A stretch of 64,000 bases of DNA from Streptomyces albogriseolus (lineage in GTDB: Bacteria; Actinomycetota; Actinomycetes; Streptomycetales; Streptomycetaceae): assembly GCA_014650475.1 (NCBI GenBank), contig BMVA01000001.1, positions 62,001-126,000 on the forward strand, given 5' to 3'. Under the pieces are notes generated by a model, which saw only the letters and a program-made list of their open reading frames with translations, did no database searches and was not told the DNA's origin. Positions 1 to 64,000 of the stretch are shown in pieces; positions within the stretch are counted from its first letter, which is position 1, and every line of letters starts with the position of its first letter. Both the position numbers and the translations under genes were made by a program.

Positions 1-685
1 CGGTGCGGCGCAGGAAGGGCGCCGTGGGCGCCGCTGTGCGGGAGGTGAGCCGGGCGGGCTCGGGCAGGTCGGCCAGACGCCGCGCCCAGTGGTCCCGGTC
101 CTGGGCGTGCCGCTCGGAGGCCAGGTAGGCCGCCTCCTCCTCCTGGAGCCGGCTCACCGGTGCGAAGGCGCTGGGCTCCGGTTCGCGCCCCTCTGCCAGG
201 GCGTTGTAGGTGTCGGCCAGGCGGCGCCCGAGGAGCTTGTAGCTGTAGCCGTCCAGGAGCAGGTGATGTGCCCTCAGCAGCCAGAGGTGGCGGTCGGGCG
301 CCAGGGTCAGCAGCGTGTGCGCGAAGAGGGGGCCCTTCTCCAGGTCGACGGGGGTCGCGAGGTCGGTGCGGACGTGCTCCCACGCGGCGGCCTCGGGGTC
401 CCCGGCGCCGCTGACGTCGACCCGGTGGAGGGGCCAGTCGTCCGCGTCCGGTGCGGGATGGCAGCGCGGGCCGTCGTCGGTGTCGGCGAAACGCAGGGCG
501 AAGGTGTCGGCCTCGGCGACGACGCGCCGCAGCGCGGTCTCGAACAGGGCGGTGTCGAGGGGTCCGTGGATCTCCACGGCCTCCGCGGTGTTGTACGCGG
601 CACTGTCCGGTGCGAGCCGTCCGGCGTACCAGAGGCCCTCCTGGGCTCCGGACAGCGGTCGACGTGCGTCCTCCTGGAGTGACAT
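1..685 (-). CDS. Non-ribosomal peptide synthetase, N-terminal condensation domain (partial)
   Basis: Only the first 228 codons are visible; the gene leaves the window at base 1 with no stop. The protein opens with LSGAQEGLWYAGRLAPDSAA, the usual start of a condensation domain, and carries the catalytic motif as HHLLLDG (H140-H141...D145-G146). The domain joins a carrier-bound donor to the next amino acid by amide bond formation. A condensation domain at the very N-terminus, with this DhbF/EntF-like opening, suggests that an acyl or aryl starter is delivered by a separate protein; that is inference. The ATG at 685 is preceded by GAGGG about 8 nt upstream. The gene diverges from the acyltransferase gene at 1158, and the promoter between them holds two PAS-LuxR-type sites. 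Adenylation and carrier domains would lie outside the window. Confidence 0.9.
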   Translation of the reverse strand, partial: MSLQEDARRPLSGAQEGLWYAGRLAPDSAAYNTAEAVEIHGPLDTALFETALRRVVAEADTFALRFADTDDGPRCHPAPDADDWPLHRVDVSGAGDPEAAAWEHVRTDLATPVDLEKGPLFAHTLLTLAPDRHLWLLRAHHLLLDGYSYKLLGRRLADTYNALAEGREPEPSAFAPVSRLQEEEAAYLASERHAQDRDHWARRLADLPEPARLTSRTAAPTAPFLRRT

Positions 686-933
686 AGCGCAACCCTCACG
701 TGGCAAGCCGTAGATGTCCCGGACGGCGAAGGCCCGGCCGGATCGGACGGGTGCGGCCACCCCCGTGCCGCCCGGGCGCGTGGCTGCGCGCCGGGCCGCC
801 GGCCCACGGGGCGGGGAAAGGGACCGCACGCCGAGGTCAGGGGGATCACGTCACCTGCCCCGGTTTCACGGCACAGCACGGTGCTGCACCGGAACCGGCG
901 GGGTCAAGGTGAACCGGCTCCCGGGGGCACCGA

Positions 934-951
934 TTCAGGGGTTTCCCTGAA
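934..951. promoter_or_regulatory. Putative PAS-LuxR operator, site 1
   Basis: TTCAGGG-GTTT-CCCTGAA is a perfect 7-4-7 inverted repeat. Its core AGGGGTTTCCCT differs at one position from the core of the PimM consensus CTVGGGAWWTCCCBAG. A PAS-LuxR protein of the same family is encoded nearby at 3146-3826, so the pairing is biologically sensible. Binding itself is inferred. Confidence 0.6.
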
Positions 952-989
952 GTTCGGGGTGCCGGGGAGTGCGCGCCGGGACTCAACTT

Positions 990-1005
990 CTAGGGAAATC
1001 ACGCG
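990..1005. promoter_or_regulatory. Putative PAS-LuxR operator, site 2
   Basis: CTAGGGAAATCACGCG matches the PimM consensus CTVGGGAWWTCCCBAG at 14 of 16 positions. It lies about 55 bp from site 1 centre to centre, or between five and six helical turns, within the divergent NRPS/acyltransferase promoter. Confidence 0.55.
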
Positions 1006-1157
1006 ACTTCCCCGCGCGCCGGGCCTTCGGCTGGATTCGGCCGCGGTCGGCCGTGCACTCTCGAAAGGCCCCCGACCTCCCCGCGGACCGCCGCGGTGGC
1101 AGCTGTATCCCGGGGCCGTGGACTTCCGGAACGAACGACGGAAAGAAGGCTGACGGC

Positions 1158-2462
1158 ATGCACCGTGCGCTGTGTCCGGTCGAGACGCTCTACGTGGGCC
1201 AGAGAAGCAGGGCCGTGCTGTCCTGCACCCTGCGTGGACCGGTGGACCCCGCGACGCTGTCCGCCGCGTTCGACGCGCTGACGGAGGCGAACCCGCCGCT
1301 GCGGTCCCGCATCGAACAGGACGGCGGCGGACACGTGTTGCGCGTTCTCGGCGAGGACGAGCGGCCCCGGCTGATCACCCGGACCGGCGACGAGGACGAG
1401 GCCTACGCGGCGGAGCTGAACAGGCCGCTGCCGGTCGGCGGCCCGCTGAGCCGTGCCGTGCTGGTCAGCGCGCCGGACGGGCGGAGTCACCTGTTCGTGC
1501 TGGTGATCGACCACACCGTCACCGACGGCCACAGCAGCATCGCGGTGCACAACGCGCTGTGGGACCGCTACCGGGCGCTGGCCGAAGGCACCACCGACGA
1601 CATCGCCGCTCCGGAACTCCCGCGCTGGCCCGAGCCCGTGAGCCGGCGGCTGCCTCCGGCCGACGAGGCCGACACGGCGAAGTACCTCGACGGCCGGCTG
1701 GAGGAGATACGGCGCCACCCGGTCGAGCTGGTCCCGTACGACGCCGCCGGCGGTGAGGGTGCCGCCCCGGACGGGCACATCGAGGTCCGCCGGCTGACCC
1801 TGGACGCGGACCTCACCTCCCGGCTGCGCGGCACCGCGCGCGCCTCGGGTGTCTCCGTGCACGCCCTGATCGCCGCGACGCTGCTGGCGACGGCCCGGCG
1901 GCGCCTGCCCGGGGACGACGGGGCCCGCACGCTCGGCTGCCTCTCCCCCGTCGACCTGCGGGCGCGGCTCACCCCGCCGGTGCCCGCCTCCGACCTGGTC
2001 CCCGCGGTCACCACCCATCTGCAGACCCTGGAGGTGTCCGCGCGTTCGGAGCCGCTGGAGCTGGCCCGTGCCGTGCACGCCCGGCTGGGCGACTTCCTGA
2101 CCCGCGGTGACCACTTCCACGAGATGCGCATCACGCCGGAGATCCCGCGCAATCCCGCGCTGCAACTGGCCACGGTGATCGCCACGAACATGGGCGTGGT
2201 CCCCGGTCCGCGGCTGCCGGAGGGGCTGCGGGCGGCCGACGTGCGCCTCGTTCCGGCCCGCGAGCGCTACTTCCCGCAGGCGGGACGCAGCCCCGTCATG
2301 GCGTGCGTGGTCTCCTTCGAGGGCCGGCTGTCCATCGAGTTCCCGCACTCCACCGCCTGTTACAGCCCGTCCTTCATGCGGGCGTTCCGCGACGACGTGC
2401 GCGCCGGGCTGCTGCGTTTCACGGACGCGGTGGAACCGGGTCTCGCCCACGCCGCCGGCTGA
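1158..2462 (+). CDS. Stand-alone condensation-fold acyltransferase (PapA5/condensation superfamily)
   Basis: The 434-residue protein has the fold signature of the condensation/PapA acyltransferase superfamily, with the catalytic HxxxDG motif as HTVTDG (H119, D123, G124). No adenylation or carrier domain is attached. Free-standing members move an acyl group from a carrier protein or CoA to an alcohol or amine, and some act in trans on NRPS products. The start is the ATG behind GAAAGAAGG at 1141-1149; an in-frame upstream extension is low-complexity and has no ribosome site. It diverges from the NRPS gene and probably acylates, esterifies or releases the NRPS product. The acyl donor and acceptor cannot be told from the sequence. 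Confidence 0.8.
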   Translation: MHRALCPVETLYVGQRSRAVLSCTLRGPVDPATLSAAFDALTEANPPLRSRIEQDGGGHVLRVLGEDERPRLITRTGDEDEAYAAELNRPLPVGGPLSRAVLVSAPDGRSHLFVLVIDHTVTDGHSSIAVHNALWDRYRALAEGTTDDIAAPELPRWPEPVSRRLPPADEADTAKYLDGRLEEIRRHPVELVPYDAAGGEGAAPDGHIEVRRLTLDADLTSRLRGTARASGVSVHALIAATLLATARRRLPGDDGARTLGCLSPVDLRARLTPPVPASDLVPAVTTHLQTLEVSARSEPLELARAVHARLGDFLTRGDHFHEMRITPEIPRNPALQLATVIATNMGVVPGPRLPEGLRAADVRLVPARERYFPQAGRSPVMACVVSFEGRLSIEFPHSTACYSPSFMRAFRDDVRAGLLRFTDAVEPGLAHAAG

Positions 2463-2526
2463 GCACGGCCCGTCCGCCCCTTTACGCCCCCCGCCCGCCC
2501 GGCTGTGTAAGGAACCTCTGTCCGCC

Positions 2527-3045
2527 ATGACGACCGTCAGCGAACTGCCCTCCCCCCTGACGCTGCTCCACCGGGCCCAGGCCGGCGACGAGCACGCGAT
2601 GAACCACCTGCTGACCGCCATCACGCCCTACGTCGCGCGCATCTGCAGGTCCATCACCCACGACGACGGTGCCGATGCCACGCAGGAGGCACTGCTCGCC
2701 GTCTACCGCGGTCTGGGTTCCCTGCGTGAACCGGCGGCGTTCTACGGCTGGGTGCGCTCGGTGACGGTCCGCGAGGCCATCCGCACCGCCAGGCGCTACG
2801 GCGCGGAGAGCTGCTGCTCCGAGGTGGACTCGCAGGAGGAGACCAATCCCCTGGACGCGGTGCACATCAGTGATGTGCTGGAGCGGCTGTCCCAGGCCCA
2901 CCGGCAGGTCCTCACCCTGCGCGCCTACGGGCTGAGCGAGGAGGAGATGGCCGAGGTGCTCGCGCTGCCCGTGGGCACCGTCCGCTCGCGTCTGTTCCGG
3001 GCCCGCCGCCGATTCCAGGAGGCGTGGCAGCCCTCGGCGGCGTGA
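2527..3045 (+). CDS. ECF-type RNA polymerase sigma factor
   Basis: This 172-residue protein has the two-domain layout of a group 4 sigma factor. Region 2 spans about residues 10-85 (DDGADATQEALLAVYRGL and the FYGWVRSVTVREAIR stretch). A region 4 helix-turn-helix spans about 115-165 (LSQAHRQVLTLRAYGLSEEE, then GTVRSRLFRARRRF). It would direct core polymerase to a specific promoter set. No membrane anti-sigma gene follows; the next gene is convergent, so control is probably transcriptional or through a soluble partner elsewhere. Its place between the acyltransferase and the PAS-LuxR gene suggests a role in regulating the metabolite locus, which is inference. Confidence 0.85.
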   Translation: MTTVSELPSPLTLLHRAQAGDEHAMNHLLTAITPYVARICRSITHDDGADATQEALLAVYRGLGSLREPAAFYGWVRSVTVREAIRTARRYGAESCCSEVDSQEETNPLDAVHISDVLERLSQAHRQVLTLRAYGLSEEEMAEVLALPVGTVRSRLFRARRRFQEAWQPSAA

Positions 3046-3075
3046 GGCCGGCGCCCCTGCCAGGACGGGCCGGTA

Positions 3076-3118
3076 CGACGGCGGCCGTGGCGGTGCGTCT
3101 CCGCCACGGCCGCCGTCG
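3076..3118. terminator. Bidirectional hairpin terminator
   Basis: An 18-bp perfect inverted repeat (left arm CGACGGCGGCCGTGGCGG, right arm 3101-3118) encloses a 7-nt loop. It lies 31 bp after the sigma factor stop and 28 bp from the stop of the convergent PAS-LuxR gene. It has no U-tract, which is common for Streptomyces terminators. Confidence 0.8.
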
Positions 3119-3145
3119 CGGGGCTCGGCAGGCCCCGGCTCCGCA

Positions 3146-3826
3146 CTACCGCACGCGCTCCGGGAGGACCCGCGGAGGCCACTGTCCGGTGGCGAACATC
3201 CCGAGCGCGTGCGCCCGCGCGACCAGAGCGGGCCGGTTGGGGGCGTCGAAACGCCGCAGCATCTGGCCGACGCGGTATTCGATGCCCTGACGGCTCAGAT
3301 AAAGACGGGAGGCCAACTGCACCGTGGATTCACCACTCGCGACACCTTCCAGCACCTGCGCGTCGAGGGCGGTGAGTACGGGTGCGCCGACGGCCGCTTC
3401 TTCGGTCCGGCGCAGAAAGACGACGAGACCGACGATCTCACCCGTGGGCTGTCTGACGGCGATCGCGGTGACGTCGGCCGGAAAATCCCGGCCCTCTCCG
3501 TCGCGGCCCGTCACCCTTTCCCTGAATCTCCGGCAACGTCCTGAGGAAAGCGCGGCGAACTGTTCCCGCAATTGTCCGGGAACCGGAGAGCGGAGCAGTT
3601 CGAGCAGGCCGCGCCCGCATATCTCGTCGGCGCTCAGGCCGAATTGCCGGGCGAATTCCGGTTCCGCGGCCGTGACGGCCAGCGTCCGGGGGGACACATG
3701 GGCCGGGCAGGCGGCTTCCGGGGTGGCACCGTCCGGCGCGCCGGTCAGGTCACGGCGGACCGGGACGGCCGCAGCGGCGGTCTTCTTCCTACGGGGCGAG
3801 GCGTCGGGGAAACTCGTGGTCGCCAC
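3146..3826 (-). CDS. PAS-LuxR family transcriptional regulator (PimM-like)
   Basis: The 226-residue protein has a PAS domain at about residues 45-145 and a LuxR-type helix-turn-helix at about 155-215 (VLEGVASGESTVQLASRLYL, then SRQGIEYRVGQMLRRF, then PNRPALVARAHALG). This two-domain layout and the SRQGIEY helix are hallmarks of PimM-type activators of polyene and other antibiotic clusters. Known members bind CTVGGGAWWTCCCBAG; two such sites sit in the NRPS/acyltransferase promoter at 934-951 and 990-1005. The start is a GTG with AAGGA about 10 nt upstream. A low-complexity basic N-terminus of about 40 residues precedes the PAS domain, so a shorter start is possible. It is probably the cluster-specific activator. 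Confidence 0.9.
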   Translation of the reverse strand: MATTSFPDASPRRKKTAAAAVPVRRDLTGAPDGATPEAACPAHVSPRTLAVTAAEPEFARQFGLSADEICGRGLLELLRSPVPGQLREQFAALSSGRCRRFRERVTGRDGEGRDFPADVTAIAVRQPTGEIVGLVVFLRRTEEAAVGAPVLTALDAQVLEGVASGESTVQLASRLYLSRQGIEYRVGQMLRRFDAPNRPALVARAHALGMFATGQWPPRVLPERVR

Positions 3827-4515
3827 GGACGTACCGTCCTTCTTCCTGCGCGTGGGGGGCTGGGAAGGGTGTGCGGACGCGGAGCGGTCCTGTGCGCTGT
3901 GCCTGGGTGTCGGCGAGCGCCCGGTGCCGGCGTGCCACCTCGTCGGTGGCCGGGGCCGTGTGTCCGCGTCGTTCCGGGCCGGCGGCGGGCGCCGGGTCCC
4001 CGGGGAGGGTCGGGGTGAGCAGAGGAAGCGGTGCCGAGGCGACCGTCGTCCGGGTCACCTGGATAACGTTGTCATCACCACTCGATCCCGCGGCGCGGTC
4101 CCGTCGGCGGACGACGCAGCGGCCGGGCTCGGGCGGGCGAATCGTACATTCTGCCGTGACGAGAAGCCCGTTCGGGCAGTGCGCGGCACGGAAACCTCCA
4201 CGACAAGGAGAGGGGGTTCGTTTGAGGAGTCGCCTTCGAGACTAAGGGGAGGCAACTCCTGAGGCAAGAGTTTGTCAGGTGAACCAGGCAACTTGTCAAC
4301 TGTTCCGTGTCCGGGCCTATTTCGGGCGCCCACACCCCCCGATGCAAACAATTCCGGCGGGGTGGCGACGCCGCCTCCGGAATGCGCAGCCAGCCGTGCA
4401 CAACGGCTTGTCGCTCCTTGCCGCGCTTCCTAAAATGTGGACAACTCACGCGCCCGTTCGGGCAAACGGAACCGCGGATACCGGACCGGCCGGGCCACCG
4501 AACCCGAGGAGGGAG
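3827..4515. other. Gene-free region between PAS-LuxR and XRE regulator genes
   Basis: I see no convincing gene in these 689 bases. They separate two divergent regulatory genes and so contain both promoters. The part from about 4140 to 4440 is visibly poorer in GC than its surroundings and contains short inverted repeats such as GGAG-GCAA-CTCC at 4249-4260. No clear PimM-type site was found here. Confidence 0.5.
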
Positions 4516-5805
4516 ATGCTGGATCAGCCGCAGTTCGGCCGTCGGCTCAAAAGGCTGCGTGCCGCGCGGGGCCTGAGCCAGGCCGACGTCGTCGGCGACG
4601 GGATGTCGACGGGGCATCTGTCGCGCCTGGAGTCCGGTGAACGGCGGCCCACGGAGCGGACCGTGGCCTATCTCGCCCGGCGGCTCGGTGTGGACGCCTC
4701 CGTCCTGACCGGACCCACGGACGGCAGGTCCCTGACCGCGGTGCTGGCGTCCGTGGCCTCGGCGCCCGCGGGTTCGGACGGCACGGAGGTGCTCGGCCGC
4801 GCCGTCGAGGAGGACCCGGGAGAGGATCCGGCCGCGCGCTGGCAGGCCCTGTGGCTGCTGAGCCGCGACGCGGGCCGCGACGGCGACTACGAGCTCGAAC
4901 GCCTCCGGCTGCTGGAACTCCTGGAACTGAGCAGCGTGTTGGAGGCACCCGACCTGCGGGCCAGGTCGCTGGTGAGGTACGCCCGCTGCACCCGTGCCCT
5001 GGGCGATGCCGAGGGCGCGGAACCGGCGGCCGTGGAGGCACTGGCCGTGGCCCGCGCCGCGGAGCTGGGCGTGCCCGACACCCTGGCCGCCCTCACGGTG
5101 CTGATCGGCATCGAGACGGAACTCGGCAGGTGGGAGGCGGCCTCCCGGCACGTCGACGAGATGGAACGCGATCTGCTGCCCGGGGCCCCCTCCGCCCTGG
5201 CGGCCGAGGCGTTGTGGGTGGCCGCCGAGGTCAGCGACCGCCAGGGCGACGAGGCGACCGCCCTGGCCCGGATGGACACCGCCCTGGGCCTCCTCGAGGG
5301 CGGGGACGACCTGGTCCTGTGGGCCCGGCTGCGGGCCGCCGCCACCGCGACGGCGCTGCACATGTCACCACCCCAGGTGGCCGCGGCCGAGCGCTGGCTG
5401 GCCGAGGCCGCCCCCGTCCTCGGCCTGATCGGCACGCCCACACAACTGCAGGAACTGCACGCGCTCCAGGCACACCTGGCGTTCGCGCAGGGCCGGCTGG
5501 ACGACGCCCGCGCGCTGAGCCGGGCCGTGCTGTCCGAGGCGCACCTGCGTCTGTCCTACCGCGACCGGGTGCGGCTGTCGGTCCTCGACGGCCGGCTCAC
5601 GATCCTGGCGGGCCGGGTCGAGGAGGGGGTCGCGGCCCTGGAACGGCTGGCGCGTCAGGCGACCGAGTCCGGGAGCCGCGATCTCGCGGCCCACATATGG
5701 CAGGCCCTGGCCACCACCCTGGCGGCGCACGTCCACTCCCCCCAGGACGGCCCGGCACCCGGTGAGTCCCGGCCGGGCGGGCGGGTGGCGGGCCAACCAG
5801 CTTGA
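4516..5805 (+). CDS. XRE-family regulator with TPR-like C-terminus
   Basis: The 429-residue protein starts with a Cro/CI-type helix-turn-helix at about residues 6-65 (RRLKRLRAARGLSQADVVG, then MSTGHLSRLESGERRPTERT). A long alpha-helical, Ala/Leu/Glu-rich region about 330 residues long follows and looks like degenerate tetratricopeptide repeats. This layout is common in actinomycete regulators that sense small peptides or partner proteins through the repeat domain. The ATG at 4516 directly follows the strong ribosome site GAGGAGGGAG at 4506-4515; the in-frame extension upstream is not protein-like. It diverges from the PAS-LuxR gene and could be a second regulator of the metabolite locus. The ligand is unknown. 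Confidence 0.85.
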   Translation: MLDQPQFGRRLKRLRAARGLSQADVVGDGMSTGHLSRLESGERRPTERTVAYLARRLGVDASVLTGPTDGRSLTAVLASVASAPAGSDGTEVLGRAVEEDPGEDPAARWQALWLLSRDAGRDGDYELERLRLLELLELSSVLEAPDLRARSLVRYARCTRALGDAEGAEPAAVEALAVARAAELGVPDTLAALTVLIGIETELGRWEAASRHVDEMERDLLPGAPSALAAEALWVAAEVSDRQGDEATALARMDTALGLLEGGDDLVLWARLRAAATATALHMSPPQVAAAERWLAEAAPVLGLIGTPTQLQELHALQAHLAFAQGRLDDARALSRAVLSEAHLRLSYRDRVRLSVLDGRLTILAGRVEEGVAALERLARQATESGSRDLAAHIWQALATTLAAHVHSPQDGPAPGESRPGGRVAGQPA

Positions 5806-6233
5806 GGGCCTCGCCAGCGGGCGAACGAAGCCTCCCTGTCGTACTGGAACGGCGTGGGCCAGGCCGTGAACAACCACAACGAGGCCTCCCCCTTCTCGTA
5901 CGGCCACGACGGGCAGGTGCCGTGGCGAAGCCGACGACTCCAAGAGCTCTCACAGAGCCGGGCTCATCCCCATGTGGATCACCAGGGTCGACGGTCAGGA
6001 CCGCCACCCGCGGCTGGTCGTGCCGGCCGGTGCGAGCCATATGAGCTGATCAACGCGATCGGTCGGAACGCCCTGGCCTTCACAGGCGTGGCATGGAACG
6101 TGTCACATCCGCTCATTCAGCAGTTCCCCCGGCACCAAAAGCGGAGATCGAGATTCCGCGGCTCCTTCCGGCGGTTCCATGGGGCACGGACGCAGGCCCG
6201 AAACAGTCGGGTCGTGAAAGACAGGTGACGCAC
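5806..6233. other. Gene-poor gap with a pseudogene scrap
   Basis: Apart from the short secreted-protein remnant at 5830-5931, I recognise no gene here. One short unidentified stretch near 5940-6050 reads as plausible protein ending in LVVPAGASHMS, but it has no start or family match. The EF-hand gene promoter must lie in the last part. Confidence 0.4.
5830..5931 (+). pseudogene. Fragment of an I36-like secreted protein gene
   Basis: The translation ASLSYWNGVGQAVNNHNEAS, continuing PFSYGHDGQV, aligns with YSLSYWNGVGQTVNNQIGAA...FFYGQNGQV in the secreted protein encoded at 20972-21469. The DNA is nearly identical over the first 40 bases, from CTGTCGTACTGGAACGGCGT onward. Signal peptide, N-terminus and C-terminal DWTPVWSIRNC are absent. 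It is a remnant of a paralogous gene, or a partial copy moved about 15 kb, and is not a functional gene. Confidence 0.7.
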
Positions 6234-6767
6234 ATGCGAGATGAGGCCGCCAAGCGGGTCGAGCTGGTCTTCTCCCTCTTCGACGCCAACGGCAACGGGG
6301 TCCTCGACTCCGTCGACTTCGACCTGATGACGGACCGCGTTCTGCAAGCGGCGGCCGCTTCGGACGACGGTGCCAAGGACGCCATCAGAGCCGCGTTCCG
6401 CCGCTACTGGACGACGCTGGCCACGGAACTGGACGCCAACGGCGACGGTGTCATCTCCCTGACGGAGTTCCGTCCCTTCGTGCTGGACCCCGAGCGTTTC
6501 GGCCCCACGGTCGCCGAGTTCGCCGAGGCCCTCTCCGCACTCGGCGACCCCGACGGGGACGGCTTGATCGAGCGCCCCCTGTTCGAGTCGCTGATGACGG
6601 CGATCGGCTTCGAGCAGGCGAACATCCACGCCCTCTTCGACGCGTTCGGTCCGGACGCCGACGACCGCATCACCGTGGCCACGTGGGCCGCCGGAATCAA
6701 GGACTACTACGCGCCGGACAAGGCCGGCATCCCCGGCGACCGGCTGGTGACGGCCCACGCCGTCTGA
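6234..6767 (+). CDS. EF-hand calcium-binding protein (calerythrin-like)
   Basis: The 177-residue protein contains two canonical EF-hand loops, DANGNGVLDSVD (D17-D28) and DANGDGVISLTE (D67-E78). A third loop, DPDGDGLIERPL (from D105), lacks the final acidic ligand, and a fourth near FGPDADDRIT is weak. This matches the four-EF-hand calerythrin/sarcoplasmic-type family known from Streptomyces and Saccharopolyspora, thought to buffer or sense cytosolic calcium. No signal peptide is present. The ATG at 6234 has AGG about 8 nt upstream; an in-frame extension to 6093 is unsupported. A strong hairpin terminator follows. Confidence 0.9.
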   Translation: MRDEAAKRVELVFSLFDANGNGVLDSVDFDLMTDRVLQAAAASDDGAKDAIRAAFRRYWTTLATELDANGDGVISLTEFRPFVLDPERFGPTVAEFAEALSALGDPDGDGLIERPLFESLMTAIGFEQANIHALFDAFGPDADDRITVATWAAGIKDYYAPDKAGIPGDRLVTAHAV

Positions 6768-6775
6768 CCCGGCTC

Positions 6776-6815
6776 GCCAGGGGCCGTACCGCCGACGGCC
6801 GGTACGGCCCCTGGC
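6776..6815. terminator. Bidirectional hairpin terminator
   Basis: A 16-bp perfect stem (GCCAGGGGCCGTACCG with its complement at 6800-6815) encloses an 8-nt loop. It lies 8 bp after the EF-hand gene stop and 29 bp from the stop of the convergent methyltransferase gene, so it can serve both. Confidence 0.85.
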
Positions 6816-6844
6816 CGGACGTCCGCGTCGCCCGTACCCGGGCG

Positions 6845-7750
6845 TCAGGGCACGAGCTTGTGCGCGAACACCCAGCGGTTGCCCTCCAGCGCGTCGTTGG
6901 GCTCGGGGAGGGGGCCACGCCCGTGCCTCTTGGTGAACTCGAAGGGTGTGTGCATCGAGGTGGACCAGCCCTTGGCCGTCAGGGCGCCCGCGGAGTCGGG
7001 GCGTGGTCCCTTGTCGAAGAGGCGGAGCAGGTCGATGCCGGTCAGCCGGCGCGTCGCCGTGTAGATCGGGCTGTCACGGTATGCCAGGAGATCCTTCTCC
7101 AGCTTGGCCTCGAAGGCCAGAGCACTGCCTGCGGCGGTCAGCCGGTCCACCGTGTCGACGAGGTACGTCTCGGCGGGACCCGGCAGGTAGAAGAGCAGTC
7201 CCTCGGCCAGCCAGACGCTGGGTGCGGCGGGGTCGAAACCCACGGTGCCGAGCGCGCCGGCCCAGTCCTCACGCAGGTCGACCGGCACGGGGACGCGTTT
7301 CACCTCGGGAGCGGCCGACAGGCCCGTGAGCACCTGTTCCTTGAACGCCAGCACGCCCGCCCTGTCGACCTCGAAGACGACGCAGTCGGACGGCAGGTCC
7401 AGGCGGAAGGCGCGGGTGTCCAACCCCGCTCCCAGCAGGACCACTTGGCGCGCGCCCGCACCGGCCGACCGGAGGACGAAGTCGTCGAGCACCCTCGTCC
7501 GCAGACCGAAGTAGCGGGCGAACCTCCCCCACAGCGGGTTGTCGTCGCCGTCCGGAACCTCCTCGATGCGCACCGGCCAGTGCGTGCAGGCGGGGGCCGC
7601 GCGCACGAAGTGCTCGGCGTAGGCGTCCTGGGCCAGACTGTCGTGGCGGTGGGTTTCCATGGCCCGGGACGCGGCGACCAGGAGGGCGGTCAGGCCCACT
7701 CCTCCGTCCACGCCTTCCGCGTCCGTGTGGTGGGGTGTCGTGCCTGCCAT
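6845..7750 (-). CDS. SAM-dependent methyltransferase, leucine carboxyl methyltransferase (PPM) family
   Basis: The 301-residue protein has the SAM-binding motif VVLLGAGLDTRAFRL at about residues 103-117, followed by CVVFEVDRAGVLAFK and the later WLAEGLLFYLP motif. These are signatures of the TIGR00027/PF04072 family, whose characterised relatives methylate carboxylates or hydroxyls. It is the last gene of the leftward four-gene operon, 78 bp after the alcohol dehydrogenase gene. In the context of a furan synthase and two oxidising enzymes, O-methylation of a furan carboxylate or alcohol is a reasonable guess. The substrate is not shown by the sequence. Confidence 0.85.
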   Translation of the reverse strand: MAGTTPHHTDAEGVDGGVGLTALLVAASRAMETHRHDSLAQDAYAEHFVRAAPACTHWPVRIEEVPDGDDNPLWGRFARYFGLRTRVLDDFVLRSAGAGARQVVLLGAGLDTRAFRLDLPSDCVVFEVDRAGVLAFKEQVLTGLSAAPEVKRVPVPVDLREDWAGALGTVGFDPAAPSVWLAEGLLFYLPGPAETYLVDTVDRLTAAGSALAFEAKLEKDLLAYRDSPIYTATRRLTGIDLLRLFDKGPRPDSAGALTAKGWSTSMHTPFEFTKRHGRGPLPEPNDALEGNRWVFAHKLVP

Positions 7751-7828
7751 GCTGCCTCCGTCGGCGGGAGTGGGAGCTGCGCGATGTCATGGGTCGGGGT
7801 GGGTAGGTGCCCGGTGCCGCGGGACTCG

Positions 7829-8935
7829 TCATCGGCTCGCCCTGTCGGGGAGCAGGACCGGTTTGACCGTACGGCCCGCGTCGCAGTCACGTTCGGCCTT
7901 GTTGATGTCGGACAGGGGGTAGGTGCGGATCAACCGCTCGAAAGGGAAGCGTCCGGCCCGCCACAGTCCGATCAGCCGGGGGATCAACAACGCGGGCACG
8001 GCGTCCCCTTCGCAGATGTGGCGCACGCTCCGGCCTCGGTCGAGGGTGCCCGGTTCGAGGGTGAGGGGACCGTGGAGGCGCGCCACCAGGCCGAGGGTGC
8101 CGGTGGGACGCAGCGCGTGGAGCGCCTGGTTGATGAGCAGGGGTGAGGCGGTGGTGTCCAGCGCGTAGCGGGCTCCGCCGTCGGTCAGCCGCCGGATCCG
8201 CTCGGGCAGGTCGGGGGAGGCGGCGGGCAGCGGAACCGCGCCGAACCGCTCGGCTGCGGCGAGCCTCTCGGGATGCCGGTCGACGGCCACGGTCGGCGCG
8301 CCCACGGCAGTCGCCGCCATCACCGCGGTCAGGCCGACGGCACCCGCGCCGAGGACGACGAGCGTGTCGCCGGGACCGGCGCCGAAGGTGTTCAGCACGG
8401 CTCCGGCACCGGTGAGGGAGCCGCAGCCGAGGGGACCGAGCAGTTCCAGCGGCAGTGCGGGATCGACCCGTACGGCGTTGCGAGCGGAGACGAGGGCGTA
8501 TTCGGCGAACGAGGACTGCCCGAACCAGCGGGGTGCCAGCGCGTCACCGGACGCGTCGGTGAGCCGGGGCGGCTCCTCCTCGCGTCCGCCGAAGAGGTTG
8601 AGGGAGGCGAAGGAGTCGCAGTACGCGGGCGCCGCGCCGCGGCAGGTCGGGCAGTGTCCGCAGGAGTCGAAGCTGAGCACGACGTGGTCACCGACACCGA
8701 TCCCGGTGTCCGTACCGCCTCCCGTGCGCACCACGACACCGGCGCCCTCGTGGCCGAGGACGGCGGGCACCGGGCTCCGGCCGGCCGATCGCCGGACCGC
8801 GAGATCGGTCCGGCACATTCCGGTGCCCGCGATCGCGACCAGGATCTCGCCGACGGCCGGCTCGGTCCGCAGAACCACCTCCTCCATCGTGAACGGGGCG
8901 TCGTACGAGCGCAGTACAGCTGCCTGGAATCTCAT
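7829..8935 (-). CDS. Zinc-dependent (aryl-)alcohol dehydrogenase, MDR family
   Basis: The 368-residue medium-chain dehydrogenase has catalytic zinc ligands in GTGMCRTD (C41) and GHEGAG (H62, E63). The structural-zinc set is C92, C95, C98 and C106. The NAD-binding glycine motif is VVLGAGAVGL. The later FPFERLIRTYPL and the overall layout resemble aryl-alcohol dehydrogenases such as benzyl-alcohol dehydrogenase, which interconvert aromatic alcohols and aldehydes. The start is 3 bp from the stop of the aldehyde dehydrogenase gene, so the two are translationally coupled. It could oxidise a hydroxymethylfuran once phosphate is removed, or reduce a formylfuran. Confidence 0.92.
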   Translation of the reverse strand: MRFQAAVLRSYDAPFTMEEVVLRTEPAVGEILVAIAGTGMCRTDLAVRRSAGRSPVPAVLGHEGAGVVVRTGGGTDTGIGVGDHVVLSFDSCGHCPTCRGAAPAYCDSFASLNLFGGREEEPPRLTDASGDALAPRWFGQSSFAEYALVSARNAVRVDPALPLELLGPLGCGSLTGAGAVLNTFGAGPGDTLVVLGAGAVGLTAVMAATAVGAPTVAVDRHPERLAAAERFGAVPLPAASPDLPERIRRLTDGGARYALDTTASPLLINQALHALRPTGTLGLVARLHGPLTLEPGTLDRGRSVRHICEGDAVPALLIPRLIGLWRAGRFPFERLIRTYPLSDINKAERDCDAGRTVKPVLLPDRASR

Positions 8936-8938
8936 GTG

Positions 8939-10342
8939 TCACGCCTCCGGCGGGCGGTGGACGACGAACGGCCGGAGGTTGCCGTACAACCCCCACGGCC
9001 CGCCCGCGACACCGACGCCGCTGTCCTTGACGCCCGCGAAAGGCTGGGCCAGGGACAGTTCCGCGTGGTGGTTGACCCAGGCGGTGCCGCAGTCGAGCTG
9101 ATCGGCCACCGCCTCGGCGCGGTCGAGATCGGTGCCCCACACGGAGCCGCCCAGACCGAAGCCGGTGCCGTTGGCCGCCTTCAGGGCTTCGTCGAGACTC
9201 CGGTACGGAAGCACCGGCAGCACCGGTCCGAACTGTTCCCCGGTCACCACCGGGCTGTCAGGCGGCACGCCGACGAGGACGGTGGGAGCGAAGAAGTAGC
9301 CCGGCCCGTCCTGCCGGTGGCCGCCCGCCGCGGCCCGCGCGCCGTCCGCCAGTGCCCGCCGTGTGAGCTCCTCGACACGGGCCAACTGCGGGGCGTTGTT
9401 GAGCGGTCCCAGCTCGGTCGCGGGGTCCAGGCCGGGCCCGACCGCGACGGTCTTCGCCCGCTGGGCGAGGGCTTCGACGATGTCGGCGTGCAGCCGGACG
9501 GGGACGTAGAGGCGTTTGACCGCCATGCAGACCTGTCCGCAGTTGCGGAACGCGGCCCAGAACAGCCGGTCGGCGATGCGCTCCACGTCGACGTCGTCGA
9601 GCAGGACGGCCGCGTCGTTGCCGCCCAGCTCCAGCGTCACCCGGGCGAGTGAGGCCGCAGCCGCCCGGGCGACCGCCCGCCCGGTGGACACCGATCCGGT
9701 GAAGGTGACGTGGCGGATGCCCGGATGGGACACGAGACGGGCACCGAGGGGTTCGCGGCCGGTGACGACGGTCAGGACGTCCTCGGGCAGGACTGCGGCG
9801 AGGACGGACCCCAGCATCCGGGTGGCCAGCGGGGTGAACGGAGACGGTTTGAGGACGACGGTGTTGCCGGCGGCCAGAGCGGGCGCGAACTTCGCCGCCG
9901 CGAGTTGCAGAGGGAAGTTCCACGGCACGATCGCGGCGACGGGCCCGAGCGGCCGCCACCGGATCTCGCTGCGCACCGGCCGACCGTCGTCGATCGGCCG
10001 GTTCCGGGGAGCGAGGTCCGCGAAGTAGCGCAGACGGGCCACGGTACGGGCGACCTCCGCGTACGACTCGGCCAGGGGCTTGCCCTGTTCCCGGGTGAGC
10101 GACCGGGCGAGGTCCTCGCCGGCCGCCGCCACCGCGTCGGCCGCCGCGCGCAACGCGGTGGTGCGCGCGGCGGGGTCGGCCCGCCAGCCGCTCCAGGCCC
10201 GCTGCGCCCGGTCGATCACGGCGTCCAGCTCGTCCGGCTGCTGGTCGGGTGCCTCGTCGAACGCTTCCCCGGTGGCCGGGTCGACGACCGGGAAGCGGGC
10301 CGCCCCGGGGTCGGGCACGCGCTTGGGTTCGGTGGTCGGCAT
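8939..10342 (-). CDS. NAD(P)-dependent aldehyde dehydrogenase
   Basis: The 467-residue protein is a complete aldehyde dehydrogenase. It has the cofactor-binding PWNFPLQLAAAKFAPALAAG near residue 138, the FTGSVSTG turn, the general base in LELGGND (about residue 240) and the nucleophilic cysteine in NCGQVCM (about residue 275). It oxidises an aldehyde to a carboxylate. It lies 8 bp after the mfnB stop and 3 bp before the alcohol dehydrogenase gene. The MfnB product carries a formyl group on the furan ring, so this enzyme could turn it into a furan carboxylate; that link is inferred from the operon only. Confidence 0.92.
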   Translation of the reverse strand: MPTTEPKRVPDPGAARFPVVDPATGEAFDEAPDQQPDELDAVIDRAQRAWSGWRADPAARTTALRAAADAVAAAGEDLARSLTREQGKPLAESYAEVARTVARLRYFADLAPRNRPIDDGRPVRSEIRWRPLGPVAAIVPWNFPLQLAAAKFAPALAAGNTVVLKPSPFTPLATRMLGSVLAAVLPEDVLTVVTGREPLGARLVSHPGIRHVTFTGSVSTGRAVARAAAASLARVTLELGGNDAAVLLDDVDVERIADRLFWAAFRNCGQVCMAVKRLYVPVRLHADIVEALAQRAKTVAVGPGLDPATELGPLNNAPQLARVEELTRRALADGARAAAGGHRQDGPGYFFAPTVLVGVPPDSPVVTGEQFGPVLPVLPYRSLDEALKAANGTGFGLGGSVWGTDLDRAEAVADQLDCGTAWVNHHAELSLAQPFAGVKDSGVGVAGGPWGLYGNLRPFVVHRPPEA

Positions 10343-10350
10343 GGCGGCGG

Positions 10351-11106
10351 TCAGCGCGCTGTGGGAAGGCCGGCGGTGCGCTCCCGGTCGTGCCGGTCCA
10401 TCTCCGCCCGGAAGGCGGCCACCAGATGGGGCCGGATCCTCCCGGCGTTGCGGTCGCCGCCCTCACAGACCGCTCCCCGCACGCCGACGATGTCCGTACC
10501 GATGCGGGTCAGCTCGCCGAGGTCGTCCTGCCGGACACTGCCCGCGAGGGCCGCGAGCCGGCCGGACGCGTGGGCCAGCCGGACGAACTCGGCGCAGACG
10601 TCGGGCGGAACGTGGTCGAACAACCGCGTACCGTCCTTCACGGCGGTGTCCAGCATCGCCGCGTCGGCGCCGGAGCGGGCCGCGATGTCGGGCACCGCGA
10701 GCGGGTTGACGCAGCCGATCCGGTGGGCGTCGGCGTAGCCCGAGGCGACGACGAGTGCGTCCGGGTTGTGCTCCTTCACGGCCCGGACGACGGCGCGCAT
10801 GACGTCGATCCCCTGGTCAGGGGTCGTGCATCCGTAGAGACCGACCTTGATGTACGTGGCTCCGGAAACGACCGCGCCGAGAGCGGCCTGGGCCACCGTG
10901 CCGGGCTTGTAGGGGACATCTCCCACGGTCGCGGACACCGGCTTGTCCGCCGGGACCGCTTCGCGTATCTCCCTGATGATCCAGGGGAAGTTCGCGCCGA
11001 GAGAGCCCTCGTCGGGCTTCTTGACGTCGACGATGTCGAGGTGTTGCGCCGCCTTGGCGCAGTCGAGCGCTTCCTCGACGCCGTCCGGGGAGATGAGAAG
11101 CAACAC
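10351..11106 (-). CDS. mfnB: (5-formylfuran-3-yl)methyl phosphate synthase (MfnB)
   Basis: MfnB condenses two glyceraldehyde-3-phosphate molecules into (5-formylfuran-3-yl)methyl phosphate, the first step of methanofuran synthesis in methanogens. Diagnostic stretches are [45 protein letters not shown] and MLDTAVKDG. The residues known to be catalytic in Methanocaldococcus MfnB (D25, K27, K85, D151, K155) all appear here two positions later: D27, K29, K87, D153, K157. I chose the GTG at 11106 because GAAGGAGG lies just upstream and the archaeal enzymes start at the same point; the C-terminus is somewhat longer. It is the first gene of an operon with aldehyde dehydrogenase, alcohol dehydrogenase and methyltransferase genes. 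No MfnC-type aminotransferase is present, so the furan is probably oxidised rather than aminated. Confidence 0.92.
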
Positions 11107-11486
11107 CTGGCCTCCTTCGCCACGACCCGCCCCCGTCGCCGACCGAGGGCCGTGGATCGCCTGGTTCCTGTGTGGTGCGCTCATCATTTCCGTCGCTCTC
11201 CGCATCAGAAAGGGCGCACAGAGTATTGATGGAGTGGTCAAGGGCGTGCCCCGCGCGCCGTGCGCACCGGAGCGAACGGGTTTGCGGCGCGCGGCCCGGT
11301 TCCGCGGGCCGTCTCCACCTCGCCGACCCGATCGTCACTCGTCGGGACCGTCCGTGGCGCCCCGCAGAGGGCGCAATCCGTGTTGTCAGGACCGTCCCTG
11401 CCCCGGAGGGCGGCGATGCCGACGCCCTGCAGCCCATGCCGGCCGCACACGCGGTACCGCCGCACTGCTCCACCCGGAGCCGTGCC
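11107..11486. other. Leader and promoter region of the mfnB operon
   Basis: No gene is supported in these 380 bases. The left end carries the mfnB ribosome site (GAAGGAGG on the minus strand) and the right end that of the small open reading frame at 11487. Promoters for both directions should be here, but I cannot place them confidently. Confidence 0.5.
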
Positions 11487-11645
11487 ATGACCGACGGCGA
11501 GCGCGACAGCGCACCCGGTCCCGCGCCGGACGGCGACGGCCCGGACGAAGGCGCGGAGGAGCCGGACCTCAAGCCGCCGGTGACGCCACCCGACGCAAGC
11601 CGCACCGATGAGTTTCCGCAGCGGGGCCGGTCTGGAAACGTATGA
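11487..11645 (+). CDS. Small acidic Pro-rich protein (hypothetical)
   Basis: A 52-codon reading frame, MTDGERDSAPGPAPDGDGPD..., ends in an ATGA overlap with the alpha/beta hydrolase start at 11642. GGAG lies about 8 nt before its ATG. The product is acidic, rich in Pro/Gly/Asp and probably disordered; I recognise no family. The coupling geometry supports translation, but it may serve mainly as a leader that delivers ribosomes to the next gene. Confidence 0.45.
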   Translation: MTDGERDSAPGPAPDGDGPDEGAEEPDLKPPVTPPDASRTDEFPQRGRSGNV

Positions 11646-12511
11646 AGACTCTCACTCTTGAGACAGCCGGCGCGGACCTCGTCTACGACGTGCGGGGGCC
11701 GCTGCCGACCAGTGACGGACGACCGCCCTTGCTGATCATCGGGCAGCCCATGAGCGCTTCCGGCTTCGCCGCGCTCGCCGCGCGCTTCCCCGAGCGGACC
11801 GTGGTCACCTACGACCCGCGCGGCCTCGGCCGCAGTGTCCGGAAGGACGGACGAACCGACCACGCACCGCGGACGCAGGCCGACGACGTGCACGCCGTCA
11901 TCGCGGCACTCGGGGCCGGGCCCGTCGAGATGTTCGCCAGCAGCGGCGGAGCGGTCACCGCGCTCTCGGTGGTCGAGAAGTACCCCTCGGACGTGACCAC
12001 GCTGGTGGCGCACGAGCCGCCGCTCATCACTCTGACACCGGACGGCCCTGCAGCCGTGCGGGCGCGGGCCAGGGTTCGGGAAGCGTACGAGAAGCGGGGG
12101 TGGGGGGCCGGGATGGCCGCGTTCGTGGCCATGACCTCGTGGGTGGGCGAGTTCACCGACGCGTACTTCGCGCAGCCCGCGGCCGACCCCGCCGCGTTCG
12201 GGATGCCCACCGAGGACGACGGCTCGCGCGACGACCCGCTGCTGTCCGACAGGTCGTGGGCGGTCAGCGGCTACCGGCCGGACGCCGACGCGATCACCGC
12301 CGCGCCGACCCGCGTGGTGATCGCGGTCGGCGAGGAGTCCGAGAACCTGCTGACGGCACGCACCTCCGCGGCGGCAGCCGAACTCCTCGGGCAGAAGGTG
12401 GTCGTGTTCCCGAGCCATCACGGCGGCTTCTGCGGCGGAGAGTTCGGACAACCGGGGAAGCCGGACGAGTTCGGGCTCCGTCTGCGCCAGGTCCTCGACG
12501 GTGCCGCGTAA
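11642..12511 (+). CDS. Alpha/beta hydrolase
   Basis: The 289-residue protein has the fold of an alpha/beta hydrolase. An oxyanion-side strand reads PPLLIIGQPMSASGFAALA and is followed by VVTYDPRGLGRS. The nucleophile elbow is MFASSGGAV, with S101 as likely nucleophile and an unusual Ala-Ser in place of Gly-x before it. A likely His lies in FPSHHGGFCGG near the C-terminus. Such enzymes cleave esters, lactones or C-C bonds. The start ATG overlaps the preceding small frame by 4 bp. The substrate is unknown, and no cluster partner is obvious apart from the divergent mfnB operon. Confidence 0.85.
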   Translation: MKTLTLETAGADLVYDVRGPLPTSDGRPPLLIIGQPMSASGFAALAARFPERTVVTYDPRGLGRSVRKDGRTDHAPRTQADDVHAVIAALGAGPVEMFASSGGAVTALSVVEKYPSDVTTLVAHEPPLITLTPDGPAAVRARARVREAYEKRGWGAGMAAFVAMTSWVGEFTDAYFAQPAADPAAFGMPTEDDGSRDDPLLSDRSWAVSGYRPDADAITAAPTRVVIAVGEESENLLTARTSAAAAELLGQKVVVFPSHHGGFCGGEFGQPGKPDEFGLRLRQVLDGAA

Positions 12512-12609
12512 GACATCCAGCGCGGGAGGTCCCGCCCAGGTGGACTGGGCGCGCCGAACGCCAGGGGTGTCCGTGGGCAACGTCGTTGTGGGCACATTCC
12601 GCGCAGTCG

Positions 12610-12990
12610 CCGCCGGTGTTCAGGACGGCGTGGCCCACGGTCCAGCGGCGCTTCGCCCGGTGCAGCCGGGATCGGGCGTGGGCCCCGCTGCACCGGGTCG
12701 TCCTCGGCGAACTGGGTGGTCGGGGCGAGCTGGACCGGCCGCGGTACGCGATCGACTCGGTCACCGTCCGGGCGGCGGAAGGGGCCACTGACCGGACCGA
12801 ATCCGACCGACCGCGGCAAGCCGGGCCCGAAGATCCACCTGGTCACCGACCGGAACGGAGTGCCGCTGTCGCTGGGCGATCTCCAGCGCGAACAGGCACG
12901 ACAGCCTCGGCCTGCAGCCGCTCGTGCGCGGGATCCCGCCCCTCCGCTCCTCTCGCGGCGCGCGATCCTGACCGGCGACCCCGCCGGGGT
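12610..12990 (+). pseudogene. IS5-type transposase remnant
   Basis: Pieces of one transposase appear in successive reading frames. First comes TVQRRFARCSRDRAWAPLHR...YAIDSVTVRA, then GPNPTDRGKPGPKIHLVTDR, then ISSANRHDSLGLQPLVRGIP. These are consecutive parts of an IS5/IS1647-like DDE transposase; AIDSVTVRA carries its first catalytic Asp. At least two frameshifts and loss of both ends make it non-functional. Terminal inverted repeats were not found. Confidence 0.85.
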
Positions 12991-13128
12991 CCCCTCGTCT
13001 CTCCGCTGCGCTGGTGATCACCCGAAGCAGGAGAAGTGCCTCTGCCCGGCGAGAAGGATCGCGTGTCCACGTCGAGGGAGCTTCATCACCAGCCTCCGCG
13101 TCACCGGTCCCCTGGCCGGGCTGCACCC

Positions 13129-13160
13129 TTGACCTCAACCCTGGTTGAGGCGCAACACTC
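13129..13160 (+). promoter_or_regulatory. Promoter with MerR-type palindrome
   Basis: TTGACC at 13129-13134 is a good -35. It runs directly into the perfect palindrome CCTCAACC-CT-GGTTGAGG (13133-13150), lying where the spacer would be. A long -35/-10 spacer filled by an inverted repeat of this kind is the hallmark of MerR-family (SoxR-like) activation. The likely -10 lies about 13153-13159, only 6-7 bases before the ATG at 13166, so the transcript would be leaderless or nearly so. No MerR gene lies next to it. Confidence 0.6.
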
Positions 13161-13165
13161 GGCGC

Positions 13166-13579
13166 ATGGAGAGTACAAAGAGCAGCACCATTCTCTTTCG
13201 TAACACCATGCGCATCACGGACGGTCACCTCGACGGCTTCCGGCGCGCCATCGCGCAGGCGGTGGCATTCGCTCACGAGCACGGCCCTCAGCTCATGGTC
13301 GAGGTCTTCATCGACGAGGAGCGGATGCTGGCGCACAGCTTCCAGCTCTACCGCGACTCCGATGCCATCCGCACCCACTGGCGGCTGTCGGATCCGTACA
13401 TCCGTGAGGTGATGGAGCACTGCACCGTGCAGCACTTCGAGATATTCGGCGCACCGGACCATGACATCGTGGCGGCCCTGATGACCCCCGGCGGAGAATC
13501 CTTCCCCTTCACCGTCTCACCGCGCCTCGCCGGCTTCCACCGTCTTGAGACATCCCGGACGGATGAACTGCACCCTTGA
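13166..13579 (+). CDS. Small ABM-like / dimeric alpha-beta barrel protein (hypothetical)
   Basis: The 137-residue soluble protein (MESTKSSTILFRNTMRITDG..., LDGFRRAIAQAVAFAHEHGP, SFQLYRDSDAIRTHWRLSDP) has the spacing of a ferredoxin-like dimeric barrel of the antibiotic-biosynthesis-monooxygenase type. The family assignment is from pattern only and no catalytic residue is evident. Expression is probably controlled by the MerR-type palindromic promoter just upstream. It stands alone between two decayed regions. Confidence 0.7.
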   Translation: MESTKSSTILFRNTMRITDGHLDGFRRAIAQAVAFAHEHGPQLMVEVFIDEERMLAHSFQLYRDSDAIRTHWRLSDPYIREVMEHCTVQHFEIFGAPDHDIVAALMTPGGESFPFTVSPRLAGFHRLETSRTDELHP

Positions 13580-13878
13580 GGTCTGTCCGGCGGATCACCG
13601 ACGGAGCGGGAGCCGGATCGCTGCGGCGGTGACGGCGGCCACGGAAGGCGTGGGCCGCCGGTTCATGGTCCGCTCGGACCTCCTTGCGACGCCGACAGCG
13701 GTCTCGGTCGAACCCGGCTGATCTGCCGCCTTCTCTTCCCTCGGCGTCACCGGCTGACCCGCCGGTCCTCCGGTTCCGGGATCGTGTGCCGGATGCGGCG
13801 TCCACCAAGGCAGCGGCGGTTTCCTCGAGAGCTGTATGCCTTGCCGCCGCTGACGCGGTCCGGCCGGATCCCAGCCCG

Positions 13879-14034
13879 TGCTGGCTCTGGTACCCCGAGG
13901 GAAGCGTCGCCAGCGGCGTCCTCGTCGACGGAGCGCGTATCCAGTTCGCCGACCTCAACAACGACGGCCGGGCCGACTACCTTGACGTCAATCCTCAGAA
14001 CGGTGCCACCCGGGCCTGGATCAACTACGGCTGA
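13879..14034 (+). pseudogene. C-terminal FG-GAP/VCBS repeat fragment
   Basis: The last 51 codons read CWLWYPEGSVASGVLVDGAR, then IQFADLNNDGRADYLDVNPQ and end NGATRAWINYG before a stop. DLNNDGRADYLDV is a classic calcium-binding FG-GAP/VCBS loop found at the C-terminus of secreted Streptomyces hydrolases and surface proteins. No signal peptide or earlier repeats are found in the same frame, so this is a tail left from a deleted gene. Confidence 0.7.
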
Positions 14035-14469
14035 AGACGCCGTGGCCCTCGAAGCCGCTCTCCGTTTCCGTAGCCGAAGGCTCTGATCCGCCGGGGGCGG
14101 GCAGCGGGGTCCTCCCCCGCCGCCCGCCCCCGATGGTTCACGGTCCCGCCACTCGTACGGGCCATCAGGGCGGAACCGAGTCTGAACACCGCGCGTCGGC
14201 CGAGCCCGGCCCCTCCGCGCGAGCGGCCGAGGCACTCACCTCCCACGCCACCTCCACCATGCGGGCGACGATGCTCTGCCAAGGCGTCTCGTCCTGGTGT
14301 TCTCCCAGCCCAGCCCTCTTTGAGGCAAGTGCTGGAGGCGGATCGGTCCGGGCGACGTCCTCGCGGATCTCGGGGCGCTCCGCGGGTCGCTCGTCGGCCT
14401 CCTCACGGACCGGCGGGTGTCCGTCCTCCTCAAGGGCTTCGGCACGGTGACGCGGCCCATGGCTGCCTC

Positions 14470-14775
14470 CTCGAAGGCCCATCGGGTGACTGAGATGTCC
14501 CAGTCGATCTCACCGGCCGCGTCCGCGTCCGCCTGGACCTGCTGCAGCAGACGCTCCCAGGTCTCGTCGGCCGACCACAGCCCGTGGCGTTCGTAGACGA
14601 CTTCCACGGCCCGAACCGTTCGGGCAGGTCCCGCCAGTGCACACCGGTCCGCACTCGGTGCAGGATTCCGTCGATCACCTGCCGGTGGTCCCGCCACCGG
14701 CCACAACGCCCGTTGCTGATTGGCGAGTTCTTCCTTGCACGGGACGATGAGTCCGCTCTGCTGGTGGGCCCTCGC
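14470..14775 (-). pseudogene. IS5-type transposase remnant (second, different copy)
   Basis: On the minus strand, RWRDHRQVIDGILHRVRTGV, then HWRDLPERFGPWK occurs in one frame and continues as VYERHGLWSADETWERLLQQ, then VQADADAAGEIDWDIS in another. This is the N-terminal half of an IS5/IS4811-like transposase with a frameshift near 14610. The rest of the protein, including the later catalytic residues, is missing, and no terminal repeats are recognisable. Confidence 0.85.
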
Positions 14776-14888
14776 AGACGTCACGACTTCCCGGCCGGCC
14801 GTGCGACGGCATCTACCCGGATGACGCGGTTCTGAAATGGGAAGCTCAGTTGACGGGCGCCGAGAGCACACGTCGACACGTGGTACCC

Positions 14889-15125
14889 ATGGCCAACGAC
14901 GGGTTCACCGTCTTTGCCGTCCCAGAGCCACTGTGTACGGCTCTGGCCGCTGCGGGAAGAGACCGACTCCGAGCCACAGCCCTTGCGTGGACCGGGGCCG
15001 TCTCGGAACCGGACGACGAGATCTCGCTGGACAACGCGGTGGACCTCCTTGAACGTCTGTCAGCCCTGGCCAGCAGCCGTGTCGAGGAGCAGCTTGACCT
15101 GTACTGCTGGGATTTCGCGCCCTGA
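14889..15125 (+). CDS. Small hypothetical protein
   Basis: The 78-residue soluble acidic protein (MANDGFTVFAVPEPLCTALA... DEISLDNAVDLLERLSALAS) reads as well-formed helical protein. It resembles small unnamed Streptomyces proteins with a short strand, a helix containing LC.AL, and a C-terminal LYCW-like end. No function is known to me. It starts 64 bp upstream of the phosphoesterase promoter area and appears to be a single gene. Confidence 0.55.
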   Translation: MANDGFTVFAVPEPLCTALAAAGRDRLRATALAWTGAVSEPDDEISLDNAVDLLERLSALASSRVEEQLDLYCWDFAP

Positions 15126-15184
15126 AGTCTCCGCATTGACGCGCCGCGACGGTGATCGGCCGGACAGACTCTAGGCTGCCCACC

Positions 15185-15685
15185 GTGCGTCTGCTCCTGA
15201 TGTCCGACACCCATCTGCCGAAACGCGCCAAGAAGCTGCCCGAACCGCTGCTGGCGCAGATCCCCCGTGCCGACCTCGTCGTGCACGCGGGGGACTGGGT
15301 CGACACCGACACACTCGACCTGCTGGAGAGCCGCAGCCGCAGGCTCCTCGCTGTGTACGGCAACAACGACGGCTCCGCGCTGCGCGCCCGGCTGCCGGAG
15401 GTGGCCCGCGCGGAACTCGACGGGCTGCGCTTCGGGGTGATCCATGAGACTGGTCCCGCGCAGGGGCGGGAGAAACGGTGCGCGGAACGCTTCCCGGACC
15501 TCGACGTGCTCGTGTTCGGACACAGTCACATCCCGTGGGACACCACAGCTCCCACGGGACTTCGCTTGCTCAATCCGGGGTCGCCGACGGACCGCCGCCG
15601 ACAGCCCCACTGCACCTATATGACCGCCGCGATCACCGACGGCCGGCTCTCGGAGGTGGTCCTCCACCGGCTGCCGCCGCGCTGA
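15185..15685 (+). CDS. Metallophosphoesterase, YfcE/MJ0936 family
   Basis: The 166-residue protein carries the full calcineurin-like metal-binding series: D8-x-H10 in MSDTH, GDW with VVHAGDWVD, the YGNND motif, a His in GVIHETGP, FGHSHIPW and NPGSPTDRR. This matches the YfcE/MJ0936 subgroup, small cytoplasmic phosphodiesterases with a di-metal centre (Mn or Ni). I chose the GTG at 15185 because the family begins just before the MSDTH motif. It appears monocistronic, and the physiological substrate is unknown for most members. Confidence 0.92.
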   Translation: MRLLLMSDTHLPKRAKKLPEPLLAQIPRADLVVHAGDWVDTDTLDLLESRSRRLLAVYGNNDGSALRARLPEVARAELDGLRFGVIHETGPAQGREKRCAERFPDLDVLVFGHSHIPWDTTAPTGLRLLNPGSPTDRRRQPHCTYMTAAITDGRLSEVVLHRLPPR

Positions 15686-15746
15686 CGGTCCGGGCCGCTT
15701 CGCCTCGGTGGAAACGGCCCGGGGGGCGTCTCCGGGTGTTTCATAG

Positions 15747-15944
15747 GTGACCCCCGTTTCAATACTTCGCCCCAAGTGGCTGCCGTACTGGCTCGGCGCC
15801 ATGGGCCTCATCACGGTCGGCATGTTCGTCCTGGGGGCCGTCACCATCGGCTCGGGATCTGCACTGCGACGCCACGCAGATCCCGAGCCGTGGTCACCGT
15901 GCGTGTGGTCTGTCACCTCCGGTACCGCTGCGCTACTGCCGTGA
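15747..15944 (+). CDS. Possible small membrane protein (doubtful)
   Basis: A 65-codon frame begins at a GTG and contains one strongly hydrophobic stretch, WLPYWLGAMGLITVGMFVLG. However, its second half coincides with a 15-bp terminator-like hairpin, and its end overlaps the convergent gene. It may be a gene fragment whose terminator is read as coding. Listed only because the membrane segment looks genuine. Confidence 0.2.
   Translation: MTPVSILRPKWLPYWLGAMGLITVGMFVLGAVTIGSGSALRRHADPEPWSPCVWSVTSGTAALLP
15848..15890. terminator. Bidirectional hairpin terminator
   Basis: A perfect 15-bp inverted repeat (CGGCTCGGGATCTGC and its complement at 15876-15890) with a 13-nt loop lies between the rightward phosphoesterase region and the leftward gene at 15913. 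Confidence 0.75.
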
Positions 15945-16938
15945 AGGCGGCCTTTGGTTCCCATTCCATGTCGGGGTAGGTATGTCCCCGGCGCCCTTCG
16001 AGGAGTTTGACGATGCCCAGGCCGGCCCGATCCAGGTCGTCCCTGGGGTCGCCGTCCGGGCGGTGCGGGTAGCCGGGCAAGGCGAACAAGAACACGAACG
16101 CGCTGTCCACGCCCTCGGTCTCGAAGATTTCCAGCAGTTCGCTCAGATACGCGGCCTGGCCGTCCTCGTCACGCTCGTATATGCCGTTCAGCCGTACAGG
16201 AGCCTTGGTCTTCGGGTCGCGCTCGACCACCTCCAGCACCCGCCCACCGCGGTCTCCCGCGCCGCGGTAGGCCGCGGTGCCGAACCCGGTGACGGCGAGC
16301 GGCTTCGGGCCTCGGGCCAGGGTGCGCACCCCGTCCCGGAACAGGTCAGCGACCTCGGCGGAGCGGATCAGCTCGAACGTCACGATGTCGAAGGGAGTCC
16401 AGTCGACCTGCTCGAACTGGATGGCTGCGTAGGTGAGCTTGCCATGGAAGCTCTCGCGGACCGCGGCCGCCGCATCACGGAGGAACGCGTTCATGCGCAC
16501 GCCGAGCTCGCGCATCGCTGCGGCCCGCCCCTCGTGTTCGCTCATCAGACGCTCGACCCGCTCCTCGGGGCTCTCTCCGGACAGGAACCCGCGGTTCATC
16601 ACGCTCAGCTCGACCCCTGCGACGAACACGACTGCGGCCCCCTGCTGCCGGAGCCGTTCCGCACGCTGGGCGCAGTCGCGGAAGAGCATGAGGATCTGCT
16701 CCGGCTCCAGCTCCAACGGATAGGGCGAGAACCAGACTTCCAGGCCGAGTTCGGCGGCGGCGCCGGCGGCCAGCTCCAGTCGGTCCGGGTCGCCGCCGAT
16801 GATCTGGACCGCGTTGCAGTGAAGGTCGTCGCGGATGATGGCGAGCTCGCGCCGGACCACACCGGGGTCGAGGTGCTCGCGGGCCGTCTGACCGTGCACG
16901 ACGAATCCGGTGTCATAGGTCATTCCTCGTGCTCGCAC
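15913..16938 (-). CDS. TIM-barrel-like protein of the Streptomyces 'abortive infection' type
   Basis: The 341-residue soluble protein opens MTYDTGFVVHGQTAREHLDP after a few residues. It contains IRDDLHCNAVQIIGGDPDRL and EVWFSPYPLELEPEQILMLF. The YAAIQFEQVDWTPFDIVTFE and VTGFGTAAYRGAGDRGGRVL stretches and a C-terminal MEWEPKAAFTAVAQRYR follow. Strand-helix alternation resembles glycoside-hydrolase TIM barrels. Streptomyces homologues are often labelled abortive phage infection proteins without experimental support, so I do not claim a defence role. The GTG at 16938 has AGAGAGGA upstream; ATG at 16923 is the alternative. It diverges from a TetR gene with clear operators between them, so TetR probably represses it. 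Confidence 0.7.
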   Translation of the reverse strand: MRARGMTYDTGFVVHGQTAREHLDPGVVRRELAIIRDDLHCNAVQIIGGDPDRLELAAGAAAELGLEVWFSPYPLELEPEQILMLFRDCAQRAERLRQQGAAVVFVAGVELSVMNRGFLSGESPEERVERLMSEHEGRAAAMRELGVRMNAFLRDAAAAVRESFHGKLTYAAIQFEQVDWTPFDIVTFELIRSAEVADLFRDGVRTLARGPKPLAVTGFGTAAYRGAGDRGGRVLEVVERDPKTKAPVRLNGIYERDEDGQAAYLSELLEIFETEGVDSAFVFLFALPGYPHRPDGDPRDDLDRAGLGIVKLLEGRRGHTYPDMEWEPKAAFTAVAQRYRR

Positions 16939-16993
16939 GGTGACGTCCTCTCTGCGGTATCGGGCGGGTCGAGACTGACAGGAAAGATGCGCG

Positions 16994-17031
16994 CACGCAA
17001 GTTTGCGTGGTCGCACATTTGCGTGTACGCA
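16994..17031. promoter_or_regulatory. Two palindromic operators for the adjacent TetR regulator
   Basis: CACGCAA-GT-TTGCGTG (16994-17009) is a perfect 7-2-7 palindrome, and TGCGT-GT-ACGCA (17020-17031) is a shorter one with the same half-site. Both sit between the divergent TIM-barrel and TetR genes, the normal position for TetR autoregulation and repression of the neighbour. Centre-to-centre spacing is about 24 bp. Confidence 0.7.
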
Positions 17032-17054
17032 TCCCTGCGTGGAACGCTGAAGTC

Positions 17055-17711
17055 GTGACGACACCAAGACCAGGGCTTCGGGAGCGTAAGAAGCAGGCCA
17101 CGCGCGCGGCGCTACGCGAGGCGGCTCTGCGCCTGGCTGTGGAGCGCGGACCGGACCAGGTACGGGTCGAGGACATCGCCGAAGCGGCCGGGGTCTCACC
17201 GCGCACCTACAACAACTACTTCGTCAGCCGTGAGCAGGCGATCGTCTCCGCCGTCACCGCGGACCGGGAGGCGCGCATCGCGGCGGCGCTCGCAGCCCGG
17301 CCCTCAGGAGTCCGCCTGGCCGACGCCGTCACCGAAGCAGTGGTCGAGCAGTACACGAACACCGGCGAGCGAGAACACAAGGCGCTGCTGCTGATCACCA
17401 CCACGACAGCGCTGCGCAAAGCGTTCCTCGACACCACCGCCGGCATCGAGCCTCCTCTCACAGCGGTGATCGCCGAACGCCTGGATGACCCCGGAGCGCA
17501 CACGGCCCGTGTCCTCGCGGCAAGCGTCGCCGCGGCGGTTCGCATCGCGCTGGAAGACTGGCTCCGGCCGAGCGGGAACCCAGAGGCCGTCAGGAATCTC
17601 GACGCTGTCGGACTGGTCGTACCCTCCGGCTCACTGCCCGACCGACTCCGCGCGGCGCTGAGCCCGCTCGCGCCCGCGTTCGACGCCGCCGAGCGACGCA
17701 CCCAGCCGTAA
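17055..17711 (+). CDS. TetR-family transcriptional regulator
   Basis: The 218-residue protein has a TetR DNA-binding domain at about residues 8-60: LRERKKQATRAALREAALRL, then VRVEDIAEAAGVSPRTYNNYF. NNYF in place of the usual YYHF is seen in some actinomycete members. The C-terminal ligand domain is all-helical and gives no clue to the inducer. The GTG start at 17055 is closest to the conserved domain. It is divergent to the gene at 15913-16938, with two shared palindromic operators between. Confidence 0.88.
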   Translation: MTTPRPGLRERKKQATRAALREAALRLAVERGPDQVRVEDIAEAAGVSPRTYNNYFVSREQAIVSAVTADREARIAAALAARPSGVRLADAVTEAVVEQYTNTGEREHKALLLITTTTALRKAFLDTTAGIEPPLTAVIAERLDDPGAHTARVLAASVAAAVRIALEDWLRPSGNPEAVRNLDAVGLVVPSGSLPDRLRAALSPLAPAFDAAERRTQP

Positions 17712-17939
17712 GGCGACCCAGCCGATCCGGATCATGCCGACGCGCTTGGCCCCGCAACCCGAGCCGGCCGTGTCAACGGAGCTGACGTCACGACAGGTCA
17801 CGGTCCGAAAGAGGGCCGGCGAGAGTTGGTCCGGGTATCTGACCGGTCGCCAGAGGACCGAGACCACGTCTGATACCGGCGCAGTCACGCCGCCAGCCAC
17901 GGCCCACGCACCGGCTTCCGTGACGACCACCTGCCTTCA

Positions 17940-18887
17940 TCACGCCGATGCCACGCAACGGGCCGCATCGGCAACGGCCTCGATCAGCGGCTCAGTGCGG
18001 TTGTTCCTCAGCCAGGCGAGGCCGGCCGTGGAGGGAGGAAGGTCCGTGACCTCGACGTAGCGCACGCCAGGGCGTGGGAAGAGGTCGCGGGCGGCGGCCG
18101 GCAGGAAGCACATACCCTCGCCCTGGGCGACGAGATGGAGCAGCCCCTCCAGGTCCGAGGCGACAGGTCTGTAGCGGACCGGGATGCCGCCGGGCCGGGG
18201 GTCCACCGCCCAGAAGTTCCACCAGACCCGCGGAACCTGGGGCGGTACGTCGATCACCGGACGGTCCGCCAACTGCGCGAGGGTGATCCGCGGCCGGTCC
18301 GCGAGCGGATCGCTCGCCGGCAGACAGGCCAGCCGGGCCTCCGTGGCCAGCTGCTGCACTTCGATGCCGTCGGGTACCGGTGGCCGCAGAAAGGCAACGT
18401 CGATGTCATGGCGGAACAAGGCGTCGAAGTGGTCGGCGAAGTGGAGGCTGCGCACGTCGGTCTGGACCCGGGGGTGCCGCTCGTGCAGCAGGCTCAGGAC
18501 GGCCCGCGTGTAGGGCATGGCTGCCTCGGCCCCGACCGTACCCACCACGAGCCGGCCCGAGAGCCGACGCGCCTGCGTCGAGGCGCTGTGGCTCAGCCGG
18601 TCCATGGCCGTCACCACGCCCCGTGCGTCCGCCAGCAGCACCTCCCCCTGCGGCGTGAGAGTGACGGTCCGGCCGGAACGGTCGAACAACTGCACACCGA
18701 GGCGCTGTTCGAGGTCCTTGATCTGCTGGCTCAGGGCCGACTGCGTGATGAAGAGTCGGGCGGCGGCGCGGGAGAAGTGCAGTTCCTCCGACAGGGCGAC
18801 GAACAGCCGCAACTGGTGGGCACTCGGTATCCGTGGATCGGGACCCGTCGGGGCTCCCGCCCCGGAGACCGTTCCGCCAGCAACCAT
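17940..18887 (-). CDS. LysR-family transcriptional regulator
   Basis: The 315-residue protein has an N-terminal winged helix at about residues 20-80 (AHQLRLFVALSEELHFSRAA, LFITQSALSQQIKDLEQRLG, LFDRSGRTVTLTPQG). A periplasmic-binding-like effector domain starts near residue 105 (LSGRLVVGTVGAEAAMPYTR) and has FLRPPVPDGIEVQQL and GEGMCFLPAAAR motifs. It is divergent to the secreted protein gene at 19058, the usual arrangement for a LysR target, with 170 bp between. The effector is unknown. Confidence 0.92.
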   Translation of the reverse strand: MVAGGTVSGAGAPTGPDPRIPSAHQLRLFVALSEELHFSRAAARLFITQSALSQQIKDLEQRLGVQLFDRSGRTVTLTPQGEVLLADARGVVTAMDRLSHSASTQARRLSGRLVVGTVGAEAAMPYTRAVLSLLHERHPRVQTDVRSLHFADHFDALFRHDIDVAFLRPPVPDGIEVQQLATEARLACLPASDPLADRPRITLAQLADRPVIDVPPQVPRVWWNFWAVDPRPGGIPVRYRPVASDLEGLLHLVAQGEGMCFLPAAARDLFPRPGVRYVEVTDLPPSTAGLAWLRNNRTEPLIEAVADAARCVASA

Positions 18888-19057
18888 TAAGAATCCCTCA
18901 TTGATCAGTTTTCATCTCGCATGGACATAAGCGATGACATTCACCGAGTGAGAGTGGAAGGCTCGATCCCAGGCGACGCCCAGTGCAACCCACTGGTTCC
19001 ACGGGGTCTTCCGACCGTCGCCGCGACCATCACTTTCTCGACAACGGGGGCCGGCAC

Positions 19058-19558
19058 ATGTCCATGAGAAGAGCGGTGGCGATACTCGCCGCCCTCCTGG
19101 CCGTACTGTTCAGCGCGGGTGCCGTTCAGGCGTCGACGCCGCAGGCCGATCACACGGTCCGAGCGACGCCGAGCGCCTCCCGCGGGACCGATGCCGCGCC
19201 TCCCGCACCCCAGGCGTCGTGCACTGCCCGCAACGTCAGTCATTACGATGCGTGGACCGGGCGCACCTGGTCGCGGGACTGGGTGTGCGGCAATCGGGCC
19301 GGAGCCCCGTTGTACGGCTGCGCCAGCTTCATCGCCGCCTGCCCGGTGATCGGCTGGATCGACACCTCGTCGAGCTGGTTCGTGTGCTGGGGCCGGGGCG
19401 CCTGGCACGACGGCGGCAACAATGTCTGGTACTACACCATGGGAGACCGCGTCGCTCCCGGTGAGGACGTGCACCATGCATGGGGATTCATCCCCGCCGT
19501 GGACGTGTGGACGTCGACCGACCCCTGGCCGGGCATGACGGAATGCAACATCCCGTAA
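19058..19558 (+). CDS. Secreted Cys-containing protein (hypothetical)
   Basis: The 166-residue protein begins with a Sec signal peptide (MSMRRAVAILAALLAVLFSA, then GAVQA-S as a likely cleavage). A linker rich in Ser, Ala and Thr follows, then a compact Trp- and Cys-rich domain: SCTARNVSHYDAWTGRTWSR, DWVCGNRAGAPLYGCASFIA, ACPVIGWIDTSSSWFVCWGR and WPGMTECNIP. Six cysteines suggest disulfides. I recognise no named family. It is the first of three consecutive genes for exported proteins and diverges from a LysR regulator that may control it. ATG 19064 is an alternative start. Confidence 0.75.
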   Translation: MSMRRAVAILAALLAVLFSAGAVQASTPQADHTVRATPSASRGTDAAPPAPQASCTARNVSHYDAWTGRTWSRDWVCGNRAGAPLYGCASFIAACPVIGWIDTSSSWFVCWGRGAWHDGGNNVWYYTMGDRVAPGEDVHHAWGFIPAVDVWTSTDPWPGMTECNIP

Positions 19559-19718
19559 GCCGCCCGGCAGTAGCCACCAGGGCACTCCGCCCGGGACCGC
19601 ATGCGTCCGGCACGAAGGCTCCTCGACGGAGTGTCGCCGTGCCGGACAGCGCGAAGCCCGCCCCGGACGCTCCCACCCCTCATCGCGTTTCCCGCTCGTC
19701 GCCGAGGACCGTCACGAC

Positions 19719-20942
19719 ATGCTCCCAGCCTCACGCCACTCCCCCACGCTGTCACGCCGCACCCCTCTCCGCACGCTCGCCGCAGCCGCAGTTCTCCTCA
19801 CCCTCGCGTTCGTCTGCGCGGCACTCCCGCACTCCGGTGCGGCAGCGGCGGGGCCGAGGGAAGCGGACGACACGCAGTCGGCCGTACCGCGAAGCCCTCA
19901 GGTGCCCGCCGGCGTCACAGCCGGCGTAGCCGTGTTCGACCGGCAGACCGGCACCTTCACCGAGCAGCTCAACGCGGCGGCCACGTTCCGCTCCGCGTCC
20001 GTCGTCAAGCTCCTGCTGGCGCTCGACTTCCTGTGGGACCGCAGCCCCGGCGGCATCCCGGACGCCGACCGTGCCCGGCTGGACTCCATGCTCCGCAGCA
20101 GCCAGGACAGCGCCGCCAACCACTACTGGTCGACCTACGGCGGGCCCGCGATCGTCGACCGCATGATCACGCGTGTCGGGCTCGTCGACACGGCGCCGCC
20201 TCCGGCCGGGTACGAGGGCTCTTGGGGCTACACGGCCATCTCCGCCCGCGACACGGTGAAGATCTACCGCCACATCCTGCAAACGGCCCCCGCCGATGTG
20301 CGCGACTTCATCATGCAGCGTCTACGCCAGTCGACCCGGTGCGCCTCCGACTCCTTCGACCAGCACTTCGGCATCGCCGCCGCCTTCAGCCAGCCGTGGG
20401 CCGTCAAGCAGGGCTGGTCAAGATTTTCCGCGCAGGGCACCTGCGGCCCTGGCAGCAGCACCCCGGCCCGTACGCGGGCCGGCACCGTCTCCGCCGCAGG
20501 GGCCGCGGGCGTCGACCTGAGCCGGCCGGCGCTGCACACGACCGGCACCGTCGGGGCCGGCGACCGCTCGATCGTCGCCGTCCTCACCCTGCACCCCGAC
20601 GGCACCTCCTACGGCAAGGCCTACACCGACCTCGGCCGGCTGACCCGTTCCCTCAACGTTCCCGGCGGCACGGCACCAACGGGGAAGTGGTACGGAACGT
20701 GGGGGTCGGATGTCGCGGTCCGCAAGGAGCCGGCACTCGGGGACAACCTACTGACCCGGCTCCCGGCCGGCGTGGAAGTGCTGGTGGGCTGCCAGAAGAA
20801 GGGCCAGGTCGTCTCCGTCCCGCCGTACACCAACGACTGGTGGGCGTATCTGCCGCAGTACGGGGGCTACGTCACCAACATCTACATCAGCCATCCGGAC
20901 AACCAGTTGCCGGACGTTCCGCTGTGCACAGAACAGCACTGA
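19719..20942 (+). CDS. Exported beta-lactamase-like serine hydrolase with C-terminal SH3-type domain
   Basis: The 407-residue protein has a signal peptide (TLAAAAVLLTLAFVCAALPH, hydrophobic residues about 18-36). The catalytic domain resembles class A beta-lactamase/penicillin-binding folds, with SxxK as S94-V-V-K97 in FRSASVVKLLLALDF, and the SSQDSAANHYW stretch may provide the SxN-type motif. A C-terminal segment from about residue 320 (GTWGSDVAVRKEPALGDNLL, NDWWAYLPQYGGYVTNIYIS) looks like a bacterial SH3 domain that binds cell wall. The role may be peptidoglycan or peptide processing. Resistance to beta-lactams is not implied. It lies 160 bp after the secreted protein gene. Confidence 0.75.
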   Translation: MLPASRHSPTLSRRTPLRTLAAAAVLLTLAFVCAALPHSGAAAAGPREADDTQSAVPRSPQVPAGVTAGVAVFDRQTGTFTEQLNAAATFRSASVVKLLLALDFLWDRSPGGIPDADRARLDSMLRSSQDSAANHYWSTYGGPAIVDRMITRVGLVDTAPPPAGYEGSWGYTAISARDTVKIYRHILQTAPADVRDFIMQRLRQSTRCASDSFDQHFGIAAAFSQPWAVKQGWSRFSAQGTCGPGSSTPARTRAGTVSAAGAAGVDLSRPALHTTGTVGAGDRSIVAVLTLHPDGTSYGKAYTDLGRLTRSLNVPGGTAPTGKWYGTWGSDVAVRKEPALGDNLLTRLPAGVEVLVGCQKKGQVVSVPPYTNDWWAYLPQYGGYVTNIYISHPDNQLPDVPLCTEQH

Positions 20943-20971
20943 TCCCGCATGCCCCCGGAAAAGGAGTGACG

Positions 20972-21469
20972 ATGTCGCGTACCAGGCGTTCCACCCTCGG
21001 GGTGGCCGCTGCCTTCCTGTGGGTACTGGCGTCCGCCTTCGCGGCGGCTCCGGCCCACGCAACGTCGGACACGCCCAGCGAGGGCGGCAGCCGCATCATG
21101 ATCATGCCGCCGGCGCCCCGGGAGACCGCTGCCGCCTCCTCGCGCGCCGTGGCGGCCGTCTCCCCCACGGTGTCTCCGGCGGCCGACTACGTCCACACGA
21201 CGTCGGGCAACCCCGTCGAGTGCACCTCGGGGAACCTGTGCGCAGGCGTATGGGACCCCGCCGTGGGCAAGTACAAGGTCTTCTTCCTCTACCGGTGCGC
21301 CCAGTACTCCCTGTCGTACTGGAACGGCGTGGGCCAGACCGTGAACAACCAGATCGGGGCCGCCGCCTTCTTCTACGGCCAGAACGGACAGGTGCTGGAC
21401 GTCGCCCTGCCGGAGAACAGGCCCTTCACGTACGACTGGACGCCGGTGTGGTCCATCCGCAACTGCTGA
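20972..21469 (+). CDS. Secreted I36-inhibitor-like protein
   Basis: The 165-residue protein has a signal peptide (SRTRRSTLGVAAAFLWVLAS, AFAAAPAHA) and a linker. A C-terminal domain of about 95 residues follows, with CTSGNLCAGVWDPAVGKYKV, FFLYRCAQYSLSYWNGVGQT, FFYGQNGQVLDV and DWTPVWSIRNC. The layout, paired cysteines and GxLC.G.W core resemble the small beta-gamma-crystallin-like folds annotated in Streptomyces as peptidase inhibitor I36-like proteins; I am not certain of the family. AAAAGGAGTGACG provides a strong ribosome site. It lies 29 bp after the serine hydrolase gene, so the two are probably co-transcribed. A partial degenerate copy exists at 5830-5931. Confidence 0.8.
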   Translation: MSRTRRSTLGVAAAFLWVLASAFAAAPAHATSDTPSEGGSRIMIMPPAPRETAAASSRAVAAVSPTVSPAADYVHTTSGNPVECTSGNLCAGVWDPAVGKYKVFFLYRCAQYSLSYWNGVGQTVNNQIGAAAFFYGQNGQVLDVALPENRPFTYDWTPVWSIRNC

Positions 21470-21481
21470 GGTGGCCGCGGG

Positions 21482-21559
21482 GGACCGACCGCCGGCGGTC
21501 CGGTGCTGTCTCCGTGGGCAGGACCGACCGCCGGCGGTCCGGTGCTGTCGCCGTGGGCA
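21482..21559. repeat. Two tandem 39-bp repeats containing a palindrome
   Basis: Copies at 21482-21520 and 21521-21559 differ at one base. Each contains the perfect palindrome GACCGCC-GGCGGTC. They begin 12 bp after the stop of the secreted protein gene, so they may act as a duplicated terminator or as mRNA-stabilising hairpins. Confidence 0.7.
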
Positions 21560-22127
21560 CGGACCCTCCCCCCGTCTCGCCGCCCATCGCTGCGCGCGGA
21601 CGGCACCACGAGGGCAGTCCTGCCCCTCTGCAGGTGACAGCCAGGCCATCGGGGTGGTTGCCCAAGCCGACCGCAACGCTCTCCGCGACGTCGCCACCTG
21701 TGGCGAGAGCGTGTCTCTGGGGGCGCAAGTCACGCCTCCCTGCCACTCCATGGGGGGTGTCTGGGCGACGGAAGCCACGTCACGGTTCGTGGCGCTCCAC
21801 CTCCAAGGCCGGTCTGCCGGGACCGGGTCAAGTTGACCGATGAAGCCGGTCAGAACGGCAGCGACACCCACTCGAAGGCGCCCAGCGAGCCGACGACGGC
21901 GGAGTCGAGGGTTGCGGCTACGCCGAACTCAGCGCCTTCTGAACAGTCCGCCGGGGCCGCCCGGTGCTTGCGCTTCAGCGCCCGGTTCGACATGCCCTGG
22001 CGAGCGTCACGCCGCAGCGCCGCACACGACTCGGCCTTCGACTGACCGGGCGGCATCGGCGGTGCTCCAGACGAAGGCGGACATCAGACGACGGTGACAC
22101 GACAGCGGCCGTCCGGCTCCGAGCCCT
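21560..22127. other. Gene-free region
   Basis: I find no supported gene on either strand between the tandem repeat and the TetR gene. Short reading frames here are rich in Arg, Pro and Ala, typical of non-coding high-GC DNA. A weak protein-like stretch on the minus strand near 21850-21990 (RALKRKHRAAPADCSEG...) could be another decayed gene, but I cannot assign it. Confidence 0.4.
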
Positions 22128-22727
22128 TCAGCCAGAGGCGTTGACGAGGCTGAACAGCACGGTGGTGATGGTCGATCGGGCCAGTTCCGGGCTGATCGTT
22201 TCACGGGCCGCCGCATGGCCGAGTGCGTCTGCGGCGCCCAGGAACGCGATGGCTGCTTCCTCGCTGAGGTCCGCAGCGCGGTCGGCGCTTCGTAGGGCTT
22301 GCCGGCAGATGTCCACGTAGCGGCGTTCGGATTCTCGCCTGGCTTTCTCGAGGGCTGGTGTGCCGGCGAGTGCGGCCACCACTCCGCTGAGTTCGACACC
22401 CTGGGAGACGACGCACGCGACGTGAGCCGACGCGATCGCCTCGACCCGCTGCCGTAGATCCGGCGGGGTGTGCGCTATCGCAGCATGCAGGTCGGCGAGG
22501 TGTCGCTCGTCGAAGTCCTGATACAGCGAGAGCAGAAGGGCCGAGCGCGAGGAGAAGTGGTCGTAGACGACGGGCTTGGAGATGCCTGCTCTGCTCGCGA
22601 GGTACGCGAGTGTGAGCGCGTCTGTGCCTTCGGTGGCGATCACGTCGCGGGCGATACCGACGAGCTGGGCCCGCCGCTCGGCACTGGAGAGTCGTCGCTC
22701 GGCCATGTTCGGCAGTCTCTCATCCAT
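22128..22727 (-). CDS. TetR-family transcriptional regulator
   Basis: The 199-residue protein has a TetR domain at about residues 14-66 (RRAQLVGIARDVIATEGTDA, LTLAYLASRAGISKPVVYDH, FSSRSALLLSLYQ). The helical ligand domain lacks clues. The first ATG (22727) abuts the operator; a second ATG at 22706, with GAGAG upstream, is an equally likely start. It is divergent to a flavodoxin-fold oxidoreductase gene. A 33-bp inverted repeat lies between them, so this protein probably represses both genes and is released by a quinone- or electrophile-like ligand, as in similar TetR/quinone-reductase pairs. Confidence 0.9.
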   Translation of the reverse strand: MDERLPNMAERRLSSAERRAQLVGIARDVIATEGTDALTLAYLASRAGISKPVVYDHFSSRSALLLSLYQDFDERHLADLHAAIAHTPPDLRQRVEAIASAHVACVVSQGVELSGVVAALAGTPALEKARRESERRYVDICRQALRSADRAADLSEEAAIAFLGAADALGHAAARETISPELARSTITTVLFSLVNASG

Positions 22728-22731
22728 GAGT

Positions 22732-22764
22732 AACCTACTACTAGTAGCCTACTAGTAGTAGGTT
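22732..22764. promoter_or_regulatory. Operator: perfect 16-1-16 inverted repeat
   Basis: AACCTACTACTAGTAG, one C, and the exact complement of the first arm form a 33-bp operator. It lies just beside the TetR start and 25 bp before the oxidoreductase ATG. Such length suggests two TetR dimers binding cooperatively. The AT-rich sequence stands out sharply from its surroundings. Confidence 0.88.
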
Positions 22765-22789
22765 CACTTTTGAGGGAGAGAGGCTGTCG

Positions 22790-23395
22790 ATGCACACCCT
22801 GCTGGTCGCCGCGCACCCGGACCCCCGGTCTCTGACGCATCACGTGCTGGAAGAACTCGAAGCGGCACTCCACCCCGCGCCGGTCGAGACCGCCGACCTG
22901 GCCAAGGAGCGGTTCGACCCCGTGTTCACCCTGGCGGATCGCCGGGCGTACCACGAGGGCGGCAACTATCCGGCCGACGTCGTCGGTGAGCACCGTCGTC
23001 TCGAGCGCGCCACCGATCTGGTCCTGGTCTTTCCCGTGTACTGGTGGTCGATGCCCGCGCTGCTGAAGGGATGGATAGACCGCGTTTTTGTCAACGGCTG
23101 GGCCTTCGAGTACTCCCCGACCTCGGGCCTGCGACCCAGACTCCAGGCGCTCACCACGCATCTTCTGCCCATCGCCGGCGACGACTCCGGCTCGTACGAG
23201 CGCCATGGGTACGAGGAAGCACTGCGCACGCAGATCGAGCACGGGATCGTCGACTACTGCGGCAGCCGGCGCGGCGCCACAGCGTTCATCCACGAGTCCG
23301 AGCAGGCGTCCTCAGAGGCCACGGCGCGGAATGTCGACCGCGCAGTGCGGGTCATCAGTGAAGCCATCCATGCCCGCTCGCGGACACGGTCCTAG
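22790..23395 (+). CDS. NAD(P)H-quinone oxidoreductase, flavodoxin-like (MdaB/YwrO family)
   Basis: The 201-residue protein has the flavodoxin-like NQO fold: an N-terminal FMN/FAD-binding strand MHTLLVAAHPDPRSLTHHVL and the family signature LVLVFPVYWWSMPALLKGWI followed by DRVFVNGWAFEY. These enzymes reduce quinones by two electrons with NAD(P)H and so avoid semiquinone radicals. GAGGGAGAGAGG before the ATG is a strong ribosome site. It is divergent to a TetR gene across a 33-bp operator, which fits inducible detoxification. Confidence 0.92.
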   Translation: MHTLLVAAHPDPRSLTHHVLEELEAALHPAPVETADLAKERFDPVFTLADRRAYHEGGNYPADVVGEHRRLERATDLVLVFPVYWWSMPALLKGWIDRVFVNGWAFEYSPTSGLRPRLQALTTHLLPIAGDDSGSYERHGYEEALRTQIEHGIVDYCGSRRGATAFIHESEQASSEATARNVDRAVRVISEAIHARSRTRS

Positions 23396-23458
23396 GTGCG
23401 GGATCAGGTTCCTCGGCGCTCGTGGCCGGGCGGCGTTCTCCGGCGCCGCACGTCGACG

Positions 23459-24244
23459 TCATGTTCTGCCGCACCCTGCCGGGCCCCGGTCGCCGGCCGT
23501 ACCGGTGGGGTTGGTCACCGGGCGGTTCGTCTCATGTTCCGCGGTGCGGACGGTCAGCATTCGGCCTTTGGCGGCGGGCGGGGGTGGCGGCGGGCGGTCG
23601 TCGACGGGCGGCGTTGCTGCTGCCGGCCGCGCCGGGGCCTGGTCGGCTCGCGGGTCCCGTTGGAGGGCGGGCAGGGTGAGCTGCCACCAGTCGGCGAGGC
23701 GGCCGGTGAGCGCGTGGGAACCTTCCAACGCCTCCGTGAGGGTGCAGAACCCGTAGAAGGCACGGACCAGGGTGCGGGCAGTGGCAGCCGGGCGGACACC
23801 GGCGGCCAGGTATCCCCCGGCCCGGGCCTGGGCGAGCAGGCGTGTGACCGCGGTCGTCCAGAGGCCGAAGGGGTCGGGAAGGTTCGCGTTGATGGTGTGG
23901 CGCTCGGCCCACAGGCGGGCGCCCGCGCGGGTCAGGGAGTCCTCCGCGAGAGCGCGGGCGATGTCGTAGCTCAATGCGACGAGGCGCTCCAGGGGCGGCA
24001 CGCTCGGGTCGTCGTACCGGGGGACGAGGCTGGGCCAGGTCGCGAAGCCTTCCCGGACGACCGCCTGAGCGATGCCTTCCTTGCTGGCGTAGTGGAAGTA
24101 GACGGAACCGCTGGTTCGTCCCGACCGGGCGCTTATGTCGTTGACGCTTGTGCTGGCGTATCCCTGCTGGGCGAAGAGGCAGGCGGCCGCCTCCAGGAGT
24201 GATCTGCGGGTTGCTCTGGCCCGTTCCTGCAAGATCCTGCGCAC
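23459..24244 (-). CDS. TetR-family regulator of the gamma-butyrolactone-receptor type (ScbR/ArpA-like)
   Basis: The protein has a TetR domain (RARATRRSLLEAAACLFAQQ, GYASTSVNDISARSGRTSGS, VYFHYASKEGIAQAVV). Its ligand domain resembles ScbR/ArpA: LTRAGARLWAERHTINANLP, DPFGLWTTAVTRLLAQARAG and VRAFYGFCTLTEALEG. FGLW matches the ScbR position where a conserved Trp contacts the butyrolactone. I chose the GTG at 24244 (261 residues), with GGAG upstream. The Pro-rich tail after about residue 200 is unusual and may be disordered. No gamma-butyrolactone synthase (AfsA-like) lies in the window, so this may be an orphan or pseudo-receptor. Confidence 0.8.
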   Translation of the reverse strand: MRRILQERARATRRSLLEAAACLFAQQGYASTSVNDISARSGRTSGSVYFHYASKEGIAQAVVREGFATWPSLVPRYDDPSVPPLERLVALSYDIARALAEDSLTRAGARLWAERHTINANLPDPFGLWTTAVTRLLAQARAGGYLAAGVRPAATARTLVRAFYGFCTLTEALEGSHALTGRLADWWQLTLPALQRDPRADQAPARPAAATPPVDDRPPPPPPAAKGRMLTVRTAEHETNRPVTNPTGTAGDRGPAGCGRT

Positions 24245-24769
24245 CTCGTTCGGCTCCGTAGTGAACGGCCCAAAATGTAGTGCGCCCGCGTACGCCCGGA
24301 GCGATGAACCGTCAGCCACACGCAGGATTGCGGCATTTCTTTCGAATCTGAACACCCAAGAGTGGAAATTGGCTTCAGGGGGCCGCTCCTGGTTCGCCGG
24401 CCTCCCCTCTCGTCGCGTGCCCGGGCGTGACTCCTCGCCGCGCACATGTCCCGCAACTCGCCCTGCAGACAATCGGGATGACGTTGCACCAGAGGCGCCG
24501 AAGGCGGCGGGTCGGCAACCGCTTACACCCTGATCACCTGTGGGGCGAGCACTCGAAATGGTGATTGCGCCGTTTTTCGGAGGCTAAATATCGTAGCCGT
24601 TGCAATGTTTTGCCTTTGCGGCTGATGGCCCGAAATGCGAGTCGTGCTTGTCGGTGAGTTCCCGAAGGGCACCGGCCCTTCCTGAGCCCCGTCATCGCAG
24701 GGCCCGCCGCCTCACCTCGCAAGCCCGCGGCCGTGTTCCCGCTCCCGCCCTCTCCCCCAGGAGGCCATC
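24245..24769. other. Divergent intergenic region with AT-rich stretches
   Basis: These 525 bases lie between the ScbR-like gene and the HAD gene. They include AT-rich parts near 24330-24380 and 24545-24640 that should contain promoters. A possible minus-strand -10 is TACATT near 24275-24280. I found no convincing palindromic autoregulatory element of the ScbR type, and no gene. Confidence 0.4.
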
Positions 24770-25552
24770 TTGACGCTGCCACTGCGAACCCTGTCGAACT
24801 GGTCGCCCGAGGCTGTCGTCTTCGACTGCGACGGCACACTGATGGACACAGAACGTCATTGGCAGGATGCGCGCAACCGCGCCTTCCGTGAGTTCGGTCT
24901 GCTGCCTCCGCCGGGCTTCGCCGACCGCGCCAAAGGTGTGCACTACGTCGACTGCGGCCGCCTGATGGCCGAGGAGACGAACAAGCCTGAACTGGCCGCT
25001 GACCTGACCACGGCGCTCCTCTCACACTTCATGTCCCTCGTCGCGGAGGACCCCCTGACCATGCCGGGCGCCGGTGAGATGGTGCGCCTCCTCTCCGGAC
25101 GGCTGCCGCTGGCCGTGGCCAGCAACTGCCCGCTGGAAGTGGTGGAGGAGAGCCTCGGCCGCGCAGGGCTGCGCCGCCACTTCCGCCACATCGTCGTGCC
25201 CACGGGGCCGCCGGACAAACGGGGCGCCGGACCCGGGAGGGACGGCGAACGGTCGCAGACGGTACGGCCCAAGCCGTGGCCGGATGTGTACGCCACGGCG
25301 GCACGTCTGTGCGGAGTCCGCCCGGAAACCGCGCTGGCCGTCGAGGACTCCCTCACGGGCATCGAGTCGGCGTGGCGTGCCGGACTGCGGACCCTCGGCG
25401 TGGGCCCGCTGCCTGACGAGGCGGACACCGGGCACGCCGACGCCTGGGTGGCGGCCCTGGACGATCCGGAGGTGCTGGACTGGGTACGTAACTGGCGGCG
25501 TCCCCCGTCACCGGGCGAAGAGCAGGATCACCAGCGTCACGGTCCGCTCTGA
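24770..25552 (+). CDS. HAD-superfamily hydrolase, beta-phosphoglucomutase/phosphatase-like
   Basis: The 260-residue protein has HAD motif I VVFDCDGTLMDTE (nucleophile and acid Asp), motif II LAVASNC, motif III Lys in RPKPWPDVY and motif IV VEDSLTGIESAWRAG. The alpha-helical cap between motifs I and II is of the subfamily IA type. It probably removes phosphate from a sugar phosphate or similar small molecule. The TTG at 24770 follows AGGAGG at 24759-24764. The insertion GAGPGRDGERSQ between motifs II and III is unusual. Substrate unknown. Confidence 0.9.
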   Translation: MTLPLRTLSNWSPEAVVFDCDGTLMDTERHWQDARNRAFREFGLLPPPGFADRAKGVHYVDCGRLMAEETNKPELAADLTTALLSHFMSLVAEDPLTMPGAGEMVRLLSGRLPLAVASNCPLEVVEESLGRAGLRRHFRHIVVPTGPPDKRGAGPGRDGERSQTVRPKPWPDVYATAARLCGVRPETALAVEDSLTGIESAWRAGLRTLGVGPLPDEADTGHADAWVAALDDPEVLDWVRNWRRPPSPGEEQDHQRHGPL

Positions 25553-25881
25553 CCGACCGGGCCGGAGGCTGCTGCCGGCCGGACATGAGGCCACGGGGCG
25601 ATGTCCCCGCCCGGCCGCAGACCCGTCGTCTTCGGCGTAGCGCAGCCCTATGGGAAGCGCTCGGGGTCCAGTCGGCGCGCACACGCCGTCGGCGGTGCCC
25701 AGGGCCGCAGCCGGCCGGCCGGTGGGGTGGGCCGGCACGGCCCGGCAGAGCGGTGTCAGCAGTGCCTCAAGGGGGTCCGGCGTGCCGGATGACGGAGGTC
25801 GGGCGTCGGGGCCCTGGACGCGGGGTACTGGGAATTCGTTGCCCACGTTCACTTCCCGGGCAGGGGCAGGTGGAGGCCCGC
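25553..25881. other. Gap without recognised gene
   Basis: Open frames cross these 329 bases but their translations are Arg/Pro/Gly-rich and not protein-like. The ribosome site of the following phosphatase gene, GGTGGAGG at 25868-25875, marks the end of the gap. Confidence 0.4.
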
Positions 25882-27897
25882 ATGAGGCTGACGATGTTCG
25901 ATCCCGCTCCGATCGGTGTGGTGTTCACCCGAGGGCCGGAGCACCGGCTCGCGTACACCAACGCCGTCTACCGGAAGACCTTCGGTGACCGTCCGCTGGG
26001 CCGGCCCCTCCGGCGCACCTTTCCCGACCTCGCGCAGTCCGGCTATTTCGACATCTTCGACCGGGTCCTCGCCACCGGCGAGGCCGAGGTGCTCACGGCC
26101 GTTCCCATCGACCTCGACTTCGCGGACTCGTCACGGGAGGGGACACGCTACTTCACGTTCAGCGTCTCCCGCGCGACGGTGAGCGACGGGAGTCGTGGGG
26201 TGCTGGGCGTGGTCGTGGAAACGACTGAGCAGGTGACTGCCGCACGGCGGATCCGTGTCCTGTCCGAGGAGCGACGCCGCGCACTGCTGCGCTACCGCAG
26301 CCTGGTGCGCGCCGGGTCGGAGATGGTGTGGGTGACGGGCCCGGAAGGCGGTGTGACCGAGCCGAGCCCGGGCTGGCAGCGGGTCACCGGGCAGAGCTGG
26401 GAGGAGTTCCGCGGCGACGGATGGATCGACGCGATCCATCCCGACGACCGCGCCGCCGTCGTCGAGCGGTGGAGCCGCGCCCTGCGGGAGGTGCAGCCGC
26501 GCTTCACCCACGCCTACCGGTTGCGGCTGGTCACGGGCGGCTACCGGCACTTCGCCGTGGACGCCGCGCCGGTCCGCGACGGGGACAGGGTGATCGAGTG
26601 GATAGGCACGTGCCGGGACGTCGAGCAGGAGTGGCAGGACGCGCGCCGGGAGAAGCTGCTGGCCCGGGCGACCGCCGTGACGGCGGACACCGCCCGGCCG
26701 GACGAGATGCTTGCCGCCCTCACCGCGGTGATCGTGCCCGAGCTCGCCGACAGCTGCACCTCCTACCTTCTTCCACAGGCCCTGCACCGCACTCCGGGGA
26801 CCGCCCTGGCCGCCGAACGCGTCGCCGCCGTGCCCCGCCAGGGTCCTCCCGGCCCGCCCCCGCACCAGGCCGAGCATCTGGGCCCGGACAGCGCCCTCGT
26901 CCGCGCCGCCGACCGGCGCCGCCCGGTCCACGCCGTCTTCCGGCCCGGCTCACCGCCGCCCGGCATCACCCCGACCGGCACCGAACCCTGGCTGGCGCCC
27001 GACGCCAACAGCGTCGTCCTGCTGCCGGTCGTCGTCGACGGCACCACCGCCGCCCTGGTCGTCGCCTGCGTCAACGGCGATCGCCCGCCCCTCGGGGCAT
27101 CGGAGATCAGTCTGCTGCAGACGCTCCTGGAGCGGGCCCACACCCCCTTGCGCAACGCTCTGGAGTACCAGCGAACCCGACAGGTGGCGCTCGCCCTCCA
27201 GCACAGCCTGCTCACCGAGCCGCCGGACGTCCCCGGCCTCGGCATCGCCGTCCGCTACCGGCCCAGCAGCTCGGCCGCCGAACACGGCGGCGACTGGTAC
27301 GACTCCTTCGTGCTGCGCGACGACGCCGCCGTCCTCACCGTCGGTGACGTCGCAGGGCACGACCTGCCCGCCGCGGTCACCATGAGCCAGTTGCGCAACA
27401 TGCTGCGCGGACTCGCCCTCGACCGCGAGGAACCCACCGGCGAGATCTTGCGGCGCCTGGACGCGTCCGTACAGACCCTGTACCAGGAGTGCACCGCCAC
27501 CTGCGTCCTGGCCCGGATCGAACGCCCGGCGCCAGACCTCCTGCAGCTCCAGTACTCCGCCGCGGGACACCCTCCGCCGCTGCTCGTGGAGGCGGACGGC
27601 ACCGCTCACTTCCTGGACGAGGGCCGCTCCCCGATGCTCGGCCTGCTCCCCGACCCCCGCCACAGCACTGCCGTCCACCCCCTGCCCCCCGGTTCCACGC
27701 TGCTGCTGTACACCGACGGGCTGGTCGAACGCCGGAACGAAGATCTCACCGACGGACTGGACCGGCTGCGCCGCCACGCGTCAACCGCGGCCCGGCGCCC
27801 ACTGGAATCGTTCTGCGACGAACTGCTCGCCGGGATGCTGACCGCCGACAACGACGACGACACCGCGTTGGTGGCGCTGCGCCTGTCCGTGGCGTAG
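25882..27897 (+). CDS. PAS/GAF-containing SpoIIE-type PP2C phosphatase
   Basis: The 671-residue protein has a PAS domain at about residues 1-115 (FDPAPIGVVFTRGPEHRLAY) and a second PAS with PAC at about 130-260 (GWQRVTGQSWEEFRGDGWID, AIHPDDRAAVVERW). A GAF-like domain spans about 270-430. A SpoIIE/PP2C catalytic domain runs from about 455 to the end (HGGDWYDSFVLRDDAAVLTV, GDVAGHDLPAAVTMSQLRNM, SAAGHPPPLLVEADG, LLLYTDGLVERRNEDLTDGL, NDDDTALVALRL). The metal-binding Asp residues are present. Such enzymes dephosphorylate anti-anti-sigma factors in partner-switching systems. The ATG at 25882 follows GGTGGAGG. There is no adjacent anti-sigma gene. Confidence 0.92.
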   Translation: MRLTMFDPAPIGVVFTRGPEHRLAYTNAVYRKTFGDRPLGRPLRRTFPDLAQSGYFDIFDRVLATGEAEVLTAVPIDLDFADSSREGTRYFTFSVSRATVSDGSRGVLGVVVETTEQVTAARRIRVLSEERRRALLRYRSLVRAGSEMVWVTGPEGGVTEPSPGWQRVTGQSWEEFRGDGWIDAIHPDDRAAVVERWSRALREVQPRFTHAYRLRLVTGGYRHFAVDAAPVRDGDRVIEWIGTCRDVEQEWQDARREKLLARATAVTADTARPDEMLAALTAVIVPELADSCTSYLLPQALHRTPGTALAAERVAAVPRQGPPGPPPHQAEHLGPDSALVRAADRRRPVHAVFRPGSPPPGITPTGTEPWLAPDANSVVLLPVVVDGTTAALVVACVNGDRPPLGASEISLLQTLLERAHTPLRNALEYQRTRQVALALQHSLLTEPPDVPGLGIAVRYRPSSSAAEHGGDWYDSFVLRDDAAVLTVGDVAGHDLPAAVTMSQLRNMLRGLALDREEPTGEILRRLDASVQTLYQECTATCVLARIERPAPDLLQLQYSAAGHPPPLLVEADGTAHFLDEGRSPMLGLLPDPRHSTAVHPLPPGSTLLLYTDGLVERRNEDLTDGLDRLRRHASTAARRPLESFCDELLAGMLTADNDDDTALVALRLSVA

Positions 27898-28002
27898 CAC
27901 CCCGCCCGCTGTCTCCGCAGCTCGTCGGCGTCCCCCGTCGCGATACGAGGAGGCAGGTCTGGGGCTTGTGCGGCACGGGGTCAGGCCGTGCCGCACAAGC
28001 GG

Positions 28003-29111
28003 TCAGTGGCCGACGCCGGCTGTCTCGCCGTGTGGCGTGCGGTCGGGTTCCGTCCGCAGAACCCGGGCGCCCACAGCAGTGGTCACGCACAGCAGGGTCA
28101 GCAGGATGAAGGTGTGGTTGAGGTCGACGAGGTGGGTCAGCCAGCCGATGACGGCGGGACCGGCGAGCATGCCGACGTAGCCGAGCCCGGCGACACGGGA
28201 GACGTTCGCGCCGGCGGCCGCCGGGTCGGCATGCCCGGCCGCGCTGAGCAACTGCGGGACACCACCCGCCAGGCCAAGACCGAACAGCGCCCAGCCCGTG
28301 AACGCCGTCCACATCCAGGGGCCGAGGGCCACGAGCGTGATGCCGACAGCGGCAGTGGTGGCGCCGTGACGCAGGACCGCCAGGGAGCGCTCCAGTCGTT
28401 GGCCGCGCCCTCACACAGCATGACCATCAGCGCCAGGACGGCGAGCAGCCAGACGCGTCCTGCCATGCCGGGGCGTGCGACGGCGGGTGATGCGTGCTTC
28501 ACATCGCCGGCCGTGCGGGTCGCGTCGGTCTCCTCGGCGACGGGGGCGGCGGAGGCGGCGGGCATCAGGGCTCGTACCGAGGCCAGGGCGATCACGATGC
28601 TCCCGCCTCCGATCGCGGCCATGGTGGCGACCGGGCTCACACCGGCGCTCGTCGCTCCCGCCGCGACGAGCGCGGCGAGGACTCCGCCGACGGAGAACGT
28701 GGCGTGGAAGCCCGACATGACGGGCCGTCCGTAGGCCTTCTCCACGTGCACGGCGTGGGCGTTCATGCTCACGTCCAAGCCGCCGTTGCAGGCGCCGAAG
28801 ACCAGCAGGGCGCCCGCCAGCGTCCAGGGATCGGGGGCGAGGCCCGGAAGCACGAGGGAGGCGCCGCACAGTACGGCGGTGGTGGGCACCACGACGCGCG
28901 CGCCGAGACGGTCGGTCAGCGGACCGGCCACCTGCATCCCGACGAAGGCGCCGAGCCCGAGCAGCACGAGCAGGCCGCCCAGCGTCGCGTGGCTGATGCC
29001 CACCCGCTCTTCCGCGGCCGGGATGTGCACCACCCAGGCGCCCATCAAGGTGCCGCACAAGACGAAATAGACATACGTCGCCACACGGGCGCCGCGAAGC
29101 GAGCGTTCCAT
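28003..29111 (-). pseudogene. MFS transporter gene with internal deletion and frameshift
   Basis: From the ATG at 29111 the translation is a good MFS protein (RVATYVYFVLCGTLMGAWVV, FVGMQVAGPLTDRLGARVVV, MLCEGAANDWSA). At about 28393 the frame is lost. The homologous continuation resumes in another frame as SLAVLRHGATTAAVGITLVA, then LGPWMWTAFTGWALFGLGLA, through to a stop at 28003. By comparison with the usual length of about 400 residues, some 40-50 residues are missing at the joint, so this is a deletion plus frameshift and not a simple sequencing slip. The gene is divergent to an intact DeoR regulator whose operators still flank its start. The lost substrate was possibly a sugar or related compound. 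Confidence 0.82.
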
Positions 29112-29126
29112 GCCGCACACCGTAAC

Positions 29127-29175
29127 GAACAGTCGAGATGTTCGGAAGACTGGATAATGAACATCTTGAGTGTTC
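29127..29175. promoter_or_regulatory. Two DeoR-type operators
   Basis: GAACAGTCGAGATGTTC (29127-29143) and GAACATCTTGAGTGTTC (29159-29175) share inverted GAACA...TGTTC half-sites around 7-bp spacers. They are 32 bp apart centre to centre, three helical turns. They lie between the broken MFS gene and the DeoR gene, consistent with cooperative autoregulation. Confidence 0.75.
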
Positions 29176-29201
29176 GTCGTCCGGTGGTGTTCAATTCCGG
29201 C

Positions 29202-29963
29202 ATGAGCAACGCAGACCGGCACGGGTTGATCACGAAGGTCGTCAGGGACGCCGGCGGTGCGACGGTCCAGCAGCTCGCGGAGCTGACGGGGGCGTCGGAA
29301 ATGACCATCCGGCGCGACCTCGACACCCTGGCCGCCCAAGGCGTCCTCGAACGCGTCCGGGGCGGAGCACGAAGCCTGCTGCTCAGGGGCGAGGAGCCCC
29401 CGTTCGCTCTGCGCGCCCACGAGGCCGTCGACACCAAACGCCGGATCGCCGCCAAGGTCTCCGCTCTCATCGCCGACGGCGAGAGCGTGGTGCTCGACAG
29501 CGGTACGACCTGTCTGGAGGTCGCCCGTCTTCTGCGCGACCGGCCCGTCACCGTGATGCCGCTGTCCCTCCAGGCCATCCAGCTGTTCGGGGCGACGCCC
29601 GGCCAGGCCACCCTGGTGGTGCCCGGCGGTCAGCCCCGCGCCGCCGAGGGGGCCCTCACCGGCCCTCTCACCCTTGCCTCCCTGGCCGCCCTGCGTTTCG
29701 ACACCGCCGTCATCGGCTGCTGCGGCTTGAGCGCGGCCGACGGCCTGACCGCCTACGACCTCGACGACGCCGCGGTGAAGAAGGCGAGCATCGCCTCCGC
29801 CCGCCGCACACTCGTCGCCTCGGACGGCAGCAAGCTCGGCCGCACCGCCTTCGCCTACGTCGGCCCCTCGGCCCTTCTGCACACCCTCGTCACCGACGAC
29901 ACCGCACCCCCCGACGAGGTGGGCGCGCTGGAGAACGCCGGCACCGTCGTCACCACCGCCTGA
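29202..29963 (+). CDS. DeoR/GlpR-family transcriptional regulator
   Basis: The 253-residue protein has the DeoR winged helix at residues 5-60 (DRHGLITKVVRDAGGATVQQ, LAELTGASEMTIRRDLDTLA, GVLERVRGGA). The sugar-phosphate-sensing domain has VVLDSGTTCLEVARLL and LVASDGSKLGRTAFAYVGP. It probably senses a phosphorylated sugar. I chose ATG 29202 because upstream in-frame codons overlap the operators; the ribosome site is weak. Its natural target, the divergent MFS gene, is a pseudogene, so it may now regulate only itself or distant genes. Confidence 0.9.
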   Translation: MSNADRHGLITKVVRDAGGATVQQLAELTGASEMTIRRDLDTLAAQGVLERVRGGARSLLLRGEEPPFALRAHEAVDTKRRIAAKVSALIADGESVVLDSGTTCLEVARLLRDRPVTVMPLSLQAIQLFGATPGQATLVVPGGQPRAAEGALTGPLTLASLAALRFDTAVIGCCGLSAADGLTAYDLDDAAVKKASIASARRTLVASDGSKLGRTAFAYVGPSALLHTLVTDDTAPPDEVGALENAGTVVTTA

Positions 29964-29988
29964 CCACGTGCGAGGCCCGGTCGGCTTC

Positions 29989-30750
29989 TCAGGGTGACCA
30001 CGGCTTGAGCATGTCCTTCATCGTGTCCGTCAGAGCGAATTGCAGCAGCGGGCCGTAGGTGATGCGGCCCACGCCGAGGCGGCGGAAGCGCTCGAGGTCG
30101 TGCTTGACGGGGTGGGCCGTGGAGTTCACCGGGACCGTGACCGCGCCGGTCACCGCCGTGAGCAGGTCGTCGTCGTCCTGGATGCCCACCGGGTAGACGC
30201 TGTCGGCGCCGGCCTCCACCAGGGCGCGCAGTCGCTCGATCGCCTCGTCGAGGACGGCCGCGGCGTCCTGCGCGTGCACGAAGAGGTCGGTGCGCCCGTT
30301 CACCCAGACCGGGACCCCGGCATCGTCGGCCGCCGAGCGCAGGCCGGCGACGTAGCTCGCGTGTTCCTGCGTGCCGCGTACGCGGCCGCCCTCGGAGTGG
30401 ACGGTGTCCTCGACGTTGAGGCCGACGCCGCCGACCTCGACGAGACCGGCGATGAGGTCGGCGGGCTTCTGCCCGTATCCGGCCTCCAGGTCCACGGACA
30501 CCGGAACGTCGACAGCGGCGATGATCGGCCTGACGGCGGCGAGGACCTCCTCGAAGGTCTGCCCCTCCTTGTCGTCGGCCCCTCGGGAGTCGGCAAGGGG
30601 ATGACTGCCGATCGTGAGCGCCGGGAACCCGGCGGCGACGGCTGTCCGCGCGGACCAGACGTCCCATACGGTCGGCAGCACGAGCGGCTTGTGCTGGGCG
30701 TGCAACTGCTTGAGGCGCTGAGCGCGCTCAACGATGGTGTCAGAGGCCAT
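29989..30750 (-). CDS. Isocitrate lyase / PEP phosphonomutase family protein
   Basis: The 253-residue protein has the ICL/PEPM TIM-barrel pattern: LVLPTVWDVWSARTAVAAGF, then PVSVDLEAGYG, GLNVEDTVHSEGGRVRG and VWVNGRTDLFVH. It lacks the KKCGH motif of true isocitrate lyase. Actinomycete members often act as carboxyvinyl-carboxyphosphonate mutase-like or oxaloacetate/2-methylisocitrate-type lyases of unknown substrate. ATG 30750 is preferred; an upstream start would add 11 residues. It is convergent with the DeoR gene, only 25 bp apart. Confidence 0.85.
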   Translation of the reverse strand: MASDTIVERAQRLKQLHAQHKPLVLPTVWDVWSARTAVAAGFPALTIGSHPLADSRGADDKEGQTFEEVLAAVRPIIAAVDVPVSVDLEAGYGQKPADLIAGLVEVGGVGLNVEDTVHSEGGRVRGTQEHASYVAGLRSAADDAGVPVWVNGRTDLFVHAQDAAAVLDEAIERLRALVEAGADSVYPVGIQDDDDLLTAVTGAVTVPVNSTAHPVKHDLERFRRLGVGRITYGPLLQFALTDTMKDMLKPWSP

Positions 30751-30813
30751 GACCGGCACGCTACCCCGGATCGCCGTGGGCAACTCCCCGACAGGCGTCG
30801 TCCGGACGGGGCG

Positions 30814-30846
30814 GCGGGTGGGGGCGGGTGCCCGCCCCCCACCCGC
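30814..30846 (-). terminator. GC-rich hairpin terminator
   Basis: GCGGGTGGGGGCGGG pairs with the complementary stretch ending at 30846, with one bulged C. It begins 15 bp after the stop of the DUF305 gene on the minus strand. Confidence 0.65.
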
Positions 30847-30860
30847 TCAAGCGCCGGGCA

Positions 30861-31520
30861 TCAGTTCTTGCCGAGCAGCCTCTTCATCTGCTCGATCTCC
30901 GCGCTCTGCGAGGCGATGATGTCCGCGGCCATCTTCCGGGCCGGGGTGTGGGCGCCGTCGGCCTGCTCGGTCTTCGCCATCTCGACCGCGCCTTCGTGAT
31001 GCTTGATCATCATCTCCATGAAGGCGGTGTCGAACGCCTTGCCCGAGGCGTTCTCGAGCGCGGTCATCTCCTCGGCGCTCATCATGCCCTCCATGCCTTC
31101 CATGCCCTCCATGCCGCCGTGCATGGAGTGGTCCATGGCGCCCTCGGCAGGCACGGCCTCACCCCAGGAGGTCAGCCAGCCCGACAGCTTTTCGATTTCC
31201 GGGGCCTGCGCCTTCTTGATGTCGGCGGCGAGCTTCTTCACCTCGGCCGACTGCGCCCTGTCGGGTGCGAGGTCGGCCATCTCCACGGCCTGGCGGTGGT
31301 GGGGGATCATCCCCTTGGCGAAGGTCACGTCGGCCGTGTTGTGCCGGCCCTGCGAGGCCGGTGCCGAGGCGGCGGACGCCGAGTCGGTGGCCTGGTGGCC
31401 GCCGTGGCCGGCCGAGCCTGTGTCGTCGCCGCTGCCGCCGCAGGCGGCCAGGACGAGTGCCGCCGCCACTGAGGCGGCGACCACGGCGGTACGGCGGACG
31501 AGGGAACGCGTGCAGTTCAT
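30861..31520 (-). CDS. DUF305 lipoprotein
   Basis: The 219-residue exported lipoprotein has the lipobox LVLAAC. Two DUF305 halves follow, each with the FAKGMIPHHRQAVEMADLA / FMEMMIKHHEGAVEMAKTEQ motif, whose paired histidines and methionines suggest metal contact. A His/Met-rich segment in between (MDHSMHGGMEGMEGMEGMM) is reminiscent of copper-binding proteins. DUF305 proteins are often near copper-handling genes. It lies downstream of a DUF6153 gene with 96 bp between and may be in the same operon. A copper or oxidative role is inferred. Confidence 0.9.
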   Translation of the reverse strand: MNCTRSLVRRTAVVAASVAAALVLAACGGSGDDTGSAGHGGHQATDSASAASAPASQGRHNTADVTFAKGMIPHHRQAVEMADLAPDRAQSAEVKKLAADIKKAQAPEIEKLSGWLTSWGEAVPAEGAMDHSMHGGMEGMEGMEGMMSAEEMTALENASGKAFDTAFMEMMIKHHEGAVEMAKTEQADGAHTPARKMAADIIASQSAEIEQMKRLLGKN

Positions 31521-31616
31521 TGGTGCGACTCCTTCACGCGCGCCGGTCGCGGCGCGCGGTGGTACGGATGTGAGGGCGTGCTCGAGCGCGGCACCAGGGG
31601 TGCCGGGCGGGCCGCT

Positions 31617-32021
31617 CTATATCCGGAGGAGCTGCAGTTCGGACAGGTCGGGCGGGGCACGTCCGTCATGGGGCGAGCCGGTGGCCGCCGAGGTGAGGGA
31701 AGGCGTGGCGGGTGCGTCGAGCACCGTGCCGGTCAGCGCCGGCGGCGTGTACGCCGTGGCCGTGCCGGCGGCGGCGCAGGTGCCGTCGGCGTGATCAAGG
31801 TGGCCGGGCAGTCCGTCGGTGTGGGCGCATCCCCCGTCCGCGTGCGGCACCCCCTCCGCCGCAGCCGGCGCCATCTTGTGGACGGCCGCTGCCTGCTGCG
31901 GCGCCGGAGTCCCGCCGGGAGCCAGGCCGTGCATGCCCAGGACACCGGCCAGCACCGCCAAGGCCAGCAGCACGAACAGCCGCCCGGCCGGGCGGCTGCT
32001 GGAACGGCTGCTCGCAGTCAC
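31617..32021 (-). CDS. DUF6153 family small membrane protein
   Basis: The 134-residue protein has one N-terminal membrane segment (LFVLLALAVLAGVLGMHGLA). The rest contains the family marks HADGGCAHTDGLPGHLDHAD, GTCAAAG and a conserved C-terminal DLSELQLLRI. The Cys/His-rich extracytoplasmic part could bind metal. DUF6153 genes are widespread in Streptomyces and frequently precede DUF305 genes, as here. The start is a GTG without a clear ribosome site; a TACGAT -10 ending six bases before it suggests a leaderless transcript. Confidence 0.85.
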   Translation of the reverse strand: MTASSRSSSRPAGRLFVLLALAVLAGVLGMHGLAPGGTPAPQQAAAVHKMAPAAAEGVPHADGGCAHTDGLPGHLDHADGTCAAAGTATAYTPPALTGTVLDAPATPSLTSAATGSPHDGRAPPDLSELQLLRI

Positions 32022-32157
32022 GGGTCCATCGTAGGGGGAGGTGTGCGGCGGGTGGGTGCGGAGGCCCGCCAGATGTGTACGAGCTCACCCGCGGACGTCA
32101 TGTCACCGGCCAGCCGATGCCGCGGCGCACGCCGCGCAGGCGCTGTTCTGCGGGCGG

Positions 32158-32523
32158 TCATCCGCCGGGCGGGGTGGTCCGCGGCGTGGAGCGGGTCAGG
32201 GCCCGGCGGCCGAGGAGTACGGCGCCCAGTCCCAGGGGGACGGCCACGACGGCGCCGACGAGTCCGTTGCCCGTGCCGGGGCCTCCGTCGGCGGTGGCCA
32301 GGTGCAGTAGCGCGAGAACCGTCCCGACCGCGCCCATCGCGACGGCCGCCATCCCGCCGGTGCGCGGGTTGCCCGTGCTGGTCCGGCGGCCGGCGCGGGT
32401 CGTGGCCAGCCGGCCGAGGGCCAGTCCGAGCGCACCGGCCGCCAGCGCCAGGTTGGCCCCTGTCCTCCCGTCACCGATGATCCCGCCCTCGGCGGCAGCC
32501 ATCAGTACTGCTGGAGCGCTCAT
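32158..32523 (-). CDS. DUF6223 family membrane protein
   Basis: The 121-residue protein has three to four hydrophobic segments and repeated glycine-rich membrane motifs (TGANLALAAGALGLALGRLA; MAAVAMGAVGTVLALLHLAT; GNGLVGAVVAVPLGLGAVLL) with the conserved LHLATADGGPGTGNG, typical of DUF6223. AGGAGGGGAG precedes the ATG. It is divergent to the two-component system genes at 32764, with a 14-4-14 inverted repeat in between, suggesting it is a target of that system. Its function is unknown. Confidence 0.85.
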   Translation of the reverse strand: MSAPAVLMAAAEGGIIGDGRTGANLALAAGALGLALGRLATTRAGRRTSTGNPRTGGMAAVAMGAVGTVLALLHLATADGGPGTGNGLVGAVVAVPLGLGAVLLGRRALTRSTPRTTPPGG

Positions 32524-32680
32524 GCCGCTCCCCTCCTTCTTCCTTCGTCGTCGTGCGTTCCCGACGTCCGGTGTCTCTGCGCCAGGATGCGCGCCAGCCC
32601 TCCGCCCGGTCGTCCAGCAACTGCGGGCATTTCCAGGTACCGCCGGGGCCGTACCGGGGTACCGCGGCGGCGGCAGTCGG

Positions 32681-32712
32681 CGTTCGGCTACCGCACACGC
32701 GGTAGCCGAACG
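32681..32712. promoter_or_regulatory. Inverted repeat 14-4-14 in a divergent promoter
   Basis: CGTTCGGCTACCGC-ACAC and the exact complement of the first arm lie between the DUF6223 gene and the histidine kinase gene. Because the genes diverge, this is unlikely to be a terminator and more likely an operator, perhaps for the adjacent response regulator. Confidence 0.65.
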
Positions 32713-32763
32713 TTCCTCCAGGAGCGGGATCCGTCGACGACCGTGTCCGGTTACGGTGCACCC

Positions 32764-33891
32764 ATGGACAAAGGACGGTTCGCTGTCCCGGCCGGCGTCA
32801 CCGCGTGGGCGACTGCCCTGGGCGTGGCGGCGCTGATGCTGGGCACCGGCCTGTCCGGGCCCCACCCGTCCGGAGGGCGCGGGCTGCTCGGCTCGGTGCT
32901 GCTGGTGGCCGGCGGGCTGTCGCTGGCCGCGCACCGGCGGGCGCCCCTCGGGGTTCTGGCCGTCACCGGCGTATGTGCGGTCGGCTACCTGGCAGCGGGG
33001 TTCGAGGCGCTCGCCGTCTCCTGTCTGGTCGCGGTGTACGGAGCGGTGCGTGCCGGACACCGCAAGGCCACGGTGGCCGTCTCGCTGGGTCTGGTGGCCG
33101 CGCTCCACCTCACGGCCCTGGTCCTCCACGAGGGCACTCCGGGCGAGGCCATGGCGCAGGCCCGGAACACCCTTGAGCTCGCCTGGCTGATCGCCGCGTT
33201 CGCCGCCGGGGAGGCGGTACGGCAGGCCGAACGGCGGGCGGACGAGGCCGAGCGCACACGTGAGGAGACCGCGCGACGCCGGGCCGACGAGGAACGGCTG
33301 CGCATCGCACGGGAGTTGCACGACTCGCTCACCCACCAGATCTCCGTCGTCAAGGTGCAGTCCGAGGTCGCCGTCCACGTGGCCCGGCGACGCGGCGAGC
33401 CCGTGTCGGAGGCCTTGCTCGCGATCCAGGAAGCCGGCCGGGAGGCGAGCCGGGAACTACGGGCCACCCTCGAGGCGCTGCGGGACGACGACACCGCCCC
33501 GCCCCACGGGCTCGACCACATCCCCGGCCTCGTGGAACGGTTCCGGGGAACCGGCCTGCGGACCACCCTGACGATCACAGGGCATCCGCACTCCGTACCG
33601 GCCGCGGTGAGCCGCACCGCCTACCGGATCGTTCAGGAGTCGCTCACCAACGTCACTCGGCACGCCGCGGCCACCACCGCCTCCGTGCTCATCGACTACC
33701 GGCCGGAGGCCCTCGCTGTCCGCGTCGACGACAACGGAGAAGCCACCGTGCGGTCGGCGCCGACGCCGGGACACGGATTGCTCGGCATGCGCGAACGCGT
33801 GGCGGCCCTGGGCGGCCGCCTGTGCACCGAGCCGCGCAGCGCCGGCGGCTTCACCGTCCAGGCCGAACTCCCCACGAACGGAGCCTCGTGA
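32764..33891 (+). CDS. Sensor histidine kinase (NarL/DesK-type, HisKA_3)
   Basis: The 375-residue protein has about five N-terminal membrane helices (residues 10-150). A coiled linker rich in Glu/Arg follows, then the HisKA_3 phosphoacceptor ERLRIARELHDSLTHQISVV with H186. The HATPase domain carries YRIVQESLTNVTRHA (N box) and GHGLLGMRERVAALGG (G box). It would phosphorylate the LuxR-type response regulator encoded next, whose GTG start overlaps its stop by 4 bp. A membrane-embedded sensor without an extracytoplasmic loop suggests detection of membrane stress or a lipophilic signal. Confidence 0.93.
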   Translation: MDKGRFAVPAGVTAWATALGVAALMLGTGLSGPHPSGGRGLLGSVLLVAGGLSLAAHRRAPLGVLAVTGVCAVGYLAAGFEALAVSCLVAVYGAVRAGHRKATVAVSLGLVAALHLTALVLHEGTPGEAMAQARNTLELAWLIAAFAAGEAVRQAERRADEAERTREETARRRADEERLRIARELHDSLTHQISVVKVQSEVAVHVARRRGEPVSEALLAIQEAGREASRELRATLEALRDDDTAPPHGLDHIPGLVERFRGTGLRTTLTITGHPHSVPAAVSRTAYRIVQESLTNVTRHAAATTASVLIDYRPEALAVRVDDNGEATVRSAPTPGHGLLGMRERVAALGGRLCTEPRSAGGFTVQAELPTNGAS

Positions 33892-34550
33892 TCCGGGTCC
33901 TTCTCGTCGACGACCAGCCGCTCATCCGCAGCGGCTTCCGCGCGCTGCTCGACCTCGAGGACGACATCGAGGTGGTGGCGGAGGCCGCCGACGGCGAGGA
34001 GTGCCTGGCAGTCGTCAAGGAGCATCTGCCTGACGTCGCTCTCATCGACATCCAGATGCCTGTCATGGACGGCATCGAAGCGACCCGGCGCATCGCCGCG
34101 GATCCGGACCTGGCGGGCGTGCACGTCGTCATGCTGACCAACTACGGCATGGACGAGTACGTCTTCGACGCGCTGCGCGCAGGCGCCGCCGGCTTCCTGG
34201 TCAAGGACATCCTGCCGGAGGACTTCCTGCACTCCGTACGCGTCGCCGCCCGCGGTGACGCGCTGCTCGCCCCCGCCATCACCCGCACGCTCATCGACCG
34301 GTACGTCACCCAGCCACCCCTCGCCCTCACCGGCAGCGGGCTGGAGGAACTGACCGGCCGGGAACGCGAGACGGTCGCCCTGGCGGCACACGGCCTGTCC
34401 AACGACGAGATCGCCCGTCGCCTGGTCATCAGCCCGGCGACCGCGAAGACACACATCAACCGGGCCATGGCCAAGCTGCATGCCCGTGACCGGGCCCAAC
34501 TCGTCGTGTTCGCCTATGAGTCGGGCCTGGTGACTCCGCGCGGTGCGTAG
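33888..34550 (+). CDS. LuxR/NarL-family response regulator
   Basis: The 220-residue protein has a receiver domain at residues 1-120 with phosphoacceptor D54 (ALIDIQMPVMDGIEATR), the conserved T in VVMLTNYG and K in GFLVKDILPED. A LuxR HTH spans about 150-210 (LTGRERETVALAAHGLSNDE, IARRLVISPATAKTHINRAM). The GTG start overlaps the kinase stop. Its 3' end overlaps the convergent ABC-F gene by 37 bp. The likely binding site is the inverted repeat at 32681-32712. Confidence 0.93.
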   Translation: MIRVLLVDDQPLIRSGFRALLDLEDDIEVVAEAADGEECLAVVKEHLPDVALIDIQMPVMDGIEATRRIAADPDLAGVHVVMLTNYGMDEYVFDALRAGAAGFLVKDILPEDFLHSVRVAARGDALLAPAITRTLIDRYVTQPPLALTGSGLEELTGRERETVALAAHGLSNDEIARRLVISPATAKTHINRAMAKLHARDRAQLVVFAYESGLVTPRGA

Positions 34551-36175
34551 ACCTCGGACCGGGCCCGCCTCGGTGGGAGGGGGAGGTGGGCGCCGGTCCA
34601 GCGGGTGCGGAGGCGGCGGTCGTGGGAGACCAGGAGGATCGTGCCCGGGTAGTCGGCCAGGGCCTGTTCGAGGTCTTCGATGAGGGACGGGGAGAGGTGG
34701 TTGGTGGGCTCGTCCAACAGGAGGACGTCGCTCGGGCGGCTCAGCAGGCGGGCCAGGGCCAGGCGTTGACGCTGGCCCGTGGACAGGTCCGTGACCCGGG
34801 CGGTCAGGCGGTCCGCGGTGAACAGGCCCAGGGCGAGGAGGGTCTCGGTGTGCTCGTCCGGGTGGCCGGGCAGGCCGCGGGCGAACGCCTGCAGGACCGT
34901 CTCCCCCGGCCGGCCCGGCGCGGGTTCCTGCGGGAGGTGACCGATCCGGCCCCGGCGGGTGACCTGGCCGGTGTCCGGGGTGAGGTGGCCGGCCAACACG
35001 GTGAGCAGGGTGCTTTTGCCGGTGCCGTTCGGGCCCGTGATCAGCAGGCGCTCCCCTGCTTTGACGGTGAGGTCGGTGGAGGCGAGGCGGCCGGTGACGG
35101 CCACGCCCGTTGCTTCCAGGACCGTGCCCTGCAGACGGCCGCCCTTGGAGGGGGTGAGGGTGAAGCTCAAGGGTTCGGGTGGTGTGGGGACCGGGGAGGC
35201 AAGCAGGCGGCGCAGGCGTTCTTCCGCGTTGCGGATGCGGCCGGCCACGGACTGCTGGACGCGGCCCGCGGCGCGGTCGTAGGCCATCTTGTTGCCGTCC
35301 TTCATCGCCCGGCCGGGGGCGACGCGGCGGGCGGTGACCGTGGCCGCTTCCCGTTGCGCGGCTACGTCTGATTCCCAGCGGGCGTACTCCTGCTCCCAGC
35401 GGCGGCGGGCGGCGGCCTTCTCGGCGAGGTAGCCGGTGTAGCCGTTGCCGTAGCGGGTGACCGTACGGCGGTCCGCGTCCACCTCCAGGAGGGTGGTGGC
35501 GACCCGGTCCAGGAAGGTGCGGTCGTGGGAGACCGCGATCGTGGTGCCGGGGCGGGTGCGCAGGTGGTCCTCGAGCCAGGTCAGGGCCTGGTCGTCGAGG
35601 TGGTTGGTCGGCTCGTCCAGCAGCAGGACCTCCGGAGACGCGGCGAGGAGGGCGGCCAGGCGCAGGCGGACCTGCTCGCCTCCGGAGAGGTCGCCGATCG
35701 CGCGGGTACGGGGCAGGTGGGCCAGGCCCAGACCGTGCAGGGCGCGCTCCACCCGGGCGTCGGCCTCGTAGCCGCCGCGCAGTTCGAACGCCGTGAGCAG
35801 GTCACCGTACTCCGCCAGCACGTGAGTGTTGCTGCCGGTGTCGTCGGCCATGGCGGCTTCGAGGTGGCGCATGCGCGCCTGCATCGCGCGCAGGTCGCTC
35901 AGCGCCTCGTCCACCGCCTGCTGGACCGTGTGATGCGCGGGCAGGGTGCCGTCCTGGGGGAGGTAGCCGACGCCGCCGTCCGCCCGCACCGTCACCTCAC
36001 CACTGTCCGGCCGCTCGGCGCCGGCCAGCAGGCGCAGCAAGGTCGACTTGCCCGAACCGTTCTCCCCGATGATCCCGGTACGTTCACCCGCGGCCAGGGT
36101 GCAGGAGACCGCATCCAGGACGAGACGGCCGTTGTACGACTTCGAAACGGAGCGGGCGGTGATCTGCGTGGGCAC
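34514..36175 (-). CDS. ABC-F family ATPase (antibiotic resistance type)
   Basis: The 553-residue protein has two complete ABC domains joined by a basic linker and no membrane segments. Walker A sequences are GENGSGKST (about residue 38) and GPNGTGKST (about 375). Signatures are LSGGEQVRLRLA and LSTGQRQRLALA, and both Walker B sites read LLLDEPTNHL. ABC-F proteins of this type bind the ribosome and displace antibiotics acting at the peptidyl-transferase centre. Divergence from a TetR gene with its own operator fits inducible resistance to a macrolide, lincosamide, streptogramin or pleuromutilin-like drug; specificity cannot be read from sequence. Confidence 0.9.
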   Translation of the reverse strand: MPTQITARSVSKSYNGRLVLDAVSCTLAAGERTGIIGENGSGKSTLLRLLAGAERPDSGEVTVRADGGVGYLPQDGTLPAHHTVQQAVDEALSDLRAMQARMRHLEAAMADDTGSNTHVLAEYGDLLTAFELRGGYEADARVERALHGLGLAHLPRTRAIGDLSGGEQVRLRLAALLAASPEVLLLDEPTNHLDDQALTWLEDHLRTRPGTTIAVSHDRTFLDRVATTLLEVDADRRTVTRYGNGYTGYLAEKAAARRRWEQEYARWESDVAAQREAATVTARRVAPGRAMKDGNKMAYDRAAGRVQQSVAGRIRNAEERLRRLLASPVPTPPEPLSFTLTPSKGGRLQGTVLEATGVAVTGRLASTDLTVKAGERLLITGPNGTGKSTLLTVLAGHLTPDTGQVTRRGRIGHLPQEPAPGRPGETVLQAFARGLPGHPDEHTETLLALGLFTADRLTARVTDLSTGQRQRLALARLLSRPSDVLLLDEPTNHLSPSLIEDLEQALADYPGTILLVSHDRRLRTRWTGAHLPLPPRRARSEVYAPRGVTRPDS

Positions 36176-36263
36176 GCGGGTTCTCCTGGACGTTCGAGTG
36201 ACGGGCGGCCGTGGTGGGCCGGAGGGCCGGGTGAGCGTCCGGGAGGAGCATCTTTCACATCCC

Positions 36264-36285
36264 TAATGCGACAACAGTTGCATTA
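36264..36285. promoter_or_regulatory. Putative TetR operator
   Basis: TAATGC-N10-GCATTA forms a 22-bp inverted repeat in an AT-rich patch. It lies 11 bp before the TetR start and about 90 bp from the divergent ABC-F start. Confidence 0.6.
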
Positions 36286-36295
36286 AGATGCTGAC

Positions 36296-36991
36296 ATGAC
36301 GGCAGGGGGCGCGGCAAGCGCACAACCCGGAGCGGCGCCACGACCACGGCAGGCGGCGCGCGCCGAGGTCCCGGGCGAGGGTGAGAGGGCCGCCGGGGCT
36401 GCGGTGCGGCGGCCGGGTGGGCGCAGTGCCCGGATCCGGGCGCAAGCACTGGGAGCTGTAGAGGAGTTGCTGGTACAGGAGGGGTACGACGCGCTGAGTG
36501 TGGACGCGGTGGCCGAGCGGGCCGGCGTGCACCGCACCACCGTCTACCGGCGCTGGCGCGACGTGGGCGGACTCCTCGCCGACGTCCTCGACGCCGCCGG
36601 CAGCGACGCCTGGCGGCCGCCCGACACCGGCACGCTCGAAGGCGACTTGGTCGCCGTCAACGCCGAGCTGGAGGCCGGCCTGACCGATCAGCCTGTCACC
36701 GCCGCGCTGATCGCCGCCTCCTTCCGCTCCCCCGAGGCGGCCGCAGCGCTCCAACGGTTCTGGGACGACCGGTACACGCGGTGCGCGGTCGTGGTGGAGA
36801 GGGCCGTTGCGCGGGACGAGGTCCCTGAGGGAACGTGTGCGCGCAGGGTGCTCGTCGCCGCCACGGCCCCGGTCTATCAGCAGATCCTGCTCATGCGGGA
36901 CCGAAGCGACCCCCTCCTCGCGGAGCAGGCGGCGCGGGGAGTGGCGCTGGCCGCCGCGCACGGGGTGTTCGTCGGCGGGCAGCAGGAGTAG
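36296..36991 (+). CDS. TetR-family transcriptional regulator (TetR_C_11-like)
   Basis: The 231-residue protein has about 45 N-terminal low-complexity residues. A TetR DNA-binding domain follows (SARIRAQALGAVEELLVQEG, YDALSVDAVAERAGVHRTTV, YRRWRDVGGLLADVL). The C-terminal domain includes GTLEGDLVAVNAELEAGL and LQRFWDDRYTRCAVVVERAV. It is divergent to the ABC-F gene and probably controls it. The start ATG has little ribosome-site support, so an internal start closer to the HTH is possible. Confidence 0.88.
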   Translation: MTAGGAASAQPGAAPRPRQAARAEVPGEGERAAGAAVRRPGGRSARIRAQALGAVEELLVQEGYDALSVDAVAERAGVHRTTVYRRWRDVGGLLADVLDAAGSDAWRPPDTGTLEGDLVAVNAELEAGLTDQPVTAALIAASFRSPEAAAALQRFWDDRYTRCAVVVERAVARDEVPEGTCARRVLVAATAPVYQQILLMRDRSDPLLAEQAARGVALAAAHGVFVGGQQE

Positions 36992-37139
36992 CGAGGCGCG
37001 GTCCGGGCGGCGCGCACCCGAGGGGTGTCACCCATATGGCCTGCAGTGATGGCAGGGCACACGCAGTCCGGCGAAGGTGGGGTGGGCTTCGCCGTCCACG
37101 CCGGACAGGCCCCCCAACCGATCCTCAAGGAGCTCAGCC

Positions 37140-37709
37140 ATGTCTGATCGCAACACCGCCATCCGCAGCCTTCACGATCTCGGCCTGGCCGCCTGGTTCG
37201 GGGGCTCGCTGATGGGAGCGGTCGGCCTCAACGGAGCGGCCCAGGACGAAGGCGGCACGGAGGCGAGCCGTGACCGAATCGCCTCGTCAGGCTGGGCGAA
37301 GTGGGCGCCGGTCAACGCCGCCGCGATCGGAGCGCACCTGTTCGGTGGTGGCGGGCTGCTCGCCGTGAACGCACACCGTGTCGCCACCCAGCAGGGCGTT
37401 GCCGCCTCCACCGCGGCCAAGACCGTCATCACCGCGGCGGCTCTGGCAGCGACCGCCTACGCCCGCGTCCTGGGCAAGAAGGTCGAACTGGGCTCCTCCA
37501 CCGATCCCGAAGACGCCGAGAAGGCGGCCAAGCACCCGATCGACCTCGACAAGGCGCGACGGCAACTGGCCGCCGCGCAGTGGGCGGTACCGGCCCTGAC
37601 CGGGTGCCTGGTCGTGCTCAACGCGCTCCACGGCGAACAGCAGCGCCCGACCGAGCAGATTCCCGGCATGTGGGAGCGGGCCCGCTCCGCCACCCACCTG
37701 ATGCGATAG
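37140..37709 (+). CDS. Hypothetical membrane protein
   Basis: The 189-residue protein starts MSDRNTAIRSLHDLGLAAWF and has about four hydrophobic segments (GGSLMGAVGLNGAA; APVNAAAIGAHLFGGGGLLA; ASTAAKTVITAAALAATAYA; AVPALTGCLVVLNALHGEQQ). It resembles unnamed Streptomyces integral membrane proteins and I know no function. AAGGAG lies about 7 nt before the ATG. A clear hairpin terminator follows, so it is monocistronic. Confidence 0.75.
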   Translation: MSDRNTAIRSLHDLGLAAWFGGSLMGAVGLNGAAQDEGGTEASRDRIASSGWAKWAPVNAAAIGAHLFGGGGLLAVNAHRVATQQGVAASTAAKTVITAAALAATAYARVLGKKVELGSSTDPEDAEKAAKHPIDLDKARRQLAAAQWAVPALTGCLVVLNALHGEQQRPTEQIPGMWERARSATHLMR

Positions 37710-37747
37710 AGCCGCGCGACGCACGAGGTTTTGCCATGTGGCGTCCA

Positions 37748-37773
37748 GGTAACCGCCCGGGCGGGCGGTTACC
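37748..37773 (+). terminator. Hairpin terminator
   Basis: GGTAACCGCCC-GGGC and the exact complement of the first arm form an 11-bp stem, 38 bp after the stop of the membrane protein gene. Confidence 0.75.
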
Positions 37774-37860
37774 CGCCCCCTGCCTGATTGGCGGCCCGCC
37801 CGGACGGGCACCCGACGGCCGGAGAGCGATGCGCGCTCCGACGGCTGACCCGGAGATGTG

Positions 37861-38394
37861 ATGGCCAACCGCGTCTACACCATCGGGCATTCGACCCGCA
37901 CCTTCGACGAGGTGCTGTCCATGCTGCAGGAACATTCGATCACCCACGTCGTGGATGTGCGTTCCTATCCGGCGTCGCGCAAGTTTCCGCAGTGGAATCA
38001 GGACGCGATGATCGACAATCTCCCTCCGGCCGTCCACTACCGGTGGATCAAGGAGCTGGGCGGCAGGCGGCACACCCCCAAGGGTGTCGAGAGCGTCAAC
38101 AACGCGTGGCGGGTGAAGGCCTTCCGCGACTATGCCGATCACATGATGAGCAGCGAGTTCAGAAAAGGGCTGGATGAACTGCTCGACCTGGCCGCGCAGG
38201 GTCGGCCGGTGATCATGTGCAGTGAGGCCGTGCCGTGGCGCTGCCACCGCAGACTGATCACTGATGCGCTGCTCGTCGCCGGGGTCGAGGTCGTGCACAT
38301 CATGTCCGCCACAGTGACAAAACCGGCATCCTTGAACGAGTGGGCAAACGTTCACAACGGTCGCATCACCTACCCTGCGCCCTGTGGTGCGTGA
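37861..38394 (+). CDS. DUF488 family protein
   Basis: The 177-residue protein begins with the DUF488 hallmark VYTIGHSTRTFDEVLSMLQE. It continues with VVDVRSYPASRKFPQWNQ, YRWIKELGGRR and the Cys-containing IMCSEAVPWRCHRRLITDAL. The C-x(n)-CHR pair is conserved and may form a metal or catalytic site; no biochemical function is established. GTG 37858 is an alternative start. Its stop overlaps the region of the following alkyltransferase-like start, so the two are coupled. DUF488 genes are often near DNA-repair genes. Confidence 0.9.
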   Translation: MANRVYTIGHSTRTFDEVLSMLQEHSITHVVDVRSYPASRKFPQWNQDAMIDNLPPAVHYRWIKELGGRRHTPKGVESVNNAWRVKAFRDYADHMMSSEFRKGLDELLDLAAQGRPVIMCSEAVPWRCHRRLITDALLVAGVEVVHIMSATVTKPASLNEWANVHNGRITYPAPCGA

Positions 38395-38395
38395 G

Positions 38396-38704
38396 ATGAG
38401 CAGGGACATCGTCGCCGAGGTCCGCGAGGCAGTCGCAGCGGTCCCAGCGGGAAGTGTCGCTTCCTACGGAGACATCGCAGAACGGATCGGAACAAGCCCG
38501 CGGCAGGTGGGGCGCGCGATGGGCCTGCTAGGCGAAGGTGTGCCCTGGTGGCGCATCGTCCGCGCGGACGGCACGCCCGCGACGTGCCACGAGGGCCAGG
38601 CCCCTCGGCTGCTGGCCACGGAGGGGACACCGATGCGCGGGACGCGCGTGGACATGCGACGCGCACGGCACCGCGGGGAGCCGCCTGTCCCACCAACGCC
38701 GTAG
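38396..38704 (+). CDS. Alkyltransferase-like protein (ATL, MGMT family without active Cys)
   Basis: The roughly 102-residue protein has the DNA-binding half of O6-alkylguanine-DNA alkyltransferase: VPAGSVASYGDIAERIGTSP, RQVGRAMGLLGEGVPWWRIV. The PCHR active-site motif is PWWR here, so alkyl transfer is impossible. ATL proteins bind O6-alkylguanine, flip it out and recruit nucleotide-excision repair. ATG 38396 is one base after the DUF488 stop; a GTG at 38384 in the same frame would overlap it by 11 bp. The pair probably responds to DNA alkylation damage. Confidence 0.88.
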   Translation: MSRDIVAEVREAVAAVPAGSVASYGDIAERIGTSPRQVGRAMGLLGEGVPWWRIVRADGTPATCHEGQAPRLLATEGTPMRGTRVDMRRARHRGEPPVPPTP

Positions 38705-38796
38705 CCGCGAGCCCGTACGAGGCCGCCAACCAGGCGTCGCCGCGGTGGACTTCGCGCCGGCTGACGGCGGTGGGTGGCGGACTCGCCGGCGAGCGC

Positions 38797-39099
38797 TCAG
38801 GCAGGGGCGTGACGGCCGGCGTTCGACACCGTGGGCGGGGTGGCGTGGCGCTGCGCCCGCCCTGCGGTCGCCGGGACTGCGAGGCGCCGGAGGGCGACGG
38901 TCGCCGTGATGTACAGCGCGGCGAACACGGCCAGGAGGAGAACGCAGACCCACAACTGCCGGCTCCCGGCGGCCTGCCAGCCGGTCAACGCGGCAGAACC
39001 CGCCCACAGCACCATCGCCGCGGCGTAGAAGGAGCGGATGCGGCGGAGCTGCCGCACAGCGCGCGTCAACTGAGTACGTTCACTCTTCTTCGGTGCCAT
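38797..39099 (-). CDS. Small two-helix membrane protein
   Basis: The 100-residue protein has a basic N-terminus (MAPKKSERTQLTRAVRQLRR) and two hydrophobic helices (YAAAMVLWAGSAALTGWQAA; LWVCVLLLAVFAALYITATV). The C-terminus is disordered. It resembles small unnamed membrane proteins of Streptomyces. No function can be offered. Confidence 0.7.
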   Translation of the reverse strand: MAPKKSERTQLTRAVRQLRRIRSFYAAAMVLWAGSAALTGWQAAGSRQLWVCVLLLAVFAALYITATVALRRLAVPATAGRAQRHATPPTVSNAGRHAPA

Positions 39100-39249
39100 G
39101 CGCCCCCGTGTACCCCCGAATCACGCGCGCAGCCGACCTCGTCGGAGTCGAGTGGCCTCCCGCCTGCACCTGCCGGTTCCTGCCCTCCCCCCTGCGGCTG
39201 CTTCAGCGTCGGCCGCCAAGCTCCTTGGACACGGAGGTAGGGTCGGCTC

Positions 39250-39756
39250 ATGCCCGAGTTGCAGCGGCTCCACGCCGGTCATGCCCCGGCGGTGCTGGCT
39301 TTCGAGCTGGCGAACCGCGCGTACTTCGCTGCCTCGGTCCCCGATCGCGGCGACGAGTTCTTCGAGCGGTTCACCGGCCGGTTCGACGCGTTGCTGGCCG
39401 AGCAGGACGCCGGCATCTGCGCCTTCCACGTACTGGTCGTGGAGGACGGCTCGGTGCTCGGCAGGTTCAACCTCGTCGACATCGAGAACCACACCGCGGA
39501 GCTCGGCTACCGGGTCGCGCAGCGTGTCGCAGGGCGGGGTGTGGCGACCGCGGCCGTCCGGGACATCTGCCGACTGGCCGTGTCGGAGTACGGGTTGCGT
39601 ACGCTGCGGGCGGCCACCGTCCATCGGAACATCGCGTCTCAACGCGTACTGGTCAAAGCCGGGTTCGTTCCCGCCGGACCCGTCGATCCGGCTCACGTCG
39701 GCGGCGAGACGGGCACGTGGTATCAGCGCGACCTGGTCGACGCGGTATCGCCGTAA
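39250..39756 (+). CDS. GNAT-family N-acetyltransferase
   Basis: The 168-residue protein has a RimJ/RimL-like GNAT fold. The substrate strand is FHVLVVEDGSVLGRFNLVDI, and the acetyl-CoA pyrophosphate loop QRVAGRGVATAAV corresponds to the Q/RxxGxG/A motif. The late ATVHRNIASQRVLVKAGFVP carries the conserved Asn and Phe. It probably acetylates a protein N-terminus or a small amine. The gene appears monocistronic, and the substrate is unknown. Confidence 0.88.
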   Translation: MPELQRLHAGHAPAVLAFELANRAYFAASVPDRGDEFFERFTGRFDALLAEQDAGICAFHVLVVEDGSVLGRFNLVDIENHTAELGYRVAQRVAGRGVATAAVRDICRLAVSEYGLRTLRAATVHRNIASQRVLVKAGFVPAGPVDPAHVGGETGTWYQRDLVDAVSP

Positions 39757-39957
39757 TGTCGGCGGGTCACGTAGGCGCCCAGAACGCCTGCGGGCCGCCG
39801 CCGCGGTACGGGGACGTCGTGATGCGAGCCCGGGGAAGGTGTGGTGGAGTGGGTTCCGGTCGCCTGTGGTGCCAGGGACGACATGGCGCCCGCGTGCGCC
39901 GGGGGCGGTGCAGTGAGGTGCCTTCCGGGAGTCACTCCCGACGGGAGGGAGTACATC

Positions 39958-40815
39958 GTGTCCCCCACGACATGGTTCATCACCGGCGCGTCCAGCGGTC
40001 TCGGCCACGCACTGGCCCAGCATGTGCTGGAGCGGGGGCACCGGGTCGTCGCCACGGCGCCGGTGGTCGCTCCCATGGCCGGCTTGGCGGACCGCCACCC
40101 TCATGAGTGCCTGGTCCTTCAGCTCGACGTCACGGACGGTCGCCGGTGCGCCGAGGCCGTGCGGGAGGCCGAGGAGTGGTCCGGCGGCATCGACGTCCTG
40201 GTCAACAACGCGGGTATCGACTTCATCGGTGCTCTCGAGGAACAGCAGGAATCGGATTACCGCGCGGTCTTCGAGGTCAACTTCTTCGGGGCCGTGACAC
40301 TCACCCGGGCGGTGCTGCCCGCGATGCGCGCGCGTCGCCGCGGGACCATCGTGAACATCTCGTCCATGGACGGGCTGGCGAGTCTGCCCGGGAACGGCTT
40401 CCACTCCGCGAGCAAGTTCGCCCTGGAGGGTTTCACCGAGGCCCTGTGGCAGGAGATCGAGCCCTTGGGGCTGCGAGCGCTGCTGATCCAGCCGGGCTCC
40501 TTCCGCACGGGGATCGAGACTCGCACGCGCGCTTCCGGGGCGCCGATCAGTGATTACGCGGTCACCGCGGGAGCCTTCCGGGCCATCATGAACAAGGTGA
40601 CTCCCGACATGTTCCCGGGTGATCCGGCCAGGGGGGCGGCGGTGATCTTCGACGAAGCCCTGTCCCCCACGCCACGGCACTGGGTGGTCCTGGGGAGTGA
40701 CGCCCAGCGCAGGATCGGCGTCAAACTCGACCAGTTGCGTGCCGAGTACGAGGCCGGGAAGGACGTTGCACTCAGCACCGACTTTCCCGGGAGCGGTGAG
40801 TACGCGATGCTGTGA
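39958..40815 (+). CDS. Short-chain dehydrogenase/reductase with His in place of catalytic Tyr
   Basis: The 285-residue protein has the NAD(P)-binding TGASSGLG (T9-G16), D57 after the third strand, NNAG (83-86) and the catalytic-region Ser in NISSM (S135/S136). The YxxxK motif reads HSASK: K153 is present but the Tyr position is H149 (codon CAC instead of TAC). Classical SDRs need Tyr as general acid/base, so activity may be lost or changed. The GTG at 39958 follows GGGAGGGAG. The rest of the protein, including the substrate-loop PGSFRTGIETRT, is intact. Confidence 0.88.
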   Translation: MSPTTWFITGASSGLGHALAQHVLERGHRVVATAPVVAPMAGLADRHPHECLVLQLDVTDGRRCAEAVREAEEWSGGIDVLVNNAGIDFIGALEEQQESDYRAVFEVNFFGAVTLTRAVLPAMRARRRGTIVNISSMDGLASLPGNGFHSASKFALEGFTEALWQEIEPLGLRALLIQPGSFRTGIETRTRASGAPISDYAVTAGAFRAIMNKVTPDMFPGDPARGAAVIFDEALSPTPRHWVVLGSDAQRRIGVKLDQLRAEYEAGKDVALSTDFPGSGEYAML

Positions 40816-40887
40816 ACGCGTCGGAGAGGTCCGCTCGACAGTGCCGCCGGGTAAACCGCTGGTCGGGGTCGAGCGGGACGCGGCAGG

Positions 40888-41457
40888 ATGATCCGCATGA
40901 CCTTGCCCACTCCCGAACTGCACACCGATCGCCTGCGACTTCGGCCGTTCTCCGAGGGCGACGCGGCGCCGCTCTACGCCTTGCACAGCGACCCTCATGT
41001 GCTGCGCTACTGGGACTCCCCACCGTGGACCGACCCGGCCCGCGCCCAGCGCTTCCTCGCGACGTGCCGCAGGATCGAAGAGGAAGGCACGGGAGCGCGG
41101 GTGGCCGTCGAGCGGGTCTCCGACGGCGCCTTCATCGGCTGGTGCGGGCTCATCGACTGGAACCCGGACTTCCGTAGCGCGGTGCTGTGTTACGTCTTCG
41201 ATCCCGCGGCCTGGGGACACGGGTACGCCACGGAGACCGTGCACGGCGTCCTGAGGTGGGCTTTCGACACCCTGGATCTCAACCGCGTCCGGGCCGACGT
41301 CGACACACGGAACGGGGCGTCGGCGCGCGTACTGGAGAAGCTCGGCTTCGTCCACGAGGGCACCCTCCGCGAGGACTGCGTCGTCAACGGCGACGTCTCC
41401 GACTCGTGGGTCTACGGACTTCTCCGGCGTGAGTGGCGTCCGGTGGGGGTGCGTTAG
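40888..41457 (+). CDS. GNAT-family N-acetyltransferase (RimJ/RimL type)
   Basis: The 189-residue protein begins with the typical PTPELHTDRLRLRPFSEGDA. It contains IGWCGLIDWNPDFRSAVLCY, the CoA loop AAWGHGYATETV and LNRVRADVDTRNGASARVLE, KLGFVHEGTLRE. This is the ribosomal-protein-alanine acetyltransferase-like subgroup, many of which act on antibiotics or metabolites. Several Met codons near the start make 40888 or 40897 possible. Confidence 0.9.
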   Translation: MIRMTLPTPELHTDRLRLRPFSEGDAAPLYALHSDPHVLRYWDSPPWTDPARAQRFLATCRRIEEEGTGARVAVERVSDGAFIGWCGLIDWNPDFRSAVLCYVFDPAAWGHGYATETVHGVLRWAFDTLDLNRVRADVDTRNGASARVLEKLGFVHEGTLREDCVVNGDVSDSWVYGLLRREWRPVGVR

Positions 41458-41568
41458 GAGCCGGGCACAGCCCCCCTCCTCTGAGATGCGGCCGGTGATG
41501 GCCTGATCAGGGGGTGGTGGTCGGCCCATGTCACTACGCTGAGCGCCTTCACCCATCGGGAGGTCCGG

Positions 41569-42834
41569 TTGGCACGGCGGAGCACGCTCGGGCAGGACTT
41601 CCGGCGTTTGTGGGGTGCTTACGCGGTCAGCGCGGCGGGCAGTGCCGTCGGCATGGGGGCGTTGCCGCTCATCGCCCTCCTGGTGCTGCACTCCTCTGCC
41701 TTCCAGGTCTCCGTGCTCGCCGCGTTGTCCGCGGTGGCCAGTGCGGTGATTGCTCTGCCGCTCGGTGTGCGGATCGAGCATCAGTACAAGCGGCCGGTCA
41801 TGATCACCGCCGATCTGGCCCGCTGTGTGATGCTGGCGAGCATTCCGGTCGCCATGGCTTTCGGCAGGCTCACCTTCATCCATCTGTGCGTCGTCGGCGT
41901 TCTCCAGACGGCGACATCAGTCGCGTTCGACGCGGCGAGTGGAGCACACCTGAAAGCACTTGTCCTTCCCGAGCACCGTCTACGTGCCAACAGCCTCTTC
42001 GAAACGACCAACTGGATCAGCGTCAGCGCTGGTCCGCCCGTCGGCGGGCTTCTGATCGGGGCTCTGGGCGCGGCGGCCACGATGGTGGTCGACGCATTGT
42101 CCTTCCTCGCATCGGCCCTGGGAATCCGTCGCATTCGGCAGCCTGAACCCGCGCCACCGGTCCGCGCCGCCAGTGCTCACCTGGGTCGTGACATCGCGGC
42201 GGGCTGGCAGTACCTCCTGCGCCACCCCGGGCTGCGTCCGTTGTTCTTCAACGCGCTGCTCTTCGGCGGATCCGTCATGATGGCCTCACCGTTGATGGCC
42301 GTTCTCATGCTGGATGACCTCGGCCTGGCGCCGTGGCAGTACGGACTCGCCCTGGGACTGCCGTGCCTGGGCGGTGTGCTCGGCTCACGTCTGACTCCGC
42401 TGCTCGCCCGGCGATTCGGACAGCGTCGCACTCTGCTGGTGTCCGGTGTCGCACGCACGCTGTGGACGATCCTGCTGCCGCTGACGCCCTCCGGTGCCAT
42501 CGGCGTGTTCGTCATCGTGGCCGCCGACTTCGGCCTGCTCTTCTCCGCCGGGATTTTCAACCCGTCGTTCACCACGTATCGCATGGCGGCCACACCGGAC
42601 GCTTTCATGTCGCGCGTCGGCACCTCGTGGTCCGTCGGCGCGAAGACCTGCCAGGCCGCCTTCGTGATCGCCGGTGGTCTCATCGCCGCCACAGCGGGGG
42701 TACGCGGTGCCCTGCTCATCGCCGGCCTGCTGTGCATGGCGAGCGCTCTGCTTCTGCCCTGGCGCGAGGCACGCTTCTCCACCGGGCCGTCTTCACCGCC
42801 GAGTCGGCACTGTTCCTGCCAGCCGCATCGCTGA
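41569..42834 (+). CDS. MFS transporter, DHA3-like
   Basis: The 421-residue protein has about 12 hydrophobic helices with a central basic loop (RRIRQPEPAPPVRAASAHLG). An opening LGQDFRRLWGAYAVSAAGSA and the LRANSLFETTNWISVSAGPP segment are typical of DHA3-type drug exporters (macrolide-efflux-like). The TTG start at 41569 lies behind GGGAGG at 41559-41564. A variable Cys/His/Ser tail ends the protein. It probably exports a hydrophobic compound by proton antiport. Confidence 0.88.
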   Translation: MARRSTLGQDFRRLWGAYAVSAAGSAVGMGALPLIALLVLHSSAFQVSVLAALSAVASAVIALPLGVRIEHQYKRPVMITADLARCVMLASIPVAMAFGRLTFIHLCVVGVLQTATSVAFDAASGAHLKALVLPEHRLRANSLFETTNWISVSAGPPVGGLLIGALGAAATMVVDALSFLASALGIRRIRQPEPAPPVRAASAHLGRDIAAGWQYLLRHPGLRPLFFNALLFGGSVMMASPLMAVLMLDDLGLAPWQYGLALGLPCLGGVLGSRLTPLLARRFGQRRTLLVSGVARTLWTILLPLTPSGAIGVFVIVAADFGLLFSAGIFNPSFTTYRMAATPDAFMSRVGTSWSVGAKTCQAAFVIAGGLIAATAGVRGALLIAGLLCMASALLLPWREARFSTGPSSPPSRHCSCQPHR

Positions 42835-42943
42835 GAGATGACCAGCAGGTTCCTATCGTGGCCCGACGCGTGGGCCCGTCAGCGTTGTCAGTCCGCTGCC
42901 GTAATGTTCCCGGCGCTCGTACCGACCGGGAGGGTCAAGAGAA

Positions 42944-44461
42944 TTGACTGGGATGACCGCTTTTCCGTTGCCGTTTCTGGCAAGCCGTTCCTCGACGTCC
43001 GCCAGGCCTCGGACGCTGCGGGAGATCGAGATGATGCGGTGCAGCGCGCAACTGCGGTCGAAACCGCGGTGGTTCGAGAAGATGTGCGATGCCGGCATCG
43101 TCGCGCGGTGGGCCGAGGAAGCGGCGGCTCAAGGCATGACCGAGGCGCAGGTGCGGTACGTGCTCGACGAGCTCGCGCACTATGCGGCGCTGCGGGACGA
43201 GCGGACCGGTGCGGAGGTGTCGGCCGTGGACGGGGTGTGGCAGTCCGACGCGCTCGTCGACGACACGCTCCGGGCACGGCTGCGGGAGGCGGTGCGGGTG
43301 CTGGAGGAGGTGCCCGAGGAGGAACGTGACTGGCATCCCGGGTCCGACGGCCAGGTGCTCGACCTTGTGCATCCCTCGCTGTTCTGCCTCGTACGGGAGG
43401 TGAGCGGGGCGCCCGAGCGGGCCTGGGAGAATCCGACGGACCATTTCTCGCGGTACGAGTTCTCGGAGAAGTTCCAGTGGCTGCCCACGGACGTCGACGT
43501 GGACGACGACGGCCGGGTGAGCTTCCGCTCGTACGTGAACAACGTGCACCCCGAGAAGCACCGTGACCTCGCCGCCGTACTGCCGGAGCTGCTCGCCCGC
43601 ATGCTGCCGCTGTGGGAGAACGTCCTCACCGATCTGCGTCATCCGCGTCCCCTGCGCATCACCGTCGATCCCTACAGGTGGTACGAGTCCGACGAGTACG
43701 ACGTCCCGGAGCCTGAGGAGGACGACTTCGCTGACGAGGAGTCGTACGGGAAGGCTTACGAGGCGTGGGAGGAGGCGGAGGAGAAGTGGTGGGACGACCG
43801 CCGGCCCATCCTCCCCGACGCCCCGGCGTTCACCCCGCCCCAGGTGCCCGAGGGTTCCGACCGGGTGAGCCTGCGTGGGCGGCGGCTGCAAGTGATCGTC
43901 AAGCTCGCCACCATCCACCTGACCCCGGACAAGCCCGAGTACGCGGGCGGATCCTGGCACGTCGAGGGCATGCTCAACGAGCGGATCGTCTCGACCGGCC
44001 TCTACTACTGGGACAGCGAGAACATCACCGAGAGCCGGCTCGGTTTCCGGACGGCGCTCGACGATCCCGAGTACGCGCAGAACGACCACAACGGCATGCG
44101 GGAGGTGTACGGCCTGGAGGACGAGGGCTCCCTCAACCAGCTGCTCGGATCGGCGGCCACTCCGGCGGGACGCTGCCTGGCCTTCCCGAACATCCTGCAG
44201 CACCGGGTCAGCCCGTTCCGCCTCCAGGACCCCACTCGGCCAGGTCACCGCAAGATCCTCGCGTTCTTCCTGGTCGACCCGTCGCACACGATCGTCTCCA
44301 CGTCCGACGTGCCGCCTCAGCAGCCGTGGGCCGAGACGTCGACCATGACGCTCGAGGAGGCCAAGGCCTACCGCGAAGAGCTGATGAAGGAACGGAAGTT
44401 CTTCGTCGACGAGCACAACGAGCAGATGTACGAGCGGGAGTTCTCGCTCTGCGAGCACTGA
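42944..44461 (+). CDS. DUF4246 protein, 2-oxoglutarate/Fe(II) oxygenase-like
   Basis: The 505-residue protein is a full DUF4246 member. An N-terminal helical part (RTLREIEMMRCSAQLRSKPR, WFEKM) precedes a jelly-roll-like core. The core has KLATIHLTPDKPEYAGGSWH, VEGMLNERIVSTGLYYWDSE and FPNILQHRVSPFRLQDPTRP, GHRKILAFFLVDP. WH-x-E (H and E as the HxE metal pair), QH as distal His and R of GHRK form a plausible Fe(II)/2OG site. DUF4246 is mainly fungal with scattered Streptomyces members, so horizontal transfer is possible. The TTG start at 42944 follows GGGAGGG; ATG 42953 is an alternative. Confidence 0.85.
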   Translation: MTGMTAFPLPFLASRSSTSARPRTLREIEMMRCSAQLRSKPRWFEKMCDAGIVARWAEEAAAQGMTEAQVRYVLDELAHYAALRDERTGAEVSAVDGVWQSDALVDDTLRARLREAVRVLEEVPEEERDWHPGSDGQVLDLVHPSLFCLVREVSGAPERAWENPTDHFSRYEFSEKFQWLPTDVDVDDDGRVSFRSYVNNVHPEKHRDLAAVLPELLARMLPLWENVLTDLRHPRPLRITVDPYRWYESDEYDVPEPEEDDFADEESYGKAYEAWEEAEEKWWDDRRPILPDAPAFTPPQVPEGSDRVSLRGRRLQVIVKLATIHLTPDKPEYAGGSWHVEGMLNERIVSTGLYYWDSENITESRLGFRTALDDPEYAQNDHNGMREVYGLEDEGSLNQLLGSAATPAGRCLAFPNILQHRVSPFRLQDPTRPGHRKILAFFLVDPSHTIVSTSDVPPQQPWAETSTMTLEEAKAYREELMKERKFFVDEHNEQMYEREFSLCEH

Positions 44462-44574
44462 ACGGCCCACGCGGTGCCACGCCCTGAACGCGGTCGCGCG
44501 TGATCGGATCGGTTCGCAGCGGTCGGGCCTGGTCAGGGGGTCCGCTGCCAGGGTTGAAGGCGAAAGGAGGCCTC

Positions 44575-45444
44575 ATGATCTCGGCACTCAACCAGCTCGT
44601 CGATCTCGTCGAGGAACACCTCACCGAGGAGCTCGACATCGAAGGGCTGGCCGCGGGGCTCGGGACCACCGAGTACCACCTGCGCCGGATGTTCTCGTCG
44701 CTGGCAGGCATGCCGCTGTCGGAGTACGTGCGGAGGCGGCGGATGACCGTCGCCGCCGGTGACGTCGTCCGGGGCGAGGAGGACCTGCTGGAGATCGCCG
44801 TCCGGCACGGGTACGGCTCCCGGGAGGCGTTCGGACGTGCGTTCCGGGCGGTTCACGGCGCCGGTCCCGCGGAGGTGCGCCGCGACGGAGGCCCCTTGCG
44901 TACACAACCGCAGCTCAGGTTCCGCCTGACCGTCGAAGGGAGTACTCCCATGGACACCCGCCTCGTCGACCGCCCCGCGTTCCGCCTGGTCGGACACTCC
45001 ACCCGGGTCCCGCTCATCCACCACGGAGTCAACCCGCACATCCAGCAGCACGTCGCCGCCATCCCTCCGGAGGAGCACCAGCGTCTGAAGGCTCTCAGCG
45101 ACGCCGAGCCGGCCGGCCTGCTCCAGGTCACCGACGGCGCCGACCCGGACGGGCGGGAGGGCACCGAGCTGACCTACCTCCACGGGGTCGCCGTCGGCGG
45201 TGGCACGCCGGTGCCGGACGGGCTCGACGCCATCGAGGCGCCGGCGGGCATGTGGGCGGTGTTCCGTACCAGCGGGCCGCACCCGCAGGCCCTGCAGACC
45301 GCCTGGGCGGCGACCGCGACCGAGTGGTTCCCGTCCAACCCGTGGCGGCTGCGTCCGGGCCCTTCGATCGTCGCGATCCTCGAGCGGGCCGACGACTTCA
45401 GCACCGCCACCTGCGAGCTGTGGCTGCCCGTCGAGGCCGCGTGA
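44575..45444 (+). CDS. AraC-family regulator with C-terminal GyrI-like effector domain
   Basis: The 289-residue protein has an N-terminal AraC DNA-binding domain with two HTHs (residues 8-105: LVDLVEEHLTEELDIEGLAA, YHLRRMFSSLAGMPLSEYVR, DLLEIAVRHGYGSREAFGRA). A GyrI-like domain follows (MDTRLVDRPAFRLVGHSTRV, AGMWAVFRTSGPHPQALQTA, WAATATEWFPSNPWRLRPGP). This is the Rob/SbmC-like layout used to sense cationic or lipophilic drugs. The ATG follows AAAGGAGG directly. The dienelactone-hydrolase-like gene downstream could be a target. Confidence 0.92.
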   Translation: MISALNQLVDLVEEHLTEELDIEGLAAGLGTTEYHLRRMFSSLAGMPLSEYVRRRRMTVAAGDVVRGEEDLLEIAVRHGYGSREAFGRAFRAVHGAGPAEVRRDGGPLRTQPQLRFRLTVEGSTPMDTRLVDRPAFRLVGHSTRVPLIHHGVNPHIQQHVAAIPPEEHQRLKALSDAEPAGLLQVTDGADPDGREGTELTYLHGVAVGGGTPVPDGLDAIEAPAGMWAVFRTSGPHPQALQTAWAATATEWFPSNPWRLRPGPSIVAILERADDFSTATCELWLPVEAA

Positions 45445-45568
45445 CGCGACGAGCCGTCGTCCCGTGTGCGGCGGGTCGGCGCGGGTTTCTGGAAACCGGG
45501 TAATGTTCGACTGTTTTCGATTACTCTGAGCGCTCGCAGCTTCCGCGGCCACGAGCAAGGAGTCCGGC

Positions 45569-46156
45569 ATGGCAGAGGTCGTACTGTTCCATCACGTACA
45601 AGGGCTGACCCCTGGGGTGGTCGCCTTCGCCGACGGACTCCGGGCCGCGGGACACACCGTTCACACACCCGACCTGTTCGACGGGCGCACCTTCGACTCC
45701 CTGGACGAGGGCGCGCAGTTCGCCGGACAGGTCGGGTTCGGCGAGATCGCCGCGCGCGGCGTGCGCGCGGCCGGTCCGCTTCCGCGGGACGTCGTCTACG
45801 CCGGTTTCTCACTCGGGGCGGTGCCCGCGCAGAAACTGGCGCAGACACGGGACGGGGCGCGGGGCGCCCTGCTGATGCACGCCTGCATCCCGGTGTCCGA
45901 GTTCGGTGCGGCCTGGCCCGGACAGGTCCCGGTGCAGGTGCACGCGATGGAGGACGATCCCTTCTTCGCCGAGGACGCCGAGGCCGCCCGCGCGCTGGTC
46001 GCGGAGGCCGCCGACGCCGAGTTGTTCCTGTATCCCGGGGACCGGCACCTGTTCGCGGATCCCTCGCTGCCGTCCCACGACCCCGACGCCACCGCGCTCC
46101 TGACGCGGCGGGCGGTCGAGTTCCTCGGCTCGGTCGACGGCAGGAGCCCGCGCTGA
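45569..46156 (+). CDS. Dienelactone hydrolase family protein
   Basis: The 195-residue protein has the alpha/beta-hydrolase DLH pattern: VVLFHHVQGLTPGVVAFADG, nucleophile elbow YAGFSLGAVPAQ (Ser instead of the Cys of classical DLH), acid in VHAMEDDPFF and His in YPGDRHLFAD. Such members hydrolyse lactones or esters. Upstream, GGTTTC-TG-GAAACC at 45484-45497 is a small palindrome in the promoter region. Confidence 0.9.
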   Translation: MAEVVLFHHVQGLTPGVVAFADGLRAAGHTVHTPDLFDGRTFDSLDEGAQFAGQVGFGEIAARGVRAAGPLPRDVVYAGFSLGAVPAQKLAQTRDGARGALLMHACIPVSEFGAAWPGQVPVQVHAMEDDPFFAEDAEAARALVAEAADAELFLYPGDRHLFADPSLPSHDPDATALLTRRAVEFLGSVDGRSPR

Positions 46157-46198
46157 ACAGGTGACGGACCGGTCCGCGGCGGACTGCTTGCGTTTTCC

Positions 46199-46224
46199 TG
46201 CTCGAAGTGGCGACTCTTCGAGCA
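46199..46224. promoter_or_regulatory. Inverted repeat upstream of the GH109-like gene
   Basis: TGCTCGAAG-N8-CTTCGAGCA is a perfect 9-8-9 inverted repeat just upstream of a -35-like TTGACA at 46229-46234. Its TGCTC/GAGCA half-sites recur in front of the SIS gene at 48791-48850, so it may be an operator for the DeoR regulator at 47895. It lies 42 bp after the hydrolase stop, so a terminator role is the alternative. Confidence 0.5.
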
Positions 46225-46306
46225 TCTATTGACATGTCTCTGTCGCTCCCGCGAAAGTCGATGCCGCCAGTGATGCCCGGTCGTCGGATCGAAGGAGCGT
46301 TCACTC

Positions 46307-47755
46307 ATGCCCGGACTTCCCGCTGTTTCCCGCCGATTGCTCCTGGGAGGTGCGCTGGCCACCGGTGCCGCGGTCACCGGTGTCGGAGCGGCGTACGCCG
46401 CTCCGGCTGCCGGAGCCGCCGGCGCCGAGGCGCCGCTGCCGGTGCACACTCCCCCGCGACGGCGCGGTCAGCGCTCGATGACCGACGTGCCGTTCGACGT
46501 CCATCGGACCGTCCGCGTGGGCATGATCGGTCTCGGCAACCGCGGGTCCGGGATGGCCGAGGGCTGGGCCGCCGTCCCCGGATGCCGGGTGACCGCCGTC
46601 TGCGACATCCGCGCCGGCCGCGCCACCTCCGTGGCGAACCGGCTGGTCGCCCTGGGCAAGCCGCGTCCCGCCGAGTACGGCGGCTCCGCGGACGCCTACG
46701 CGCAGATGGTGAAGCGGGACGACATCGACCTCGTGTACATCGCCACGCCCTGGGAGTTCCACCACCGGCAGGGCAAGGCCGCCCTGGAGGCGGGCAAGCA
46801 CGCGATCGTCGAACTGCCCGTCGCCACCGAGCTGGAAGAACTGTGGGACCTCGTCGACACCTCCGAGCGCACCCGCCGGCACCTGATGCTGTCGGAGAAC
46901 TGCTCCTACGGCCGCAACGAGCTGGCCATGCTGAAGATGGCGCACGACGGGCTGTTCGGCGACGTCACCAACGGCCACGGCGGCTATCTGCACGACCTGC
47001 GGGAGCTGCTGTTCTCCGACACGTACTACACCGACTCCTGGCGGCGGCTGTGGCACACCCGGAGCACCGCGTCGTTCTACCCGATGCACGGGCTGGCGCC
47101 GGTCGCCGCCGCGATGGACATCAACCGCGGCGACCGGATGACCGTGCTGCGGGCGACCTCCACCGAGCCGAAGGGGCTCGCCGACTACCGGGAGCGTTTC
47201 GTCGACCGGTCCCATCCCTCGTGGAAGGAGACCTACATCAACGGCGACCTCGTCACCTGTCTGATCGACACCGCCATGGGGCGGGTCATCCGGGCGGAGC
47301 ACGACGTGAGTTCGCCCCGGCCATACAGCAGGATCAACAGTCTGGCGGGCAGCCGCGGGATCTTCGAGGACTACGCGGGGACGTCGGCGACCGGGGGCCG
47401 GATCTACGTCGAGCCGGACCACAGCGGGCACTCCTGGCGCGACTTCGACTCCTACCGCAAGGAGTTCGACCACTGGCTGTGGAAGAAGATCGGCGACGAC
47501 GCGGCGAACAACGGCGGCCACGGCGGCATGGACTACGTGCTCCAGTGGCGCACGGTGCAGCTGATGCGGGCCGGTCTGGTGCCCGACATCGACGTCTACG
47601 ACTCCGCCGCCTGGTGCGCGCCGGTGCCGCTGAGCGTCAAGTCCCTTGCCGCCGGCGGCCGTCCGGTGGCGTACCCGGACTTCACGCGCGGCTCCTGGGT
47701 CAACCTCCGCGTGGGTCTGGACTCCCGTGAGTCGGCCATGCCTCCCGTCGCGTGA
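46307..47755 (+). CDS. Exported Gfo/Idh/MocA oxidoreductase-type glycosidase (GH109-like)
   Basis: The 482-residue protein has a twin-arginine signal (SRRLLLGGALATGAAVTGVG, R9-R10). The NAD-binding GMIGLGNRGSG and the EFHHRQGKAALEAGKHAIVE, LPVATELEELWDLV stretch follow. The C-terminal GHGGMDYVLQWR matches glycoside hydrolase family 109. GH109 enzymes remove alpha-linked N-acetylgalactosamine through a tightly bound NAD and a transient oxidation; Tat export suits a prefolded, cofactor-loaded enzyme. GAAGGAG precedes the ATG. With the neighbouring DeoR, SIS and aldolase genes it suggests use of GalNAc from outside the cell. Substrate preference is inferred. Confidence 0.88.
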   Translation: MPGLPAVSRRLLLGGALATGAAVTGVGAAYAAPAAGAAGAEAPLPVHTPPRRRGQRSMTDVPFDVHRTVRVGMIGLGNRGSGMAEGWAAVPGCRVTAVCDIRAGRATSVANRLVALGKPRPAEYGGSADAYAQMVKRDDIDLVYIATPWEFHHRQGKAALEAGKHAIVELPVATELEELWDLVDTSERTRRHLMLSENCSYGRNELAMLKMAHDGLFGDVTNGHGGYLHDLRELLFSDTYYTDSWRRLWHTRSTASFYPMHGLAPVAAAMDINRGDRMTVLRATSTEPKGLADYRERFVDRSHPSWKETYINGDLVTCLIDTAMGRVIRAEHDVSSPRPYSRINSLAGSRGIFEDYAGTSATGGRIYVEPDHSGHSWRDFDSYRKEFDHWLWKKIGDDAANNGGHGGMDYVLQWRTVQLMRAGLVPDIDVYDSAAWCAPVPLSVKSLAAGGRPVAYPDFTRGSWVNLRVGLDSRESAMPPVA

Positions 47756-47794
47756 GCGGCGCTCCGGACCACCGGCCGAAGGGGTCCCGTCCGC

Positions 47795-47882
47795 CGGTCA
47801 GGCGATCACGCTGGGCGGTCGTTTCGTGGTGCTGCCGTCCAACGGGAACGTCCACGTCTTCGCGACGGCCGTCGCTCCGTAG
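47795..47882 (+). pseudogene. Short C-terminal tail of a lost secreted enzyme gene
   Basis: QAITLGGRFVVLPSNGNVHV, then FATAVAP and a stop reads as the end of a beta-rich secreted protein, but no upstream part exists in the same frame. It lies between the GH109-like and DeoR genes and is probably a gene remnant. Confidence 0.35.
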
Positions 47883-47894
47883 GGCGCGGGACCG

Positions 47895-48704
47895 TCAGAC
47901 GGCGTGGACCTTGATGCCCGCGTCGGTGAGGCGGGCGGCCGTCTCGGCGGGCAGGCCGGAGTCGGTCACCAGCACGTCGACGCGGTCCAGGCCGCAGATC
48001 CGGGCGAAGGCGCGCCGGCCCATCTTGGAGGAGTCGGTGACCACGATGACGCGGCGCGCCCGTTCGGCGAAGAGGCGGCTGACGGCGGCCTCGTCCTCCT
48101 GGTGGGTCATCAGCCCCAGCTCCGGGTCCACGCCGTCGACTCCGAGGACCGCGACGTCGAGGACGACCTCGTTGAGGACGCCCACGGTGAGCGGTCCGAC
48201 GAGTTCGTACGTCTGGGGGCGGGCGACGCCGCCGGTGACCACGATCTTCACCTGGGGGCGTACCGCGAGCTCGCCGGCGATGTTCAGGGCGTTGGTGACG
48301 ACCGTGAAGGCGGGCGCCGACGCCTCGGCCGGGTCGCGGCGCCCCCGCCCCTCGCGGCTGCCCGCCCTGAGGGCCAGGGCGCGGGCCACCTCGGTGGTGG
48401 TGGTGCCGCCGTTGAGGCCCACCACGTCACCGTCGGCGATCATCCCGGCGACGGCGGTGGCGATGCGCTGTTTCTCGGAGGCGTGCCGGGAGGACTTGTA
48501 GCGCAGGGGCAGTTCGTAGGAGACGCCGTGCGCGATGGCGCCGCCGCGGGTGCGGACGAGCATCTGCTGCTCGGCGAGCTCGTCGAGGTCGCGGCGGATG
48601 GTGGCCGGGGAGACGTCGAGTGCGGCGGCCGCGTCGTCGACCTCGATCCTGCCCTCGCCGGCCAGCAGTTCCAGCAGCTTGCTCCAGCGATCGTGCTTGG
48701 ACAT
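47895..48704 (-). CDS. DeoR-family regulator (AgaR-like)
   Basis: The 269-residue protein has a DeoR winged helix at residues 1-60 (KLLELLAGEGRIEVDDAAAA, LDVSPATIRRDLDELAEQQM, RTRGGA). The sugar-phosphate sensor has VVGLNGGTTTTEVARALA and VVTDSSKMGRRAFARICGL. About 20 extra residues (GSREGRGRRDPAEASAP) interrupt the sensor domain compared with relatives. It is divergent to the SIS-aldolase genes and convergent with the GH109-like gene. Repeated TGCTCA/TGAGCA half-sites lie in its divergent promoter. It probably represses the locus until a galactosamine phosphate is present. Confidence 0.9.
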   Translation of the reverse strand: MSKHDRWSKLLELLAGEGRIEVDDAAAALDVSPATIRRDLDELAEQQMLVRTRGGAIAHGVSYELPLRYKSSRHASEKQRIATAVAGMIADGDVVGLNGGTTTTEVARALALRAGSREGRGRRDPAEASAPAFTVVTNALNIAGELAVRPQVKIVVTGGVARPQTYELVGPLTVGVLNEVVLDVAVLGVDGVDPELGLMTHQEDEAAVSRLFAERARRVIVVTDSSKMGRRAFARICGLDRVDVLVTDSGLPAETAARLTDAGIKVHAV

Positions 48705-48790
48705 GTGTGGGACTCCCTCGGCCTCGGTACTGCGCTCCGGACACGGTAAGGGACGCGCGGCATCGTCACTCCGCGCGCATCAACGCCGTC

Positions 48791-48850
48791 TGAGCACACG
48801 TCTTCGGCAACAGATGCTCGTTCCTGCTCATAAATCTCATAGACTGAGCA
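48791..48850. promoter_or_regulatory. Cluster of TGAGCA/TGCTCA half-sites, DeoR operator region
   Basis: TGAGCA (48791-48796), TGCTC (48815-48819), TGCTCA (48825-48830) and TGAGCA (48845-48850) lie between the divergent DeoR and SIS genes; the last two form an inverted repeat with a 14-bp spacer. The stretch is AT-rich. Related half-sites occur at 46199-46224. Confidence 0.55.
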
Positions 48851-48909
48851 TGTTCACGCATTACTCCGCGTCGTAACCCCCTCCCTCGTTCCCGAAGGAG
48901 CACATCGCC

Positions 48910-49860
48910 TTGTCCGCCATCGGTTCGTCCCGCACCTCCGCCGAGATCGCGTCCCAGCCCGCCGTGTGGCGTCAGGCCGCCGCGTCCCTGCCGCGCCAGG
49001 CGTCGGCGCTGCCGAGGCGGGGCGAGCGCGTCGCCGTCGTCGGCTGCGGCACCTCCTGGTTCATGGCCCAGTCCTACGCCGTGCTGCGCGAGACCGGCGG
49101 CCACGGGGAGACCGACGCCTTCGCCGCCTCGGAGTTCCCCGTCGGCCGGCGCTACGACCGGGTGCTCGCCATCACCCGGTCGGGGACCACCACCGAGGTG
49201 CTCGACCTGCTGCACCGGCTCAAGGGCACCGTGGCGACAGGCGCCGTCACCGCCGACCCGGACACCCCGGTCATGCGGGCGGCCGACGCCGTGGCCGTCC
49301 TGGACTTCGCGGACGAGGAGTCGGTCGTCCAGACCCGCTTCGCCACCGCCAACCTGGCCCTTCTGCGCGCCCACCTGGAGTCGGAGAACGCCCTGCCCGC
49401 CGGTGTCCTGCCGCTGGACGACGCGGTCCGGGACGCCGAACGGGCGGTGAGCGAGCCGCTGGACGCGGCCGTGCCGGGCGCGGAGCAGTTCACGTTCCTC
49501 GGCACGGGATGGACGTGCGGGCTGGCGCTGGAGGCCGCGCTGAAGATGCGGGAGGCGGCGGGCGCCTGGACGGAGGCGTACCCGGCGATGGAGTACCGCC
49601 ACGGCCCGATCAGCATCACCGGTCCCGGGCGCGTGACGTGGGCGTTCGGGCGGCTTCCGGAAGGGCTGGCCGGCGACGTCGACCGGGTCGGCGGCACCCT
49701 GGTCGCGGACTCCACCGGCGTGGCCGGCAGCCTGGATCCGCTCGCCGACCTGATCCGCGCCCAGCGGCTCGCCGTGGTCTGCGCGGAGGCGCGCGGCCAC
49801 GACCCGGACCGGCCCCGGAACCTCACGCGGTCCGTCGTCCTCGAGGACGGTCGTGCCTGA
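48910..49860 (+). CDS. SIS-domain sugar-phosphate isomerase/deaminase (AgaS-like)
   Basis: The 316-residue protein has two SIS domains. The first includes VAVVGCGTSWFMAQSYAVLR and LAITRSGTTTEVLDLLHRLK, the phosphosugar-binding SGTT loop. The second includes FTFLGTGWTCGLALEAALKM, REAAGAWTEAYPAMEYRHGP. This matches AgaS/GlmS-isomerase-like proteins; AgaS converts galactosamine-6-phosphate to tagatose-6-phosphate and ammonia. The TTG start lies 8 nt after CGAAGGAG. Its stop overlaps the decayed kinase frame. Confidence 0.9.
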   Translation: MSAIGSSRTSAEIASQPAVWRQAAASLPRQASALPRRGERVAVVGCGTSWFMAQSYAVLRETGGHGETDAFAASEFPVGRRYDRVLAITRSGTTTEVLDLLHRLKGTVATGAVTADPDTPVMRAADAVAVLDFADEESVVQTRFATANLALLRAHLESENALPAGVLPLDDAVRDAERAVSEPLDAAVPGAEQFTFLGTGWTCGLALEAALKMREAAGAWTEAYPAMEYRHGPISITGPGRVTWAFGRLPEGLAGDVDRVGGTLVADSTGVAGSLDPLADLIRAQRLAVVCAEARGHDPDRPRNLTRSVVLEDGRA

Positions 49861-50041
49861 GCCGGCGGGCTCCGGCCCCGGCGGACTCCTGGCCGTCGCG
49901 CCTGACGCCCGCCTGTGGGCCGTACCGCCCGAGCGGCCGGCCGGCGATCCCACCGGGGCGGGCGCCGCCGACACCGCCGCCTGCGAACGCTTCCGGACCA
50001 CCGTGACCGAGGAGGACGTCCATGCCCCTCAGCCCCACTGA
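49853..50041 (+). pseudogene. PfkB-family kinase remnant (tagatose-6-phosphate kinase type)
   Basis: This 62-codon frame reads GPGGLLAVAPDARLWAVPPE, then RPAGDPTGAGAADTAAC and ERFRTTVTEEDV. The first part matches the region around the PfkB anion hole and catalytic base (normally NPTGAGDA); here GAGD has become GAGA, so the catalytic Asp is displaced. More than 200 N-terminal residues and an internal stretch after the motif are gone. The fragment overlaps the SIS stop by 8 bp and carries the aldolase ribosome site GAGGAGG near its end, which may explain why it is kept. It cannot be an active kinase. Confidence 0.75.
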
Positions 50042-50867
50042 CGAGATCGTCGGCCCCGCCGCCCGCGCCGGCGTCGGTGCCGGGGCGTTCAACGTGGTGC
50101 AGCTCGAGCACGCCGAGGCGATCGTCGCCGGCGCGGAGGCCGCGGGCCGTCCGGTGATCCTGCAGATCAGCGAGAACACCGCCCGCTACCACGGCGGCCT
50201 CGAGCCGATCGGGCTGGCGACGCTCGCCGTCGCGCGTGCCGCGCTCGTCCCCGTCGCCGTGCACCTCGACCACGCGGAGTCCGTGAACCTCGTGCACGAG
50301 GCCGTACGGCTCGGCTTCTCGTCCGTGATGTTCGACGCCTCCACGCTGCCCTACAAGGAGAATCTCCGGGCGACCCGCGAGGTCGCCGAGTACTGCCACG
50401 CCCGGGACGTGTGGGTGGAGGCGGAGCTGGGTGAGGTCGGCGGGAAGGACGGGGCGCACGCGCCCGGGGTGCGGACCGATCCGCCTCAGGCGCGGGACTT
50501 CGTCGCCGCCACCGGGGTCGACGCGCTGGCCGTGGCGGTGGGCAGCTCGCACGCCATGACCACGCGGGACGCCGTGCTGGACTTCCCGCTCATCGCGGCG
50601 CTCCGCGACGCGGTGGGCGTGCCTCTGGTGCTGCACGGCTCGTCGGGGGTGGCGGACGCGGAGCTGGCCCGGGCGGTGGCGACCGGGATGACGAAGGTCA
50701 ACGTGTCGACCCACCTGAACAAGCAGTTCACCGCGGCTGCGCGGACGTACTTGGAGTCCCATCCGTCGGCCGTGGATCCGCGCAAGTACCTCGGCCCGGC
50801 CCGCGATGCCGTCGCGGAGGCGGTGACGCGTCTGCTGGGGGTGCTGCACGGCGTCCACGCGCTGTAG
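50022..50867 (+). CDS. Class II fructose/tagatose-bisphosphate aldolase
   Basis: The 281-residue protein has the zinc-dependent aldolase pattern: GAFNVVQLEHAEAIVAGAEA, the zinc ligand in VAVHLDHAESV, VEAELGEVGG, a further His in VGSSHAM and HGSSGVADAELARAV, and the phosphate-binding KVNVSTHLNKQF. It cleaves a ketose-1,6-bisphosphate to two triose phosphates; here tagatose-1,6-bisphosphate (KbaY/GatY type) fits the locus. GAGGAGG lies before the ATG, inside the kinase remnant. It ends the rightward operon. Confidence 0.92.
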   Translation: MPLSPTDEIVGPAARAGVGAGAFNVVQLEHAEAIVAGAEAAGRPVILQISENTARYHGGLEPIGLATLAVARAALVPVAVHLDHAESVNLVHEAVRLGFSSVMFDASTLPYKENLRATREVAEYCHARDVWVEAELGEVGGKDGAHAPGVRTDPPQARDFVAATGVDALAVAVGSSHAMTTRDAVLDFPLIAALRDAVGVPLVLHGSSGVADAELARAVATGMTKVNVSTHLNKQFTAAARTYLESHPSAVDPRKYLGPARDAVAEAVTRLLGVLHGVHAL

Positions 50868-51091
50868 AGGTGGGACAGGCGCGGGGGGCCGGGATTGCGG
50901 CCGCCCGGTTTCACCACCCGTAGGCGGATCTGGCAGGCTGGTGCACGCGGCAACCACGCCCGGACGACGAGGACCGGCGCCGGACCGCCCATACCGACGA
51001 CGCACCGTTGCCACCGGACGAGAACCGGTGACCGCGGTGCCCAGCGGTGTGCGCCCTCACCCGGCTCCCACTCGGAAGGTTTCCCTCTGCC

Positions 51092-52333
51092 ATGCCCTTG
51101 GCTTTGTTCGCCCTGGCCGTCGTCGCGTTCGGCATCGGTACGACCGAGTTCGTCTCCATGGGGCTGCTCCCCCAGATCGCCGACGGTCTGGCGGTGTCCG
51201 TGCCGGCCGCGGGCAACGTTGTCTCCGCCTACGCGCTGGGCGTGGTGATCGGTGCGCCGCTGCTGACGGCGATCGGCGCGCGGGTGCCGCACAAGCGGCT
51301 GCTGCTGATGCTCACGGGCCTGTTCGTCGTCGGGAACGTGGCCTCGGCGCTCGCGCCGAACTTCGAGCTGCTGTTCGCGGCGCGCGTTCTGGCGGGGCTG
51401 CCGCATGGGGCGCTGTTCGGGGTCGGCGCGGTGGTCGCCTCCAAGCTGGTCGCGCCGGACCGGGCGGCCCGCGCGGTGTCGATGATGTTCCTCGGTCTCA
51501 CGGTCGCCAACATCGTCGGTGTCCCGGCCGGGACCGCGCTCGGGCAGCAGCTGGGCTGGCGGTTCGCGTACGCGGCGGTGGCCGTCATCGGCGTGCTCGC
51601 TCTCGCGGCGCTGGTGCGGCTCGTCCCGCATCAGCCGCGGGGCGAGCAGGCGGGTGTGCTGCACGAACTGCGTGCGATGAAGAACAAGCAGGTGCTGCTG
51701 GGTCTGGTCACGGCGGTCGTCGGGTTCGGCGGCTTCTTCGCGATGTACAGCTATCTCGTGCCGATGCTGACCCACCTGACGGGGATCTCGGACTCGTCCA
51801 CGACCCTGGTCCTCGCGCTGTTCGGCGTCGGCATGACGCTGGGCACGCTCGTCGCCGGCCCACTGACCGACCGGGCGCTGCGCCCGACCCTGTACGGCGG
51901 TTTCGCGCTGCTCGCCGCGGCGCTGGTGACGTTGCACTTCGTCATCGGTCACCTGGTGCCCGCGCTGATCGTCATCACGATCACGGGCGGTCTGAGCTCG
52001 CTGATCACCACGCCGGTGCAGATGCTGCTGATGGCCAAGGCGCACGAGGCTCCGACCATGGCCGCCGCGTCCAACCACTCCGCCTTCAACCTGGCGAACG
52101 CGGGGGGCGCGTGGCTGGGCGGCCTGGTCATCGCGGCCGGCTGGGGCTGGTCCTCCCCCACGCTGGTCGGCGCCGCCCTGGCGGTCGTCGGCCTCGCCCT
52201 CGCGGCGACGGGCGGCTACCTGGACCGGGACAGGCGGGCGTCGAAGGTGGTGCTGTCGTCGGTGGGCGGCGGCGACCGGTCGGCGGGGCAGGAGACGCCT
52301 GCCGCCGCCTGCGCGAAGGACCAGTCGATGTGA
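51092..52333 (+). CDS. MFS transporter, AraJ/DHA1-like
   Basis: The 413-residue protein has 12 predicted helices and the typical opening LALFALAVVAFGIGTTEFVS, MGLLPQIADGLAVSVPAAG of AraJ/YdhP/CmlA-like exporters. GLPHGALFGVGAVVASKLVA and PAGTALGQQLGWRFAYAAVA cover motifs on helices 4-6. Members export drugs, arabinose or purines. GGAAGG is about 12 nt before the ATG; a GTG at 51047 would add 15 residues. Strong terminators follow. Confidence 0.88.
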   Translation: MPLALFALAVVAFGIGTTEFVSMGLLPQIADGLAVSVPAAGNVVSAYALGVVIGAPLLTAIGARVPHKRLLLMLTGLFVVGNVASALAPNFELLFAARVLAGLPHGALFGVGAVVASKLVAPDRAARAVSMMFLGLTVANIVGVPAGTALGQQLGWRFAYAAVAVIGVLALAALVRLVPHQPRGEQAGVLHELRAMKNKQVLLGLVTAVVGFGGFFAMYSYLVPMLTHLTGISDSSTTLVLALFGVGMTLGTLVAGPLTDRALRPTLYGGFALLAAALVTLHFVIGHLVPALIVITITGGLSSLITTPVQMLLMAKAHEAPTMAAASNHSAFNLANAGGAWLGGLVIAAGWGWSSPTLVGAALAVVGLALAATGGYLDRDRRASKVVLSSVGGGDRSAGQETPAAACAKDQSM

Positions 52334-52356
52334 CGGAGCAGGGCCGGACGCGTCGA

Positions 52357-52387
52357 GCCGTCGACCGCTGAGTCAGCGGTCGACGGC
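52357..52387. terminator. Hairpin terminator (15-1-15)
   Basis: GCCGTCGACCGCTGA, one G, and the exact complement of the first arm form a perfect repeat 23 bp after the MFS stop, between convergent genes. Confidence 0.85.
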
Positions 52388-52456
52388 CCGTGATGCGCCC
52401 AGCGGCCAGTCGCCCGCAGGACGTGCTTCACGCTGGCGAGGCGGGTCGTCGTCCTC

Positions 52457-52482
52457 GGCGGGCAGCCAGGTGGCTGCCCGCC
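52457..52482. terminator. Hairpin terminator (12-2-12)
   Basis: GGCGGGCAGCCA-GG and the exact complement of the first arm lie 15 bp from the stop of the leftward MmpL-type gene, serving that gene. Confidence 0.8.
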
Positions 52483-52497
52483 CGGTTCGGCGTCGCC

Positions 52498-54615
52498 TCA
52501 CGCGCGTTCCGGTGCCGGCGCGTCCTTTCCTTCCCCGGACGTCGGGCGGGACAGCGCTCCCGGCCACCAGGCCTTGGGGCCGATGTCGATCACCAGGGCC
52601 GGGACCAGCAGGGACCGCACGACCAGGGTGTCGAGGAGGACGCCGAAGGCGACGATGAAGGCGATCTGGACCAGGAAGGCCAGGGGAATCACCATCAGCG
52701 CGGCGAAGGTCGCGGCGAGGACCACGCCGGCCGAGGTGATGACGCCGCCGGTGGTGGTGAGGCCGCGCAGGACGCCCTGGCGGGTGCCGTGGGTCAGCGC
52801 CTCCTCGCGGACGCGGGACATCAGGAAGATGTTGTAGTCGACGCCCAGGGCGACCAGGAACACGAAGCCGTACAGCGGGACCGACGCGTCCGTGCCGCTG
52901 AAGCCGAAGAGGTGCTCGAAGACCAGCGCGGACACGCCGAGCGTGGCGAGGAAGTTGAGCGCCACGGTCGCGACCAGCAGCACGGGCACGAGCACGGACC
53001 GCAGCAGCAGGACGAGGATCAGCAGGATGACGACGAGGACGATCGGCACGATCAGCGTGCGGTCGTCGGAGGCGGTCTGCTGGGTGTCGACCTGCTGGGC
53101 GGTGTAGCCGCCGACGAGCGCGTCGGCGCCGGAGACGCCGTGCACGTTGTCGCGGAGCCGCTCGACGGCCTGCTTCGCGGCGTCGCTGTCGGCCGCGGCC
53201 TCCAGCGTGGCGTCGATGCGTACCCGCCCGTCGACGACCAGCGGCTCACCGGCACCGGGCCGCCCGGAGGCGGAGACGGGCGCGGCGGCGGCCACTCCCT
53301 CGGTCCTGTTCGCGGCCGCCGTGACCTCGTCGAGCCGGTCGGCGTTCGCGAGGATGACGGCCGGGTTGCCGGCCCCGCCGGGGAAGTGCTCGCCGAGCGT
53401 CTCCTGCGCGGCGACCGACGGCGCGTCGTTGACGAAGATCTCGTCGAGCGGGGTGCCCTTGGCGGACAGGGACGGGGCGAAGGCCGCGAAGACGGCCAGG
53501 ACCAGCGCGGTCACCGCCCACACGCGGCGCGGCTTGCGGTCGACGGTCGCGGCGACGCGGCGCCACACGCTGTGCCCCTCGACGGTCGCGTCCGACGCCT
53601 TGGGCTTGGCGGGCCAGTACGCGCTGCGGCCCAGCAGGGCGAGGGCGGCCGGCAGGAAGGTGAGCGCGGAGAGCACCGAGCACACGATGCCGATGGCGCC
53701 GACCGGCCCGAGGGCGCGGTTGTTGGTGAGGTCGCTGACGAGCAGGGTCAGCAGGCCGAGGGCGACGGTGGCCGCGCTTGCGGTGATGGCGCCGAAGGAC
53801 CGGCGTACGGCGGCGAGCGCGGCGGCGAACCGGTCGCCGCGCACGGCGAGTTCCTCGCGGAAGCGGGCGGCGAGGAGCAGGGCGTAGTCGGTGGCGGCGC
53901 CGATCACGAGGATGGACAGGATGCCCTGGACCTGGCCGTCGACGCGCACCACGTCGTGGTCGGCGAGGACGTAGACGACCGCGCAGGCCAGACCGAGCGC
54001 GAAGACGGAGCCGAGGATGATGACGAAGGGCAGCAGGACACTGCGGTAGACCAGCAGCAGGATCAGCAGCACGGCGGCGAGGGCCACGCCGAGCAGCAGT
54101 CCGTCGATGCCGGCGAACGCGTCCGACAGATCGACCTGGCTGGCCGCGGGGCCCGCCACCTCGGCGGTGGTGCCCTCGACGCCGCCCGCGGTCTCGCGCA
54201 CCTCGTCGATGACGTCGGCCAGCCCTTCACCGAGGTCGGGCTCCACCTGCACCACCGACTGCAGGGCCTTGCCGTCCTCGGAGGGGAACGCCGGCGAGGG
54301 CTCGCCGACGACGCCGGGTTCGCCGGCGAGCCCGGCGACCGCGCGGGTGGCCGCCGCGGTCTGGGCATCGGTGATCCGCTCGCCGTCCGCGGTCCACACG
54401 ACGATCGCGGGCAGCGTCTCCTGCTGGTCGAACTTCTTCCGCTCGTCGAGCACCTGTGTGGACTCGGCGCTCTGGGGCAGGAAGGAGGCCTGGTCGTTGG
54501 TGGCCACCTCGCCCAGTTTCCCCGCGTACGGGCCGAGCATCCCTCCCACGCCGAGCCAGACGATCAACAGAGCGAGCGGGACGAGCCACCGGGCCCGGCG
54601 TGGTGCGGTTGTCAT
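52498..54615 (-). CDS. MmpL-type RND transporter
   Basis: The 705-residue protein has two repeats, each with one helix, a large extracytoplasmic domain and a five-helix bundle. Conserved parts are VATNDQASFLPQSAESTQVL, GVALAAVLLILLLVYRSVLL, SILVIGAATDYALLLAARFR, EEL and LYGFVFLVALGVDYNIFLMS, RVREEALTHG. The two Asp-Tyr pairs (ATDYALLL and GVDYNIFL) carry the proton-relay residues of actinobacterial MmpL exporters of lipids or drugs. I chose ATG 54615, with TAGGAA upstream. It is divergent to a MarR gene that probably controls it through the 16-bp direct repeats between. Confidence 0.93.
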   Translation of the reverse strand: MTTAPRRARWLVPLALLIVWLGVGGMLGPYAGKLGEVATNDQASFLPQSAESTQVLDERKKFDQQETLPAIVVWTADGERITDAQTAAATRAVAGLAGEPGVVGEPSPAFPSEDGKALQSVVQVEPDLGEGLADVIDEVRETAGGVEGTTAEVAGPAASQVDLSDAFAGIDGLLLGVALAAVLLILLLVYRSVLLPFVIILGSVFALGLACAVVYVLADHDVVRVDGQVQGILSILVIGAATDYALLLAARFREELAVRGDRFAAALAAVRRSFGAITASAATVALGLLTLLVSDLTNNRALGPVGAIGIVCSVLSALTFLPAALALLGRSAYWPAKPKASDATVEGHSVWRRVAATVDRKPRRVWAVTALVLAVFAAFAPSLSAKGTPLDEIFVNDAPSVAAQETLGEHFPGGAGNPAVILANADRLDEVTAAANRTEGVAAAAPVSASGRPGAGEPLVVDGRVRIDATLEAAADSDAAKQAVERLRDNVHGVSGADALVGGYTAQQVDTQQTASDDRTLIVPIVLVVILLILVLLLRSVLVPVLLVATVALNFLATLGVSALVFEHLFGFSGTDASVPLYGFVFLVALGVDYNIFLMSRVREEALTHGTRQGVLRGLTTTGGVITSAGVVLAATFAALMVIPLAFLVQIAFIVAFGVLLDTLVVRSLLVPALVIDIGPKAWWPGALSRPTSGEGKDAPAPERA

Positions 54616-54640
54616 GTGGGTTCCTAGGGCGCGAAGCGAG

Positions 54641-54690
54641 TATGTCAACGATCGATTATGTCAATCATCGAGTGATCTTATACTGGCCGC
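54641..54690. promoter_or_regulatory. MarR operator (tandem 16-bp direct repeat) and leaderless promoter
   Basis: TATGTCAACGATCGAT (54641-54656) is followed directly by TATGTCAATCATCGAG (54657-54672), 13 of 16 bases identical. A -10 TATACT at 54679-54684 ends six bases before the MarR ATG at 54691, so that mRNA is probably leaderless and transcription is blocked when the repeats are occupied. Confidence 0.65.
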
Positions 54691-55188
54691 ATGAGCGGCT
54701 CACAAACCCCCGCACCTCCTCCGCCGGAGGAGTGCCCGACAGGGCTGCAGTCATTTGCGGTGCAACTCCGCCGGATGACCGGCGAGTTCAACCGCATCGT
54801 CCAGGAGTTCGCTCAGGCGCACGGTCTGCACCACACCGACATGCTCGCCCTGATCGCGATCCTCGACGGCGGCGGACCTGACACACCCATGACACCCGGC
54901 CGTCTGCGCAAGCAGCTCAACCTCACCTCCGGCGCGATGACAGCATGCCTGGACAGGCTGGAGCGGGCGGGTCACATCCGGCGTGTCCGGGCGGCCGACG
55001 ACCGCCGTGTGGTGCATCTGGAGTACGAGGACCGGGCCAAGGGCCTGGCGCGCGAGTACTTCCAGCCGCTCGCCCGCAGCACCGACGCGGCCCGCGAGCA
55101 CTTCACGGTCGAGGAGCTGCGCGTGGTCATCCGCTTCCTCACCGAGCTGAACCACGAGCTCGCGCTGCTGCGCGGGCGCACCGACTGA
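54691..55188 (+). CDS. MarR-family transcriptional regulator
   Basis: The 165-residue protein has the MarR winged helix: LHHTDMLALIAILDGGGP, TPGRLRKQLNLTSGAMTACL, DRLERAGHIRRVRAADDRRV, VHLEYEDRAKGLAREYF. The DRR wing is typical. It is divergent to the MmpL exporter gene and very probably its drug-responsive repressor. A TATACT box six bases before the ATG suggests a leaderless transcript. Confidence 0.92.
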   Translation: MSGSQTPAPPPPEECPTGLQSFAVQLRRMTGEFNRIVQEFAQAHGLHHTDMLALIAILDGGGPDTPMTPGRLRKQLNLTSGAMTACLDRLERAGHIRRVRAADDRRVVHLEYEDRAKGLAREYFQPLARSTDAAREHFTVEELRVVIRFLTELNHELALLRGRTD

Positions 55189-55283
55189 TCCCCCCGGCGA
55201 CGCACGGCCGGGTCAGGGCCCCCACCTGACCCGGCCGTCTCTCTTTTCCCGGTCTCGACGGCGACCGGTTCGACGGCTGACAT

Positions 55284-55304
55284 TGAAAATGATTACCGTT
55301 ATCG
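55284..55304 (+). promoter_or_regulatory. Fur-family (Fur/Zur) metal box
   Basis: GAAAATGATTACCGTTATC at 55285-55303 matches the classical 19-bp Fur consensus GATAATGATAATCATTATC at 15 of 19 positions, and resembles actinobacterial Zur sites with a TGAAAATGATT core. It is the most AT-rich stretch for kilobases and lies 120 bp before the first gene of the ATP-grasp operon, inside the expected promoter. Metal-dependent repression of the operon is therefore likely; which metal is not clear. Confidence 0.75.
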
Positions 55305-55315
55305 TGTCTTCGGCG

Positions 55316-55413
55316 CAGCCCGGCCCCTCGCCCTGAGGGGTCCTCCCGGGCTGCCCCGCCATCGCAACCGCGCCCCGGGGCAGGGCACGAAAGCCTCAGG
55401 GCAGGGCACGAAA
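55316..55413 (+). promoter_or_regulatory. Leader with nested hairpin and 15-bp direct repeat
   Basis: CAGCCCGG (55316-55323) pairs with CCGGGCTG (55346-55353), enclosing a second stem CCCCTC/GAGGGG. Further on, GGGCAGGGCACGAAA occurs twice (55378-55392 and 55399-55413), 21 bp apart, the second copy running into the ribosome site. The hairpin could be an attenuator in the operon leader. Confidence 0.45.
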
Positions 55414-55422
55414 AGGGGAGTT

Positions 55423-56679
55423 GTGGCTCATCTGCTGGTGGTCGAGAGCTGGGTCGGATCGATGAGCAGGCTGCTGCCGCGGGCGATACAGGAGGGCGGC
55501 CACACATTCACCTTTCTCACCCGCGACCTGCACCACTACTTGCGCACGGCGCCCGAGGGCGCGGCGCACCCGCTGCTCGGGGCGCGCAACGTGGTCACGG
55601 CGGACACCAACGACCCGGCGTCCCTGCTGCCGTACGTGGAACGGCTGCACGAGGTCCTCGGATTCGACGGCGTCCTGACCTCCTGCGACTACTACCTGCC
55701 GACGGCCGCGCTGGCCGCCGAGCGCCTGGGTCTGCCCGCGCCGGACGCCGAGGCCGTACGGAACGCCTGCCGCAAGGACGCCACCCGCCGCGTGCTGGAC
55801 GAGGCGGGCGTGCCGGGCCCTCGGTTCGCCGTCCACGAGGAGTGGGCCGAACTGGCGGCGGCCGCGCGGGACATCGGCTACCCGCTGGTCGTCAAGCCCG
55901 TCGACCTGTGCGCGGGCATGTTGGTGCGGCGGGTCGACGACGAAGCTCAACTCGCCGCCGCCGTAAGGGCGATGGCCGACTTCCCGGTCAACGCACGGGG
56001 GCAGCGGCGCGCACCGGCGGTGCTGCTGGAGGAGCTCCTGGACGGGCCGGAGGTGAGTGTCGAGACCGTGTCCCACGCGGGCGCGGTACTGGTGGTCGGG
56101 GTGACCGACAAGAGCATCGGCGGCGCACCCGCGTTCATCGAGACCGGTCATATGTTCCCCGCCGCGCTGCCGGCCGCCGAGGCGGAGGACGTCGTACGGA
56201 CCGCGCTGGACGCGCTCAAGGCGCTGGGGCTCACCGAGGGGGTCGTGGCGCACACGGAGATCAAGCTGACGTCGGCCGGTCCGCGCGTGGTCGAGGTCAA
56301 TCCGCGGCCGGCCGGCAACCGCATCACCGAACTCGTCCGCCATGTCACCGGTACCGACCTGGTCGCGGCGTTCGTCGACGTGTCGCTGGGCCGGGCGCCC
56401 GACCTGCGGCGCGCGGACACCGGACTGCGGTCCGCCGCGATCGGTTTCCTCGTCCCGGAGACCACGGGCACGCTCGAGCGCCTGGACGACACCGGGCTGT
56501 GGAACGAGCCGGACGTGCTGGAGGCGGAGCTCGCCGAGCCAGGCAGGCAGGTGCGGGCGGCGGGCAGCAACAACGAGTACCTCGGGCACGTCATGGCGGG
56601 CGACACCGAGGGGGCGGGGGCCCGTGACCGGGTCGAGGGTCTGCTCGCGGCGCTGCGGTCGGGGCTGGTGATCCGATGA
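55423..56679 (+). CDS. ATP-grasp ligase
   Basis: The 418-residue protein has an N-terminal Rossmann-like domain (LLVVESWVGSMSRLLPRAIQ). The ATP-grasp core includes NACRKDATRRVLDEAGVPGP, the Lys in YPLVVKPVDLCAGMLVRRVD, VLLEELLDGPEVSVETVSHA and metal ligands in HTEIKLTSAGPRVVEVNPRP, AGNRI. ATP-grasp enzymes join a carboxylate to an amine through an acyl phosphate. As first gene behind a Fur-type box, it probably makes the amide bond of the operon's product. The GTG follows AAAGGGGAG closely. It overlaps the next gene by ATGA. Confidence 0.93.
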   Translation: MAHLLVVESWVGSMSRLLPRAIQEGGHTFTFLTRDLHHYLRTAPEGAAHPLLGARNVVTADTNDPASLLPYVERLHEVLGFDGVLTSCDYYLPTAALAAERLGLPAPDAEAVRNACRKDATRRVLDEAGVPGPRFAVHEEWAELAAAARDIGYPLVVKPVDLCAGMLVRRVDDEAQLAAAVRAMADFPVNARGQRRAPAVLLEELLDGPEVSVETVSHAGAVLVVGVTDKSIGGAPAFIETGHMFPAALPAAEAEDVVRTALDALKALGLTEGVVAHTEIKLTSAGPRVVEVNPRPAGNRITELVRHVTGTDLVAAFVDVSLGRAPDLRRADTGLRSAAIGFLVPETTGTLERLDDTGLWNEPDVLEAELAEPGRQVRAAGSNNEYLGHVMAGDTEGAGARDRVEGLLAALRSGLVIR

Positions 56680-57512
56680 CCGCCGTCCGCTCGACGTCCG
56701 TGGGCACGATGACGTACGAGACTCTGTCGGCGCGCGCCCGGGACGGGGAGTCCGGCCCGGATCCGGCGGGGCTGCGGGTGGCCGTGGCCTTCACGACCCG
56801 GCAGGCCGTACGGCACGACGGGCGGGGCACCGGTTACCGGAACGAGGTGCTGGGGCTGCGCGTCGGTGCGGCCGTCGGCAGCTGCGCGGTGGAGCCCGGT
56901 GCGCTGGACGACGACGTGGTCGAGGAGTGCGCCGGGGCGAGCGTGGACCGGCTTCTGCGCCATCCGCTGACGCCGGTGCGGGTGGCCGCGCCGGACGCCT
57001 ACCTGATGCACGTCGCTCCGCACACCCCGGCACACGGCGCCCGGCCCGTGACCGTGCCCGCCGGGACCTCGCTGGAGAAGTCCCGCGCGCGGGCGCGGGC
57101 GGTCGTCGGGCTGCTGGACCTGCCGGCAGGGGCCACCGTCCTGGTGGTCGGGGTGGTCAACTCACTGCTGGAGGCCCTGCGCGCCCGCTCACTGGCCTAC
57201 GTCCCGTGCGACTTCAAGGGCGGAGTCACCGAGTGGGGCGAGACCGTCGTCACCGACGCGCTCGCCGAGGCGCACCGGTGCGACGCTCTGCTGGTGTCCG
57301 GGATGACGCTGGGCAACGGCACGTTCGAGCCGTTGCGGCGGCACGCGCTGGAGCACGGCAAGCAGCTGGTGATGTTCGCGCAGACGGGCAGCGCCGTGCT
57401 GCCCCGCTTCCTGGGGCACGGAGTGAGCGCGGTGTGCGCGGAGCCGTATCCCTTCTTCTGGCTGGACGGCGGTCCGAGCACGCTGCACCTGTACCGAGGG
57501 GGTGTGCGGTGA
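56676..57512 (+). CDS. DUF364 (putative heavy-metal chelation) domain protein
   Basis: The 278-residue protein contains AVAFTTRQAVRHDGRGTGYR, then TVLVVGVVNSLLEALRARSL, AYVPCDFKGGVTEWGETVVT and DALLVSGMTLGNGTFEPLRR, HALEHGKQLVMFAQTGSAVL, matching the DUF364 Rossmann-like domain with an enolase-N-like start. Structural studies of the family suggested metal binding, but no enzyme activity is established. Its start overlaps the ATP-grasp stop and its stop overlaps the PLP enzyme start, so it is an integral part of the pathway, perhaps handling the metal or the metal-free chelator. Confidence 0.88.
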   Translation: MTAVRSTSVGTMTYETLSARARDGESGPDPAGLRVAVAFTTRQAVRHDGRGTGYRNEVLGLRVGAAVGSCAVEPGALDDDVVEECAGASVDRLLRHPLTPVRVAAPDAYLMHVAPHTPAHGARPVTVPAGTSLEKSRARARAVVGLLDLPAGATVLVVGVVNSLLEALRARSLAYVPCDFKGGVTEWGETVVTDALAEAHRCDALLVSGMTLGNGTFEPLRRHALEHGKQLVMFAQTGSAVLPRFLGHGVSAVCAEPYPFFWLDGGPSTLHLYRGGVR

Positions 57513-58606
57513 CCGCCGCCGTCGCTCCCCCCGCCCGGCCCGTCGCGCGGCCGGAACTGCTGTCCCTGCTGGGACGCACTCCCGTCGTGCGGGTCACGGC
57601 GGGCCTGCCGGATCCGCACCCCGGGTTCTGGGCCAAGCTCGAAGGGCTCGCGGCCGGCGGGATGAAGGCGCGGCCCGCCGTGTCGATGCTGCTGGACGCC
57701 CGTGAGCGGGGCGTGCTGCGGCCGGGCGCCCCGGTGGTGGAGTCCACGTCCGGCACGCTCGGCCTCGGACTCGCCTTCGCCGGGCAGGCCCTCGGCCATC
57801 CCGTCGTCCTGGTCGGCGACGGCGAACTCGAGCCGTCCATGCGGCGGTTGCTGCGGGCGCACGGGGTGCGGCTGGAGATCGTGGACCGTCCCGCGGTCCG
57901 GGGCGGCTGGCAGGCCGCGCGGCTGGCCCGGCTGAGGGAGCTGCTGGCCGAGCTGCCTGGCGCCTACTGGCCCGACCAGTACAACAACCCGGGCAACAGC
58001 GCCGGTTACGCCTCCCTCGCCGCCGAACTCGCCGTGCAGCTCGACCATCTGGACGTCCTGGTGTGCAGCGTCGGCACCGGCGGACACAGCGCGGGCATCA
58101 TCGGTCCGCTGCGCCGGCACTGGCCCCGGCTGCGGCTGATCGGCGTGGACGCCACCGGCTCCACGATCTTCGGACAGCCCGCCCGGCCCCGGCTGATGCG
58201 TGGGCTGGGCAGCAGCATCCACCCGCGCAACGTCCACTACGACGCGTTCGACGAGGTGCACTGGGTCGGCCCGGCGGAGGCGGTGGACAGCTGCCGGCGG
58301 CTCGCCTCGGAGAGTTTCGTGAGCGGCGGCTGGAGCACCGGCGCCGCGGCCCGTGTCGCCGCCTGGGCGGCCCGCGTCCATCCGGGCGCGGTCGTCGCGA
58401 CGGTCTTCCCCGACGGTCCGCACCGCTACCTCGGCACGGTCTACGACGACGACTTCACCGCCGCGCACGGCCTCGACCTCGCCGCCGCTGCCACCCGGCC
58501 CATGGAGATCCCGCACCCGCGTGCGACCGAGGCCACCGGCTGGGCGCGCTGCACCCGCGTCACCGATCCGCTGAAGACCGCACCGCCCGCAGGGAGGACC
58601 CCGTGA
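57509..58606 (+). CDS. Cysteine synthase-like PLP enzyme
   Basis: The 365-residue fold-type II PLP enzyme has the Schiff-base lysine in GGMKARPA (K53), the phosphate-loop variant ESTSGTLG (residues 78-85) where cysteine synthases have TSGNTG, VCSVGTGGHSAGII and a late STGAAARVAAWAARV. The altered loop groups it with enzymes such as SbnA, which use O-phosphoserine or similar and a non-sulfide nucleophile to make diaminopropionate-type products. It may build the metal-binding diamino acid core. GTGA overlaps join it to both neighbours. The true nucleophile is unknown. Confidence 0.9.
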   Translation: MTAAVAPPARPVARPELLSLLGRTPVVRVTAGLPDPHPGFWAKLEGLAAGGMKARPAVSMLLDARERGVLRPGAPVVESTSGTLGLGLAFAGQALGHPVVLVGDGELEPSMRRLLRAHGVRLEIVDRPAVRGGWQAARLARLRELLAELPGAYWPDQYNNPGNSAGYASLAAELAVQLDHLDVLVCSVGTGGHSAGIIGPLRRHWPRLRLIGVDATGSTIFGQPARPRLMRGLGSSIHPRNVHYDAFDEVHWVGPAEAVDSCRRLASESFVSGGWSTGAAARVAAWAARVHPGAVVATVFPDGPHRYLGTVYDDDFTAAHGLDLAAAATRPMEIPHPRATEATGWARCTRVTDPLKTAPPAGRTP

Positions 58607-59679
58607 AGGCCGCCACCCGCACCGTGCGGCTCGAACTCACCGAGCCGCTGCGCATATCCCGTTCCACGACGGCCGCCCGTGACGCCGTGTGGCTGAGCGT
58701 CGAGCACGGCGGTGTCACCGGTCACGGCGAGGCCGTCACCAGCGTCTACTACGGCCTCGACACGGCGACTCTGCGCCGCAGCCTCACCGACGTCTCCCGG
58801 GAGCTGTGCCGTTACCCGGACCCCGCCGCCGCCCTGGAGTCGCTGCGTGCGGGCGAGCTGGCGGGGGGCGCCACGCCCCCGGCCGTACGGGCCGCCGTGG
58901 AGGCGGCGCTGCTCGACCTCGCCGGCATCCGCGCGGGCCGCCCCGTGCACCGGCTGCTCGGTCTCCCGCAGGCGCCGGTGGCCGCGACCGCCCGCACGAT
59001 CGGCATCACCTCGGCCCTCGACGCGGCGGCCCAGGCACGCGCGCTCACCGCGAGCGGCTTCGAGGTTCTCAAGCTGAAGGCGGGGCTGCCCGACCCGGAG
59101 GAGGACGTCGAGCGGCTGCGGGTCGTCCGGGACGCCGTGCCCCGCGCCCGCCTGCTGCTCGACCCGAACGGCGCGTGGACGCCCCGCCAGGCCGAGGCGC
59201 TGCTCCCCCGATTCGCCGACCTCGGCGTCGAGGCCGTCGAGCAGCCTGTCACCCCGGGCGACCCCGAAGGGCTGGCCGCGCTGGCCGCGCGCTCACCGCT
59301 GCCCGTGATCGCCGACGAGGACGCCGTCGGCCTGGAGGACGTCCGCCGGCTCGCCGGGCGCGTCCACGGCGTCAACGTGAAGCTCGCCAAGTGCGGCGGT
59401 GTGCACGCCGCCCTGCGCATCGCGGAGACGATCGCGGGCAGCGGCACCGAGCTGATGCTGGGCTGCCTCACCGCCAGCAGTCTCGGACTGGCGCCGGCGG
59501 TGCATCTCGCGGGACTGGCCCGCTGGACCGACCTCGACGGCCATCTGCTGCTCGCCCACGACCCGTGGACCGGCATCGGCGGCGAGGACGGGTACGTACG
59601 GACGAGTGGCCTGCCCGGGCTGGGCGTCGCGCCGCGAACCGTGCGTCCTGAGCGTCGGGCGGCGGTGGGCGCGCCGTGA
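58603..59679 (+). CDS. Dipeptide epimerase (enolase superfamily, L-Ala-D/L-Glu epimerase type)
   Basis: The 358-residue protein has a capping domain and a barrel with the complete active site of the MLE subgroup: K157-L-K159, metal ligands D187 (LLLDPNGAW), E213 (EQPV) and D238 (ADEDA), and the second base K260 (VNVKLAKCGG). Members epimerise the C-terminal residue of dipeptides. Downstream of an ATP-grasp ligase this suggests a dipeptide-like intermediate whose stereochemistry is changed. It overlaps both neighbours by GTGA. Confidence 0.92.
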   Translation: MKAATRTVRLELTEPLRISRSTTAARDAVWLSVEHGGVTGHGEAVTSVYYGLDTATLRRSLTDVSRELCRYPDPAAALESLRAGELAGGATPPAVRAAVEAALLDLAGIRAGRPVHRLLGLPQAPVAATARTIGITSALDAAAQARALTASGFEVLKLKAGLPDPEEDVERLRVVRDAVPRARLLLDPNGAWTPRQAEALLPRFADLGVEAVEQPVTPGDPEGLAALAARSPLPVIADEDAVGLEDVRRLAGRVHGVNVKLAKCGGVHAALRIAETIAGSGTELMLGCLTASSLGLAPAVHLAGLARWTDLDGHLLLAHDPWTGIGGEDGYVRTSGLPGLGVAPRTVRPERRAAVGAP

Positions 59680-60941
59680 GGACCTGGCACGAGATACGCC
59701 GCTTCCCGCTCGCCGTCCAGTTGCTGCTGGTCAACCAGTTCGGTGTGAACACCGGCTTCTACCTGCTCATCCCCTACCTCGCCACCCACCTCACCGAGAA
59801 CCTCGGCATGTCGGCCGCCGTCGTCGGTGTCGTCCTCGGTGTGCGCACCCTGAGCCAGCAGGGGTTGTTCGTGGTCGGGGGTTCGGCCGCCGACCGGCTG
59901 GGTGCGCGGGGCGTCATCATCGCCGGGTGTGCGCTGCGCACCCTGGGGTTCGGCCTGTTCGCGTGGGGGGACGGCCTGGTGGTGCTGCTGGCCGCCTCCG
60001 TGCTCAGCGGCTTCGCGGGGGCGCTGTTCAACCCCGCCGTGCGCGCCTACATCGCGCAGGAGGCGGACGGGCGCAAGGCGGAGGCGTTCGCCCTGTTCAC
60101 CATGTTCGCGGCGGCCGGTGCGCTGGTCGGGCCGCTGCTGGGCAGCGCGCTGCTGCTGGTGGACTTCCGCACCTCGGCGCTGACGGCCGCCGGGATCTTC
60201 GCCGTTCTCACCGTCGCCCAGGTGCTGGTGCTGCCCGCCCGTGGGACGGAGCCGCGCCGCGGCGGTTCGGTGCCGGCGGACTGGCGGGAGGTGCTCGGGA
60301 ACCGGCCGTTCCTCGCGTTCGCGCTCGCCATGGTCGGCATGTTCACCCTGGAGAGCCAGCTGTATCTGCTGCTGCCCGACGGCGCGCGGCAGGCCACCGG
60401 CTGGGACGGCGCCGCCGGACTCGTCCTGCTCGTCGGGACCCTCGCGCATCTCACCCTGCAACTGCGGGTCACCCGCGCCCTCAAGGAGCGCGGGCGGCGG
60501 GGGCGCTGGATCGTCACCGGGCTCGGTCTGATGGCGGTCGCGTTCGTGCCGCCGGCGCTGACGGCGAGCGGCTCCGGCCAACCGGACGGCCTGGTGGACG
60601 GGGTGCTGCGTGTGCTGCCCGTGCTGGCCGGCGCGCTGCTGCTGAGCCTGGGGGTGATGGTGGCGCAGCCGTTCGTGATGGAGCTGATCCCCGCCTACGG
60701 CCGCCCCGGGCTCACCGGCACCTACTTCGGGGTGTTCTACGTCGTCTCGGGCGTGGCCGCGGCGGTGGGCAACACCGTCGTCGGATGGGCCATGGACACC
60801 GGTGGACGGGCCGGGACGGACTGGCTGCCGTGGGTGTGCTGTGCCCTGTTCGGGCTGGTGTCGGCGCTCGGGGTGGCGTGGCTGCGACGGCTGGGATCGC
60901 TGCCGGCGCCGTCGGAACCCGCCGTGCCGGCGACGGTCTGA
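59676..60941 (+). CDS. MFS exporter
   Basis: The 421-residue protein has 12 membrane helices (VQLLLVNQFGVNTGFYLLIP; VVGVVLGVRTLSQQGLFVVG; motif A as GGSAADRLGARG). It resembles drug/siderophore-type MFS exporters. Within the operon it most probably secretes the finished small molecule. The GTG start overlaps the epimerase stop by 4 bp. Confidence 0.9.
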   Translation: MRTWHEIRRFPLAVQLLLVNQFGVNTGFYLLIPYLATHLTENLGMSAAVVGVVLGVRTLSQQGLFVVGGSAADRLGARGVIIAGCALRTLGFGLFAWGDGLVVLLAASVLSGFAGALFNPAVRAYIAQEADGRKAEAFALFTMFAAAGALVGPLLGSALLLVDFRTSALTAAGIFAVLTVAQVLVLPARGTEPRRGGSVPADWREVLGNRPFLAFALAMVGMFTLESQLYLLLPDGARQATGWDGAAGLVLLVGTLAHLTLQLRVTRALKERGRRGRWIVTGLGLMAVAFVPPALTASGSGQPDGLVDGVLRVLPVLAGALLLSLGVMVAQPFVMELIPAYGRPGLTGTYFGVFYVVSGVAAAVGNTVVGWAMDTGGRAGTDWLPWVCCALFGLVSALGVAWLRRLGSLPAPSEPAVPATV

Positions 60942-60957
60942 GGGAGGGGACATCCAC

Positions 60958-61764
60958 ATGGCTCTTGAAGCGAACGGACGTGCCCGCACGCTCCTCACGG
61001 ACCGGCCCGAGCTGTACGAGGCCCGCTTCCCCGATCCCGAGCGCCTCGCCGGGCGATGGGCGGAGGACTGTCTGCGGCGGCACGGCGCGGGACCGCGTGT
61101 GCTGGACATGGGCTGCGGCACCGGCCGCGACGCCGGCCGTCTGCACGCGGCGGGCCGCCGGGTGACCGGGGCCGACCTGTCCGAGCCGATGCTCGCGTAC
61201 GCCCGCACGCACCATCCGGGGCCCGAGTACGTACGGGCCGACCTGCACGGATTCGACTTCGGAGCGGAGGCGTTCGACGCCGTCGTGTGCCTGGACAGCG
61301 CGCTGCTGTACTGCCACACGAACGAGCAGCTGGACCGCTTCCTCTCCTCCTGCCGGCGCGCGCTGAGCCCCGGCGGCCTGCTGGTGGCGGAGATGCGCAA
61401 CGGCGCGTACTTCCTGGGCCGCACGGACCTTCTCGACTCCCCCGCCGATGCCGAGTTCGCCTGGCGGGGCGTCGTGCACCGGTCCGTCACCACGCTCACC
61501 GTGGACCGTACGGCGCAGCTTCTGCGCCGGGTGCGGGTGTGGAGCGCGGGCGACGGTGGAGAACCGGCCGAGGAGCGTTCCGCCTGGCGGCTGCTGTTCC
61601 CGCAGGAGCTGCGCCACGTCCTGACCGCCCACGGCTTCGAGGTGCTGGAGCTGCACGACGGGCCCGGCCCGCGCACCGAACCGCCTTGGCGCGAGGGTCT
61701 TCTGCCCGGCCGCGCCGCCGACGCCGACCGACTGCACGTCGTGGCCCGTCGCTCCCGGCCCTGA
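60958..61764 (+). CDS. Class I SAM-dependent methyltransferase
   Basis: The 268-residue protein has the SAM motif I VLDMGCGTGRDAGRL at about residues 48-62, the acidic residue in VTGADLSEPML, then FDAVVCLDSALLYC and LSPGGLLVAEMRNG. It fits N- or O-methyltransferases of small molecules. GAGGGAGGGGAC precedes the ATG, 16 bp after the exporter stop. It probably tailors the operon's product. Confidence 0.9.
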   Translation: MALEANGRARTLLTDRPELYEARFPDPERLAGRWAEDCLRRHGAGPRVLDMGCGTGRDAGRLHAAGRRVTGADLSEPMLAYARTHHPGPEYVRADLHGFDFGAEAFDAVVCLDSALLYCHTNEQLDRFLSSCRRALSPGGLLVAEMRNGAYFLGRTDLLDSPADAEFAWRGVVHRSVTTLTVDRTAQLLRRVRVWSAGDGGEPAEERSAWRLLFPQELRHVLTAHGFEVLELHDGPGPRTEPPWREGLLPGRAADADRLHVVARRSRP

Positions 61765-61804
61765 CGTCCGCTCCTCGCTCCCCTACAGACAGAAGGACTT
61801 GACC

Positions 61805-63403
61805 ATGCACGACGACTCTGTTCCTCCCCTGCCCTCCGACACCCGCTTCGCGGGACTGCGCCGTCGCGGCTTCCTCGCCGCCACGGGCGCCGCCTCGCTC
61901 GGCGCGCTCTCGCTCGCCGGCTGCGGCGGCTCCGGTGACGGCGGTGATCCCAAGGGGGGCGGCACGCCGCAGCGGGGCGGGCGGCTGCGCGCCGCGTTCG
62001 CGGGCGGCGGTGCGGGCGAGACGCTCGACCCGCACCGGGCCAATCTGTTCGCCGACGCCGCCCGCGCCAAGGCGCTCTTCGACAAGCTCGCCGACTACGG
62101 CCCCGACCTGGCCGCCCGGCCGCGCCTCGCGGAACGCTGGGAGCCGAACAGGACGCTGGACCGCTGGCGGGTGACGCTGCGGGAGGCGGCCTTCCACGAC
62201 GGCCGTCCGGTCACCGCCGAGGACGTGCTGCACAGTTACCGCCGGATCGCCGATCCGAGGGAGGCGTTCCGCGCGAAGGCGTCGTTGGAGCCCATCGACC
62301 TGGAGGCGAGCCGGGCCACGGGCCGGCGGTCGGTCGAGTTCGTGCTCAAGCGGCCCACCGCCGAATTCCCCAACGTACTGGCCGCGTTCGGCGCGTACAT
62401 CGTGCCCGCGCACGCGGACGACTTCGACCGGGACCCCGTGGGCTCCGGTCCCTTCCGGTTCGTGTCGTTCGCGCCGGGCCGTTCGGCGGTCTTCCGCCGC
62501 TACGACGGCCACTGGGACGGCGCGCCGTACCTGGACGAGATCGAGTTCGTCGTCGCCAACGAGGAGTCGGCGCGGGTCAACGCGCTCCTCGGCGGGCAGG
62601 TCGAGTACGCGCACGAGCTGAACCCGACGACGGCACGCGCCCACGAGGGCAGGGGGCAGATCGACATCGTGCGGCTGCGGAACAGCGCCATGCAGGCGTT
62701 CTGCATGAAGACCGACCGGCCGCCCTTCGACGATGTGCGGGTGCGGCGGGCGTTCTTCCTGATCGCCGACCGGAAGGAACTGGTCGACGCCGCGCTGGCC
62801 GGCGCCGGCGAGACGGGCAACGACCTGTTCGGCAAGGGTTACGAGTACTACGCGGACGGTCTGCCGCAGCGTGAACAGGACCTGGAGCAGGCGCGGTTCC
62901 TGCTCCGGCAGGCCGGCGCCGAGGACCTGCGCGTCACGCTGGACACCTCGGCCGTCGCCGCCGGGTTCACCGAGGCCGCGAGCGTCTTCCGCGACCAGGC
63001 GAAGCAAGCGGGCGTCACGGTCGACGTGCGGATGGGCAGCAAGGACTCGTACTGGAGCGACATCCTCGACGGCGGCACCCTGTGCTGCTACCGCTCCGGC
63101 GCCATGCCGATCGAGGCGCACATCTCGCAGCGCCTGCTCACCGATTCCACGACCAACGCCACCCACTGGCGGCACCGGGACTTCGACGCGCTGTACCGGC
63201 AGGCGCAGTCCACCCGCGACACGAAGGAGCGCGCCGCCGTGTACGAGCGCATGCAGCGCCGGCTGTACGCCGAGGGCGGGTTCCTGGTGTGGGGGTTCGC
63301 CGACTGGATCATCGGAACCGCCCGCACGGTGCGGGGCGTCGAGGCGAACGCGCCCGCCAACACGTTGGACTGGGCGCGGTTCGACAAGGTGTGGCTGGCG
63401 TGA
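61805..63403 (+). CDS. ABC transporter substrate-binding lipoprotein (peptide/nickel family 5)
   Basis: The roughly 532-residue protein has a twin-arginine-like start (RRRGFLAATGAASLGALSLA) with lipobox LAGC (C40). The family 5 binding domain contains ETLDPHRANLFADAARAKAL, WRVTLREAAFHDGRPVTAED, VGSGPFRFVSFAPGRSAVFR and CMKTDRPPFDDVRVRRAFFL. DppA/NikA-like proteins capture peptides, nickel-chelator complexes or opine metallophores. It follows the methyltransferase gene and would bring the metal-loaded product back. ATG 61805 is preferred; a TTG at 61799 would add two residues. Confidence 0.92.
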   Translation: MHDDSVPPLPSDTRFAGLRRRGFLAATGAASLGALSLAGCGGSGDGGDPKGGGTPQRGGRLRAAFAGGGAGETLDPHRANLFADAARAKALFDKLADYGPDLAARPRLAERWEPNRTLDRWRVTLREAAFHDGRPVTAEDVLHSYRRIADPREAFRAKASLEPIDLEASRATGRRSVEFVLKRPTAEFPNVLAAFGAYIVPAHADDFDRDPVGSGPFRFVSFAPGRSAVFRRYDGHWDGAPYLDEIEFVVANEESARVNALLGGQVEYAHELNPTTARAHEGRGQIDIVRLRNSAMQAFCMKTDRPPFDDVRVRRAFFLIADRKELVDAALAGAGETGNDLFGKGYEYYADGLPQREQDLEQARFLLRQAGAEDLRVTLDTSAVAAGFTEAASVFRDQAKQAGVTVDVRMGSKDSYWSDILDGGTLCCYRSGAMPIEAHISQRLLTDSTTNATHWRHRDFDALYRQAQSTRDTKERAAVYERMQRRLYAEGGFLVWGFADWIIGTARTVRGVEANAPANTLDWARFDKVWLA

Positions 63404-64000
63404 GCGGACTGCGCTCGTTCGTCGCCCGGCGGCTGCTGCTCGGGGTGGCGCAGATCGTGGCCGTGGTGCTGCTGGTCTTCGCGCTCACCGAGGCGCTGCC
63501 GGGCGACGCGGCCGTCGCCCTCGCCGGTGACCAGCCGGACCCGGCCCGGATCGAGGCGATCCGTACGGCGATGGAGCTGGACCGGCCCGCGTGGGAGCGG
63601 CTGGTGGACTGGGCCGCGGGCCTGCTCCACGGGGACCTCGGGACCTCGCTGACGTCCGGGCGCCCGGTGACGTGGTACCTCGTCGACGGCTTCGGCCCCA
63701 CCCTGCTGCTGACCGCGCTCACCGTGGTGCTGCTGGTGCCGGCCGGCCTGGGGCTGGGCGTGCTGGCCGCACGGTACGAGGGACGGCTGGCGGACCGGCT
63801 GATCAGCTCGGTGACGCTCGCGGTGTACGCGGTGCCCGAGTTCGCCCTGGGGGTGCTGCTGGTCACGGTGTTCGCGCTGCGGCTGGGCTGGCTGCCGCCG
63901 ACGGCGGTCGGTCACGGCGCCGACCTGCTCGCGCATCCGGGAGTGCTCGTCCTGCCCGTCCTCGTCCTGTTGGCCCGGCCCGTGTGCTCCCTGGTCCGGC
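63400..64000 (+). CDS. ABC transporter permease, DppB type (partial)
   Basis: About 200 residues are visible before the window ends. The start FVARRLLLGVAQIVAVVLLV, then FALTEALPGDAAVALAGDQP and HGDLGTSLTSGRPVTWYLVD are typical of DppB/NikB permeases. GTGA overlap with the binding protein stop shows co-translation. DppC-like permease and ATPase genes are expected beyond the edge. Confidence 0.92.
   Translation, partial: MSGLRSFVARRLLLGVAQIVAVVLLVFALTEALPGDAAVALAGDQPDPARIEAIRTAMELDRPAWERLVDWAAGLLHGDLGTSLTSGRPVTWYLVDGFGPTLLLTALTVVLLVPAGLGLGVLAARYEGRLADRLISSVTLAVYAVPEFALGVLLVTVFALRLGWLPPTAVGHGADLLAHPGVLVLPVLVLLARPVCSLVR

Follow-up and report, generated by a model that had tools for sequence, protein, structure and literature searches.

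A conserved ten-gene operon of Streptomyces behind a candidate Zur box and its probable role as a zincophore system

Gene content, extent and conservation of the operon

The window, a stretch of 64 000 nucleotides from Streptomyces albogriseolus, ends within a run of ten genes preceded by a candidate Zur box and a leader hairpin. Its features are listed below; coordinates past the window end were obtained by adding 61999 to the coordinate in locus L006.

55284..55298, + strand: candidate Zur box TGAAAATGATTACCG, by the published S. coelicolor Zur motif
55285-55303: 19-mer matching the Fur consensus at 15/19, overlapping the Zur box
55312..55356, + strand: 5'-leader hairpin between box and first gene (fold of the window, position conserved)
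55423..56679, + strand: ATP-grasp ligase of the L-amino-acid-ligase type (PF13535, PF18603 LAL_C2)
56676..57512, + strand: DUF364 protein, proposed core enzyme (PF04016)
57509..58606, + strand: SbnA-like PLP enzyme (PALP; TIGR03945, 5d87)
58603..59679, + strand: enolase-superfamily enzyme like dipeptide epimerases (PF13378, PF02746)
59676..60941, + strand: MFS exporter, MdtH-like (PF07690)
about 60958..61764, + strand: class I SAM-dependent methyltransferase (PF13649, PF08241), start at a chosen ATG
61799..63403, + strand: solute-binding lipoprotein of family 5, NikA/DppA/CntA type (PF00496)
63400..64000, continuing to 64353 beyond the window, + strand: ABC permease 1
64350-65171 (window numbering, outside the window): ABC permease 2
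65155-66726 (window numbering, outside the window): fused ABC ATPase

Seven genes lie whole inside the window together with the start of an eighth, and the flank supplies the end of permease 1, permease 2 and the two-domain ABC ATPase. We therefore conclude that the operon comprises ten genes. A preliminary description had given eight, which are those starting within the window; the families it assigned were found at their coordinates, but the true total is ten and the eighth gene, a permease, is cut by the window end. Its proposal that DppC/ATPase genes might follow to the right agrees with the second permease and the fused ATPase, and its statement that the genes mostly overlap by 4 bp holds for six of the nine junctions, the others being one overlap of 17 bp and gaps of 16 and 34 bp. 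The right-hand neighbours, GDSL and PadR genes, are on the opposite strand. On the left, a MarR gene (54691-55188) was rejected as an operon partner, as a match on the strand of the cluster occurs in just 3 of 80 loci; it scored 34 bits with an AdcR-type model (cut-off 175).

Each of the seven whole genes of the window was supported by Pfam. In the ATP-grasp protein, PF18603 scored 41.8 bits (cut-off 29.4), indicating the C-terminal domain of L-amino acid ligases; the nearest PDB relative is the L-amino acid ligase BL00235 (3vot, 107 bits), and the top NCBIfam match, at 214 bits (cut-off 625), is to the N-terminal half of PRK02186. The DUF364 assignment is barely over the PF04016 cut-off (24.1 against 23 bits). 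In a predicted structure of medium confidence (pLDDT 68), the top fold match is to the DUF364 structure 3npg, with a TM of about 0.5. A structure for DUF364 was published in 2010, with a role that was proposed (PMC2954201). The SbnA-like enzyme reached 241 bits with TIGR03945, under the equivalog cut-off of 350; its nearest PDB relative is SbnA (5d87), and the lysine of the MK(D/A)R stretch is aligned. These likenesses suggest a beta-replacement on a phosphoserine-type substrate.

Aligned to the dipeptide epimerase 3jva, the enolase-superfamily enzyme keeps K-x-K, D, E, D, K and D-x-D, which we take to have the roles assigned in this family (K-x-K, metal ligands, second K, D-x-D). Its scores with dipeptide-epimerase models are under their cut-offs (PRK15129, 143 of 343 bits; A_G_epim_Thtga, 129 of 500 bits), as is that with the top family model, DgcA racemase (222 bits, cut-off 400). 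The exporter matched PRK11646 MdtH with 152 bits, under the cut-off of 469. For the binding protein, PF00496 gave 245 bits and the PDB relatives are 5isu and 3t66; Opp5A_nikA scored 144 bits, under its cut-off of 600, and the CntA model 45 bits (cut-off 800). Pfam recognised no NRPS module and no IucA/IucC (NIS) synthetase among the ten genes, and neither an opine dehydrogenase nor a nicotianamine-synthase-like enzyme, which bears out the absences noted in the preliminary description.

Of 80 named orthologous loci, 74 contain all ten genes in the same order, and five of the six incomplete loci stop at a contig end. The sequences of L155 and L043 read well past the cluster, yet the cluster stops after the epimerase gene in the former and after the MFS gene (five genes) in the latter, with the right half missing. 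In a separate set of 246 Streptomyces genomes, about a quarter (60, the own genome included) have a closely similar DUF364 gene. Two genomes from other families likewise keep all ten genes in this order.

Promoter box, leader and metal control

The Zur motif of S. coelicolor is given as tGaNNatSatNNtCa, with 11 informative positions (PMC5472717). The window box matches 9 of these and reaches 17/21 on a combined score, which is among the lower scores of its group. We scanned the plus strand of the 250 bp upstream of the oriented orthologous loci, of which 79 of the 80 named ones were testable. The best score was 10/11 in 47 promoters, 9/11 in 31 and 8/11 in one. Among 2000 stretches of 250 bp drawn at random from these loci, some of which contain the box itself, 63 reached 9/11 and 362 reached 8/11. 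A combined score of at least 17/21 was obtained in 78 of the 79 promoters, compared with 19 sites in 1.48 Mb outside the promoters of the same loci. As the scores in orthologous promoters exceed both the random-window and the background counts, the box is more than a chance match. Its mean column information was 1.55 bits, against 0.80 in the remainder of the promoter (80 sequences).

Orthologues devoid of a box would have spoken against metal control, as the preliminary description recognised; 78 of the 79 named Streptomyces loci score at least 9/11, the other one 8/11. Of the two orthologues outside Streptomyces, one has a 19/21 box directly before the first gene and the other (L229) has no promoter site of 17/21 or more.

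That description had named the box a Fur box, and the match it reported, 15 of 19 positions, is correct. The Fur consensus used is the one that we assume to apply, and Fur and Zur boxes overlap in sequence. An iron siderophore operon under Fur would account for this match. However, with what we take to be the iron (DmdR/IdeR) box, the best score in the window promoter was just 10/19, and in 80 promoters of the window type (type A) it was 8-12/19, whereas the iron-responsive EDHA cluster described below, used as a control, scored 14 and 13 of 19. The window box instead groups with occurrences of the same Zur motif elsewhere in the genome, at znuA, with a FUR-family gene adjoining, and near a paralogue of ribosomal protein S14, and it fits the published motif. 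Because of these sites and the missing iron box, the regulator is most likely Zur, responding to zinc, rather than Fur, to judge from the promoter sequences. Metal-type control thus stands with a changed label, and the iron reading, which we rejected after comparing the boxes and scoring the EDHA control, is highly improbable.

The chelator might also be one for copper, nickel or cobalt, or it might be a zinc ligand kept inside the cell instead of a secreted zincophore. The NikA-type binding protein would fit this, as would the reported proximity of DUF364 genes to genes for the transport of various metals (PMC2954201). On the other hand, Zur-type control points to zinc, and the operon contains an exporter. 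Moreover, the window promoter was searched with one exact nickel (Nur) pattern and had no match. Another metal or an intracellular ligand is in our opinion unlikely.

The hairpin between box and first gene was drawn by hand and scored on the same sequences from which it was derived. In 36 aligned leaders of 74 extracted, 89.2% of the cells were paired under this structure and 21 were changed on both sides; none of 500 shuffles was as high on pairing or on two-sided change. The RNAalifold consensus was weak and kept seven pairs, and the leader had no match in Rfam.

By Pfam, the C14 transporter is a Fec-type system.

A proposed zincophore pathway and its alternatives

The families and the box, both read from sequence, argue for the logic given in the preliminary description, an operon to make, modify, export and re-import a chelator under metal control. 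We consider it likely that the ten genes serve the synthesis, export and re-uptake of a zincophore and are repressed by zinc-loaded Zur. When zinc is plentiful, Zn-Zur on the box would block transcription, and zinc starvation would lead to expression. In the order that we propose, the SbnA-like enzyme would couple an amine with a three-carbon unit derived from serine, and the result would be diaminopropionate or an N-carboxyalkyl-diaminopropionate. The DUF364 protein would act on this core, the ATP-grasp enzyme would add an amino acid via a peptide bond, the epimerase-like enzyme would invert one residue and the methyltransferase would cap a group. The methylated, epimerised diamino-acid dipeptide of the preliminary description is a fair, though putative, reading of the gene content. 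The chelator, small and rich in amines and carboxylates, would leave the cell through the MFS protein, and its zinc complex would be brought back by the family-5 binding protein, the two permeases and the fused ATPase. The presence of export and re-uptake genes in one operon supports a zincophore, as do the conservation of operon and box, the ten-gene order kept outside the family, the Zur-like sites of the sister clusters described below and the rarity of genomes with both cluster types.

ATP-grasp ligases, SbnA-like enzymes and MFS exporters co-occur in dapdiamide-type pathways, and Zur-regulated genes can have purposes other than chelation. The product could be a small, dapdiamide-like peptide antibiotic or antimetabolite with diaminopropionate, made under zinc starvation, with the ABC system recovering or importing peptides. 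The enzyme set favours this reading. However, 74 of 80 loci have the importer inside the operon, and this importer has relatives in an established metallophore cluster. Nearly all promoters carry the Zur-type box, and no resistance gene was recognised by Pfam among the ten genes. We regard an antibiotic as rather improbable.

The related metallophore cluster is that for EDHA in Streptomyces scabiei 87.22 (SCAB_5231-5311, PMC8914351; MIBiG BGC0002567, PMC11888242), which is described as iron-responsive. It shares with the window an SbnA-like enzyme (36% identity) and a family-5 binding protein, two permeases and an ABC ATPase (35-43% identity). Its own are an arginine-hydroxylase-like dioxygenase, an SbnB-like enzyme (PF02423), a PLP decarboxylase (PF02784) and a MATE exporter, whereas the ATP-grasp, DUF364, epimerase-like, methyltransferase and MFS genes and the Zur box are found in the window cluster. 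Two sites in the EDHA cluster resemble the iron box, and none exceeds 16/21 when scored for Zur.

A product of the ethylenediamine type, as a variant of [S,S]-EDDS or EDHA, is suggested by the SbnA-like enzyme and the family-5 importer, and EDDS is likewise reported to be under zinc and Zur control (PMC9252823, PMC4993170). Against this, no SbnB-like/ornithine-cyclodeaminase enzyme and no PLP decarboxylase were found by Pfam among the ten genes, and S. scabiei has both the EDHA and the window-type cluster, at separate loci, with SbnA-like proteins just 36% identical. On the two missing enzymes, in a gene comparison made with EDHA, we rejected membership in the EDDS/EDHA group, and we consider such a variant to be an unlikely explanation.

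Partial counterparts exist in several other systems. The aes system of Amycolatopsis japonicum, compared by description only, yields [S,S]-EDDS, a zincophore that is controlled by zinc and Zur and is made by neither an NRPS nor an NIS route. The staphyloferrin B (sbn) system of Staphylococcus aureus provides SbnA, the closest solved structure to the PLP enzyme; the window differs in having no SbnB-like enzyme or NIS synthetase and in its Zur-type box, as opposed to the iron control of sbn. The opine metallophores staphylopine and pseudopaline, set apart by the two opine-route enzymes that Pfam did not find among the ten genes, share with the window a family-5 importer, an exporter and zinc-responsive logic.

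The pathway had been put forward as new. The enzyme set does differ, and a search of titles and abstract openings in the open-licence literature found no paper describing it. The list of 46 clusters of S. scabiei, in the excerpt of PMC8914351, has no metallophore between clusters 29 and 31, where we placed the locus by an estimate from locus-tag spacing. Nevertheless, EDDS and EDHA are known examples of SbnA-based metallophores made without an NRPS, and the importer belongs to the family of that of EDHA. The window operon therefore seems to be a variant among the SbnA-based, non-NRPS metallophore pathways. If it makes a zincophore, a common soil genus has a means of zinc scavenging that is missed by searches for NRPS, NIS and opine enzymes, and zinc competition in soil becomes easier to study.

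Related clusters and the place of DUF364

SbnA-like paralogues elsewhere adjoin an MFS gene in 12 of 13 loci, L220 having no adjacent match. Sites with a Zur score of at least 17 occur at four of the 13, in one case (L231, 19/21) inside the MFS match, and most have no Zur-like site upstream. The core enzyme alone thus does not imply zinc.

Twelve uncharacterised Streptomyces loci (L045-L056) combine a DUF364 gene with an SbnA-like gene. Their DUF364 proteins are 39-45% identical to that of the window, two of them scoring 44 and 45 bits with the Pfam model, and their SbnA-like proteins 28-34%. A Zur-like site of 17-21/21 is present in 11 of the 12 loci (background about 0.24 per 19 kb), and a related importer in three (48-53% identity). 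By contrast, ATP-grasp and epimerase matches are absent from all twelve; of the two loci typed, L050 has a methyltransferase-like protein of 255 aa and a PhyH dioxygenase, and L045 has a Peripla_BP_2 importer gene.

These clusters raise the possibility, which we offer tentatively, that DUF364 proteins, long suspected in metal chelation, are enzymes committed to a new zincophore class. A core made by the SbnA-like and DUF364 proteins would be decorated in two ways, by peptide ligation and epimerisation or by other steps such as dioxygenation, and the cluster types would replace one another throughout Streptomyces, each switched by Zur. Were the window product a zincophore, DUF364 would gain a biochemical function that can be tested. 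Scoring ten candidates per genome, we found the window type and the sister type together in one of the 246 Streptomyces genomes, where 9.8 were expected in a calculation that ignores kinship. In this lone genome the window type is the one cut to five genes (L043).

Gene content and conservation of the operon

The window, located at C1:62001-126000 of an 8.07-Mb genome whose nearest named relatives are Streptomyces, contains a closely packed run of plus-strand genes that begins at 55423, as described in the preliminary description. That description had suggested looking to the right for DppC and ATPase genes, and two ABC permeases and a fused ABC ATPase were indeed found in the flanking sequence.

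Genes of the operon, all on the plus strand (first to seventh assigned by family profiles, eighth to tenth from flanking sequence)
First, from 55423, +: ATP-grasp ligase
Second, +: DUF364 protein
Third, +: SbnA-like PLP enzyme
Fourth, +: enolase-superfamily epimerase-like enzyme
Fifth, +: MFS exporter
Sixth, +: SAM methyltransferase
Seventh, +: family-5 solute-binding protein
Eighth and ninth, +: two ABC permeases, added by flanking sequence
Tenth, +: fused two-domain ABC ATPase, in flanking sequence

The nine junctions comprise six 4-bp overlaps, one 17-bp overlap and gaps of 16 and 34 bp. Beyond the ATPase gene, GDSL and PadR genes lie on the minus strand.

We scanned named genomes and retained the best 80 of 296 relatives (79 titled Streptomyces). 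The complete set was present, with its order kept, in 74 of these 80 loci. Five of the six incomplete loci stop at a contig end; the exception, L155, has only the first four genes, although its sequence continues past them. Seven of eight close Streptomyces loci fetched at length had all ten genes, and the eighth (L043, from genome G012) had the first five. L043 and L155 are window-type clusters without the right half. Two genomes from outside the family of Streptomyces carried all ten genes in order at 50-70% identity, with a short epimerase piece (44%) as the sole exception. In another locus, L041, the solute-binding-protein gene (6739-8308) matched in two frames meeting near 7079-7110, perhaps owing to a frameshift or an assembly error.

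The upstream box and its probable regulator

The box TGAAAATGATTACCG (55284-55298) had been presented as a Fur box. Its match to the Fur consensus was correct (15/19), but it also matched the S. coelicolor Zur motif tGaNNatSatNNtCa, as given in an excerpt of PMC5472717, at 9 of 11 informative positions. Gene set and box, which the preliminary description had proposed to seek in other genomes, both recurred. In 79 promoters (L117 had no room upstream and was left out), the best site within 250 bp scored 10/11 in 47, 9/11 in 31 and 8/11 in one; among 2000 random 250-bp windows from the same loci, 63 reached at least 9 and 362 at least 8. On the combined 21-point Zur score, 78/79 promoters had a site of at least 17, compared with 19 such sites across the remaining, non-promoter 1.48 Mb of these loci. 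When all 80 promoters were aligned, the box columns averaged 1.55 bits and other columns 0.80. Outside the family, L230 had a 19/21 site directly before the first gene, and the promoter of L229 had no site of at least 17/21.

A genome-wide search with TGAAAATGATTWTCR, allowing at most two mismatches, gave nine matches at eight places, versus one for the reversed pattern used as control.

Places matching TGAAAATGATTWTCR
Window, 55284-55298: the operon box
znuA (PF01297): FUR-family gene adjoining
C14 (first of its four places): a ribosomal protein S14 paralogue (PF00253) lies ~0.3 kb away
C14: directly upstream of the Peripla_BP_2 gene of a Fec-type ABC system
C14: two more, close to the other C14 places
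C6:249349: one of the eight
C23:74894: within a called gene, probably a chance match

The FUR-family gene is probably zur because it is adjacent to znuA with its Zur-motif site. The region C14:10000-45000 (L065, L066), where four Zur-motif places accompany the S14 paralogue and the Fec-type system with its Peripla_BP_2 protein, may serve zincophore import.

S. scabiei 87.22 contains both a window-type cluster (at ~9.09 Mb) and the EDHA cluster, a metallophore locus that we recognised by its place, its length of ~11 kb and an arginine-hydroxylase-like gene (SCAB_5231-5311, ~11 kb, according to an excerpt of PMC8914351); EDHA is described as iron-responsive in an excerpt of PMC10702961. The divergent EDHA promoter had two iron-box-like sites (14/19 and 13/19), the best in 19.9 kb, and no site in the cluster exceeded 16/21 on the Zur score. 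The window promoter displayed the opposite pattern, with a Zur-type site and an iron-box score of at most 10/19 (8 to 12 in 80 promoters of this cluster type). We judged iron/Fur control of the operon to be unlikely, given these scores and the fit to the Zur motif. Judged by sequence, the site is most likely a Zur box, with Zur as the most likely regulator and zinc as the most likely metal. The preliminary observation held up, and the case for metal control was stronger than could first be shown, with zinc and Zur more likely than iron and Fur.

Between box and first gene lies a hairpin (55312-55356) whose position is conserved in orthologues while its sequence varies. Across 36 orthologues, 89.2% of cells were paired and 21 cells had changed on both sides, a result equalled in none of 500 shuffles; Rfam gave no match for it. 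An attenuator or RNA switch is possible. Some species carry a shorter, different leader.

Enzymes and predicted product

Among solved structures, SbnA came closest to the PLP enzyme (150 bits), followed by an O-acetylserine sulfhydrylase (140), and the lysine of MK(D/A)R was aligned. The ATP-grasp enzyme was closest to the L-amino-acid ligase BL00235; in NCBIfam, the protein (55423-56679) best matched PRK02186, over the N-terminal half of this model, which bears the name argininosuccinate lyase. Fused relatives may reveal the associated C-N bond chemistry. Aligned with the dipeptide epimerase 3jva, the epimerase-like enzyme retained K-x-K, the metal ligands, the second lysine and D-x-D. All dipeptide-epimerase family models scored below cut-off for this enzyme, and the top model, N-acetyl-glutamate racemase, was likewise under its own.

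We infer a diaminopropionate or N-carboxyalkyl-diaminopropionate core, which a peptide bond would extend; one residue would be epimerised and one group methylated. The methylated, epimerised diamino-acid dipeptide proposed earlier is a plausible reading of these enzyme families. The pathway is less new than first suggested: the predicted pathway is related in kind to those of EDDS and EDHA. Compared with that of EDHA, its enzyme set differs: the EDHA cluster has an SbnB-like enzyme and a decarboxylase, and the ten genes here include neither.

Sister clusters and SbnA-like paralogues

We surveyed 246 Streptomyces genomes for DUF364, scoring ten candidates per genome. A close copy (66-100% identity) occurred in 60, our own included, and a distant copy (39-45%) in 40; both occurred together in one genome versus 9.8 expected (hypergeometric P = 7e-5, kinship ignored). 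That genome is G012, whose window-type cluster is the shortened L043. Twelve of the 40 distant loci were fetched (L045-L056). All 12 had an SbnA-like gene nearby (28-34% identity), three a related importer (48-53%) and none an ATP-grasp or epimerase match. Zur-like sites of 17-21/21 were present in 11 (at least 19 in seven), with a background per 19 kb of 0.24 sites at 17 and 0.09 at 19; L053 had none. Its position was assigned in all of these 11 but L046, L051 and L055, and in those eight loci the site preceded a cluster gene, either called or matched. These patterns fit two alternative, putatively zinc-controlled clusters with a common DUF364/SbnA-like core.

SbnA-like paralogues (54-63% identity), a possible source of the core, occur across several Actinomycetes families, including three in our genome.

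Own-genome SbnA-like paralogues
L219: C13:139627
L220: C13:150723
L221: C23:63111

We examined these three and ten from other genomes (57-62%). An MFS gene related to that of the window (42-46%) adjoined the SbnA-like gene in 12/13 loci. Nine of the 13 lacked a Zur-like site of at least 17; the remaining four held five such sites, none of them upstream of the SbnA-MFS pair. Among the best 12 groups of clustered neighbours, no gene beyond the pair was present in more than 7/13 loci, wrong-frame shadows excepted; by eye, neighbours in 6-7 of the 13 resemble BlaI/M56-type and DUF305-type genes. Together the two genes may form a minimal unit that makes and exports a small compound of the diaminopropionate type. 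In a tree of 42 SbnA-like proteins, the group from the sister clusters was firm (support 100/100); the window-type and paired groups each required one change (49/0 and 78/93, respectively). A second znuA-like gene (PF01297) was located at L219:17816-18802 in our genome, ~4 kb from an SbnA-MFS pair.
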